Assembly: GCA_963920665.1 (NCBI GenBank)
Contig: OY987267.1
Coordinates: 6,138,001 to 6,202,000 of the forward strand
Direction of reading: 5' to 3'
DNA: 64,000 bases
From: Straminergon stramineum
Lineage: Eukaryota; Streptophyta; Bryopsida; Hypnales; Calliergonaceae
Below are positions 1-64,000 of the stretch, in pieces. The first letter of the stretch is position 1. The number at the start of each line of letters is the position of its first letter. The notes beneath the pieces were generated by a model that saw nothing but the letters and a program-made list of their open reading frames with translations, was not told the DNA's origin and did no database searches. The position numbers and the translations under genes were made by a program.

Positions 1-1536
1 GGGAAGGATGACGATGAGGAAGAAGAGGAAAATATGGACCATGAAGAGCTTGGGAAGTACAATACTGTTGATCCTGACAAGATGCGGTGAGTCAGTCTTC
101 CTTTATGGTTTCCCCTTGTGAAGCTTTGAAATTCACGTGGTCCCAGTGATGAATCCTCCATGCTTCACATCTTCAGGCACCTTTAGGCTATTCTTTTCTT
201 TTCGCTATTTGACGTTATCAATGCTTAATGGAAAATTTGGTAGAATTATGTAGACGTTTTACTGATTTTTAGACACCAATTATTAGGAAATGTACAATAG
301 GAATATAGAGACATAATAATCTGAAAGTAGCTACAGGGAGATGATCACTGGGAAACCTATCTATGAATCGCGGGGATGTCTCATGAATTGGGTTATACGT
401 TTCTTGCCTCCCAATGATCAATCTCCCCATGATGTTGTCTGAATAATTCTGGAACAGTCTAATTTTACTGAAAATTGTGCTGTCTTCAATGTGTGCAGAG
501 CTGTGCTAGCAACCTTCACCCCTGAACAGATGAGTCGATATGAGTGCTATCGACGTTCTGGATTTCAGAGGGCCAACATGCGACGTGTATGTTTCTTCCT
601 CCTGCGCTCATGTTGGGATCTCGCAAAATTATGGTGAACAGGAGTTGGCGCTTTATGGAGTTTTCAAAGTGATTGTCATATTCCGATGAACTATTGTATT
701 GTGTATATTTTAACGGGTCTGCTTGTGTGTTGAGGAGGGGTGCAGTTGTTACAGAGTGTATCTGGTGCTCCAGTCTCGGTTCCCATGACAATCGTCATCT
801 CCGGAATAGCTAAAATGTTCGTTGGGGAGCTCGTGGAGATAGGTATGCTTGTTTCTAACAAAACTTTGAAATGTGAAGTTTAGTCTTGCTCTTTCTGAAC
901 AAGATTTCATTAACTGAGTTTATCTGTTATCATCCTGAGTTCATTGTTCTTCCTCTATTCATAAGTGATAGTGTTTCATAATTTCGTTTATAAGCCATTT
1001 TGTGTATTCCTTGGTGTAATGGAGTTAGTGTGATGTGTTAGCTGCTTATAGGTAGCAAAAGTAATCGTGTTTAGCTTGATTTAATATTTACCCCCCAAGT
1101 CCCTGAACTAGGCCACTTCTGGTACGCCCCAATTACAAATGCCCTAAATAAAATTGGAAAATAGAAATAGAAAATTCACTTCAGAGACTAACAGTTCTGT
1201 CGTTTAAAAATGTAGGACATGATTTGTTGTATCCTGTTACCTCCTTGAAGCTTTCTAAATAATTTATTTGAACCTCTATAGATATAGAAGTAGCCACTTC
1301 TGGCCATTTGGGCACGTAGGTGTTAAGGAACAGGCATTATGTGCCTTAGTTTGGCGTGCACAGTATGTTATCCAATACTGATCTGTGAACTACTTTCTTT
1401 GCTTACAGGACGAATAGTGATGACTGAAAGAAACGAGACAGGGCCGATTCGCCCTACGCACATTCGTGAAGCCTATCGACGACTGAAGCTCGAGGGCAAA
1501 GTTCCTCTACGTAGCAGGCCTCGTCTCTTTCGGTAG
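1..1536 (+). CDS. TAF11: TAF11, TFIID subunit 11 (5'-truncated by window edge)
   Basis: TAF11 is a histone-fold subunit of TFIID that pairs with TAF13 and contacts TBP/TFIIA at RNA polymerase II promoters. Four exons are readable: 1-86, 499-586, 746-842 and 1409-1536 (TAG stop), all with GT-AG introns and consistent phases (the CG|A and G|GA codons are split across introns). The first exon encodes an acidic stretch (DDDEEEEE), as in other TAF11 N-termini. Exons 2-4 encode the histone fold, including FTPEQMSRYECYRRS, then ISGIAKMFVGELVEIGRIV, then the hallmark C-terminus GPIRPTHIREAYRRLKLEGK ending PRLFR. The start codon and N-terminal region lie left of the window. The last intron is AT-rich and about 570 bp long. 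The family call is secure; only the missing 5' end is uncertain. Confidence 0.94.
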
Positions 1537-2862
1537 TGGGAGTGCTTGATATTATTGTTTTTCTCTGTCAAGAAGTGTAAAGGAACACGTCAACCTCCAA
1601 CAACCTGAACCAGAAATCAAGTGCTATGAAGACGGCCAATATGTCTTAAACAAAGCTAGTCTCGCTCTTGTTCTCTCAGCTCATCCAAGTGAGCATAGTC
1701 ACGAGGGAACCAGCAGAAAGTTGAGGCGGGTGATTGTGTCCACTGAATGACAAAGCCCTCTTAGGTTCACAATGCAAATTGGATTATTTCATCTGTTCAT
1801 TTTGTTTAAAGTTCTGCTGAGGATGGCGGAGGATTATGTTGTGTTGTCATTCCAAATTTAAGTCAGGTGAGACTATTTTTGGATTATGCATTTGGCTGTA
1901 ACTCTAAAATAATGGTAGAAAAGGGTCACCACAACTTCTAACTTCTTGTCATGCATCCCAATTTTGACCATCAGATTGAACTCTTTTGCATTTGAACTGT
2001 ACAAATGAAGTCAAGCTTCCCAGGCTTGTTTCTAATTCAATTTTAAAACTTGAATTTTTTACCTGAATATTTCAGTTATTGAAATTCCACGACATGACAT
2101 GGAATTTTAAATATCGAATGACATGAGAATTTATTTATTTTTTGAAACACATGGACAATTTCCATTCCAGAATGACATGAGAATTTTGCTTACACTATAA
2201 TATTCTACACTATTATAGACTTAAAGTTGCAGGTTTCACCATAAATTTATGAGCTTTGCTAAGAGTAGAAACAACTTTGTACAACATACACAAAATTGCT
2301 CACCAATATTGAAAGCTTCCATCCAATGCATGCTTGGATTCCAAATATTCTTCCCTAGTCAATCTTGCAAAAACTAAGGAAAAAGGCCATAAGAAGATGT
2401 GCAATGAATATTTGTAATTTAGATAAGTACAAGTGGTACTTCAAACTATCATATACAATCCAAATGATAATTTTCTTAGATATGACAAATGCAAAATATT
2501 CTACTTGCATATAGTAGTTAGAAAAACACTTGCATACATTGTTTTTCCCTAAGAAGGGTGATATGAACCTTGTAGTGTATTCTCACTAGTTCAAATCTAT
2601 GTTGAAAAAACCATGTTAAACCATGATTTGATGTTGACTTTGTATTTCTTAAAACACTATTGTGCTAGTTTCAATCTAGATTTAATACAAAACCATAATT
2701 TGAAATGATTTTTTTAGTGTGGATTTGTACTAGTATCTAGTAACTTCAAACTCTTTACTCTTGAACAAATTTTATTCATAAAAAAGGTATTTTTTGAATT
2801 TGAGCCCAACTAGAATGAAGTTAATCAAGTCTAATTTATCCTCCAATTCAAAAAAAAGCTTA
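1537..2862. other. TAF11 3' flank, AT-rich, no gene seen
   Basis: The sequence starts as mixed-composition 3'-UTR-like DNA to about 1.85 kb and then becomes AT-rich. I see no ORF with family resemblance on either strand and no tRNA or rRNA. Confidence 0.6.
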
Positions 2863-3240
2863 AAATTCAATATTATATTGCAATTTGGACTTTGGGCCTA
2901 TAACTATGGAATGCCAAATTTCTTATTATAGTATGACAAAGAAAATTAGTTTGAATTGTGATGTTTTCCACTATGATAGACACATGGTGAAATTTTCATA
3001 TTTCTTGAGATAATTTTGTATTTGATATGAATTTTATTCAACTAATTAATAAAAAATTCATGATAATTTCAAATTTTTCTCAAAAAGATCTGAAATTTTT
3101 TATGACTTATAGAAGACATATGATTTCATGTCTGAAAAATAAAAATAAAATTTTCCATTCATATATGGTTGCCAAATGGGAGCATACAAAGTGACTAAGT
3201 TTATTGTTTGAAAAAGTGGTAATAGGACCATCCTTCTAGG
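2863..3240 (+). repeat. Dispersed AT-rich repeat, copy A (partner at 24193-24530)
   Basis: This stretch and 24193-24530 share an order of phrases: an 'ATTTG(G/A)ACTTTGG' start, a 'TTTTGTAT..ATATGAATTTT' block, then 'CTGAAATTTTT(T)ATGAC' followed by 'AGAAGACAT'. Similarity is clear by eye but interrupted by substitutions and small gaps. No coding potential is visible. It is probably an old non-autonomous transposon remnant; the ends are approximate. Confidence 0.65.
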
Positions 3241-4280
3241 GTTAATAATGTTGAGCAAGGCACCTGCTTCACAGGACGATTAAAGAATACAACATGTCTA
3301 CAGAAAACCGGTTGTTTCCATTACAATGCTCTTCAATCCCTCATCCTTGTAATTGGTTTCTAACTAAGATTGTCTGGAGAACTGGAGCTCCGCAGTAGAA
3401 ATTTACTGGAATGCTAAATATGACCGTTGTGGAAAGTTACAACATAGCATTGTGTGGTGACTCGATGTGTCCATGTGACTGAGCATCTCCCAAATGAAAC
3501 CCATTTTAGGCAGGTTTGAAACAAACCCGCAAGTCTTCAAAAATCTGTGCTCTAACATCTTATAGAAAAATCAGAAAGATAGCTCTCCACCTCCTGAAGG
3601 GTGTTGCAATCATTCTTGTCGCCTCAAGTCAAGGACAGGCCCAGAACTCATTGATGAGAACACTGCCATCCCACCATGAACAGTACACCAGTCAACAATT
3701 AGCCTGCCGCAGATAGCTTTCGAATGCTTCAAGAGACGCACCTTATCTCATACCGACAACGACGCCAAAAATGGAACTTGTCCTTGAAAATTAAGGAAGT
3801 GATGAGCTATTTTCAAGCGTGTACTTAAAAGGCATTCCCTAAGAAATGTAAAAACAAACTGATACTTATTGCAGAATTTTCAATCGCAGAATTTTCAACA
3901 CATGGACATTGAGATTAAGGAATCAGAAAATCTAACAATAAAACGTTGAGCTCTCATAACTACTACAAATAAATTCAAACGCCAAAATTCAAATGCCATT
4001 CTTGGACTTCATATACATATAGTTGCAACTTGCCTACGTGTAGCAAAAAAACAGACCTCTCATGCATACCGAAAACATAGTTGTTAATGCGATCTTTTCG
4101 GTAAAAGTTCAATCTACCTTACTGGTAAACTCGAAATCAGCCCTAGAGATTTGATGGATTAGAAAGAAGGTATGCCTATTGAATTGACACAGCCAGCTAA
4201 ACTCAAAGCTGATGAGGAATACAATGAAGTACTCACCTCTTGCAGTGGTGAACAAACTCTTGCAGTGCCTGCCTAATCTT
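3241..4280. other. Moderate-GC flank downstream of the LRR pseudogene
   Basis: Composition is closer to the gene islands than to the AT-rich desert. The minus strand has short open stretches (for example around 3610-3720) ending in stops, with no family I recognise. It may be 3' UTR or further remnants of the broken minus-strand LRR gene that ends near 4281. Confidence 0.45.
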
Positions 4281-5860
4281 TAATTTCCATCTGAATCAGT
4301 AGCCTCCATTCCTGAAACCATCTGCCCTATTCTTCTAAAACTCTCTCCATTGTTCTCCACACAGCCTTCATCAACGTCACTAAAACCTGGCAGTGTCTTC
4401 GAACGAAGACAACGGGTTATGTGAACAAATCTCAACTTAGTGAAGCCAATGAAATTTTGCAGACTCCAAACAGGGACAGTTGTTCAAAAAAAACTTCCAA
4501 CGTTGTCAAGGGCACATTACTACCGGAAGTCACTCTAGTTTTTCCACATATAACTCTCTCAATTGCCTAAAGATTCTCAAATTTGGAAGAACATGGATTG
4601 GCAAACTCCTCAAATCCAAAGTGCATAGCTGCGGAAGAGTCCCACATACTACCCGTCCTATTGAACATAAATCTGCTAATGTAAGTGATTCCAGCCTCAA
4701 AAGCTGTCCAAATAGGCACCCTCTTCAGCTGGTTGCATACACTAATCGCTAGGCTTTGAAATGAAGTTAAGCAGCTCACGATTGACAAATCCTCAAAATC
4801 GCATCCTCTGAACACCATTTTTTGTAAGGGCAACAAACTCTCGAGACCTTCCAGTTCACGCATTCCTGTGCAAATGTGTCGTTAGGCTCTCCAAACCCGT
4901 CCATCCAACCATACATGGTAATCATTGTTCTCTCCATCCTTTGCTCACCTTCTGGATCTTTGTGACCAGAGGCTGAGTAGGATAGTACTTCATTGGGTCA
5001 AAGTGGGCATAAAGTTTTTGCAAGGCTACTATTATCTCCAAGCTTGGAAATGGCTTCACCAAACTATCCTCTGAATCAAGTACTTGGAGGTTTGAAAGCA
5101 TTCCATATCTGGCGACGTCTTCAAATACTTGCAACTTGATGCAATGAATACCTGTAACGTGCCCAAGCATTCTAAACCTGGTACTGTTGAAACATTGCAT
5201 TCTAAAATCACCCACTGAATCGCATGGACAACTAAAATCAACAACCCGTATTAGAGGGTCAAGAGCATGCTCTAAAATCACGGGACAGCAGAGCAGCATT
5301 TCACGAAGCTTTCAACATTGCTTCTATACTTCACACACAATATAGCTGCATCTAAACAAAAGAAACAATCCCAAACTTAAATGCTGAAACAACTGAGACC
5401 TAATTTTGAAACCTAATATCAACAACTCGAAGAAAACAGTCAACAGGAAGCGCTTCAGTCGAAAGACAACAGTGCAGCATTTTACAAAGTCTTCAACATT
5501 CCCTTGCATAGTGCATGCACAAAATTGTTACAAACAGAAAGACAATCCCAACCTTAAATGCTGGACCAAATGAATCCTAACTTCGCATACCCTCTAGTCT
5601 ATTCCTAAATCTGCTTCAAGAAATGTCCTCTCCTGATATTCCCTTCTAGACAGCTTCCATTTTAGAGACCTAAATACGTAGCTCTTTTATCGATGATAAG
5701 GATTCTAAGTCTCTGCTCAGAATTGAACAAGACATCACCTCAAGACTGGATAATGAGACACACTGGTTGCCTATCTCACCAATGAAGATGCATGGGAGTG
5801 ATTCGGTATATGTTGCAGAGAAACAGAGAGGCACCAAGGTTGACACGAACAAGGACCAGT
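4281..5860 (-). pseudogene. Leucine-rich-repeat gene remnant (NLR/LRR type)
   Basis: The minus strand carries several LRR-like blocks in different frames separated by stops and frameshifts. From 5' to 3' they include a block near 5670-5790 (VSLSSLEVMSCSIL), one near 5060-5190 (GLECLGTLQVFIASSCKYLK), one near 4570-4860 (LLPLQKMVFRGCDFEDLS, then SFQSLAISVCNQLKRVP) and a last one at 4281-4470 (FTKLRFVHITRC, LPGFSDVDEG) ending at a TAA near 4281. The spacing L..L.I..C..L..LP is typical of plant resistance-type LRRs. The frame shifts around a T8 run near 4490, and a 181-bp tandem duplication sits at 5293-5600. No NB-ARC or TIR domain is visible. A multi-exon gene with very short introns is possible, but the stops favour a pseudogene. 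Confidence 0.68.
5293..5600. repeat. Tandem duplication, period about 181 bp
   Basis: The phrase GCAGCATTTCACGAAGCTTT at 5293 recurs as GCAGCATTTTACAAAGTCTT at 5474. Both are followed by AACATT and later by GACAATCCCAA / ACAATCCCAAAC and TTAAATGCTG. Two diverged units lie within the LRR remnant. Confidence 0.75.
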
Positions 5861-5918
5861 TTTAAAACCTGCTGTTCAAGGGACCCAAGTGACAATGGTA
5901 GCCACCTAAAGCTGATAT

Positions 5919-7957
5919 TCAGCTGTAAATAGCCACATCAAGAAAGTCCCCGGTCTGCAAAACCCGATGCAAATCCAACGTCATTTCACTGAATTTTCGA
6001 ATTAAGTAATGAAATCTCAATGCATGGAGAAACTAAAACACATATAGCTTTTGCAAATTTGCGGATGAGTCATTTCACAGGAGAGCAGGTGAAATGAACT
6101 ACCTGGAATTGAAGCTCTTCAAGACTCCTAAAATCGTCACCTCTTCTTCCAGACGGAGTCGAATATGTCAAGCCGACCTGTGAAATCAAGGGAAGCCAAG
6201 AATTAGACATTAGCACAAACAAGTTCTCACAGAATGACAAATAGTACTAATTGAATACAGTTAGAAAATGGCGTCCTATTACAGAATCAGATCATTGAAG
6301 GCTTTCTCAACTAATGAAATATGGAAGCTTACAGTGCGAATCACGTTGCGACCACTGCGATCAGGGTAGACAAAAGCGAAAGACAATCGTGCATCTCGCT
6401 TCCTCGCCGCCGGAGCAACCTCCTTCACCTGAAGATAAAAAATATGAAACAAATATAACTCAGTGTCCTCAAATGGCACTGATCGACAAAGACACATCTT
6501 CCCAAATGACTATAGAAAACCCTCGGAGACAAAGGCTCATGACTTTTCCTAGTGCTGAACCTGTAACTGGCCAAATGGCTAAACGTGATCACTTCCATAT
6601 CAACTCTATGGAAATGGAAGTCGTAACTAGACAGAAAAGAAAACTAAGAATGTCCACGGAGGAATGGAAACAACTGCCACATGACGATGAGTGTGCGCTC
6701 ACCAGATCAGTCAGCTCTCGCAAAGTGGCATCTCGCCATGTGTAGATTTGAACCTCGTCCTTGGGTTCTTTCCCTCGCATGCTAAAATCTTCAACTGTGT
6801 GGTGGCCACCATTCTGTATTAAAACCACAAAAAAAGCATGTCAAGTTCACTCAGAGTAAAACAATACCGAGCAAGTGAAATCACATTCAATCATGTTGAC
6901 TGGCATAGAACATATCATGCAAACCCGACGTATCCGATGTATAAAGGAGCCTAGCGTATTTACGAAAACAAAGGGTCAAGAGATCAACCCCTAGGGGATC
7001 CCTATTTGTCAGCTTTTGAGTACATATTTTCTAAGACCTTCATCAGACATCCTGAAGAGCCTCGCGGCCATTCTGGCCGTATCACAAACCCTACTTGCTC
7101 TGCTACATAAAGTTTGTGATTGTGATTCATAAGGGTCTTCTAGGAGCACCCTGAAGTCGGGGGTCTTCAAAGCATCGGTCATGGAGGAAGAAACCCTATC
7201 AAATGCTGGGGTTGCTCCTCCGGGATCCCCATATTGCAAACTAAACCATTCCGACTAATAAACACGAACATTTGAACCGGGAGTGAGAATAGTACCCTAG
7301 TGAAGACTCGAAGGAGCAGAGGGCATGTCTGCAACAACAAATGCAGCTCACAATCAGTATAACGGCAAGACAATTTTTGTAAGTCTAGACAAGTGCTATA
7401 ACAATTCTGCACACGAAGACTTGGACTCCAGAAGTCTGTCCACATCATTTCCGAAACAAAACACCACAAGCTGTTGCTCTGGAACAAAACCAGATTTCCG
7501 CTTCTTACTGTGAGCAATGTGAGAGCTTGTGACATAATTACACCATCGACTACTGATTCTTGACCTCCAACAAGAAGCTATCGATCGCTGCTTATCCTAC
7601 CCATCAAATAAAATGATGAAAGTTTCAACGACCTGTGCTCCTCAAATATATTATTTTACAGTTACAGCATATTGAACACGAGTAACGAACTCATGGAGCT
7701 CAAACAAAACAGTCACCCTCTTACGTCGCTCATATTTTCTTCATGGAGAATGCACATTGAACTTAAAATTTCGAATATTACAAACTCCGTAAAACACATA
7801 AATCAGCAATACATACAAGAAAAGAAGTGAGTCTAACCTTCTCTCGGTCGACCACCGGAATATTGGCAGGCGGGCCAGAAGGTCCTCTGGGTCCGGCCAT
7901 ATTGCGAGAACCGCGCGCTTGTGCATCCGAAGGCGCTGCTGCTACATGCGCTGCCAT
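5919..7957 (-). CDS. SAP18: SAP18, Sin3-associated polypeptide 18
   Basis: SAP18 is a small ubiquitin-fold protein of the SIN3/HDAC corepressor and of the ASAP/exon-junction-associated splicing complex. Six exons on the minus strand all join in phase 0: 7838-7957, 7296-7328, 6703-6813, 6333-6428, 6103-6177 and 5919-5954 (TGA). They give 156 residues against about 150 in Arabidopsis. Family signatures in order are VDREK, TCPLLLRVF, GGHHTVEDFSMRGKEPKDEV, QIYTWRDATLRELTDL, RDARLSFAFVYPDRSGR and the C-terminal GDFLDVAIY. I chose the ATG at 7957 (MAAHVAAAPS); a second in-frame ATG at codon 20 (MAGPRGP) is possible. The N-terminus is a low-complexity Ala/Gly/Pro leader as in plant homologues. The 11-codon second exon is unusually small. 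The 5' flank contains a telo-box-like motif. Confidence 0.95.
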
Positions 7958-8467
7958 CTCCAAAAATTCTTGACTCCACAACGACAAACTCGAACCGCAG
8001 CAAACAAACTAAACCACAAAGAATTCAAACCGCAAGTATCCCGCCACGACGATGAAACTCAAGAATCGTCTCGCCAACACAGAACCCAGGAAGAAGTTGG
8101 AACCTTGGAAATAGGACCCTTGATGGGGGTTTAGGGTTTGGGATGAAACGGTTGGGAACATGTTGGGAACAGAGAAGGGAACATCCTCAACTAGCAATCC
8201 TGTTTGCTCATCGATCTCTTTTCCCCGCCTCATCGTTCCAATTTGGCAGTCGTAGTTGTAGACCTCAGGATTTGCTACACGATAGTATATGAAATTTGTA
8301 GAATTTTCAAGTGTTTGTAGAATCTCTCAATTTTGTTTCAAGATTTGAAATGAGATAGTTGTGAGATTTGTAGAATTTGTAAGCATTCATTGAATTTCAC
8401 AATTTTGTTTCATGGTTTGAAATGAGATAGGCACTGCGAGGTGCTGCAGATTTGTGGGCCTTTCGTA
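7958..8467. promoter_or_regulatory. Shared intergenic region of divergent SAP18 and STR8-like genes
   Basis: The two start codons face away from each other across about 510 bp, so both promoters and 5' UTRs must lie here or overlap. GGGTTTAGGGTTTGGG at about 8129-8144, on the SAP18 side, reads as a telo-box (AAACCCTAAA) on the minus strand. A 72-bp tandem duplication occupies 8287-8430 on the STR8 side. No convincing TATA box was seen. Confidence 0.7.
8287..8430. repeat. 72-bp tandem duplication upstream of the STR8-like gene
   Basis: Two units (8287-8358 and 8359-8430) each end in TTTGAAATGAGATAG and share CAATTTTGTTTCA and ATTTGTAGAATTT. The unit boundary is set by the identical GAGATAG ends at 8358 and 8430. 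Confidence 0.8.
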
Positions 8468-11400
8468 ATGTGTCACCTGTTGCAGACCTCCGCCTTTTTA
8501 CGGTGGTCGGCCTTGAGGTTTCGCCATTATGAGGGTTTGCAGTTTCGGTACCTGATGCTCCCTTGTGCTTTTCCTTTGTTCTCGCACCACCTTGCTGCAA
8601 AGCCAAGTCCAAATCGAGCTTCCAGAGGCATATTTATTGAGACCCTTGGTAAGGTCCCAGGAGGTGGTGTTTCTAGATTTCGAACCTTCAAGTCACGGAG
8701 CATTGCTTATGAAGATGTCCGTAGTAGGGGCGAGAATTATGATGCAGACAGCGACGACGAAGAGGAAGAGGATGATGGGAGAGTGTACGAAGCAGGGGAT
8801 GATTACATTGTGGTGAATTTCTACCATTTTGTGGATATTGAGGATGCTCACGGCGAGGTTGCCATGCATGCGGCCTTCATCGAGGTGAGGCATTTGAAGT
8901 TTTCATGAAATGGTGCATTTGCTTAGATCGCATCACTTGTGAATTCTTGTGATATAAATGGAAAGTGGTAACAGATGGTGGGATAGGCTGCAGGGTCGCG
9001 ATATTCGAGGGCGGATATACATCAATCATCAAGGCATCAATGCGCAGGTTTCGTCTCTGCCCTTTTTGAATTTTTGTTTCATAGATGAGATGTTGTCATA
9101 GTGAGTGAAATGCAGTGATGTGAGTTAGAGGTTCTTGTTGATGTTGCAACAACAAAATTGTTGAAGAACTCCATTACAAGTTAGCTTCTCAATGATGATA
9201 AGGGTATCGTGATAGTGTTGATTAGTAGAGAATCCACCTCTAAGAGGTATTCTAGTAATCGTAGACGCATTACATTTGGCAGGATTTTCGTTAGACAGTC
9301 TTAAATGGCGTTACTATTGGCAGGGTTTCACGCGGCTATGTTTTCAGATTTCCTCTCGACTTGTCTAGTGTTGGCAAGGTTTGATACTGCTAGGGTTTAA
9401 TCTGCTTAGGTTTTGTAGAATAACTCGAGTAGGTTATCTACTGGTGATTGCAAATGAAGGGTGACACTTCAGGAGACGGCTTGTGTGCAGTTTAGTGGAC
9501 CTAGAGAAGATGCCATGGCATATGCTGATTGGGTAAAAGCGGATGAGAGATTTTCACCGACATATATTCAAGTCTCTCCATCTCCACGTGGCCATGCTTT
9601 TCCGAGACTAAAGCTTCGATACAAACCATCCTTGGTTCAGGTGAGCCACATGCACTATTCAATTACATTACTGTTTTTATTACACTATGTTTTCTATAAT
9701 TGTCGCCATCAACAGAGTTTCGGTTTGATGGAAGTGCCAAAGTGCAGCCTGTGCTTGACCGAAGTAAATTGAGAAACTGTAATGCGTCGGCCTGCCGCTA
9801 CAGGTGTGTGAAATTGAGAACCTTCCGCTCACAGACCCGTCAGCAAGAGCCGTGCCTCTCACTTCTAAGGCATGGCGAGAGAAGCTTGAGACGCGCTGTC
9901 AAAGTGAAGAGAAAGACGAGCTGAAAAATGTGAAAAAAGTTTTACTTCTGGATGTACGGAATAGTATGTTTCTCTTGCCATACCTGTTCTCTGTGATGCT
10001 TCTTATCCCCTGAAGGACCAACATTTCACTGTTTCATGTTTGACCAATTGAGTTGATCATATTTTGAAATTTTCAATTTGGCCAAATTGTGCGTCTTCAG
10101 AATCAGTGAAGAACATGGCATGTATGGGTCAAACATAAAATAAAATTCAACAACAGGTCCCCATACGACCCATTGAGAGTGCTAAAATCATGAGCCCAAT
10201 TTTGGTCCTTCAGGAGTTATATAGACCTCGATCCTTGATACTTTGATTAAACCTTAGTGGCTAAGTAGCATCGTGTCTTATGACTTCATTTAGCTACAAG
10301 CAATCAAAGTTGTCGGAATTATGCTAGTCGTTTCAGAAATTGCACTTATTCTTCTTAAATTTATCATGTAAATTTCAGGCAGAGATTAAGTACCGTTATA
10401 GAGTGTGTAGTCTCTAGTTTTGTGACGCGTGTAATGGCGCAGGATATGAATGGGATGTGGGCCACTTCCAAGGAGCACAACGACCAGAAGTGGAATGCTT
10501 CAAATCTACAGAATTTGGCTTATCTGACGATAAGGTATGATTTGGTGCACCTTGTCTTTCTGTCACCTAACACTCTGCATGACATGAGTCAACGAAGCAG
10601 TTACTTTTCATATCAAGAGAAAACCTTCGCCTAATCAAGTGGATTTCAGGTGGATGATGACCCATTAGCAGGAGTGGATAAGGAGAACACGGATGTTATG
10701 ATGTACTGCACTGGTGGTATTCGGTGCGATGTATATTCCACTATTCTCAGGTACACCCCAAGGGTCGCTTACTATCAACGCCTTCCAAAAGTCATTATCG
10801 ATAGCACATGTCAGTCATGTGTTGAGTTTCCTACTTGGTAGATATAGTGCAAAATTATGCTGGAAGGTGAATAGAATGTGCACTCTTTGGTTCGGGCTTT
10901 TAGATACTCCTTCGAGCTGTTTTGTTTGGAAGATGACAAGCTTGTATGGACGTGGACTTGCACACAGGAAGAAAGGCTTCAAAAACCTCTACAGCCTTAG
11001 GGGTGGTGTAGCGAAGTATCTCAAGGAAGAAGGTGCCTCTCAATGGAATGGACGACTTTTTGTATTTGATTCTCGACTAGCTGTCCCACCTGCTTTCTAT
11101 CACGGTGAATCGGAAGAGACGCAGAGTGATTCTTCAAACTTGACGACTATAGCCAGATGTGTCACATGTGGTAGTGCTGTTGAGCCTGTGCACCGAAACT
11201 GTGCCAACCTCGACTGCAATAACTTATATCTGTAAGTTGACTTGTGTCCCTAGCTTGACATTTCTGAAAGAATCTGCTAACACCTTGAGCTCCTGTTCTA
11301 ATCCAAGGAGAAACGGGTGCATCATAGATCACTAAATTCTGTATTTTCTCTCTTTGCCACAAATTCTCTTACATCTTGAGTTCAAGAATGAAAGTGTTGG

Positions 11401-12163
11401 TACTCAGCCAACTGTTGTAGGCGAGTATCGTTGCTACCAACCATAGTTCACCTACAGTGAAAGAGTGTGTGGTCAACTCTGACTCTAGAATGTTACAAGG
11501 GCAGCGAGATTTGAAGGCTAGACTTGAAGACGCTTATTTTGTTCACCTTAGTTCCTTCGGAGGATTCTACACTGATTTGTCCTAATACTGCTTGTTACGA
11601 AATGAATTTACATATGGCTATAACTTTTTACAGGGGAGGAATATTTTTACCCATTGTATGTGTACTAGCACTATTCATGTTGAAGTATAATCACAACTAT
11701 CATTGATAAAAATATTCTTTACCCGTAAAAAGTTATAACCATACGTACATTCGTTTCATAACGCGCAGTAATGGGACAAATCGGTGTAGTTTGTTTGCCA
11801 TGTAAGTGAGCTTCATTGATATGCACGCAGTGGGCTGAAGTAGCAATCTCCTTTCTCATGTGCAGATCATGTGCTCTCTGTGTTACCCAATTTCGGGGCT
11901 GCTGTTGCAACCAATGCATGGACGCACCAAGGCTGAGGCCCATATTGAGACCAGATGAAACTTACCAGCGCTGGCACAACTACCGAGATCCTCTACCACC
12001 GCCTCCTCGGCCGCCAGGGTGGGTTAGTCGGCGAGCCCTCAAGAGACGCAGACGGAAGGAACGCCGGAAAGAAGCAGAGCTGCTCAACAGCGGCACTGGT
12101 GTACCAGACTCCACAGGTTCTGATTCTCCAGAGGAAGCTTCTTCCTTGGTTCACCAATTGTAG
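8468..12163 (+). CDS. STR8: STR8-like rhodanese, TrhO family, probably plastid-targeted
   Basis: The gene has eight exons: 8468-8884, 8994-9047, 9491-9640, 9804-9963, 10443-10534, 10650-10750, 10968-11231 and 11866-12163 (TAG), giving 511 residues. The order matches plant STR8 and bacterial TrhO (YceA), which uses a rhodanese domain in hydroxylation of tRNA wobble uridine. Residues 1 to about 90 look like a transit peptide followed by an acidic linker (DSDDEEEEDDG). The N-terminal domain follows (YIVVNFYHFVDIED, then GRIYINHQGINAQFSGP), then the rhodanese domain with VLLLDVRN and active-site CTGGIRCD (Cys about 311), and a Cys-rich tail (RCVTCG, HRNCANLDC, GCCCNQC). The start is the first in-frame ATG; an upstream exon is not excluded. 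About 55 basic residues beyond the usual end (after HNYRDP) include RRALKRRRRKERRK. The last intron carries a foldback MITE. Confidence 0.92.
11567..11789. mobile_element. Foldback MITE in the last intron of the STR8-like gene
   Basis: CTACACTGATTTGTCC at 11567 pairs with the reverse complement of GGACAAATCGGTGTAG at 11774-11789. The arms continue inward through GCTATAACTTTTTAC / GTAAAAAGTTATAACC and GGAATATTTTTA / AAAAATATTC. The element is about 223 bp, has no ORF and has no clear target duplication. The arms are slightly diverged, so the insertion is not recent. Confidence 0.88.
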
Positions 12164-12208
12164 GCCATTCTCCCTTTCAATGAGATGCATTGATCGATAG
12201 TATTAGAC

Positions 12209-12545
12209 TGTTTTGAATCCTTGTGGTTCATTCGCCTTCTGCATGGAAGGAATGACTTGTGTTCACAGGTCATCTGGAAAGATGAATGCTGATTGGACCC
12301 TAATAGAAAGCGAATTGTTTTGTCACAATCTTCGGCGCTGTCTTTGGGTACCTTTTTCCAGTTCAATGACTTTTGAATTTGTATGTTGTTTTGAGTCCTT
12401 TAGGTTCATCCGTCTTCTGCATGCAATGAATATCTTGTCTTCACGGGTTTTGTGGAGAGGTGAATGCTATTTGGGTCCTAATAGAAGGCGAACTGTTTTG
12501 TCACAAGCTTTGGCGCCGACTTTAGGTACCTTTTCTAGCTCAATG
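12209..12545. repeat. 178-bp tandem duplication just 3' of the STR8-like gene
   Basis: Unit 1 starts TGTTTTGAATCC (12209) and unit 2 TGTTTTGAGTCC (12387). Both continue through GGTTCAT, CTTCTGCATG, GTGAATGCT/GATGAATGCT, CCTAATAGAA, TTTTGTCACAA and GGTACCTTTT. The duplication probably lies in the 3' UTR or directly downstream. Confidence 0.82.
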
Positions 12546-14885
12546 CATTGTGGCTGCGGTTGATACGTAATCTCCGTGCTGGCAAGCTTCGCATTGTGGC
12601 CATTTGTGATTGTCAACGTAGAGGCAAGTTAAGACTAACTTAGTTCTGACGACGGCCCTTAAGTATGTGCACAGTAGCATGAAGAACGCATATAGCAAGG
12701 TACCTGCACCTAATTGTGACTTGCTTGCAAAATAGGGCCATCTAGATTCTGGTGTAAAATGTAAGCCTTCTGAACTTCAGAGCCTAGGGTTAATTTTGGG
12801 TACCCATATTGTCATCTCTTTAAAAATTCATAGTTTATTCACATGTTGTCCAAAAAATGCATGCAAAGAGAATCTTCAATCCCCTTATGACTCCTAGCAT
12901 AATCCAACAATAATTTAGACAATTTAATAATGGTAATCAATGTTGATTTGGTTGATCTTAGATGTGGTTGCCTTAGTCGAAAGTTGTGATAGTGTAGTTG
13001 TGGTCTATTGTTTCTTGTGTTAGTATTTTGAGATCTTGAGGTAATCAAACGTCTTAACCTTGTATGTTGAGAGATTATGTTAGGTAATGACAAAAGTAGC
13101 CATAGGTTAGTACTTCCCTTCACCGTTGACATTGTTCAATAGGTTCTTACATATAGTTATGCTTTGTAATTCACCATACTTGGTCCAACCTTGTATTAGA
13201 ATACAACTATTCTACAAGAGGCTCTACCATTGTAGTACTACCTTGCAACTTGCTCAAACATCCTTCCATTCACTACCAATGGAAGGTCAAGGCAAATAAA
13301 CTTGTGAGCACGCACATGATTGTTGTTACATATCATGAGTTGGATTTGGAAAATCTTTGTGTTGTTTTTTCCTCTCCAATCAACTTTGTTTATATTCAAG
13401 TACCATTGTCCATAATTGTACTTCTCTTGAAAGTTTAGGTAGTTTAGAAAGCTTTACAAATTACATTTGAGACCCCAAGTGATTTAAAATCACATTGAGC
13501 AAAATTGTTGTTTGAAGAAGTAATATTGCTCAAAAGATGATCCTAGTTGGCAAGTGTTTATTTGATTTCTTTGGGCTTATGTATAGTTAAGTATATATAA
13601 ATTTTCAAGACACTTGCAAAAAGAAATTATGCATACCTTCTTTTGGATATTGTATGATAGAGTGCAAGAATCAAAATGCTAGAAACAAGAATTTCACCTT
13701 TATACTTGCACAATAGAATAGAAATGAGACAACCACCTTTCACTAAGGTAAACCAAACTATTACCATCCCCATCTCAATTTCGCCCTTATATTCCCATGA
13801 AATACATTTCCAAACAAATATATACAATATAGATACATGAAAGTAGAATTAGAATTTGATTGATAGTAGATTAGTTCACCTTTTCAACAATTACTAACAA
13901 ACAAAGTTTGCAAGTCTCTTAAATCACTTTCTAATCAACAAAACTAAGGTTGTTTACTTTTCAAAGTAACAATGCAATAGGACGAGTGAAAACTACCCAT
14001 GCTCCTAAAATCACCTCAACAATTAAATTATGAATCTTTCTTGAGGGGATCTTAAACAAATCAATGTTGATGAGGTGCAAAATCTAAATCATAGCAAGAC
14101 CATTTTACAAGCAATAATAGATGAAATTTGAATGATTGAAATGGAAGATATTTCAAGTATGCAAAATGCAACCACATGAGCCAAAGACAACTTTTGGCAC
14201 TTTTAGCTTCTACTTGGTCCAATTTGAGTTTGAACACTTCTATTTTGAGGTTTCTAGTGAAAAACAAGCTCCCAACATGTAGTACTAGCTTAAATATATA
14301 GCACCATATGTATGCAATGCAAGATGCAATATTTAAAAAATCATATCTAATTCAATGCAAGTTTCAAAAAATCACAGTTTAGTACACTTGGATGCATCTC
14401 CTTTTTTTCTTTCTATGAAAAATTACTTGAAACTGTTTCAAATGACAAAGTTGAAGAATAAAGTTCACTTGCTTTTATAGGGGCAACTCTTTCCACTCCT
14501 AGCTTACTATTCATAAAGTAGCCTTATTAGTTTTCAATTGTGGCTTCTCATCAATTTTGTTTAATAACAATCTAAAACAAATAATATATTTCAGATTTTA
14601 CTTTTTTTATAAATCTTTGGGTCAAAACAAATAAATAATCAACTCTGAGTCTTAGGATAATTTTTTTTTTTAAACTTAATTCAAGAACTGACCTTTAAAG
14701 CAAAGCTAGTGAATGCCTTGATTTGTTTAAGGTTCATTTTTCAATTTCAAATGATCACAAGGTTCTTTCTAAATATGAAGTGCACTACTTTCCTTTGAGA
14801 CAACATGACGTACAAAGGGATTATAAATTTGAAGCTTCATAATTGAGGTGCCCTATTTTTGAAGCCAAAATTTAATTTGAATTAT
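12546..14885. other. AT-rich intergenic DNA, no gene seen
   Basis: Composition falls quickly after about 12.8 kb. Only short chance ORFs exist on both strands, none with a recognisable domain. The stretch is probably degraded retroelement DNA, but I found no terminal repeats or pol motifs. Confidence 0.5.
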
Positions 14886-15531
14886 TTAACCCCTAAATGC
14901 CCAAGGCCTGTTTCAAGCTCCTTGAAATTTGCTCTTAATTGAACAAAAAGTCAACATTTTCATAAGTTGTACCAATTTCTTTTGAATTGTAACCTTACAA
15001 ATTCAAACTAGACATGTTAGAGATCACATAGGAAAAGAAAGCATAACAATATTACTTACAAATTGAAAGATTATAATGTTTGATCATGAGGGTGTAAAAA
15101 TTGTGAAAAATTTTCAATTCACTTTTTGCATGTCAACTCTAAAAAGTTGGTCATTAAAAAAATATGAGGTTATAGGGCCTAGCATGCACAACCCCAATCA
15201 ATTTACAACTTTTCAAAATCTATTCTACAATTTTTTTTAAATGAATTTTGAATGTGATTTTGCCTCCAAGATCTAGTGTATTTGAGGCTCATTTCCAAGA
15301 GCCCTCAACACTACGGGAAGTCAAGATTGCAATGGGCATCCTTGCACTAAATCATCAATAGAAAAATCATAATCCTTTATTTTTCATATCAACTTTTTGA
15401 TCCTAAAACTAGACTTCAAAAAGAATTCTCCAAAAATATAAACTAATAATAATAGAAATTTGGTTGGGTTTTACTTAACTTCAAAGTTTTTGAAACACCA
15501 AAATCTGGTGCCTTAGGCATTTAGGGGTTAA
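14886..15531. mobile_element. TTAA-flanked MITE copy 1 (CCCCTAAATG ends)
   Basis: TTAACCCCTAAATGCC at 14886 is mirrored by GGCATTTAGGGGTTAA ending at 15531, 16 perfect bases, with TTAA on both sides as presumed target duplication. The body is 638 bp, AT-rich, without ORF. The termini are shared with copies at 23227, 33624, 41696 and 54760. Confidence 0.88.
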
Positions 15532-15708
15532 GATTGAAGCTACTTAAGTGGTTTGAACCATTTGTCCCTTTGTCTCTCTTTTCCCCCTATGATTATCAAA
15601 CTATTAGCCATTTGGACTTGTCTTTCCTTACTATCTTCTTATAACAAGTAAAAGGACCAATAAACAACATTCAAAATGAGATGGCAATTAGAAAAATAAA
15701 AAATAAAA

Positions 15709-15751
<43 letters not shown>

Positions 15752-16360
15752 TGCATTAATCATCATCGAATACATACAATAATACATATAGATTTATAAA
15801 TTTACAATCATTAAAGCATTACAATTTTGAAATTAAAAAAGACTTAAAAAAAATTGAAAATTTATAAAATTTCAAACAAATATAATGAGGATTTCTAATT
15901 TCTTAAATTTATAAATACATAAGTTATAAATTTTTTAAATAATTTTTTAAAAACACATTATAATTTTTTTTTAACTAAAATATTTCAAAATTATAATTTA
16001 CAAGTTCAAAGATTTCAATAAATCCAAATTATACATTTTGGCATTTGAATATTTTTAGCCCTCAAAGATTGGAATAGGTCAATTTGACAAAATTGTAAAG
16101 ATCTCTTATGAATTGCAGCTTAGAATAATAATTTAATGGTATCATTCAAACCAAAGTTGTAGGATATCTTTATGGTTAAATCTCCTCATCTACTACAATC
16201 ACCAATGTCTTTTCAAAAAAATATTTAACACAAATCTGAAAACTCTTTCTAAAATTCTAATATTTACAACTTCATTGGTAAATTAAATTGTTTTTAAAGA
16301 TCAAGTGTATTGTCTTATTTTTATTTTTTATATTAGTATTATGTGAATCACAAAAGCTAT
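15532..16360. other. AT-rich intergenic DNA with an (AT)n microsatellite at 15714-15745
   Basis: About 16 AT dinucleotides in a row are followed by very AT-rich low-complexity sequence. No gene or structured element was found. Confidence 0.6.
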
Positions 16361-17474
16361 TTTTTTGTCACGACCCTCATCACAAGGCGTGCCCGTGCCA
16401 CCTTGGTGAGCAAGGGGGACATTGGGGGTGACTCCCCAAGCCTTGCAAGAGATGAGGTGAAGGGGACTAGGAGTCCCGAGCGATTAGAGCGATGTAACGC
16501 TCTGATCCGGACGAATTTGGGGCGTGTGATACATGCTTGGAAAGGTCTTGAGAAGACGCTTCTAGCCGTCCAAAGAACGCGTGATTTGGACTTGCGAGTC
16601 AAAAGTTATGAGCGTTCAAAGTTGGGGGTGTCCCGGTCACGTCGGGAGTGTCCCGAATCTTTGGAGGGCGATAACTTTGCAAGTACTTGTCCGAATGGAG
16701 CAATTGAGTAGTCCATCGGCATCTACGCGTCGCGTAGATGTCGAAAATGGGGTCGCATGTGCGATTTGGATCCCGGACCGCAAAATTATGCTGGGTGGAA
16801 GTTCAGGAGTCCCAAACTAGCGCGAATCGGGAGAAACGGGGTGGTCTTCCAAAATCAAAGGGTGTTTGGGAGTCCCCCTTGACATACAAGAGGGGGGGTC
16901 TGTCAAATCCCATAGAAAGTACTATAGGAGGGGTTGGTTTCCCTCCTCACTCCCTCTTGGAGCCTTGGTGAGTCCTGGTGACTCAAGGTTGGTGGTGTGG
17001 GGTCACCACCACTCCAAGGCACCATGGGACACTTGGGTGTGTCCCGTGGCACCGGTTGGGTGGAGTCCCACTCCTTGTTAGGCTATGTGAGGTGTCCCGA
17101 ATGGTGAGTCACGATTAGTGATGAAGTGGAAAGTAGCAAATATACAAGGAGTCTAGTATGGAATTGGGGTTACACTCAAGGGCGGTTAGGACCATGGTGA
17201 GTAATGCCACCATGGGTCCTTGCACAATAAGATGGAAGTTTCGCCCCATGTTACCAAGTAACATGCCCCGGTGTCATGATGGGGGGGGTGCGCTAGTAGT
17301 CCTAGTGACTGGGACTTAGCACAAAGAGTTGGAATTGGAGACTAACATTGGATGTGCATGGCATGTACAGTGTTAGAAGAGTGTGACCCTTGGTGCCACT
17401 AAAGTATCAAGTGCTTGAGAAGCATTGGAAGGGAACTTAAGGTAGTAAGTGTCACTAAGGGACGCGACATTTTT
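16361..17474 (+). mobile_element. Solo LTR with 5-bp target duplication
   Basis: The element 16366-17469 (1104 bp) begins TGTCACGACCCT and ends AGGGACGCGACA, an imperfect inverted terminus with the canonical TG...CA of LTRs. It is flanked by TTTTT at 16361-16365 and 17470-17474, although this lies in a T-run, so the TSD is weak evidence alone. It is much more GC-rich than its surroundings. A TGTCACGACCC start resembles plant Ty3/gypsy LTRs. A diverged, inverted copy lies at 39693-41243. No primer-binding site, polypurine tract or coding region follows, so it is a solo LTR. Confidence 0.82.
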
Positions 17475-20400
17475 GAAGCGAATCATATTTGTAGTCTATA
17501 AACTATAGAATATACCAAAGTTTAAGAAATGAAGATATATAGTATCCAATTGCCAAATCATATGTTACATCAATTAGAATGAAATTCCATCCTTGGATCA
17601 AAGACTAAATTGGATTTTTAAATTAATATAGCTAGATTTTAGATTTCATTCCATCAATGGCATAAATGTGACCATTAGAAAGAGACCCCTACAAGTGTAA
17701 CTTAATCTCTAAAGTTCTTTTAGCTCCCATGGCAATTTTAGAACACTATTAGAACCCATTAGCACAAATCCTACTGTAATTTATGAGATTTTCTTGGTAC
17801 CTATGAAAAGAAGGAAACTTTTGTGTTGAATGTTGGGATTTTGATTCTTAAGTTCCAAAAAATGGATTCTCCCAAAAAATTGAAATCTCATTCATATATT
17901 TTTTTATACTTTTCAGTGCAAGATGGTTTGGGGCATATTAAACACCTCTAATATCTTTGAAAAGTGGCATGCAAGTAATTAATATAACTATCTAGCCAAT
18001 GACCCAAATTTCCAAAGTTTAATAGTGTCTCTTCCTCTACAAAATTGAATCAAACTATACTAACTTTCTTAGGCAAGATCCAAATTTTATTTCCTTTTAA
18101 TCCTTAAAGGACAAAGCCCAGATGACCAATGTAGTGAGCAAAATTGTTCCTATTATTGGACCAATAGATGCATTTTGTTTTTCTACAATCAACAACGTCC
18201 TTGTTGACGTTTAAGGGTTAACTTCCAATGTTATAAGGTGAAAGCACCCATTACCAACCATCATGCCATTGGCAATCTATAGGATATATGAAATTCAAGA
18301 GAGTTTGGGACTCATTTCCATTTTTCAAAAAATAGCACATATCCCTCATTTTGCATGCTTCTAAGTGAACAGTTTTGGAAGACTTTAGATATTCGACATA
18401 GGTCCAAATCAATTTTTGGCTTTCAAAATTCATAGTAATTTCAATTCAAGTGATAAAATTACCAAAGTTTTTGCAATCCCCGTCATTTCTATCATTACAC
18501 CTCCAAAAATATATTTTTTGTCCTACTCTACTCCAGATCATGCCAAAATTGCTTACTTGATCGATTATGGGTGCCTTCACCTTAATCTCTCAATCTATAG
18601 GATCAAATGGGCTAAAACATCTTCCACAAATTCTTGTAATAGTCTAAAACAAAATTGTGTGGTTGATAGTTTGAAGAACTTTTTTTATTTTTTAATTATA
18701 CTCAATGTACTAGAAAATGACAAGTTTGGATAATTTTTGTGAAAAACACACCCACTCCAATAGGGGTTAATCAAAAAATATTTAGCTTATGTACATTTCC
18801 TTATACAATGTAATATATACTTATTATTAAAAAAATACTTTAGAATGATTTGCATGAAAAATTTAATCCTTTATGAATTACTTGTATGACTTTTGTATAC
18901 AATATCCAAACAAAACATGGACACCCAAAACCAATACATTGCCCAAAGTTGACACCACAAAATCCAAAACTATGGCTGCATATTAATTATGAAGATGTGT
19001 ACCATCTAAACATTTGATCTAGAGTAGGTTTGAAGCCATTGGTCAATAAAACTTTGAATCCTAGTAATTTTTCTATACAATATTCCATTAAAACATTCTA
19101 TAATACATTGAAATATCTTTGATTGCTAAAAGATTTTTATTAACAAACCATTTTTAGAATAGCAACTATGCTCAAAGATTAAAATGCTAATTCTATGGAT
19201 ATGTATCTTAGGATTCTGAGCCCCTAAATATTTAGATTGCCAAAAGTGTCCACATTTGTATCACTACATGGGTTTTAAAAAAATCAATAAGAAGCCCTCA
19301 TGAAGATAGAAAATGTAACTTTAGGAAAATACATTAGAATTTATATATTGAAAAAAAAAAATGGAAACCTAAAAAAATTCACTATTAACTTCTGAAATAA
19401 CTTTTAGATGTAAATAAGACACTTTGGGATTAAGACATTATTTGATGATTTGAATCCTTTTTTCATTTTTCTATAAGAATATATAACAATTTGATGAGTT
19501 GAATGATAATATGTTTGACAATTAAGAATAAGAAACAATTTTAGGTGTGACTACCTATAATGCTAAGGAAATTAAAATATAAAGCAAGATATATTTCTAA
19601 AAACTACAACTTTATTTTGGCAAGAATAATGAGGGAAAGAATATTAATAGAATCACTAAATATATTAGTGCAAATTCCTCATTATTATGAGCTATATCTT
19701 ATTTTTTAGATTTGATCATCAATATATAGTCTACAATGTTACCTTTGAAATGGGCCTTAGTGATGGTAAGTTAATGGTGTCTTTTGAGTGGATAGTGAGG
19801 CAAAGGTATCCACCCAAAAGACAGTGGGATTGGTTTTCTATTTTATTTCCCCACTTACCAAACTTGTTTTTGAATGTCCACTCCCACGCATACTTGTATT
19901 TTTTATGAGCATTTTATTTGGCAAACGATATGGGTTATATCAACATATTCAATACATACTCAATATTTAGTAATTAGTACATATATAGTATACATTATGT
20001 ATTCAATACATATTCAGTATGTATTTAGTAATCAATAATTAATATGTATACAATATACAATATATTATATATATACAATATGTATTCAATATTCAATATA
20101 CATTTTGTATTAAATCAACGGCATTAAGGGGGGGTCAATTTATTTTTTATTTTAAATCAACAGTCAGGGGAAAAAATGGAGGGGAGGGAATGGCAAGGGC
20201 GGGGCCAGTCAAAAATCCTGAAATCCTGTAATTTATTTCCCCCCAGAACTGGAATCAACAGCAGGGGTAGGGGCTTCATCCCTAGATTGACAACCTTCAT
20301 TTTTCCTTAAGGGGAGAGGGGAACTAGTTCTCTCTCTCTTGTAATCACAAGAAATAGTAGGCAGGCAATTACTGCTTCTTTTGAGGGGATAGTGACAGAT

Positions 20401-22911
20401 TAGGTACATAGTGTCCATTTTTGAGAAAATCACACATGATTTCTTAAAGGGGGAAAGGTGGCATTATTCCATTGGTTGTTAATCTCTTACAAAAAATTTA
20501 AATGGAATATCCATGTAATTTTTCTACTAGTTGTAAAACTTTTGAGCAAAATATTAAGCAACCCCTTGTGTGAAATGAATTCACAAATCTAGCATGCGGA
20601 ATTCACCCCAACCGCTTATATTCGTATTCTCGATCTTGGGGAACTTATAGAACTTGCAAACCATATAAGATATATCTCTACTTTTGCTTGTGAATACATA
20701 TGTATTTTGTATATGTATTCCATATTCATATTTTGTGACCATATCCTATCCATATCTTGTGTTTCATAGTCTAAAACCATATTTGTATCCATATATGTAT
20801 TCTCTATCCAAATTTGGACCGCCGAGATCGTTTGTTCCATAGGTATCAACAACTTTGTTTTTTTCAAAACATCAACAACATTTAGGGAGGTTTTTTGAAC
20901 TCATATCAATGTCTCATGTTTTTTCCAAGGGAGGGGGGGGGGGGTAGGAATTGAAATAAAACATCATGTTTGCATCTTTTCGGGGGATAGTCATCATTGT
21001 GTAAAATGCAAATGTACCACAATGATCATTATTTTAGCCACCAATTACATGAAGTAGTATGCCATCATTTAAACATTAAATTCATATTCACATAAATCAA
21101 TAATTATCCTTTCATGTTCCTTACATTGAATGTACAATACATTCATCAACTAAAGAGAACCATCAATAGAGTATTATTTTTCTATAGTATGTCTCATTGT
21201 CAAATGATGAATTGTTTTGCAATAAGAGAAACTAAGATGAGAGAGAAAGGAACTCTAACCATTTTTGTTATGGTTGTCTTCTATTAAAAGTCTATTCATT
21301 TAAGATCTCACCACCAACTTCTTTTTTTGTTGTGATTGCTATAAGAAACTATCAAACCATTCTCATTGAATGTCACAAAAAATTGTCCTTAGGCTAGGCA
21401 CACATACAATGATGCAAAAACATCCAACAATCTCTTTTTCATATAATAATAATTTGGAGGAATTTTCTTAAATACATTAAAATACAAATGTCTAAACTAC
21501 CAAAATAAAAATTATCACTTTCAAAAGTTGGTCATCTTGGATGCAATGATTTTTCTCATTGGAAATTGTATGGGATCACAATATACAAAACATAGAATTT
21601 TCAAGTTACTTAATTCCATCCCCCCAACATATCCAACTATTTTCTAATGTTTAGAAATTTTTGGCCACTCTACAAAAGCCACAATTCTAGGCACTAACAA
21701 AATTCTTTTGCCAAACACACTAAAAGATAGAAGAGTTGCCACTTTTTTGCATTGTATCACAATTTAGCAAATTAAAAAAATTACTCGATATATTGACTAG
21801 AAATTTGGTGGTATTAGAAAATTTACTTTGGCATTTGCTAAAAGATAACAATTATTTTGCCACCTATTGTACCTTGTATTTTTGAATAAATTGCTTAAGA
21901 GTGATCTTCTATCCAATATATTAAATTTTGAAAGTGATTTGGACATTAACCTTGAAATACTTGACATGATGTTTGGTATCTTTAGATTATTTCAAAGAAG
22001 CTTCTAAGATGGAAAAAAAAATTTCATCCAATTTTTTTCAAGATTATTGCTTGAATAAATTTTTAACAAATATAATCAAATATTCTCTTATTGTAGTATA
22101 TTTTGACTTTTCTAAACAAGAAGATGGACAATCCACATATCACCCTGTTGTGTATTTAGGCAACTCAAAACTCTTTGCTCTTCATGTGAATTTGAACCAT
22201 AAAATTTATTCATATTTAATTGAAGGCCAAACTAATGAAGTGGATTGAACCTCTAAAGTTCTTTGATGTTCAAATTGATGCCCAAAGTGCTTCAAAATAT
22301 TTGTCTTCAAAGCAAGGCTAAAATCTTCATCTATATTTAACCAAAGTATCCTCAAAATATTTGTCTTCAAAGCAATTGGTGTAGATATTCACTCTAAAAT
22401 TTGGGAAGGATGTACTTGAATAAGTTAACTAAAGATCCAACAATTGGAATTGAAGTTTTGTCTTTCAATATTTTAGAAAAACATAAATATGCTATATAAT
22501 TTGTGAGTTTTTGTGATTATGTTGGAAAATGGGTTGATATATAAATTTTCAAAAACTCGGCCAAAAAAACATTCATATTCATCTTGAAAAGGTTATGAAG
22601 TGGAAAGAGGTGTTGAATGAAAGAAAAACTAAAAGAGTGCATCACTTTTAGAAGAAATTAAGAATTGTTATTCCAAATGGTGAGAAAGCTCTAGTAAATA
22701 ATCGTTATCCTATCCTATTATTTATTTGAGTTCAAAAACTGACCTTAAATGTTTCATTGACCTTCATAACTTTCACCTCATTATTTGGAATTGAATGGTT
22801 CAGATATTTTTGAATAGGCATCAATCTATCCTTTCAGGATATATTTTTAGCTTTCAAATTTGACATTGAAATAGATTTTAAAAAAAAAACTTCTAGCTTT
22901 TGCAATATTTA
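17475..22911. other. AT-rich intergenic DNA, no gene seen
   Basis: Over 5 kb of low-GC sequence carries only short spurious ORFs. Notable local features are a TATAC/ATTCAATA-rich low-complexity tract (about 19940-20110), G-rich patches (20120-20200 and a G12 run at 20933-20944) and a small direct repeat of CAAAATATTTGTCTTCAAAG near 22293 and 22352. Two decayed GGGGTTAA or GGGTTAA ends occur near 18763 and 18214. Confidence 0.55.
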
Positions 22912-23078
22912 TTGCACTAGAAGAAAACTATGTTGTCATTAACAAAATCCAGGTGAGATTTTATGTAAATTGTGTTCACTAGAACGCAGTTTTCGTAAAA
23001 CTATGTTTTAGTGAACACAATTTACATAAAATCTCACCTAGATTTTGTTAATGACAACATAGTTTTCTACTAGTGTTG
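22912..23078. mobile_element. CACTA-type palindromic MITE with TTG target duplication
   Basis: Element 22915-23075 (161 bp) begins CACTAG and ends CTAGTG, flanked by TTG at 22912-22914 and 23076-23078, the 3-bp TSD length expected of CACTA transposons. The two arms of about 68 bp are almost perfectly complementary (arm phrases AACTATGTTGTCATTAAC and GTTAATGACAACATAGTT), leaving a loop of roughly 25 bp. The near-perfect arms suggest a fairly recent insertion. Confidence 0.93.
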
Positions 23079-23226
23079 GAATGACCTTAATCAAAGCTTG
23101 ACTCATAGACTAAGATGATTACCATTCCTCCTAAAATATTTCATGCAAAAATTCCAAATTAAGAAGCCAATAGACTCTTCCCAAGCTCTCAAAAACCACA
23201 AAGGGGGCTCTTCAATCCTTTAGGGG

Positions 23227-24156
23227 TTAACCCCTAAAAGACCAATATGGATTTTTTGGCTACATAGCAATTTTAGGTAGGTATATGTGACTTGAGATTT
23301 CCATATTTTTGGCCCAAATTTTAATAGAATGTGGGTACAAGGAATATCTTTCATATACACTAAATTTTATGACATTTGGAAATATGAGTAAGAAGTTATG
23401 GCCTAATATGCTACTTTTTTTCATAAATGGGCAGTCTGTGCAGATTAGATAAAATCACTTTTCTCATAAACAAAAATTTGAAATTGATTTTCTAGAATTA
23501 TATGAACATGGAAAGTTTTGAATCATTCCATTTTAATCAATGAGTCAAAAGTTATGAGGGCTTTTTGTTTGCAAGCAGGTTGGGATTCTCTACTCTAAAA
23601 TAAACTTTAAAGTCCCTGGTCTTACTCAATTTTCAATATTTTTGGAAAAAAATCAAACCATGGGATTTAGATTGTTTATTACAACATTGCAACCATTGGG
23701 ATTGGCATTTTTCAATTCCATAATTAAATTCTTAACAATTAAGTATTTTGAATCATTCTCTACTATTGTCTACTTACTATTTTTTTACTATATCTTTTAC
23801 AATTCCAAAAATGATCTGAAAAGTTTCAAGCATGTTGCCAATTTGTCTATGAAAAAGAATCCAAAGAAGCACCACCATTTTAGATTTTTTTTCATAGAAA
23901 AGTGAGTTTGTAAAGTGTAGCAACCCTATTTTTTGCAGGGCCAAAAAAATGATTTTAGTGAATTTGAATGCTTATATCTTGCAATCCACATGGTGGAAAT
24001 TCCTGAAATTTTTACCACATGTTCTCAAGTCAGAATTCTAGAAGATCCTAAGTTTATATGTGTAAAAAAAAATTCCAAAAATTTGATACTTGTACTAAAA
24101 ATGGCAATTTGGGAGTATTTTTGGTCAAAACATAGTCATGGAACTTTAGGGGTTAA
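23227..24156. mobile_element. TTAA-flanked MITE copy 2
   Basis: TTAA (23227-23230) is followed by CCCCTAAAAG, and the right end is CTTTAGGGG plus TTAA (24153-24156). The body is 922 bp. Its interior read in reverse matches copy 3 (41700-42635) over long stretches, such as GACTATGTTTT(G/T)ACCAAAAA and TTGCAAGATAT(A/T)AGCATT. No transposase ORF is present. Immediately left, CTTTAGGGG ends at the same TTAA, so two elements abut head to head sharing one TTAA. Confidence 0.88.
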
Positions 24157-24192
24157 TGAAGAGCAATTTCTACTCCAACTTGAAAGTTTGAA

Positions 24193-24530
24193 AAAAATAT
24201 TAAGATTGAATTACTTGTTGTAATTTGAACTTTGGACCAAGTACTATAGTAAATTGAATTTCTAATTTACAAAAACAAGGTAAATGTTCTTACTCCATAA
24301 TATTCCACACTTTATGTATACCTATATGTAATTTTTTAGATTTTTTGAGCATATTTTGTATAAAATATGAATTTTCTTTCTCTTTTTACTGAAATAATTC
24401 ATAGTTATTTCAAATTTTCAAAATAAAACCTGAAATTTTTATGACCTGAGGAAGACATGTGTTTCCATCTTTGAAAAATTAATACAAATTCAATCATAAG
24501 TAGTTCAAGCCATGGGTCACTTCAATGATG
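24193..24530 (+). repeat. Dispersed AT-rich repeat, copy B (partner at 2863-3240)
   Basis: Direct-orientation partner of copy A, with the shared block CTGAAATTTTTATGACC...GAAGACAT at about 24430-24465 and the same order of flanking phrases. It starts about 35 bp after the end of MITE copy 2. Confidence 0.65.
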
Positions 24531-27014
24531 GCCATGAAGAAGTTATCTCCTCATTGCCCTTTTTTCACTTTCAAGAAAAAATTAAGAAGTTATTATTTAC
24601 CATCAATGATCAACATTTGAAAAATTTGCATTCATATTTGGAATGAAAGATTGATCCTAAATGAATTATAAGAGTCTAAAAAACTCAAAATTAATTACTA
24701 CAAAATAGAGGACAAATTTTTACATTTATTCTTCTTTGGAGCAATGAGAGGGTTAATTCTCTTAGCCATAAGAAAAGGACTCCCTCATTGCCTTTTTTAA
24801 ACTAAGGTTAAAAAAAGAACTTGGTATATACTAAAGATGATAAAATTTGAAATTTTTGAATTCAAATTAGTAATCAAACACCCTCAATTGTTGGTGACTT
24901 TATATTGGGGCTCAATTCTAATTCCAAGTGGGTCCAATTTATAAACATGGGGCCAATTCAAATCATGCCCGAGTGGACCAAGTGGAAAAAACGGGATCAA
25001 GGATTCATGGCCACCCAATTTTTAGCACTTAGGCCCTATTTTTGGCGCCCAAACATTGCCATGTAAGCAACAATCTAATATATTGTTTGATTTCAGTGGT
25101 TTTGAAATTGGGCCAACAATTGTACTCCAATATAAAGTGGCCCTTAATTTGGAGTGGCTAAGAAATAAAATATTGATCCTTTGAGATAGGAACACCCCAT
25201 AGTGCCATGTGTCTAAAAGAACCTCTAACCTCTTGATCAGATGCTCATAATAAGTACATCTCCAAAAAAACATTCCTCAAAAAAAGATTTTGAAATTTCT
25301 ACTAAAAGTATTTTGATCCTTCATAATTTTTGCATATGGAATCCAAATGATGCATTTTATCATTGTAAAATATAAAATGTCAATAGTCTAATAACATAAT
25401 TTATTTACATTAGAAAAAGTGGAAATTTAGATGAGCCTACTTTAACACCTAATTATTTTGGAAATTTTGCTTGTTTTTGCTTGTATCTTTGTAAGATTAT
25501 TGAAGTGACAACCTTTAGGATTTTGAAGCCAACTAACTTAAGCCATTAAATTTTGAAGCCACATGATTAAAGATTTATGGTTGTGTGATTAAAAGAAATA
25601 CTTGCTATTTGTTGCATTTCTACAATACTCATGCTTTTCTTTTTAGAATACTTTAAAATTAGAAAACAATTATTTTTGAATAAAAAAATATGGACAATGT
25701 AATGACTTATAAGAAGATTTTATCCTATAAGATAGATCATGGAATAAATCTCTAATTAGGAGAACCAAAAATGTGCAAAATCTTTAAAAGATAGGGATTT
25801 TGACATTTTAGTTTAAAAAAATAGAAAGATAATTTTCTTAAATAAAATAAAAATTGTCCATTTGTAACAATTCTATGGAGATGGTCATTCATAAAAAACC
25901 CACCAAAATAAAAAATTTCATGTTTCAAAATGCATGCAAAAAGAAGCTCAATTTGATGGCTTTTATATAACATAAAATTAACCATTTCTAGAATTATTGC
26001 ACACAACAGATATTGATCTAATTAAATATAATTTCTGCCAAATTTCAACTTCAACTTCATTTTTTTTAGACTAGAAATAGTCCTAAATCCCTTAAAGAGG
26101 TAAGTGTGAAATTCTATTGTGATATGTTTAGATAGTAAAACATTTTTGAAAAAAATAAAAATCAAGCTAATGTGTATAATAGTCATGAGTATCTCATCTA
26201 TAAATCTTGAGTCTTTTGGAGTCATAATGCAAAAGTTATGGCCAAAAAAATTCCTCTAGAGATGTGAGAAGAAATAGTAGAAATGTTTCTTGCAATCCCC
26301 AAACTTGTATGTTTTTTCACATATTTGAAAGTTGTTTTTGAAAGACTCATTGTTTGCCATGGTCCACTAGTATGCTTTGTGTGTCTTTTCATCCATACTA
26401 CATTTGATTTCTATTGCTTCAAATTTCTTTACTTCATCTAAGTCATGCCCCCTTTCAAATCTAACCTATAACTAAATCATTTTCCCCTATACTATGAGTT
26501 CAAAAATTCATTTTTTGATAATAAATTTATAAATATATATCATTCAAAATTTAATACGAAAAATGAAATTAAAGATTTGCTTAGGTGCCATGGAGGATTT
26601 TGAGTGTGGATGGGTTGACGTTATGCAACAATCCAATAGATCTGACATGTGCAATACTATTTCAACAACAAGTTCAAGTCATTTTTTAAAGTTGGCACTA
26701 GCAACAATACCTTCTTGCCTTCAATGTCAATGTGACAACATGTTGAAAATTATGATCCACAAAGCCTTCAAAATTAGAAACAAATGTGGAGACCTCCACT
26801 TGGGTGCCACTAGTAGCATAGACAATATTAGATAGTAATGATACTTATAAGTATTTTTTTTATTTTTAAGTGCAAACATTTATTAGGATGAATGAAAATT
26901 ATTTGGATAAAATGTTACTTTGCAGCACTCTCTTTATTCAAAATATAGACTTTGAAGTGCTTAGAGATTAACAAAAGAGTGAATAACTCCTATTCTTTTA
27001 TAATTGGTATACAA
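24531..27014. other. AT-rich intergenic DNA, no gene seen
   Basis: No recognisable coding region, RNA gene or paired terminal repeat was found on either strand. Only short low-complexity ORFs are present. Confidence 0.5.
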
Positions 27015-27015
27015 T

Positions 27016-27875
27016 AGGGTCCAATATTCTTACAAATTGCCTATTGTACCATTCAAATTCTTTTGCATGATATAGAATACAATTGGCATTTTTGGTCTTG
27101 CATAATTGACATTCAATTCTTATGCAATCCCAATCAAGCATATCAAATTTTTATTTCAAAAAAGAAAAACTCCATTTTTGATAAATAGTTCATTTAATAT
27201 TCAAGTTTTACATGATAATTGATTGAAAATCATTGGTGATTAATTTTTTTAATTAGATTGCAAGATATGTTGGAAAGATTTAGACGCACATTCTTCTTTC
27301 AACAAGCATCTCTAAAAAAAATTTCATACTTTCCTCTTTAGAGATTTCAATATTGGGGGGCCAATTTCCAAATTTTGTAAAATAACTATCTTTATATTTT
27401 AACTAGATTTTGGCAAATCAATTGTACCATCATGCTCAAAGGTAAAAAATTATTCATAGTCTGAAGGTCAAACAAATAGAAAAATCTAATTACACTAAAG
27501 AGATATCTATTTCTCAAAATTTGGGCATTGTCACCTCAATATTGAAATTTCTATGGAGGGAATTCTAAATCATTTTTTGGAGGTGCTTGCTGAAAGAAAA
27601 ATGTGCATATGGATGTTTCCAACATATATGCAATTGAATTCAATAATTGATCATCAATGTTTTCCAAATAATTATCATACAAAACTATGAGTATTAAATA
27701 AAATAATTTATCAAAAATTGAATTTTTATTTTTTTGAAACTCAAATTTGGTATGCTTGTTTGGGATTGCATAAGAATTGAATGATAATTATGTAGGGCAA
27801 AAATTGCCAATTGTATTTTATATTATACAAAAAAAATGAATGATGTACTAGATTGTTTGTAGATTATTGGACCTA
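27016..27875. mobile_element. Large foldback element, arms of about 400 bp
   Basis: The left arm (27016 to about 27425) is the diverged reverse complement of the right arm (about 27470-27875). Outer ends read GGGTCCAATA and TATTGGACC. Inner shared phrases, read on the arm strand, include CATTCAATTCTTATGCAATC, ATATGTTGGAAA and AGATTTCAATATTG / AAATTTCAATATTG. Nearly the whole 860 bp is one hairpin with a short loop around 27445. No ORF is conserved. It is either a foldback transposon or two head-to-head copies of a smaller repeat. Confidence 0.85.
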
Positions 27876-28340
27876 ACCGGACATCAAGAATTATTGATTT
27901 TTGGTCCCATGTCAAATCCAACAAGGCAAAGACAAATGACTCAAGAGCTACATAATTAGTTCTATTAGAGGATAGACTCTATACTTTAATACATTGAAAT
28001 ACAAATGAAAGTAGTGTGAGTATTTTATGGAAGTAAGTTATAATAGCTTGTTTTATAAGGATGAAGGGAAGCATATAAATAGGGAGGTTCTAATGGGAGG
28101 GTTGGGTTTGTATATGAATAGTTGTGTTTGCATATCAAACTTAAGAGTAGGTATGGAGATGTAGGGTTGCTAAGGCAATCTAGAATCATTTTTGTCATTG
28201 TTACCCGGTGTTTTGTTTCCCACTATCTACTCATATACCAGTTCCTTCAATACTAGATCTATGGTCTATTTTTGTTCCAACAATAAAGAAAAATGTAGAG
28301 CTAGGGAATTTTTTGTGTTACAACATTCAATTGTGGACTC
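27876..28340. other. Region with weak LTR/promoter look before the 180-bp array
   Basis: A TATA-like CATATAAATAGG occurs at about 28073 and an AATAAAG motif near 28284. No paired terminal repeats were found, so I do not call an LTR. Confidence 0.3.
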
Positions 28341-29215
28341 GATGAAGCATTGGAATCTTGGTGTTGATACCACGGCTTTAGTGATTATGATGTAAGTTGG
28401 TATTCTTGAAATTTACAGACAAGTGGTTCTTTATCAAGGGTGTTTGAAGGTTTGAATGTAGAACAATGTTACACGTTGGTTCCACCTAGTAGAAGGCAAA
28501 GCGCATAGTTGTAGACAAGATGAAGCGTTGGAGTCTTAGGGTTGATGACAAGGCTTTATTGATTCTAGAGCAAGTTGGTATGTTGAACTTAACAAGCAAG
28601 AGGTTACCTTTCAAGGGTGTTTTGAGGGTGGTTTTATGTTGAACAATGTTATAGATTGGTTCTGCCTAGTAGAACCCAAAGCACATAGCTGTAGACAAGA
28701 TGAAGCACTGGAATCTTAAAGTCTAGGTGAAGGCTTAAGTGATTCTAGTGCAAGTTGTTATTGTTGAGCTACGTAGACGAGAGGTTGCTTTTCAAAGGTG
28801 TTTTGAGGGTTGCAATCCGGAACAATGTTACAAGTTTGTTCCGCCTAGTAGAAGGCAAGGTACATAGTTGTAGTTAAAAAGAAGCATTGGAATTTTGGTG
28901 CCTGAAAGGTTTTAGTGATTTTGGTGCAAGCTGGTATTGTTGAACTTCATAGATGAGAGGTTAATTTTGAAGGGTGTCTTAAAGGTTTGAATGTAGATCA
29001 ATGTTATGGGTTGATTCCACCTAGTAGAATCAAAGCGCTTAGTTGTAAACAAGATGAAGCATTGGAAATCCTCGAATTGATACCAAAACTTTAGTGATTC
29101 TGATGCAAATTGGTATCGTTGAACTTTGCAGATGAGAAGTTTTTTTTGAAGAGTGTTTTGAGGGTTTGAATGTGGATCAATGTTACAGATTGACTCCACC
29201 TATAGACCATCATAA
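28341..29215. repeat. 180-bp tandem array, about 4.9 units
   Basis: The anchor GATGAAGCATTGGAATCTT starts at 28341 and recurs at 28519, 28699, about 28878 and 29053 (spacings 178, 180, 179, 175). Each unit carries AACAATGTTA, GTTCC(A/G)CCTAGTAGAA and CATAG(T/C)TGTAGAC. Units differ by substitutions, so the array is old. No frame stays open through all units. It ends about 70 bp before the GC-rich 5' region of the UBC gene. Confidence 0.92.
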
Positions 29216-29229
29216 TAGTTGGTTGAGAG

Positions 29230-29706
29230 GTCCCATTTGCCACTACAAACTAGGTGGTACATTTTTTTCCATTTAACGCGTAGCTGGCACAATGACGGTC
29301 CCTTCCGACGACCATTTCTGCGTAGAACTTAAGCTTCCTTGGCTTGTCACTCCGAAGACCTTTTCTGCGTTGTGTGTAAGCTTTCCCCTCCTGGGCCCAT
29401 TGTCTTCCTGGCGGGCCTTGTCTGCTACTTTGCCTTGCCTTCCTTTACCTTCCTTTGCCTTCGCTTTGCCTAACTTCGCTCATTTCGCCCTCCGCCCTCC
29501 TTTGCAGCTGCTGCTGCGGTATCTTCTGCTTTGCCGTTGGTTTCGCCGCTGCTTTCTATCCTCTGGTCACTGCGAATTGTCTTCGTCGTCGTCTTCCCCG
29601 TCCAGTTTCCTGCGTTAGGGTTTCACGGGGCGGGCAGTTTCGGATCGCACGTCGATCCGGAGGTGGTGGTTGTGTTGGGAGTCCCAGCGCTAGGGTTTGC
29701 GGTCTG
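29230..29706 (+). promoter_or_regulatory. Promoter and 5' UTR region of the UBC gene
   Basis: GC content rises sharply at about 29275. The region contains CT-rich tracts (29390-29480) and telo-box-like TTAGGGTTT near 29616 and CTAGGGTTTG at 29692 shortly before the ATG. Parts (about 29360-29420 and from 29665) resemble the decayed duplicate at 36.9-37.2 kb. The open frame across 29292-29618 has no family resemblance. Confidence 0.6.
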
Positions 29707-31769
<2,063 letters not shown>

Positions 31770-32280
31770 TGCGAAGGTGTCGCAGCAACACGGGTGAGCG
31801 CGTGGTGGGGGTTTGGCACCTTGTAGATGAGAGGATAATTTCTGCATTTGTGCTTGAACAGGGTTGGATAGGAGTTTGGTGATGAGCGGTTTAGCCATGG
31901 GGGGGTTTCTGTTATGGAGCCACTGTGTAATGGTAGGGTCCTAAATGTGTGTTGGGCGCTTCAGTCATTAGATAAATGTAAAAGCGTTGTCACTCGTGCA
32001 CTCGTGTGGCATCATCGTTTGCTTGAGTTCTTGGAGAGCGCCTGTACCTCACTATTGCTGCTTTCATGCCTGTGCCATGAGTGGCACATATTTATGAGAG
32101 GACTTGGCATATCCTTTTCTTTGGTGCCCATTTTGTGCTTATTTGGGTGAAATGTCCTCAAATATGTTGTTATAAATGAAAGATGGTACAATATTTGGTA
32201 TGCCCTTGTTTTCCAGCAAGACGGAAAAGATGTTAATTTTTGTGCCAAGTATCTTCTGTGCCAATTGAAACTGTTGTGTG
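31770..32280 (+). other. UBC 3' UTR / downstream region
   Basis: No coding signal on either strand. The sequence around 32165-32210 is homologous to 39650-39692, just before the LTR insertion in the duplicate, so the duplication extends past the UBC stop codon. Confidence 0.6.
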
Positions 32281-33623
32281 CAGATTAGAAGTGGATGAAG
32301 GCCCGTCTGCGCTAAACGACTTTTGACGCTTGGCGTTATGGAGACGGCGGAGCGCTGGGGATTTTCTCTTTCGTGAACATGGGAGATTTGTTTCCAGTTG
32401 CGCGGTCTTCGCATGGAGTCTTGAGGAGTAGAACAGTGAGGTTTCTCTCGGTGAAGTCGACTGCTTCGAAAATCCCGATTCACGAGCCAAGTCAGATTCG
32501 TTCTATAGTACAACAGCTGGCACACGCTTTTTCTGAGAATATACTAACTCTATGGTGCGCACTTCCTTATCGGTAGGAACCGAGCATTAGAAATGGAGTG
32601 CAGTGGATACATCCCGTAATCTTGACTTTAACAGGATTGCGTCCTTCTTAGATCAGGTTGGAACCATTGAAGTGGTTTTCAGGATCATGAAAATACAACC
32701 TCTTATGGAATTGACATGGCTGGTCCCCTTGGCTTGCCTGTTAGTTTCCTACGACAAGGTGCTACTTTCATGTTTCCAAGTCGCCCTTGGCTGTCTGATC
32801 GACTGAATTTTGTTAATTTCTTCTAGACTCGGTGTTTCTGTCTCCACTGGCTTCTGGAGCGTGTGTTCTTGGTGAAAATGAGATTTGGAATTTTGGATGT
32901 GATACCCTTCAAATCGTGTTGGAAGTGTTCAATAGTAATGACAAGGGCGTGTTTGAAGGGCTAGCCCGTTTACGTACAATGTCAACGTCTAATAATTTTG
33001 AAGTTATTGCTAATTGAATCGCACTAACATATAAATTGTTTACAAATTTAATGGGATCTACAAGGAAGCCAGCCCTATCAGAGAGTATGTGCTACTGAAT
33101 GCTAAGACTGTCAAATTAATACCACCATTAGGAAATGGGAATTAATAAGTGGTTGATACCGGTATATGTTTGAATAAGGCTGAATTATATGTGTCCTCAG
33201 CCTGGTTTAAACATATATCGTAGCTGAGCCAAATGAAGGCCGTTCTTGCACAACTGAAGTTTTCTTGGCAATTTTGGGCAGAATCTTTACTTCTTTTGGG
33301 CACTGTATGCCCTATAATTGATGACAGTTGTGCAGACAATGCTCTGACTAGACACAAGATTCAGGTCCTGTTGTCATACCCCGATTGGAGTAGGTGAGCG
33401 GATTACAGGATTTTATGTCTCACCAGAATTGGTGGACAACCCCATTGGTCAATCTTGAGGGAATCAATATGTGTGGAATTCTTATTGTATTCCCCCATCA
33501 ATGATCCCAAAACTAGTTTATGGATTTTAGTGCAATATGCTACCTAGTTTATGGAATTTACTGCAATATGCTATCTTGGAGACAAACATGCATCAACTTT
33601 GGCTATCTTGAGACAAAGTAGTA
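32281..33623 (+). other. Possible short gene or long 3' region after UBC (unrecognised)
   Basis: An ATG ORF at 32379-32576 (65 codons, beginning MGDLFPVARSSHGVL) has gene-like composition, and the following 500 bp contain two more short open frames, but none matches a family I know. The sequence of 32281-32510 is present in decayed form at 41310-41520 with no reading frame kept there. It could be an exon of a small unknown gene or transcribed 3' sequence. A small hairpin (TATATGTTTGAATAAGGCTG with its partner) sits at about 33163-33217. Confidence 0.3.
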
Positions 33624-34518
33624 TTATCCCCTAAAGTCCTAAGGCCTTTTTTCTCTCATAAATCATTCAAAATTGTCATTTCTATTGCAAGGTGCAAAAC
33701 TCTTAAGTTTTTCATTTTTTTGGCACATCTAACTATAGGATCTTGCACTAGACTAGTAAAAAAATGTGTGATAGAAAATTCAAAAACTTTGACTATATAG
33801 ATTGCATTTGAAGTGAAGAAAACTAGTTCTTTATAACATTCCATGATTAGATTTTTTGGCTTGGAATCTTCTTAATTAAATTTTTTTGCACTTTTGAGTT
33901 TGAGATTGAAAATTTTTTATGTTGAAGATTTGAGTTGAGAGTCAAGGAAAAAAATTCAAATAAAAACACATTTGAATTTCATTCATTAAAAAATTGTTAA
34001 ATGAAAGTATGTCCGAGATTGAATGAAACAATAAGTCTTTAATAGCTCTAAGATGGAATTGAAAAATCATCATCCTAATGGTGAAATTGTTCTTGCAAAC
34101 AAACTTAACCTTGTCAAACAATTTCTTTTGAAAAATTGTGAAAATTTCATCCAAAAATGATTTTTATAACTTGTTTTTTCAAGAAGATGCTTAGATTGCT
34201 CAAAAAACAAGATGTCCATAACTTTCTCATCATTAGTTCAAATCGAATGAAGAAATCTTTAGATGTAGAGAAAAACATAGTCTATGAGAAAAAAATCAAT
34301 TTTAAATCATTTTTTTGTTTTTTTTGTGCTACTTGGGGAACTACTTTTTGGACTTAGGGCAGCATAACTTTTGCTCCACACACCGATTGAAATAAAAATT
34401 ATACTTTTAGAAAGATAATGTGATTTCCTATCTTCAAAAAAGTTTCAAATGAAGTCCCAAGAGCTTGCCCAAAATCTCAAGTGTCCCCTGAGGGGACACT
34501 TGGGACTTCAGGGGTTAA
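33624..34518. mobile_element. TTAA-type MITE copy 4 (left TTAA mutated to TTAT)
   Basis: The left end is TTAT plus CCCCTAAAGTCC (33628); the right end is TTCAGGGG plus TTAA (34515-34518). The body is 887 bp in the same orientation as copy 3, sharing phrases such as TAGGATCTTG and GGATTGCAAG/AGATTGCA. A short perfect palindrome centred near 34490 (AAGTGTCCCC and its complement) lies just inside the right end. Confidence 0.8.
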
Positions 34519-34929
34519 AAAAAATAGAAAAGAAAGAATTTTGCAAGTTGTAAAGGATTAGAGGGAGTATAATTATATAAAACTAAATAAATAGATGCTA
34601 ATTCCAATGTGGAGAAAGTTGTAAATTGACTATCAAAATGAATTGGTTGTTGCAATCTTCACTAAAATCTAATTTTTTCAAGGATTTTTTAAATGTACAT
34701 TTAGCTACTGAAAATTTTAAGTAGCAATGGAGCAAATTTTAGCTAATTCTTTGAACATTGCTTCCCATTGACCGGATTCACATGATAGTGCAATTGTCCA
34801 CTTGGACCTTGTATTTCTATTGTAAACTTTGACCACTGATGGAGCATGGCAGGAGGCTCTTAGTAGAAGTATTTTCTTATTTGTTAGGGTTGAAAACTCC
34901 CATCTAAGTAATCTATATCTAGAATGAAT
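34519..34929. other. AT-rich spacer, nothing recognised
   Basis: No ORF, paired repeat or RNA gene was seen. It leads into a TTTG microsatellite at about 34930-34950. Confidence 0.5.
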
Positions 34930-35840
34930 TTGTTTGTTTGTTTGTTTGTTATAATTGGATATTTGGAACTATACGTCGTCTAGTCACGTTTATGGTATTG
35001 TTAGAAAGGTCTTTGCAAGGAGGGATGTATGGACTTTGTTTTTGTGTCACTCCAACTTGTGGTAGAAAAAGATATTGAATTTGGAAGTTTTTATGAATGA
35101 AAAAATTAGAAAATTACCTTTAGTTTTATTTTATTATATTGTGGTGATGGCACAATGGCATAGGATACACTAGTACCTTAAATCAGGCTATTTGTTTTGT
35201 TTTGTAATGTGTGTTTGTTTGCTATGGTAAGATCACCAAAACTATTCATCCTTTAGTTACATTCTTGGTGGCATAAGAAAGCTCTTTGTGAGGAAGGGTG
35301 CATAGGCTTGTTTTGTGGCATTTGGACCTATGGTGTGAAAGTTATGGAATTTCAAAGTTTTTATGAATTAAAAAATTAGAAAAATTACTTATACTTTTAT
35401 TTTAATTCTGGAAACAACACATGGCACACTGGTCTATACCTTAAATGAGGTTGTTTGTTTGTGAAGGTGAGATACTTGGAACCATGTGTCTCTCAATCAC
35501 GTTCTTGGTATTGTTGGAAAGTGCTTTATGAGGAGGGGTGTGCAAACTTTGTTTTGTGGTGTTTGGACATATGGTGTGAATATTATGGATTTTTGAGTTA
35601 TTTTTTATCTTAAATTATTCTATATTATGGATCTTTTGGACTATGCATCCTTTGGATGCATTCTGGCACCCATTAGAAAGTTCTTCAAGAGGAGTGCACA
35701 GATTTTGTTTTGTGATGTTTGGACATACAATGTGAAATTTATGGATTTTTGAGTGATTTTTTAATCTTAAATTATCCTAAATTACAAATCTTTTGGACCG
35801 TGCATCCCTTAATCACATTTTTGGTACCGTTAGAAAGTTT
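34930..35840. repeat. Irregular tandem repeat array, units of about 157-275 bp
   Basis: The phrase pattern CATCC(T)TT...CA(C)ATTCTTGGTA..GTTAGAAAG ends near 35007, 35281, 35521, 35680 and 35837. Each is followed by AGGA(G/A)GG.TG(C/T)A, TTTGTTTTGTG and a TTTGGAC(A/C)TATGGTGTGAA block. Unit length steps from about 274 through 240 to 159 and 157, so the later units are shortened versions of the earlier ones. Noncoding. Confidence 0.85.
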
Positions 35841-36879
35841 ATCTATCCCATTACTCTAAATCACCCCTCTACTAATGCTAATTCATCGTGGGCCCTATTT
35901 TTTGAGCATTTAAGCAAACATCTTCATAGTAATTTACTAATTTTTATTAAACTAGATAAATTATTACAAAAATGAAATGAAAAACAAAAGCATAAAAAAA
36001 TCATGAAAAAAATTGGGCCAATGGTATAAGATTACATTGGTGTTCTCTAAACCACATAATAAATGATGAAGGCTTTTTTCTTGTATGCTACTAGATTTGT
36101 GATTGATTGTGGGAAGTTAACTCTGTAAGGATGTTGTGGGCTGAAAAGCTCTAATGGATGACTTCACTATTACATATAGAAATAAAGAATGAACCTATTG
36201 GTCTAATAATCAAAGTATTTTGGTGTCTACATTGGTCATGAGGGGCAACATCTCACTAGGGTTAACTTTGGCAAGGCAAGATCCATCACCACAATAGTAT
36301 TTTCAAATTCCTAGATGAGTCATCCATTAGATAAATTTTTTTTATTCTTAGTATTTTAGGTTAATACTTAATATAGTGACTTGCATGGGTAGGATAGACA
36401 AGTGATCTATTCTCATAACATTGTTAACCGATGCTAACGCGGCCCAATTTTACACTCTCCAAATGTGGCCCCTCAATTGAATCCCTTCTTATAAACAATT
36501 AAAAAATAATTTTAGCACCTAAGAAGAAAAAGGACAGGGATTGAATCTTAGCAATCAACCTATGTCATCACACACTTAGGAAACACGTACCTAGATGATA
36601 ATGTGGAGTATATATGTAGCAAACCTACAATGAAGAAGTCAAGGATATACTTCACCCTCTTAAATCTTCAAAAAATAAATCCAAAATTATCAATTCTTAT
36701 GCTTCAATACAACAACCCAATGCTTTAACATGATTCAGTTTTTGTTGCATAAGTGGAGATATTCTACGTCTAAGATACTTCTTGGTGTGACTATACCCAA
36801 TCCTTGATAATTTAAGATAAAACAAAAACCATCAAATTTAATTTATTGCAAAGCAAGAGTAACACTCCAAGGAATTCAG
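35841..36879. other. AT-rich intergenic DNA, no gene seen
   Basis: No recognisable features. Its right edge merges into the start of the decayed UBC-locus duplicate. Confidence 0.5.
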
Positions 36880-37177
36880 TCTTCTACATTGAGTGTAAGC
36901 TTTCTTCTCCCTCAGGGGGGCTCTTTCCTCAAAGCCTAGTTTTGGTTGTTCTTTAGCTTTTCCTAAATAGTTTTATTCTTTGAAGCTCTTGCCCACCCGC
37001 TTGGGCTTACCCTAGGCTTCTATTGCAATGTCCCTCCCTTTCCCACTTTTTTTCCATGTTTTTTTACCACCTAATCACTTCAAATTGGGATTCCTTCTCA
37101 CAAGCATAAAACCAACATTAGGATTCTTAGGGTGAGTGTTTTCATATTGTATGTGAGTCCAAAGGTTGCTCATAGTG

Positions 37178-37179
<2 letters not shown>

Positions 37180-37220
<41 letters not shown>
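37180..37220. repeat. (TTG)n microsatellite
   Basis: Thirteen or so uninterrupted TTG units directly upstream of the duplicated UBC exon 1. The intact locus has only a short GGTTGTGTTGG at the matching place, so the repeat expanded in the pseudogene copy. Confidence 0.95.
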
Positions 37221-39226
37221 ATTTGGAGTACAAATGCTAGGATTTGTGGTGTGATGGCCTCCAAGTATATTTTCAAGGAGTTGAAAGATTTGCATACGGA
37301 TTTGTTGACATTGTGCAATGCCAACGAGGTTCTGGGCCTTGGATTTGACAGTGCTCTTTGAATACGTCATTCTGGTTCTTGTTGTTGTTTCCTACTCTTT
37401 CATTGTTTTTTCTTAGTTTTCAGTGAGAGGATGTGATTTAGGGCATCAAGTCTAATTATAAACTCCACTCTTGCACATCTTGCTGACTTTTGTAGTAGAG
37501 ATGAGTAATTTTCATTTTTTTAGAGTTATTTGAATTTGGAGAGAGCATGACATGTTCTATATTTAGTTGCCAATATATGAGAGAAAATGAGTCCTATCTT
37601 AGGGTCCTAAATTTCAGAATCATAATCAATTGGTGTGTTATTATCTTTGTGGCAATGATAGTTTACCAAGTATTATTGCCTTACTACTACTTGATCAATT
37701 GAATTGTATTTTTATAAATTAGAGTGGCTTATCCATAGTAGTTAGGACTATTCTATTGACCATTCTCCATTTTATAGCTTGTTTGTTGTTTTCAAGAGGT
37801 TAATTGTTCTTATGATTGTTTTCCATCTAATATTGTTTCCATGAGTGTTGGTTGTATCAAGCATGTGATCAATTGAGGCCATGTGATGCAATAGATTAAG
37901 AAATCTAATTGTATTGAGTAGGTGAAGTTTGACAACATTGAATGATTTGAGGATGGGATGAAAAATATTTTCCTATTGTTTGGGGTATAATTTTTGATGA
38001 AAACCCATAGTTGAGGATGTGTTTCACTAGCAAATCACTATAATTGTGGGACCTCTTGATAGATTGTATCAAGGAGCTGTGTTTGGGGTTACCTTTTACT
38101 TCCCCTTGACTAGCCATTCACCTCCTCTAAGGTCATTTTATAAGTGTTCCACAAGGTTTGTATTATTTAGCTTTGTAGGGAATTAAATGTGTAGGATCTT
38201 TGTTTGTGGGTCATATATTCTAATCCATCACTATTCTATTGTAGTCTTTGCCTTATTTTAGTAGAGAGATGACTTTGTCTAGAATTGAAGGTATCAATAT
38301 ATGATCATAAGTCATTGAATGAACCTTGATATGTTAAAGTTGAAACTTGTCATGTTGTATAGTAATCTCTTCTTGGAAGGGTGGCATCAAGGTCCACGTT
38401 GCTGAATTGTATTTGCAATATTTTGTTTGTTGGCTAATTGGACGTGATTTGATACCTTTGGCAAGTGTTATTATGATATGAAATATTTTGGATTTTCTAT
38501 TTAGTTTGTGTTTGGAATTGAGGTTTTCCACATGAATAGCAATAGCAATTAACATTTTCTTAAACATTATGAAAGAGCAATGTAGCCTTCTTTTAATCAT
38601 ATCTAAGGTGTGTATATAATATTGGCAGCATTGAAGCACTTGTTGCGCCATTGTTTGGGACTATCTATATGGGGACACTTTGAATTTTTTTTGATGATTT
38701 ATGGGTTTGATAGACGTGATCTAGTTGTGCAATATTTGATGTTGGATTTGTTGTGGTGCTATGTGGTCCAGTCTATTTGGACTTCTTTCTGTTGGCATTC
38801 TTGGCCATGATCTATAAAATGCAATGTGGAAATTATGCAAAAGAGTAGATTCAACAAATTTTATTTAGTATCCACACTCCTATAGATACTACCACAAAAG
38901 TGTAATCTAATTGCATGATCATAATCCAATACATGATCAATGCTATGAGTGTGCTTATATAAGAGCAACAATTAGGAAAGCATTCCAATGTACTAACAAA
39001 CTAATCATTTTAGCAAATAGATTAATTCTTGCACTAATGCTTTTGAGATGATTTTCAAAGTCATATAATTTCACAATCCTAGCTAATCTAAGTTTCCATA
39101 TATAAATTTGTTTTGTACATGAGAGTCAAAGCAATCTCTACCATTGGTGTTGTCAAAGACAAATTTCTTGGATGAAGAAGTTAGGATTTCCGAAGTTAAT
39201 AGTGTTGTGTTTGTGGGTCACTTTAG

Positions 39227-39367
<141 letters not shown>

Positions 39368-39687
39368 TGATGCGAAGGTGTTATACCACCATGGATGAGA
39401 GAATTCTAGTGGGAGTTTTGCCCAATGTAGATGAAAAATAATTCATATATTTGTGCTTGAATTGGGTGGATAGGAGGTTGATAATGAGCAGGTAGTCATG
39501 GGAGGTTTTATAGTCTAAGGCCACTTAGTTTGTGTAGTAGTAGTGTTCCTAAATTTGTACTCTGAGCTAAAGTCATTAGTTAAGTGTAAACATGTTTGAC
39601 ACTTGTACATTGTGTGTAGCATCCACATGTGAAATCAGGGTTCTAAAATATGTTGATATAAATAAATAAAAATACAATATCTAGTGT

Positions 39688-41248
39688 GCCCTTGTCCCTT
39701 TCTTTAGTGACACTTACTTCTTCAAGCTCTCCAATGAGCCTTCGTAGCAATTCACTTTTAGTGACACCAAGAATCACGATTTCCTAACATTGCACATGCC
39801 ACACATCACCAATGTTAGGTTCCAATACTAATCACAAATTCTTTGTTCCTCTATGACTCTCATCACCTAATTCCCACAAGACACCAAACATTTGATGTCC
39901 AAATGAAACTTCTATTGATGTCCAAGCGCTTGGTGGTGGCACTATTCACCATTGGTGCCACACTCTTTGAATGGTACCCAACTCCCCACTAGATCCAAGC
40001 AACCTCACTCCAAGATTCATCTTGGGATTCATTAATTGAGACTTAATGTTGTAGCCTAGCGTGAAGTGAGATACCACCCAAATGGTGTTAAGAAGTGCCC
40101 AAGGGCATTTTATCATCACAAAGTTTAGAACTTGTGGTTTGTCAACAATTATTATGTGGTTATTGTTGTTTCATGGGTTCACACATTAATATAGAATTTA
40201 GCTTATCATTACGATGCATTACTTTACAATTTATTGCATTGTAATGATGCGATAAATTGTAAAGTAATGCATCATAATGATGCAATAAATTGTATATTAA
40301 TGTGCAAACCCATGAAACAATGATAACCACATGATAATTGTTGACAAACCGTAGGTTCTAAACTTTGTAATGATGGTATCATGAATGTGGTGGTGAGGCT
40401 CCATCACCAACCTTACCACCTATATATAGCCACTGACTTTCCATGACACCATCTAGGAGGGAGGAGGGAGACCAACCCTCTTCAAAATATACTTTGTAGG
40501 ATTTGGTAGACCTCCCCTTCCTATAGATTACCAAAACATCCAAAGACACACTTCCCCCTTGAGAAAGTACCCAATCCCATGCTTCAACCTAAAAACTAAA
40601 CTCTGAGGGACTCTCAATCTTTCCATTGGAATAATTTTTAGCTCTAAACTCCAAATCCAAAGTGCTAGCCTATTTTTGTGATTTGTTTTTTTTAGATTAC
40701 CTTGGACTAATTACTTTCTCAAATACAACAAGTATTGAGCAAATTACAAGTATTGATTAAGGTCTAAATTCTTTAGGAGGTGTAATTCTCCAAGAGTCCA
40801 CCCCCTTTGTTTGCCCACAATTTCTAGCTCATAGCTAATCTCTCTATGAACCTTCGCAATCTCAAATCTTTGTCTTCTTAGCTTTCCAACAATGTGATTC
40901 TTGCCCTTTTTTGATGAGGGATTCATCTCCAAACTCCCACTTCCATGCCCCACTACTTGGGTTTCTGATAAGGACACTATAAGCTTCAAAAAGTCATATT
41001 TTTTTACCACAATTTGGATCCTTGTGTTCTTTGGACCCACAAACGTGTACTCTCACCAAACTTCCAAGCATGTGAAGGATACTACTTGCTTCATCCCAAC
41101 TAGAGTACTAAACTACCATGTCTACTTATGACTCTTCATTTCTACTCATCTACTATTTTTTGCAGGGCTTGGGTTTATCACCCCCATTGTCCCCCTTGCT
41201 CACCAAAGTGTCATAGGCATGCCTTATAGTGAGGGTTGTAAGAGTCTT
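39688..41248 (-). mobile_element. Degenerate solo LTR inside the UBC pseudogene, minus orientation
   Basis: On the minus strand this matches the 16366-17469 LTR along its length. The 3' end (39693 onward, TGTCCCTTTCTTTAGTGACAC) corresponds to the reversed TGTCGCGTCCCTTAGTGACAC. The middle matches at 40463-40545 (ACCAACCC, TAGGATTTGGTAGACC, CCTATAG). The 5' end at 41170-41243 keeps CCCCCTTGCTCACCAA and GAGGGTTGTAAGA. The flanks GCCCT (39688-39692) and GTCTT (41244-41248) look like a 5-bp target duplication with two C-to-T changes. A foldback MITE interrupts it at 40112-40375. Confidence 0.8.
40112..40375. mobile_element. Foldback MITE nested in the degenerate LTR
   Basis: The left arm (40113 to about 40195: ATCACAAAGTTTAGAAC, GGTTTGTCAACAATTAT, GTTTCATGGGTT) is complementary to the right arm (40300-40375: AACCCATGAAAC, ATAATTGTTGACAAACC, GTTCTAAACTTTG). 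The centre (40210-40290) is itself palindromic, with repeated GATGCATTACTTTACAATTT / AAATTGTAAAGTAATGCATC. It has no ORF, and exact ends and TSD are unclear. Confidence 0.85.
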
Positions 41249-41695
41249 TATTTTCTAAAACCACAAGAGATGGTAGTTTTTTGCCAATTGAGGCTATTGT
41301 GTGCATCCTAGAAGTGGACGAATACCCATCTTTGGCAATCAACTTTTGATTTTTGTCATTGTGGAGACATTAGAGTGCAAGGGATTTTGTCTTTTGTAAA
41401 CATGAAAGACTTGGTTGAAGTTGTATAGTCTCAATTGCGTGGATTGGAACAATCAAAGGTTTCTCTTAGTGAAGTTGACTAATTTGGAAATCCCAATCTA
41501 TAAATCCCAACAAATTCCTTTAGTAGTTGAAATGAATAATACACACTCTATGCATATCTCATTTCTTTTGAAATGGGATTTCATATAATATTTTTGAAAT
41601 AGTTAGTTACACTACCATACAAGGGGGGTGATTTAACACCTTTCAACTACTTTATTATCAATTTTTGTATAATCAATGACTTATGGTGTTGAGAA

Positions 41696-42639
41696 TTAAC
41701 CCCTAAAGGTATTTGACTATGTTTTTACCAAAAACACTCCAAAACTGTCATCTCTAGTACAAGTACCAAATTTTAGAAAAAAATCCATTTTGGGACAAAT
41801 GTAACCGTAGGATCTTGTAGTATGCTGGTTTGGGAAGATGTGGAAAAAATTTCAGAAATTTCCACCGTTTGGATTGCAAGATATTAGCATTTGAAGTGAC
41901 AAAAAGCCTTTCTTTGGCCCTGCAAAAATCCGGGCAGCTGCACTTCACAAGGTCAGATCATTATGAAAAAATGTCCAAAATGGTTGTAACTCTTTGGATT
42001 CATTCTCCAATTCATGTTAGCTACACTCTTGAAAAATCTTAGATCATTTGGAATTGTACAACATATAGGAAAAATATAGTAAGTTGAAAGAAGTAGATAA
42101 TGATTCAAAATACTAAATTGTTAATAATTTATTTATGGAATTGAAAAATGCCAATCCCAATGGTTAAATTGTTGTAATAAACAATCTACACCTCACCTTT
42201 TTATTTTTATTTTCCAAAAATTGAGTTAAATAAAGGTCTTCAAAGTTTATTTTAGAGTAGAGATTCCATTACTACCCACAAACTACCCACAACTAAAACT
42301 CTTCATAACTTTCATCGCATAAATCAAAATGGAATGATTGAAAGCTTTCCATGTATATATAAATCAGGAAAATAAATTTCAAATTTTTATTTTTAATAAA
42401 ATTGATTTTTAAAGAAGTTTTTTTTGCTGCTTGAGGTGCCCGCCGAGCAATGAAAACAACATATCATACAATAACTTTTTAACCATGTATTCAAAAGTTA
42501 TGAAATTTTTTGTGTCTTAAAGCTACTCCTCGGGCATGTGTTGTGTGAAAATTTCAAAGAAAAAAAAAATTCCATTCGTAGTGAGCTGCCCGAAATCACT
42601 ATGTTGCCAAAAAACACTGTTTGGTCCTTTAGGGGTTAA
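41696..42639. mobile_element. TTAA-flanked MITE copy 3
   Basis: TTAA (41696-41699) plus CCCCTAAAGG at the left, CCTTTAGGGG plus TTAA (42636-42639) at the right; body 936 bp. It is the inverted homologue of copy 2. It lies about 130 bp after the end of the UBC-locus duplicate. No transposase ORF. Confidence 0.9.
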
Positions 42640-42945
42640 AAGCGTGAATCATTAATGGATGATTTGTCTAATTTGTGGAATGTGGTTGAGAAATATTTTT
42701 CATTTCTTTGTAGATTTAGAAAATTGAGGTTTTAATTTTGCACATTTAAAATGGGGGTTTCATTTTTTTTAGTATCACTCGTATATAATTTTTTGCATTA
42801 AATGTATAAACCTTTTTGTTACTCCAACTATGTTGAATTTTTTTTAGTTTCATTGTTTTCAAAGTTCATTTGAAAACAATATCATTATCATGTAAGATAT
42901 GTGCACCTATAATTGTCAATTGAGCATAGTTCCTATTTATTAGTT

Positions 42946-42983
<38 letters not shown>

Positions 42984-45900
42984 TTTTATTTTATCTTATT
43001 GGAAATGGAAAGAAAATTTCAACGCACATTAATATGCATCACTTAAATACCATACAATGCGTAAGTTATTAATTTTCAAAGTATTGTCTCTAAGTGTAGC
43101 AAAAACCAACACTAGGCTCTCAAACTTTCATGTTTTGATTGTCACATCTTAGGTAAGCAATTTCCTAGGAAAAGTAATTCTTCTAGGTCCAAATCATGTA
43201 GGTATCACATTTGGGGCATTGTCAATTATGGATGTACATATCTTAGTGTGAATTTGATTATAGTCATAGTTTTCTTGGCTTTGAAATGAAGTCCCAAAGC
43301 ACATGGGAAGGAATATGGGAAGAATTTGAATAGGACCTTCTTGAAAAAATGCTAGGGACACTTATTGTTTGAATATGGGGCACACTATTGATCAAAGATT
43401 AGCTTGGATATCTGATGAGTTAGCTACACAAGAATGATATAGTATAAGTAGTATCAACATTTCTATTTTTTGTTTCAATAGAATGAGTTATAAAGAAAAC
43501 ATTTATGTAGAACACTAATACACTATTAGAGTGACTATTATCCTTACTATCTTTGGTTCTTTATTGAAAGCTTGATACTTTTGTAATTTTTATACCAAAT
43601 TTCCATCCAAAATTAATAACAAGTAAGAATATTAAGTGTATTATCTATCATTCTTTACCTTTAAAATGGCCATACGTGTATTATTTATGTATCTATAATG
43701 CTAATTAATGATTTAAAGATACAATATAAAAATGCACATATTTTTTTATATTAAGTGTGTGAAAAAAAAATTGCATAAAGTGATAGGCTAAACAAAATCA
43801 TACCAATTTTAAAACATTTTTTTGATGCCTTTCAAGTTTGAAATTTTGTCTGTGGGTGTCGCCTTCATATTACATTTCAAACTTGAATAGTTTATAAAAT
43901 AATCACATTTTGTCTTTTTTGCATGGGATTTTTTTTTTTTTTGTATTAAAATGTATAAAAATTATGCAATATAAGTATATAATATGCATAGTAATTATAT
44001 ATATATATTCATATATTCATAAATATTCTAATAAGTTCAAAGTATCTTGTTTTCATCTACATTGTTTTTTACCTATTTATTCATGCTAAACTCTAATGAC
44101 TTTCCCACAACTTCTCAATGAAACCTTCCAAATCTTGTGTAAAACCTTTTTCTTATGGTTGCAAGGACTTGAAAGGTTTCATTGAGCCTTCATAGGGTTC
44201 ACTGAAGTTTCCATGAAACTTTCTTTCTATACATATGTTTATTCCAAATGTAGATTGGAGTGAACATTTTTGACAAGATAACTTTGTTAAAAATGTTCAC
44301 TTCAATCTCCATTGCAAAAATATCCAAAAGAAACTTAACAACTACAACATTCCATGCATTATTACACTATGCATTTTTTCTATAGAAACAACATTTGCCT
44401 CATTTACATAGTATAGATCATAAGACATGTTGTGTATCTTCTATGCATTTTTTATAATTAAATAACACAAAATCAACCCTCTTCTTAATTAAAAACATAC
44501 AATATAAAATTACTTTTCATTTTATTCCAAGTCCAAAATGCAAACATCATCATCCAATAAAAGCACAACCGTAATAGATGCACTCAAAAAATTGTATTGC
44601 TCAAATAGTAATCTATGAAACATATAATCCTACTAGAAAAATTGAACTTTCTAACAAACTACTAGGTTCCTAAAATATTGTTAGAGTAAAATTAACTACC
44701 ACTCACAAATTACTCCAAATACTACAAGAAGATCGTTAAGCTAAACCAACCCATATTCTTACTAACAATATAAACATAATTTATCTTATACTTCACAAAA
44801 AATTAAATTCCCAGCATATTGAAACAACCACCTTGACAAAATTATGCTAACTTCTATTGTTAACATATTAAAAACTTGTAGATCCCTCCTCGTAATTCAA
44901 AAAGTCAAAGCACAAACAAACATCCAAAGAAATGAAGTATTAACCAATGTAGTAGCGATACTCAAAAATAAAAAAGAACATCATCTACCTCACACATACA
45001 AATCTCCACACCTATCTTCCTTCTAATTACAAAGAAATTATTGGTTCCCATTGCATATCACACCATATAAAGATCCCATTAGATTTTTAAAATCATACCT
45101 CCAAAAGAAAGAAGATGATGACAATACTAGAAATGTATATCATTTTTCTAGCATTAACAATTGGATTAATAATCCCAACATCAACTACAACTTATCTAAT
45201 AACTTTTGGTTTGATCCCAAATTACAAACAAACAAATCCTACTAAAATTCCAATATAGTGACAATACAAAGGCATCACACAAAAACATTCCTCCGGCTCA
45301 TACAATATCCTTCAAAACTTTGTCCACTATGCAACTAATACCAAATCAACATATGGCTACATATGTTGCTCTAGTGTGCCAAACCTCACATTAAACCCCT
45401 TCACATTCAACAACACAATAAAGCAATACATGAAATTTAAAAATTACTCCTCTCTCATGCAAATGCAAGTTGCTTCCTCTTCACTAATGCCCAAATGGCA
45501 TAGATGGCAATCAACAAGAACAAATAATACTCCAATGGCCACTCCCATGCATATACCCAAATACTACCAATTGTACCTGTACAAAAAAAAATATGCCCAA
45601 TCATATTGTGCATATATACTACACTATATCTAAACACACATACACACACCATCTCCTTCAAAAATCCATTAAAAACCACTTGTTGAAGTCACATGTAGTA
45701 ATGACTATTGTTCATAAGATTGTTTTTCTTTAAAACCAACAAGTACCAACCACTCCTTCAAGACATCACCACTCAAGGTTAAAATGTACCACCATTAATA
45801 TTGATTATAGCTAGTGCATGTGGCACCACCCATATTTGATCTATTCCCAAATTGCTAGATGAATTCCAGATTTCAAAGATAGATATCAAAAATTTACTAC

Positions 45901-46195
45901 ACAACGTCAAGAACACTACCATCAAATGTCCCACATACATTCTTCTTTATGCCACCCTTGTAATTATAAGGTAACTACATCTAATAGTGTTCAAATAAGC
46001 AATCCATCATAGTTCCCATTATTATATTAAAAAACTTATTGTGGGGTCTTGTTGATAGTCAATAGGTATTTCTAAAACCAACCCTAGACTCTCATGAATA
46101 ATGAGACTACATTTTAGGCAAGAATAAGTAGGGATCAGTTTTAGAAAGAGGTCGCTTTTGGGTGTAGTTACCATATAACTTACTCCGTAGTAAGG
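42640..46195. other. AT-rich intergenic DNA with small hairpins and a (TAA)n tract
   Basis: (TAA)n lies at 42947-42981. Short hairpins occur at 43831-43887 (TTCAAGTTTGAAAT with partner), 44116-44192 (TCAATGAAACCTTCC with partner) and 44253-44307 (GATTGGAGTGAACATTTTTG with partner). No gene was recognised on either strand. Confidence 0.6.
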
Positions 46196-46681
46196 TTGGG
46201 CGGAGTAATTTCTCTATGCACGCCTCACGTTGGTCAAATCACGATTTCCCGTTGTGACCTCAACACAACATTCATCCATCATCCATCCACACAGTGGACG
46301 CATACAGCGACGTCCAACGGAACGCTGGCCGTCGCCCCGCCAGCCAATAAAACCCATATCCCGTCAACGACGACAAACGCAAAACCACTTCTCGTCTCGA
46401 TCTCGTCGGCCCTAGCCCTTCCCCTTCGAGACTCCGAAAGCCTGCAGCCCTTGCAGAAAGCTCCTCCCCTGCAGCAGAATAAGCCCTCTGCGAACACATT
46501 CCAATTTATTACAAGGGCAGTGCCGGATCATTCGCAAATTCTCACAGATTTGACGCAAATCCTCTCGAGCATTCGACTTTGCAAGTGAGATTTCGACTTG
46601 TAAGTAAGTGAGATTTCGGCTATGCTAGCGGGATTTCGAGTTTGCGAATGAGATTTTGAAGAGTGGCAGGATGCGCGGGCC
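46196..46681 (+). promoter_or_regulatory. Promoter and leader of MNS4, with upstream ATGs and a short repeat
   Basis: GC content rises at about 46190. From 46577 to 46661 there are four imperfect copies of GCAAGTGAGATTTCGA-like units about 21-23 bp long. Upstream ATGs open short frames at 46622 (9 codons), 46649 (3 codons) and 46671 (27 codons, out of frame with and overlapping the main ATG at 46682). Whether they are in the mRNA depends on the unknown transcription start. Confidence 0.6.
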
Positions 46682-49600
46682 ATGTCGCAGCCTGCGGAGA
46701 GGAAGGGTAGTAGTAGTGTTCTCAAGCGATGGCGTGAGCGGTGTTGGTTTTTAGCTTCTGCTGCGGATGGTGCAGCCGCATCGTCTTCGTCTCCGTCGTC
46801 GGCGTCGTGGGTGAGACTGATGGTGGTGTTCGTGGAGAATCGTCGCCGGGGCTTGTCGCTGGTGGCATGGCTGCTACTACTTCTGGCCTTTTGGCTCGTG
46901 TGCTCTGCGAGCGTGCCCGCACCATTGGTCGTCCCGCCCCCCTCCGCAGCTGCCCCCGTGACCGCTCGCGAGGCCGCCGATCTCCGCGATGAGGTGCGTG
47001 GTACTCTGCCAGGGTTTGGTTTCTTCTTTTTCTTCCAATTTCCTGCGTTTTTGCAGTTTTTGTGAGTAGATTAAATTCTGTGAATGCGAATGAGCACTAG
47101 TTATAATTTCTTTTTTCGCCTTCATATCTTTTTTTCTGGATTGATGTAATTGACTGCGGGGTTTAGGATCCTCTTCTTTTGACCTAGCGAGCTTCCATAG
47201 GGTGCAAGGACTAGAGACTTTCTTCGTGATGGACAAATCTCTTTCTAACGATATTGATTTTCATTCGAACTGGTTTTCGAAATTTTTAGGGTAATCGAGC
47301 TGCAACTTGAGTTCTAAATTTCTATCATGGTGACGATGTGAGAGTCTGATCGTTCCGTGAATTAGCAGAAGTTGGTTTTACGACTTGCGGAAAATAATGA
47401 GTTAAATGTATGCATTTCAAATTGCTCTTCGAAATTGCACCTTAATATGTAATTTCTTAAAAATAATTGTGATTTTTTTCTACTTCTCTGGAGCTTACCA
47501 GCACCTTGGAGATGTGCAATTAATTTAATTGTGTGTTTCGTTAGTTATCTCTGGGATTACGTCGGAGTGAGCGGTGTACCAATTTATTAACTTCAAATTT
47601 GAAGCCCGCGATTCCTTGAAAGGCTTGCAAAATGCTGAAATCTAATATTTATGCGGAGCTCTATAATTTTGGTTTTATTAGAGGACATTTTGGATTTTCT
47701 CAAAGGTAAGATCTGAATGAATTCTTGTTCAATTACATTACTGTTTGGTTCAGGATTATGTGTTGGAGAAGTGAGTTCTTATTATCCTTTGAGAAGATTT
47801 GGTGCTTGAGAGGGTTTACAGTTCTAAGTTCTTTTTAAAGTAGCTTAATATCTTCTTTGTTACAGCTGTGGTTCTGCATCTTTTTTGCAAGACTGTACAA
47901 AGTTTGCACGGATGTGTGTCTATAACTGCGGAGGCCGAAGTGCGGTTTGTTGTGTCTAGTTTGTGTTTTCCTGCATCTGATTGTGAAAAGGTTGCTATTG
48001 TGCAGGTCAAGGACATGTTTTACCATGGATTTGATAATTACATGGAGTATGCATTTCCTCTGGATGAATTAAGGCCCATGAGCTGCACCGGTGAAGACTC
48101 TCTCGGCGGCTATTCTCTGACTCTTGTAAGCTTACTCACTGGCTGGTTGCTGAAGCTGGAAGATTTGCTTAGTCAGGATGGCGGCACATGGAAGTTTCTA
48201 TAAAAAAATCATCTAAGCTGCCATGGATTATTATATGATATAGAACAAACTCCTGTAAATTCTGTACAGTTGTAGAAACAGTCTTAGGTTGACACTAAGG
48301 TAGGAGGCTCTTAAATGGAGCAGCTAAGGGAAAAGACGCCTCTCCTGGGGAATCCATGGAGCCGACCATTTGGAAAATTTATGGCATAGGAAGAAGTGGG
48401 AAAGCAGTCAGTAGCTGATTTTTCCGAAATTTTTCGAGTGAAATTCAATTAAATACAGAATTTTAAAGTGAGTATGCAGTAGGGCGCTAGTCCTGCTCAT
48501 AGCATGCCTTTGAATTGAACAAATGCATCCAAAAAGTAATTACAGCGGTGCTTCCCATGGTTCATGGAAGCCTTAAATTAAATTTCAGGCACTTCATTAA
48601 TCAGGCTAAACGAATGAATGATTGCGCTACTTCAAGCTACGCTCATGAGAGGAGCAAATGTGAAGACCTCAGTGTCCAAAAAATAAACTCCAGTGCTGCC
48701 CTTTCTTGTCTGCTTAAAGGGTGACCCATATCCAGAACCCTCTGGCACAGTTTATGCCTGCCTATATGGTCCATTGACCCTCAGAAATTCGAGCCTCCTA
48801 CCTTAACGCGATTTGATCCTGTGTTTGTTTTGTCTGTCAGGTTGATTCCTTGGACATGCTTGCATTATTGGGCGACCGTACACGATTTAGCAAGGGAGTC
48901 AGCTGGCTTGGGAAAAACTTACACTTCAACAAGGTAATTGGAACTGTAACCCCTGTTTTCTGTTGGAGCTGCGTTGGTAGAGTGTAATCTTACAGCAGCA
49001 CTGTTTTATGTTCTTTGTTTCCTTAACATTTGGTGGTCATTTTTGCAGAACAAAACAGTATCCGTTTTCGAGACAACCATTCGTGTGCTTGGTGGTCTCC
49101 TGTCTGCCCATTTGATTGCCTCAGATGCCTCAACGGTACGAAGTTCGTTTCTTTTATCCTTCCCGCCATGGTAATTGCTGTTTTGTGAAACTCAGCGTGC
49201 TTGGAGGGCAGTGAAAAATTAAACGGCAACTTATCATGTGTACCGCCAAGTTGACGTCTGCTATTATTTCAGGGTATGCAAGTAGATCGTTACGACAATG
49301 AGTTATTGCATTTGGCGGAGGATCTAGGGCGTCGAATGCTACCTGCATTTGAAACACCTACAGGTACTGATGTCATTAGTGTGTAGATTTAATTTGGCAC
49401 TGAAAATGTTCTTGTTTTCGTGACAATTTTGTAGTATACACATCTTAATACTGTTATGATTATCTCAATCATTTGGGCCTTCATGTGTTTGGATTAGGTA
49501 TTCCATATGGATCAGTCAATCTGGCGCTCGGTGTCAGCGATGATGAGAGTCAGGCAAGGCGAGCCTCTCCTAGAGCTACACTCCTTAGTCTAGGGTGTGC

Positions 49601-52600
49601 CTCTTAATCCCTTGTTTTCTAATAGCAAATTAAGGAATAACATATTATTCAACCGTCTCTTTGTTTTCGGTTGCTGTAGAAGCAATTATTGTGTATTTGG
49701 TATTGCTTATATGATTGAAGGATTGTCCCTGACCTTTATAGTTCTCTAAGGTATCTATATTCTTATGTCAGGTCTCTCTTATGTGCCTGCCAATGAAAAT
49801 AAGTTACAGAATTGCTGAAAGCTATAGAGGAGAGTCTTACAGCCCTTCTCAGCTGACATACAGCTTGTGACGGTGTGCAGGTGTCCTCAACAGCTGGTGG
49901 CGGAACTTTGACTCTGGAATTCGGTGTTCTCAGTCGCCTTACAGGAGACCCTGGTAACAAACGGCTTATCTCTGTATGGTTCGAGTGTCCCATAGAAATT
50001 GGTTTTGTAGCATGTTAATTGTTTGCAACATAATGTCTCAAATTTCACTTGACTTCATTTCAATGATTTTTGTAAAAGTTTGCAGTGTATTTCTATGTAG
50101 CAATTATTATTACAATAATTTAAGTTTTTTGGTAAAACCTGGAAGCATTGGGGTGCTATCACAAAAGATGCATTATTTATGTACTGAAGCTTTACTCACA
50201 AAATTTGGATGCGGATCAGAATTTGAAAAGGTTACGAAACGGGCTGTTCAAGGATTATGGGCTCAACGGTCGCGGTTGGGACTTGTTGGAGGTCACATCA
50301 ATGTATTCACAAGCGAGTGGACACACAAGGTGCATTCCTGGTTTTAATAGGGGTTGCTGAGGACTTAAAATGTTTCCTAGACTTCACCGCGGAAGAATGT
50401 ATTATTAAAAAGAGGAACATGGAAATTATTTCGGTGTTCTATTTTATGTATTTACTCTCAAAGCTTTCAAATTTTTCTGATCAGGAGTGAAGCTGGGATT
50501 TTCATGTGGTTTGGTTCAAGCGATGACACTGCATTTGTTAAATTGCAATATTGCTAATGTGCGAAATGTGCAATAGGATGCAGGCATTGGCACCAGCATT
50601 GATTCGTTCTATGAGTACCTTCTGAAGGTCAGTTTTTGTACGTTTTCCTGTGTCCTGAAAATGTGTGTATGTTGTTTGAATGCGGTGAGTTTTGTTCCGT
50701 AGCTCTCTCTAGGTTTGACAAAGAGCTCTGTTATTTTAAGATCATAATGACGGCTCCCTGTGAAGGATTCATCAACTGGATATAAAAGTATCTTGGCTAG
50801 TTTGTACTTCAGTTTATCGATCTCTTTGCTTATTAAAAATGATTGCTTCGATTCAGTACATATATCAGGCCAACGTTAGAAAGTGCAGGGCTGTTATGGT
50901 GTTTCTTGTGCAGTTACTAGTTATCTGAAGGCGGTGTCTTGTGGGTATAGAATTTCCCGCTGATTAATTATCTTTGTTTGAAGGCATACTTGCTTCTGGG
51001 AGATGAAGAGTACTTGTTTATCTTCAAAGAGGCTTATAAATCTGTCATGCGTCATCTCCATAATGAGCCCTGGTATGCAAACATGCTGGACAAAAACGAT
51101 TTTAATCCTCAAGTAAAACATGCCTGTCAATTCAAATTCGGCTTTTTGCATGATTTTCATCGACTTTATTTCATTTTATGCTTTCGCTCGATAGATTTTT
51201 TTTTCTAATTTTTGATTTGGGTTATTCTGTGCTAGGTATTTGGAAGTTAACATGAACTCAGGAGTTGTTGTATGGCCATTGTTTAATAGTCTTCAAGCCT
51301 TCTGGCCAGGTTTACAGGTACGGGCTGCCTATAATATTTTGAAATTCTTTCCGCAATGATGCCGATGTCTCCTTTATATTGTAACCTGTTCGTTCAGCTA
51401 TAGAGATGACTCAGCTGTTGTGTTTTCCACTCTGAGAGTACAAGTTGTTGCATGTTTCTATGAATTTCATAGTTTCCTTTCACCAGGTCTTGGCAGGTGA
51501 TGTTGAACCAGCAATTCGTACTCACAAGGCGTTCTATGCTGTATGGAAGCGTTATGGATTCACACCAGAGGGCTTCAATTTGGCCACATCTAGTGTGCAA
51601 GTAAGGGAATCCTCTCGTAATTGAACTTTCGTAATGACTTGTCAATATGACCTCTTGTACGATTCCACTTGTGCCTGTTCTTTCAAGTGAGTAGTCCAAG
51701 AATTTCCTCTGGAAGTGGGGATATGGAGGTGTCTGTCTGAGATCTGTTCTCTGTTGATGAGTACATAACATTATTGCCCTAGCTCTATAAGGCTTCTCCT
51801 TGGGACGATTCTGCACATTTATCTTGAATTTTTTAATTGTCTATTTCTAACTATTGCGAACCTGGTCTTGTTTAGAGCACATCTCATGGAAGGGGTATGT
51901 ATTGTGCAGCCAGGTCAAAGGAGTTACCCTTTGCGCCCAGAACTTGTAGAGAGCACTTACATGCTTTATAAAGCCACTCGAAATCCTATGTAAGAGGACC
52001 GTTTAAATGATATCTGCTGCTGCTTTTGAAGCATTGGCGTGTCCCTGCTTCGTTGATTGTTCTAGTCCTACGTGCTCTCTTTCTAATTCGTGACTGACTT
52101 TGATTGAGGTTGAGATGTTCAGATATTTAGTATGTTTGATGACTTTTGGGTGCAGGTACTTAGATGTTGGACGGGACATAGTGGCAAGTTTGCAAAAATC
52201 GGCAAAATGTCGGTGTGGCTACTGCCACATAGCAGATGTGGAATCACATGAACAAGATGATCACATGGAGAGCTTCTTCTTATCGGAAACTGTATGTGGT
52301 TCTTTTTTTTGCAGCTTCTATTTTTTTACCAATGAAAGTGCTCACTGTTGAGATTGAGCGCTGACTTTTCTTAAACTCACTGTTGCATGTTTACAGGTAA
52401 AATACCTCTGGCTACTTTTTGATTTGGCCGCTGGTGGTGACAACTTAATAGAGAAAGGTCCTCACCCGTGAGTGTTTCAAACCTTTTTCCTTGTTCTGTG
52501 TTAGTAATGACATGGATTGGAGCGTTTTAGTGCTCAATATTATAACGTAGGGAGTCGCCTGCTGCAATCTTTCATGTATGTTGTATGTGATGGTGTGAGT

Positions 52601-53798
52601 TTTATCAAATGTAGCTGTTTTATTGGTATCATTTCTTGCATTCTTTACGATGTAGAACCAAAAATATATATGAATTGGGTAATTAAACAAGTTCGGACAA
52701 TCAAACTGAGGACTTTGTGTTTGCTTGTTTATCTGTGCTTAATTTTTTCAGGTATATTTTCAATACAGAAGGTCACTTTTTGCCGATGTCTCCTGAGATA
52801 TCGCTGCCGACTGAGCTTTGCAATTTTCCAGGCAGTTTCTGCCCAGAACGTATTGCTGGAAGACTTGGAGATGCTAAGAGTAAACTGATGAAGGAGCTTG
52901 AGGAGAGCAGAAAAGCTGAAGCGCTTCTTGCTGGTGACTGCAATGGTAGTGATTTGGACAGTCAAACTTGCTCAATTACACAAAATGAGAAGCGTGGAGT
53001 CAAAGACAGCGACTGGCCTGTTCCTGCAGGGAGCTCTCTTAAAGTACGTACTTGATCATTTTCATCTAGGTAGCTCCTCTTTAACTTCCAAGTGCCCAGA
53101 TGTCCAAAGGTGACTATTTCCATATCCATGGGAGTTGAAATAAACCATTTAGGAAGTTTCTAGGAAGGTTACTAAATTTACCAATAAAAAGAAACCATAC
53201 CCTTCATTTTTGAGCAATCGAAGTAAGTTTTAAAGCTATTACTATAATCGACCTTTAGCTTGGGCACTTGGGGGCTAATCCTGAACTGGCGATAGGAAAA
53301 TCCTGAACTTGACTAGAAGAACTGGTCTTTTGGATTATGCAGCGATTATATTTAGAACCGGGTAAGAGTGGCATGAAAGTGCTTTTTCATTAAGTTTCTC
53401 ACACTACTTTGCAGGGAATGTGCCCCAGACCAAATCTTTGGAGACAACTCGGGTTTGATCTTGCTTTACAGTCCCAAGCAACTATCCAAGCCAAGCCTGT
53501 CTCCAGTGAAGCTGCAAATAGACTTGCAGCTGCACAGGATGACAAACCTTCTGGGGTGAATTCTTTTTTAGTAAGCATGATACCCTCAGGCTCTATGCAA
53601 CCAATCACCCTAGAGAGGCATGCCAGGGAGATCTTGGCGCAGATTTTAAGTGGATCAAGATCTAGTGGCAATAGTCTTGCATCAATCCAAGTCATCAGTG
53701 ACAAAGAAGCTGGTGCAATTACCCTCCAAGGGGAAGAGAGGCAAAATGCTTTGAATAGTATCAAGGTGGAAGAAGACACACTACCAACAAGCAAGTGA
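46682..53798 (+). CDS. MNS4: MNS4/EDEM-type alpha-mannosidase I-like protein (GH47)
   Basis: The gene has 17 exons: 46682-46993, 48006-48125, 48841-48933, 49049-49135, 49273-49363, 49498-49553, 49881-49953, 50220-50329, 50577-50627, 50984-51072, 51236-51317, 51487-51600, 51910-51989, 52156-52291, 52397-52467, 52752-53043 and 53415-53798 (TGA), giving 746 residues. MNS4 and MNS5 trim mannose from misfolded glycoproteins in the ER, marking them for ERAD. Residues about 57-75 ([17 protein letters not shown]) form a membrane anchor. The GH47 domain runs from about 105 to 535, with acidic motifs [11 protein letters not shown] (Glu183), [21 protein letters not shown] (Glu437), [10 protein letters not shown] (Glu491) and the calcium-binding Thr in FNTEGH (527). 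Residues after about 540 are a low-conservation tail including [14 protein letters not shown]. The intron at 49554 starts with GC instead of GT. Confidence 0.95.
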
Positions 53799-54759
53799 TT
53801 TGGTATGGCGTGTTGTCAAGCACTCAGGTTTGAGTGTTATGTCATTGCAAACATGGATATGGCACTTGCCTGCTCTGAACATGACCGAAATAGGCCAATG
53901 TGAAAGGGCATTGCGAGGTTTGTATCATAGTCAGTTGTGTTGCATCCCCTATTTTCCTCTCTTTGTCTTCTCATTCCATTTATTGACCCCTCGAGGCTCC
54001 AGGGGTTTTGTATTCCTGCCAAGTTGATTTAGTTAATGGCTCAGGAGAGAGCTCTAATCTCTTTGGCTTGATGTAGATTGCTATATGCTAGGTCTCACAG
54101 TTGGGAGTAGTAGGCGAGCAGAGAGCAGGTACACAAAATAAAGAAGCATTGGAAAATTTATAACTAATCCATAGTTCCTCCAAAATTTATGCAACCACTT
54201 GCATTTAGTTACATAATTATTTTCTTCATTACTTCCTCTTGCCAAAGAGCTTATTTAGTAATTGGGAGTAAATTTATACCTTTCCCTTGGAGTAAATGAA
54301 CCCTTTGGAAAAGAGCAATCATGGTTGCACTTACCATAGAAGAATGACCTTATGACTTTAGAGTGATAATGTTCCAAGCATGGATGATCGGGTTGGGGTG
54401 AACTGACCCCTCGCTTGTCCCATAAGGCAATCAAGGGCTGCAGGTAAATATAAAGACCTCCTATTCTGTGCTTCATTAATCTATCTTCTATACCTTTCCT
54501 AGCTAATTTGGGGCCTCTGATTGCAAATATAGATTCAAAATTTTCAAATTTTATCATGTGGCAAAGAAAAAATTTCAGGTTTTTCCTTTGTGGATGAGTG
54601 AGGGGTTGGTTCACCCCAGTTGAATATCAAAGGGTGTCTTGTGACAAAGAATGAGAGTTCAAAGTACAATGTGAGTTATGAATTGGATAAGGCCATTGAT
54701 ACATGTAAGCTTTGGAAAGGAAATTCATCACAAAGGATGTAGCATTAGATGAGGTGACA
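53799..54759 (+). other. MNS4 3' region and AT-rich spacer
   Basis: The first 300 bp look like 3' UTR; after that composition drops. No second gene was recognised. Confidence 0.5.
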
Positions 54760-55366
54760 TTAACCCCTAAATGCTAGATGTCCATTTTTTGGACGATAAA
54801 TAGATTGAAACTTTAGTTTCATCTTCTTTCTTGTTTGGATGAAAGTTATCCTAATCTGTGGAGATATTTGATGAAGATGTTGTTCTATTTAATAGTTGGA
54901 TTTGGTGTTACTAGAGTACATCATCATACTACTAAAATCATAGTATTTTTCTAAAATTATAAATGTGCAAGTATGTCAAAATGTTGACCAAGCCATAATT
55001 GCATTGACACTAGTTCAAAATAGGATTTGCCAAAATGAAGTTGTAGATTTTAAGAATATAAAATTTTTAAGAAATCACCATGTGAAGAAAACCTCGTTTC
55101 CAATCCAGTACAAAAAATTTTACTCAAAAAATGATAATATTTAGCTTGTAATTGAATTTTGAAGGAATTTTGAATTTTTCCTTTCAAAATTTATAAAAAT
55201 ATTGGTGATAGCATAGGTGAATCTAATTGTATCCATGGAATTTAAAATTCAAAGTCTACAACCTTTATCTATACGTTAATTCTAGAATATTCTTCCAAGT
55301 AGCATTTTATAATGATTTTTTTCAAATCATCAATTCTAGAGAAGGCTCTAGACATTTAGGGGTTAA
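54760..55366. mobile_element. TTAA-flanked MITE copy 5
   Basis: TTAA (54760-54763) plus CCCCTAAATG at the left, CATTTAGGGG plus TTAA (55363-55366) at the right; body 599 bp, no ORF. Like copy 1 it has the CCCCTAAATG end and the shorter length, so copies 1 and 5 may form one subfamily and copies 2-4 another. Confidence 0.87.
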
Positions 55367-55644
55367 CTTGTAAACGACGCAGCAGACGTTTTTTGTCCAA
55401 TGAACATCAAGGAATTCTCAACTTTAGGATAGAATTGCAACTATTCATCCTCAAAATTAGGGGTGGAAAGGGGAGATCTTCTACAGTAGTTTGACTCCCA
55501 ATGAATATTTTTTATTTTTATAAAGTAGATGATATTATATAGTTCCAAAATGGCTGATTTCCATGGTCACCAGCCTGGCGCTCAAGGGTTAAAGAGGTTT
55601 GGGTGTATCATTGTGTCATTTATGAATTTTTGGGACAATGATAT

Positions 55645-55839
55645 TACAGTAGAACCTCACTAAAGTAATAGTTTCTAAAGTAATAACCTCTCTAAGGTAA
55701 TATTGATTGTCTGGTCCTGGCCTAGACTACATACAAATGGCAGTAATATAATGACCCTCCCTAATGTAAGAACTTCTCAAGTACATGTAGTAAAGTTAGC
55801 CTAGTTGTATCCCTATTACTATAGAGAGGTTCTATTGTA
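55645..55839. mobile_element. Emigrant/pogo-like MITE with TA target duplication
   Basis: Element 55647-55837 (191 bp) has termini CAGTAGAACCTCACTA and the reverse complement CAATAGAACCTCTCTA, extending to GTAATAG, and is flanked by TA (55645-55646 and 55838-55839). These ends resemble CAGTA(A/G)AACCTCTATA termini of plant pogo/Emigrant MITEs. No ORF. Confidence 0.85.
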
Positions 55840-56679
55840 ACCCTTAAAAGATGTCCCGGACACTTGAAGGTTGTATTGATGGATGATAGAGAATCCTTCT
55901 ATGAAAGATTGAAGTACAAGTTTTCATCCTTGGAATTTTGTGTGAAAAATTAAGGAGGTATTAGATAGTACTTTGACCTTCAAATTTTTCAAGGAAATGA
56001 TTTACATAGTATCCAAAAGGATGATTTCCATAGTGACCAACCTATCCCAGCTTAGAATTAAGGTGTCTTCAAACCTATCCAAAAAAGTATTTTGTTTTTT
56101 TTAAATAGAAAACAATTGGTAAAGAAGACCACTACAACTCATGTCTTGCTCTCTTCCTTGCCATGTAGCCATAAAAATTTGGAAATAAATTTCGTTATAG
56201 TTGAAAAATGTGACATAAAACTAGTAGTGCATCTCTTGGACAAATTGAATGAATTTATGAAGTTCTTCCCCTTTCACTTCTTTATTGAATTCCGAAGAAA
56301 AAGCGGTGCTCTTGGAGAGTAAAAAAAACACGAATATCGCATTTGTCATTGTACTCCATCCTTGATATCTCCAAACTCTGTATTATTACTCAGAAATTCT
56401 AGATGGCATACAGTTGGAGTTTTTCCATACTGACCTCGCAGCGTTCAAATCATAGATGACTTGAACAAGAAATCCAAAATCCTGAAGCTTGAATATTAAT
56501 TTCGAATGCAGAACCTTCGGAGCAATTCAATTTAAATATGGCAGAGCAACAGAAATTCCAGGGAGAGAGTGCATGAACTCTCATCAAAGAATATTATCTA
56601 CATCTACAACTTGCACTGTACAAAGTTCTATTTACGTTCAAACTATAATCTGCACAAAAAAATTTAACGAAGGGGACAA
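55840..56679. other. 3' flank of TFIIIA, nothing recognised
   Basis: AT-rich up to about 56330, then mixed composition that may be TFIIIA 3' UTR on the minus strand. No gene seen. Confidence 0.5.
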
Positions 56680-58811
56680 CTAATGAAGGGAATGATTTCG
56701 CCACTTTTGTGGAAGAATATCGTCCACGTTTTGGAGTCTAAGTCGTTTTCTGCCACCTCGTGATTTCAGCCTGTGCTGTAAGTCTTCGGCTTCAAAATCT
56801 CCTCCCTGCACAGGCAACCCACGTTATTCAGTATCAGAGGACCTTGCAACTGAGTCATGAATCAATTGTCACACTTGAAAAAGTGTTACCGCTATGAGTA
56901 CCAAAATCACAATAAACCTTGCTCAGATCATGTCCAAAAGCACCGCAACACATATGTCAAAAAGAAAAATAGAATCACAACACATGAGAGTGATACAAAG
57001 TCCAAACTACTCACCAATAAAGGATTAGAATGTTTGCTGCACTGTTCATGCTTATCACGCACAGATTTGTATGCAAACCGCAAATCACAACCAGCATGTG
57101 CGCAGGTATAGGGCTTCAGGTCCATGTGGATTGCTCGGATATGAGTATTCAGATTGGAGTTCTGCGAAAAAAACAGTACAAAAACAGAGGTTGAAAAGTC
57201 AAGAGGCCATTCAAAACCAAAGAAAGTGATTCATGATCTAGAAAGCAAATCGCCTTTGCATCAGACCTAAATAATTCGACAGTATACTGTGAGACGAAAT
57301 ATACAAATAAATTTTTTCACGCATTTGTACCTTGTTGTAACTGTGTAAGCATCCTGGATGTGGACACCTCAACAACACCTGCTCTTCTTGATGTTTTCGA
57401 GCATGGGCTGCGAGGATCGTCTTCAGCATGGACACACCACAGGTTTCGCAAAAAGCAAAGCAGTGTGCAACCTTCGTATGTATTTTTAACTGAGAGCGAG
57501 TCTCAAAAATTTCCCCACATCCAGGCTCCATGCAAACTGCTTGAGAGATTGACAAAGAATCTGCAACAAGACCCCAGAGACCATCAATTAAAAAACTTGA
57601 GGACGCACTGCACCTGCGATCAAGAAACTGAATCAAAACGTCATTAGAGGCACATCAACTTTGAGAGCTTACCATGCACATTATCAATATGCGTCTGCAA
57701 TAAGGACGGATATTTGAACGCTTTGCCACACCCAGGTTCAGGGCACATCAGTTGAGCATCTGCTTTCTTCGATCCACGAAGAGTTGAACCCCATTTTTCG
57801 TGAAGCTTAAGGTGCCTCTGAAGGTTGGCATTCACATTGAATGAGAGGTCACATCCCATCCACGTACAAGGAAACAGGATGCCTTTATGGGTAAGTGAAT
57901 GACGATTAAGATGGTCCTGGCGTTTGTATTGTCTGCCGCAATTCTCAACCGGGCAAACAAATGACCTCTGCGAATCAAGCGACAAAATTAAATTCTCAGT
58001 AATTAGCGGATCTGTGTCCGGGTCGCCGAATTAGTTACATTGTCGATGCTGCAACAATAAAAAGACGACAATCATAAGTGAGTAGGAATTAAAGAACAGC
58101 ACCGGAAGTTCTTACGAGGGTATTAGCCTCAGGAACTAAACCGGCCCAAGGCACCTTGACTTCAGAGTTCGGTATGGGATCTGGTAGGCCTTTGGATTTT
58201 GCTGTATAGTTTCCTGCTCAATCCTAGCAAACAATCCAAGCCACCACATTAACAACGAGATTATAAAGACAATTCAAAATGTAATGATTAACTGATGATG
58301 ACACCGTCGAACAAGCACTGCACGACTCTCTCCGTGTAATATAGAGAACTCCAGGAGAAATGATTCACGACTCTGAATCAACGGTCATGAAACCGCAAGT
58401 CCACACAAATATTCAATTTTAATTTATGAATTCAAAAGAAATCCCCACAACAGATATAGAACCGAAGTTCACATATATTTGACATCAGTTCGGCGCACAA
58501 CTTTGCAAAGAGATAAATTCACTTACATCCTTTGAATGCGAACACATGTGCTGCTTCAGCAACGAACGCTTCAAGTGCAAAACCCCACATACTTCACACT
58601 TGTATTTCCCTTTCACATTCCCCTTCGAGAATTCACTCTCCTCCTCTTGATCGACAACGTTTTCCTTCGATTCAACGTCCTCCTCGCTGCGCAATGAAGG
58701 CGCCAGTTTCTCCGAAGAGATAGCAAATTCATCCTTCCCGTCATCTAAACCCCACGTGCTAGTATCCGCCTGCAAGTCCGAAAAAGCGCTAGAACACCCG
58801 GACTTGCCCAT
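56680..58811 (-). CDS. TFIIIA: Transcription factor IIIA (C2H2 zinc fingers)
   Basis: TFIIIA binds the internal control region of 5S rRNA genes and 5S rRNA itself. Five coding exons on the minus strand, 58527-58811, 57673-57967, 57331-57560, 57015-57161 and 56680-56805 (TAG), give 360 residues. Eight C2H2 fingers are visible, at about 72-92, 100-122, 129-151, 170-193, 203-226, 231-250, 259-282 and 290-314. Family phrases include RQDHLNRHSLTHKG, CGKAFKYPSLLQTH, HMDLKPYTCAHAGCDLRFAY and the basic C-terminus RLKSRGGRKRLRL. The N-terminal extra finger of Arabidopsis TFIIIA is not seen; an acidic Ser-rich region stands in its place. Start: first in-frame ATG (MGKSGCSSAF). Intron 1 carries a 5S-mimic cassette exon that controls productive splicing. 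Confidence 0.95.
58116..58180 (-). promoter_or_regulatory. P5SM: plant 5S rRNA mimic cassette exon in TFIIIA intron 1
   Basis: On the minus strand, 58180 downward reads GATCCCATACCGAACTCTGA, then AGTCAAGG and TGCCTTGGGC. This follows the plant 5S rRNA segment GATCCCATCAGAACTCCGAA, AGTTAAGC, GTGCTTGGGC (helix III / loop C region). It is bounded by an acceptor (CTACCAG before 58180) and a donor (GTAAG at 58115-58111), a 65-nt exon. Length not divisible by three; if included after exon 1 the frame meets TAG after 14 codons, leaving one finger only. In known plant TFIIIA genes (Hammond, Wachter and Breaker) L5 protein binding the mimic favours skipping and so full-length TFIIIA. Function here is by homology. 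Confidence 0.92.
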
Positions 58812-59616
58812 GATCTCGCCGGAGTAAACCCTCTTGCTTAACAAGAAAACCGACTCTTTTCTAAAATCACAAAAACACTCTATGCAAAATGTCTTTCCGA
58901 ATGCGAATGATCTGCTGCAAAATCCCTAAGAAACAAAATACAAGCCCCCCAATACACATCGAGGTCGGGAAACAAGTCGAGTTCAAAGTTAGACGTCCAC
59001 TCAGTGTAAGAGCTAAATCATCCACCATTTCATTCCGAAGAAACTATTCCCTGTACGCGAAGAAGTTCGCATAAACCCTGCAAGCATACGGGACGTTCCA
59101 TGCCCCAAAAGCTTCACAAGCCCCTCAATACACATCCAATTCCAATATCTCGCTTGGATCGCATCGCTCTCGTGACCTAAAATTAACTAAGTGGTGTAGA
59201 ACTAAACTTTCAAGAATAGAGACGCTGGGAACCGTCTCCAACCAATCTCGGACCCAAGTAGGTTAAACAATGGCTGTGTATCGATGTCTAAAACGAAAAA
59301 TATCCTCTGCTAGAAAAGACGAGGGGTGATACTGCTGAGGCAGGATCGGTAACGCAACCGAAACAGACCTCGCTTGGTACATCTTGAATGTGGTGGCGTT
59401 AAGGAACGAAAACCTCGGTTACTATCCAGAACCAAAAACGACGAAATCCCGTTTCCCAAACCTAAAAACTACCAACCATTACCCCCTGAGAACAGCGTTG
59501 ACAGCATTCGCCACTTGGGGTTGAATGAGGAGTTGCAAAGTGATCGGTTTAGGGTTTTAGGGTTTAGGGTTTCTCCGACCGAGGAAGAGAGGGTTTCAAC
59601 TGGATTTCTGGACTCC
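58812..59616 (-). promoter_or_regulatory. Upstream region of TFIIIA with interstitial telomere-type repeats
   Basis: Moderate GC. At 59546-59572 there are three adjoining TTTAGGG-type units (one with an extra T), reading as AAACCCTAAA telo-boxes on the gene strand, about 740 bp before the ATG. Telo-boxes are common near plant translation and ribosome genes. The + strand frame at 59374-59760 begins with TTG, has no family match and runs into a MITE, so it is not called. Confidence 0.55.
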
Positions 59617-60040
59617 ACTAAGGTAGAAGCACCTAAATGTGACACTTGTTTGGATCTCTTGAATATGGAGGGTGCGTACAGGAAAAACTGCTGTGAGTGT
59701 GTTAGGAAATGGTTAAGGAAACCAGCAAAATTGGTTTCGTATTTTTCCAAGCTTGTATGAATATTATACGAATTTTTGAAAAGTACTTTGTAGATGCACC
59801 TACTATGGACATTAGACTAACACCAAAGTAGACACGGAAACACCCAAAAGCAACACTCTCTAAACTTGGATCAAGTGCTAGTGATTGGTTGCTTCTTGGA
59901 AGAATGACAACTTCTTGGAACTTCACATGTTTACTTTAGAACCCCATTTGTCTACTTTGGGTCCACAAGTGCTTGGATTTAGGTTGTTTTATAGGTGTCC
60001 GTAAACGGCTCGTGTTACATTTGGGTGCTTCTACCTTAGT
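59617..60040. mobile_element. MITE-like element with 29-bp terminal inverted repeats
   Basis: ACTAAGGTAGAAGCACC at 59617 continues as TAAATGTGACAC. The right end at 60040 reads, reversed, ACTAAGGTAGAAGCACC continuing as CAAATGTAACAC. That gives 27 of 29 bases identical. The interior of about 366 bp is not itself palindromic. No target duplication is evident. Confidence 0.8.
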
Positions 60041-61836
60041 CATATAGTAGTAGTTTGCTCTAAAAGCGCTCATCTTCTTCAAATGGACCTTATAATTAGG
60101 TATTAAATGGACGTCATGTGGTTTCAAAATGATTATGTGATAGACAATAAATGGATTGAATATGAAGTAAGTCAGCTTTTATTGTATGCTTATACTATGG
60201 ATAGGTTTAATATATGTTGTGTATTATATTGAAATTTAGTGACAAATGTGCATTCACTTTTTTTAAATATCAATTGGCTAGTCAATTAGAATATTTTTTT
60301 TCTTTATCAAAGGTGAAAATTTTGAGTTTATTTTTAAAATTAGAGGTTATAAAATGCAAAATTAACCAACTGCAAAATAGGGGCATGTTTTTACTTGGAG
60401 ATCTCAATTGGTCTCCAAAGTTGAGCAAATGGGGTGGTGCTTCCAAACCTAACTATGTGCTCCCTTAGTTTCACCCATATTCCTATTCAATGAATGGCCA
60501 AAATGACTTGTTCAAAATCCCCTATGCAAGTCTATATTCCACAATCTTTTTGAAATTAAACTCATCAAGCATAGAGACAAGAAGTGGAATGTGACTTAAG
60601 AATTTTGCATGGAAAGTGAATCTAGCTTGTTGCGTAGTCATCTTTCAATTTGTTTCAATTTTGTTTCAAATGTTGTCAATTGAGCCTTCTTGTTGATTTA
60701 ATACTTGATTGCAATGGTTGTTGCTAATCAATACAAAGTGTATATGATGGACTTGCAAGTGTTTAAAGTAGTAGTGATAGACAAAAGAAAAAAGAAAAAC
60801 AAGGGCATTCAAAGAAGGGAGGTGACATGGATGAGGAGGTAAGTTATGAATTGTAGAGTATAGTATGTTATTAAGCCACAAGTCTAGGTTTTTTTATAGC
60901 CCCAATCATACTCAATCCTAAACTATGCAATGATTAGTTATTCATAGAATTGCTTAGGTTTGTATAAGAAACAAGTACAAATTTGTTGATCCCTAATTTA
61001 CAAGTCTAGTTTATTTCTTATACTTTGGCCAAAGAATAATGACAATAGACTTTTTTGAGTTGATTGCCCTTGATTTGTAGGTTGTAAACTTAGGAAAGGT
61101 CATGCATGTTTAGAAAGAGAAACAAAAGGAAAGTGGACAAAAAACAACAACAATAGTAAATACAACATATTGCAACTACTTTACAATTAGGGTATTGCTA
61201 TGAAGTGCAATAGTTATCAACAATAGTAGAGACTTAAAAATATACTAAATATTAATGAATTGTTTGTCTAGATGTACAAAAAGGATGTTGGAAGTATGAC
61301 ACAATTAGATTGTATTTTTGAAATTTGAAACAATCGAATTGGTGCATGCATGCAAGTACTATTTCATATTAGTGGTAAATGCAAGGAAAACTGTAGCAAA
61401 GAAAGGATGATACATTTGGAAAAGTTGAGTTTGTTGAGACTCCAAAAGAAGAAAAAGTAAAAAATATAGAAAGAGTAGCATGATAGCTTGGATCCAATTG
61501 CCTTGGTAAGAAAAACTAAACAAGAATGTGGAATTGCCATTGAAAAGGTTTAGAAGATGACAGTGTGCTAACGGATTGAATATGTGTATCCAAAGAGGAA
61601 ATTATTAATTTGCATCAAGAAGAAGTCTTTTTGCACAATTGTGTAGGGAGGAAAATAGATTTTTACACACACCTAAGCCCCTAAATATGCTTTAGATAGG
61701 CTTAACTTGGTAGTTGTAAAGTGGAAGTAGATGCAAATGTAGGAATATTTGCATAGGAAAATACAGTTTTGTTTTTCTATTTTACATGAAGATGCCATTA
61801 TTGATAAGAAAATGTTAGTGAAATAATGAGTGCAAG
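60041..61836. other. AT-rich intergenic DNA, no gene seen
   Basis: Only short chance ORFs; a decayed GCCCCTAAAT motif at about 61678 recalls the TTAA-type MITE ends. Confidence 0.5.
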
Positions 61837-62075
61837 CATTAGATGAGATTTGGGGAAATAAGGAGCCGTTTCAGGCCTATTCCCCAAGTTGTTCCTACAA
61901 CAATGAGGGCATGGCTGACTACTATCAGCAATCATAAATACTACAAAAAAAATTTTGATGTAGTCTTTGCCCAACCACATTAACATTGCTATAGTGGCAG
62001 AATTCAACGAGTTCCCCACTATTGAAAACTGTAGGGAACTCGTAGTCTTCTATTTGGCCCAAATCTCATTTAATG
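61837..62075. mobile_element. MITE-like element with 18-bp inverted ends
   Basis: CATTAGATGAGATTTGGG (61837-61854) is mirrored by CCCAAATCTCATTTAATG (62058-62075), 17 of 18 matching. The interior has further partial pairing (GACTACTA with GTAGTCTTCTA, GAGTTCCCCAC with GTAGGGAACTC). 239 bp, no ORF. Confidence 0.78.
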
Positions 62076-62459
62076 TTTTAGAAATCAAAATGCTTGGATT
62101 TGGAGTCCAATATCCCAGCCACCTAGAGTGGTATGCCTTGCAGGTGTAGTATAGCTAATATTCATAATATTTAAGGCTTCTTGATTAGGTATAGAGAGGC
62201 TTGCATATATAGTAAGCAAGTGAATTGCTTTTATTATAAGTTGATTTTAAGTATGTAGTTTGTAGAATTAGCATGGGGTCACCTAAAATGTGAAAAACTC
62301 TTTGCTATAGTAGTGTCATACTAGTCATTAGATGAAATTCAAATGCTAAATAAGACTATGAGTTCCCTCTAGTTGAGTTCTTGGACTGTGGGGAACTTTG
62401 GAAACTTTGCCACATTAGTAGTTTGATGTAGCCAAAGTTCATCTAAGTCAAATAATGTT

Positions 62460-62640
62460 ATTTTATCTCATGTTTAATATTTTAAAAATATTTTTATTAT
62501 TAAAGTATTTTTTCATATTTTTTTATATTTGAATTATTTATTTTATTATTACTTAATATTTTGACAATTGTGCCCTCGTTTACTACAAAGGGAACAACCT
62601 TGAAATGGCCCTTTAGAAGACCTAAATTTCATGTGATGGG
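62460..62640 (+). repeat. Dispersed repeat, copy 1 of 2
   Basis: A T/A-rich run is followed by AATATTTTGACAAT, GGGAACAACCTTGAAATGGC and CCTTTAGAAGACC. The same order appears at 63710-63890, in the same orientation and about 1.25 kb apart. The pair could be terminal direct repeats of one decayed element or two independent copies. Confidence 0.65.
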
Positions 62641-63709
62641 TGCTGTAGTGGTGCTTTATTTTGGTCCTCAAGGACAAGGATTCATGAGAGTGGCAGAGAG
62701 GATCACCACCTCAAATGTTGACAAAGAGATATTTGATTCAACTAATTACATTTTTTATACAATATGTTAATGATAGAAGAATGATTAAGAGTAGTTTGTT
62801 TGAAGAAATACATGCATTTTTGTAGGTTGTTCATGTAAAATTGAAGCTCATATAGGAGACAAATCTTGAATAAAAAAAATGCTTCAAAATATTAAATGTG
62901 GATTTATTAAAACATGGGTGTAAATAGGATAAAATGTAAAACTACTATAAATTCTATTGAAACGCAAGTCATGGTAAAAGAATAACTATTATCCAAGAGA
63001 AAAAACAATTCAAAATTGTCAAATGTGAGGATCCAAACCTTCCCAAGTTTTAAGGACATAGACAAGTAAGAATTTTTAAAATGGATAGGCTGGCAATTGC
63101 CAAAAAAATAAAAAATAAAAAATATATCAAATAAAGTGAAATTGGAATTGAAAATATGGTCCAATTGTGTTTGTTGTATTATAAAAACAATCACTGACCA
63201 CTGCAAAAGTTGAAAGAAAAAGAAAGAAACATGAATTAAGTTTTTTTGTGACGTGGTATCTTAAGTGTGTCTTAGGACATCTACACTTGACATGACACAA
63301 AGTAACAAATGTATGTTATCTATTTTCTGAATTGAGTTGTCCAAATTGACAAACCACAAAAATTTGCATCTAGTATCTTGGTTGAAGTTTTGGACATCAA
63401 TTTTTGAGGTAGTAGATACTCCAAAAGTTGACTAAAAGTAGTCATTGGAATATTCTAAAAAATTTGATATCATTAGATGAGATTTCACCCTTGTACAAGA
63501 CGGTGAATTTTTGAATAGCTGGGAACAATGGCAAAAGAAATCCAAACCCCTTCCCCCCAAAAAAAAAATTCTGCAAAATACAAGGCTTGAATAGCGTAGG
63601 GCAATTTAATGAAATGATAAAAAATAGTTTTTTTTGATGAAAAATACCCTTTATTTTAAATGGATGGGAATGGCAACACATCAAAAATTTGACATGGTTG
63701 GGACATTGT
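62641..63709. other. Sequence between the two dispersed repeats
   Basis: AT-rich, no coding motif recognised on either strand. Confidence 0.5.
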
Positions 63710-63900
63710 CATGTTTGGTAATTTTATTTAATTTATTTAAAAATATATAAATTATATAAAATATATTTCTTTAATTATGAAAATTTTCTTTTTAATTATT
63801 TTTTAATTATTCAATATTTTGACCAATATTTTACTTGTTCACAGCTTTAGGGACAACCTTGAAATGACCCTTCCATGGCCTCATTTCTCTTTTAATGCTA
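63710..63900 (+). repeat. Dispersed repeat, copy 2 of 2
   Basis: AATATTTTGACCAATATTTT, then GGGACAACCTTGAAATGACC and CTTCCATGGCCTC, match copy 1 at 62460-62640. Confidence 0.65.
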
Positions 63901-64000
63901 ATTTTATAAATATTTGTTGCCAACCCTATTTAAGCACCAAGTTTCATACTTTCTATTATAAAATTGATGTATTTTAGGCATTTTTTGTACTTGATATGAA

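What the first reader, a model, noticed from the sequence alone, without database searches (positions are those of the whole stretch)
58116..58180. 5S rRNA mimic exon (P5SM) controlling TFIIIA splicing
A 65-nt stretch in TFIIIA intron 1 copies the helix III / loop C part of 5S rRNA and is bracketed by splice sites. Inclusion would put TAG in frame after 14 codons and truncate the protein to one finger; skipping joins exon 1 to exon 2 in phase. This is the layout of the land-plant autoregulatory circuit linking 5S rRNA/L5 levels to TFIIIA. The copy has diverged outside the core, so it shows which 5S positions this lineage keeps.
Basis: partly seen in the sequence, partly recalled or inferred. 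Interest (0 to 1): 0.85.

Follow-up and report, generated by a model that had tools for sequence, protein, structure and literature searches.

The report
Moss TFIIIA gene's 5S-RNA-mimic exon
A moss gene for the factor that switches on 5S ribosomal RNA carries inside its first intron a worn but still folding copy of that same RNA, most likely a poison exon that sets how much of the factor is made; this control is already known from land plants, and here it is seen in detail in a new species.

Summary
On the minus strand, TFIIIA intron 1 contains a copy of the whole 5S rRNA (58209-58091, Rfam RF00001 model 1-120, 35 bits; gathering score 38), not only helix III/loop C. The TFIIIA exons join in phase. 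Each of four candidate acceptors gives an inclusion product with an early stop. The organism is a moss with two intact TFIIIA genes and one nearly whole broken copy, all three carrying the element. Between the intact genes the 119-nt element has 1 substitution in 118 sites, against 56 of 426 in the rest of intron 1 and Ks 0.167, so it is probably under selection rather than a decaying 5S insertion. Helices I, II, III and V can still form. Loop E is gone, replaced by a hairpin that holds the GUAAGA donor. This fits the known P5SM exon, which ribosomal protein L5 causes to be skipped. No RNA or binding data were available. New member of a known kind; the rebuilt donor arm is the most interesting part.

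The parts
58527..58811 (-). TFIIIA exon 1 (start codon, acidic N-terminus, first zinc finger); donor GAT|GTAAGT
   Evidence: four moss-like database proteins P0052-P0055 run on from the same point with V, as a read-through of a GT donor would
58091..58209 (-). full-length 5S rRNA-like element (P5SM)
   Evidence: RF00001 1-120, 35 bits; own-genome 5S alignment; fold
58116..58180 (-).
   Evidence: acceptor context T-poor
58116..58223 (-). P5SM exon with the acceptor preferred here (TTGCTAG|GATTGA), 108 nt, stop after one codon
   Evidence: AG conserved in all three copies
58136..58138 (-). TAG stop in frame with exon 1 (acceptors 58180, 58201, 58213)
58218..58220 (-). TGA stop in frame with exon 1 if the acceptor is 58223
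58163..58183 (-). helix III and loop C (CAGAUC...GAACUCUG), the part closest to 5S; holds the CAG of the 58180 acceptor
   Evidence: 22 of 24 columns identical to the genome's 5S consensus; six pairs unchanged in 4 of 4 sequences
58201..58205 (-). helix I 5' strand ACAGC
58096..58100 (-). helix I 3' strand GCUGU; one pair changed on both sides against 5S (A-U for G-C)
58107..58137 (-). new hairpin AGUUC-C-UGAGG / CCUCG-UAA-GAACU in place of loop E and helix IV; holds the donor GUAAGA (58115-58110)
   Evidence: loop E AGUA (motif recalled) absent
57673..57967 (-). TFIIIA exon 2
57331..57560 (-). TFIIIA exon 3
57015..57161 (-). TFIIIA exon 4
56680..56805 (-). TFIIIA exon 5 and stop codon

Best explanation
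This is the moss version of the land-plant 5S rRNA mimic exon (P5SM) of TFIIIA. Shown here: a full-length 5S-like RNA, much less diverged between paralogues than its surroundings, lies in sense in intron 1, with possible splice signals and a premature stop on inclusion with each candidate acceptor. Inferred: the exon is included by default, giving an unproductive mRNA with one finger that probably goes to nonsense-mediated decay. Free ribosomal protein L5 (uL18), which normally binds 5S rRNA, binds the mimic through loop C and its neighbouring helices. It holds the RNA in the 5S-like fold and the exon is skipped, so productive TFIIIA mRNA and hence 5S transcription rise when L5 is in excess over 5S. 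In this moss the donor GUAAGA sits in the hairpin that replaced loop E. The folded, L5-bound RNA would therefore also hide the donor directly.
For: Gene model in phase and early stop with each of four acceptors. Full-length RF00001 match; the C3 paralogue passes the gathering score at 39.8 bits. Two intact paralogues (Ks 0.167, Ka 0.056) differ at 1 of 118 aligned element sites, against 56 of 426 in the rest of intron 1 (Fisher p 1.1e-5), 62 of 486 in introns 2-4 (1.5e-5) and about 34 of 229.5 synonymous sites (6e-6); indels not counted. Both differences between intact copies (one substitution, one indel) fall in a hairpin loop; in the broken C9 copy two of four substitutions break stem pairs, and it gives no 5S match at E up to 0.01. 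Permuting the 41 letters that differ from the 5S consensus kept all three helix groups in 2 of 2000 trials and reached the energy in 42 of 2000. Same site between fingers as a retained stretch in the Ginkgo protein P0005 that matches a 5S translation (score 61, none of 200 shuffles as good). L5-family matches at three places in the genome. L5-triggered skipping in other plants: passages in PMC6164485, PMC5972288, PMC4538838.
Against: No RNA-seq and no L5 binding data. A protein search with the exon-included isoform found no database protein carrying the P5SM peptide (4 hits, all intron read-through). The window copy is 3 bits under Rfam's gathering score. The fold of the 95-nt part is no better than shuffles (z -0.40, 75 of 200), and the 119-nt fold is only modest (z -1.77, 7 of 200). 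Helix III is not in the single-sequence minimum-energy fold; it appears only in the consensus with 5S, which used two of the eight genome 5S loci. In the permutation test helix I alone was kept in 542 of 2000 and helix IV/V in 186. The paralogue comparison rests on two intact genes, and short gene conversion could mimic constraint. The 3' splice site is unresolved: read by eye, the soybean isoform B (P0012) enters inside the 5S-like part, which favours a site like 58180 (that tail was not significant against 5S translations, p 0.816).
Confidence: 0.85

Rival explanations
1. A 5S retro-pseudogene that landed in the intron and is decaying, with chance splice signals and no function.
For: The genome does hold solitary 5S-like copies.
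Against: 1 of 118 substitutions between intact paralogues where introns and synonymous sites have about 13-15%; helices kept although 41 of 119 letters differ from the 5S consensus; same gene and same site in Ginkgo P0005; [quoted passage not shown]
Confidence: 0.03
2. The same decoy exon, but TFIIIA protein itself (a 5S RNA binder) is the ligand instead of L5, making a direct autoregulatory loop.
For: A review states that TFIIIA covers helices I, III and V and loops A, B and E of 5S rRNA (passage in PMC6164485); helices I, III and V can form here.
Against: Loop E, one of those regions, is lost here, while the helix III/loop C part is the best kept (22 of 24 columns) and the same review gives helix II and loop C to L5; L5 is the reported regulator in other plants.
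Confidence: 0.12
3. The same element and ligand, but L5 works only by displacing a splicing factor that promotes exon inclusion; burial of the donor in the hairpin plays no part.
For: This is the model in a figure legend and passages on the engineered HyP5SM cassette, which answers to rice L5 (PMC4538838).
Against: In both intact moss copies the donor is enclosed by stems with pairing probability 0.92-1.0, the UAA itself unpaired, and that arm is where the sequence has moved far from 5S (17 of 34 columns identical).
Confidence: 0.35
4. Identity between the paralogous elements comes from recent short gene conversion, not from selection.
For: The conserved block is short and the three copies are alike (C5-C3 117 of 118, C5-C9 115 of 119, C3-C9 115 of 118).
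Against: Conversion would have to stop near the edges of the 5S-like block in each comparison; the flanking intron parts are only 84-92% identical.
Confidence: 0.08

Closest known systems
P5SM, the plant 5S rRNA mimic exon of TFIIIA (Hammond et al. 2009; Fu et al. 2009, 'anciently exonized 5S rRNA'; neither paper is held, known here through passages of citing papers and recall)
   Same: Host gene, intron between finger-coding exons, 5S likeness, premature stop on inclusion, full-length protein on skipping.
   Different: In this moss loop E and the helix IV sequence are replaced by a hairpin holding the donor (not compared with the published P5SM structure); by reading the alignments, moss TFIIIA has one finger before the element where the seed-plant proteins have two; two intact genes and a broken one carry it.
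HyP5SM suicide-exon cassette (passages of PMC4538838)
   Same: Poison exon skipped on L5 binding.
   Different: Engineered cassette answering to rice L5; its splice-site layout could not be compared here.
RF00001 5S rRNA
   Same: Full-length match; one paralogue passes the gathering score.
   Different: Lies inside an intron in sense, 41 of 119 letters differ from the genome's 5S consensus, loop E lost.

Membership tests
P5SM / exonized 5S exon of TFIIIA | lies in a TFIIIA intron, sense strand, between early zinc-finger exons | tested here: met
P5SM / exonized 5S exon of TFIIIA | homology to 5S rRNA beyond chance | tested here: met
   window copy 35 bits against gathering 38, C3 copy 39.8
P5SM / exonized 5S exon of TFIIIA | inclusion gives a premature stop, skipping restores the frame | tested here: met
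   (C5 and C3; the C9 gene is broken)
P5SM / exonized 5S exon of TFIIIA | 5S-like fold with helix III/loop C kept | tested here: met
   weak on single-sequence energy, and helix III absent from the single-sequence fold
P5SM / exonized 5S exon of TFIIIA | functional splice sites; exon actually used | tested here: inconclusive
   donor GTAAGA identical in 3 of 3 copies; acceptor ambiguous among four AGs; no RNA data
P5SM / exonized 5S exon of TFIIIA | binding of ribosomal protein L5 causes exon skipping | not testable with these tools
   L5-family matches present at three places; no binding or splicing assay
P5SM / exonized 5S exon of TFIIIA | exon-included mRNA is removed by nonsense-mediated decay | not testable with these tools
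   stop lies several exons upstream of the last junction; inference only
5S rRNA gene (RF00001) | score at or above the gathering cut-off | tested here: not met
   window copy 35 against 38 bits; the C3 copy does pass, 39.8

The most novel reading that the evidence does not exclude
In this moss lineage the mimic has become a splice-site-hiding switch. Loop E, which TFIIIA contacts in 5S rRNA, was exchanged for a hairpin that encloses the 5' splice site, so that the L5-stabilised 5S fold itself closes the donor, and duplicated TFIIIA genes are held in common by near-identical sensors.
Probability: 0.3. Interest if true: 0.5.

Novelty: new member of a known kind. Interest (0 to 1): 0.35.

Why it matters
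It extends a rare case of an RNA-mimicry feedback circuit to detailed moss sequence, and shows which 5S parts such a circuit keeps (helix III/loop C, the helix I-II-V framework) and which it can give up (loop E, helix IV sequence). The broken third gene is a natural control. It also warns that genome annotation can call such introns 5S rRNA genes: the C3 paralogue passes Rfam's threshold.

Tried and rejected
Default Rfam search listed nothing; the match needed the E-value mode. A 5.8S search to find the rDNA, and with it a true tandem 5S, found none (39 of 8122 candidates scored), so the genome's 5S was read from solitary copies, which may be pseudogenes. Exact DNA-pattern scans of viral and prokaryote contigs for the core gave 0. 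A search with the exon-included isoform found four moss-like proteins, but all run from exon 1 into the intron and none carries the P5SM peptide. Seed-plant isoforms: of 119 proteins held, 49 had a recognised finger end and a usable tail; only Ginkgo P0005 matched a 5S translation convincingly. P0076 and P0048 (a fish protein) reached p 0.010 and 0.015, about what 49 tests give by chance, and tails that look 5S-like by eye (HWIP, ALDP) were not significant. The original P5SM papers are not held, so exon ends in other plants were not checked against them. The idea that the element follows the genome's own 5S is only suggested: at 21 columns where the moss 5S consensus and a recalled plant 5S differ, the element agrees with moss at 11 and plant at 4. 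A control of the permutation test on 5S pseudogenes was planned and not run.

Full report
What is there. The window lies in a 326-Mb genome (G000, contig C5). Its TFIIIA gene is on the minus strand with five coding exons joining to a 360-aa protein without stops. Best relatives are moss proteins: 68% identity to Ceratodon purpureus and 63% to Physcomitrium patens; the best match among solved structures is a TFIIIA (1tf6). The organism is therefore a moss.

The element. Intron 1 holds, in sense, a match to RF00001 over its full length, 58209-58091, 35 bits, E 1.6e-5 on 581 nt and 0.0018 on 64 kb, below the gathering score of 38. Against four of the eight fetched 5S-like loci of the same genome the local score is 58-76, and no shuffle of 500 exceeded 32; against a recalled plant 5S it is 50 (maximum 29). 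The similarity is uneven, 72 of 121 columns in all: helix III plus loop C 22 of 24 and the helix V/helix I 3' part 9 of 10, but the two 5' segments 5 of 12 and 4 of 15, helix II 3' strand 10 of 15, loop E and helix IV 17 of 34 and the last columns 0 of 5 (against the genome's 5S consensus).

Is it maintained? The genome has three large TFIIIA copies: C5 (window), C3 and C9, plus 3' fragments on C4 and C7. C3 is intact with identical exon lengths. C9 is broken: stop at finger 1, lost zinc ligands, exon 5 missing. Between C5 and C3, Ks is 0.167 and Ka 0.056. The 119-nt element has 1 substitution in 118 aligned sites and one indel, against 56 of 426 substitutions in the rest of intron 1, 62 of 486 in introns 2-4 and about 34 of 229.5 synonymous sites; Fisher p 1.1e-5, 1.5e-5 and 6e-6. 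C9 was left out of these tests because it is broken; its element matches C5 at 115 of 119. The two C5/C3 differences lie in a hairpin loop. Of C9's four substitutions, two break stem pairs; its fold is -26.3 kcal/mol where C5 has -32.6 and C3 -35.0, and it gives no RF00001 match at E up to 0.01, where C3 scores 39.8 and C5 35.

Fold. The 119-nt RNA folds into a three-way junction like 5S: helix I ACAGC/GCUGU, helix II CCAA(A)GGC/GCCUUGG, helix V GCCGG/CCGGU continued by AGUUC/GAACU and UGAGG/CCUCG. The energy is only mildly better than shuffles (z -1.77, 7 of 200), and the 95-nt part from 58185 is not (z -0.40, 75 of 200). A sharper test permuted the 41 letters that differ from the 5S consensus: helices I, II and IV/V together were kept in 2 of 2000, helix II in 40, IV/V in 186, helix I in 542, and the energy in 42. 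In the consensus fold of C5, C3 and two genome 5S copies, the six helix III pairs are unchanged in 4 of 4 and one helix I pair has changed on both sides; helix III is not in the single-sequence fold. Loop E's AGUA (motif recalled) is absent. The donor C|GUAAGA is enclosed in C5 and C3: +1 G pairs with probability 0.92 and +5/+6 with 1.0, while UAA is unpaired.

Splice sites. The donor is identical in all three copies. Four AGs could be the acceptor, giving exons starting at 58223 (TTGCTAG|GATTGA), 58213, 58201 or 58180. In the 19 nt upstream they have 9, 8, 4 and 2 T (pyrimidines 10, 9, 6 and 7), against 5-14 T (9-16 pyrimidines) for eight constitutive acceptors of C5 and C3. 58213 is lost in the intact C3 copy. 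I therefore prefer 58223, where TGA follows after one codon; the other three read to the same TAG (25, 21 and 14 codons). Against this, the soybean isoform B, read by eye, seems to enter inside the 5S-like part, so 58180 stays possible.

Other plants. The insertion sits between the finger ending SHS plus two residues and the next starting R(x)F, as in Ginkgo P0005, whose model retains a stretch that matches a translation of 5S (score 61, none of 200 shuffles as good). [quoted passage not shown]), and that L5 causes skipping (PMC5972288, PMC4538838). Soybean shows variants of exon length (PMC5568362).

Mechanism. Shown: homology, low divergence between paralogues, phase, stop, fold tendency. 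Inferred: default inclusion, L5 binding, skipping, decay of the included form. A review gives helix II and loop C as the L5 site and helices I, III and V with loops A, B and E as the TFIIIA site on 5S rRNA (PMC6164485); loop C is the best kept part here and loop E is lost, which favours L5 but does not exclude TFIIIA. The hairpin round the donor suggests direct occlusion in this lineage. The model drawn for the engineered HyP5SM cassette is displacement by L5 of a factor that promotes inclusion. The two may act together.

Verdict. A P5SM exon of a known kind in a moss, with corrected boundaries and a rebuilt donor arm.

Noticed in passing
window 58048-58073 (minus): A strong-looking acceptor TCTTTTTATTGTTGCAG|CATCGA present in all three copies (13, 12 and 13 T of 19); from exon 1 it would add 81 nt to exon 2 with a stop after 5 codons.
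   Followed up: partly
L021 (C9), L022 (C4), L023 (C7): One nearly whole broken TFIIIA copy and two 3' fragments; the C7 fragment has in-frame stops in its last exons. L022 was fetched but not read.
   Followed up: partly
L001-L008, 1501-1625: Solitary 5S-like copies, 75-94% identical to L001 over most of the unit or partial, pairwise down to 71%; similarity hardly extends past the unit apart from a few distant repeat matches, and most share the same 5' start (L004 does not). No 5.8S was found, so the rDNA seems absent from the assembly.
   Followed up: partly
window 58527-58811 and P0001, P0002, P0005, P0006, P0012: By reading, moss TFIIIA has eight fingers, one before the element, while the seed-plant proteins have two before it.
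   Followed up: partly
window 22952-23038 and 40168-40318: Long near-perfect inverted repeats that match several microRNA precursor models below threshold on both strands; probably small transposon-like hairpins.
   Followed up: no
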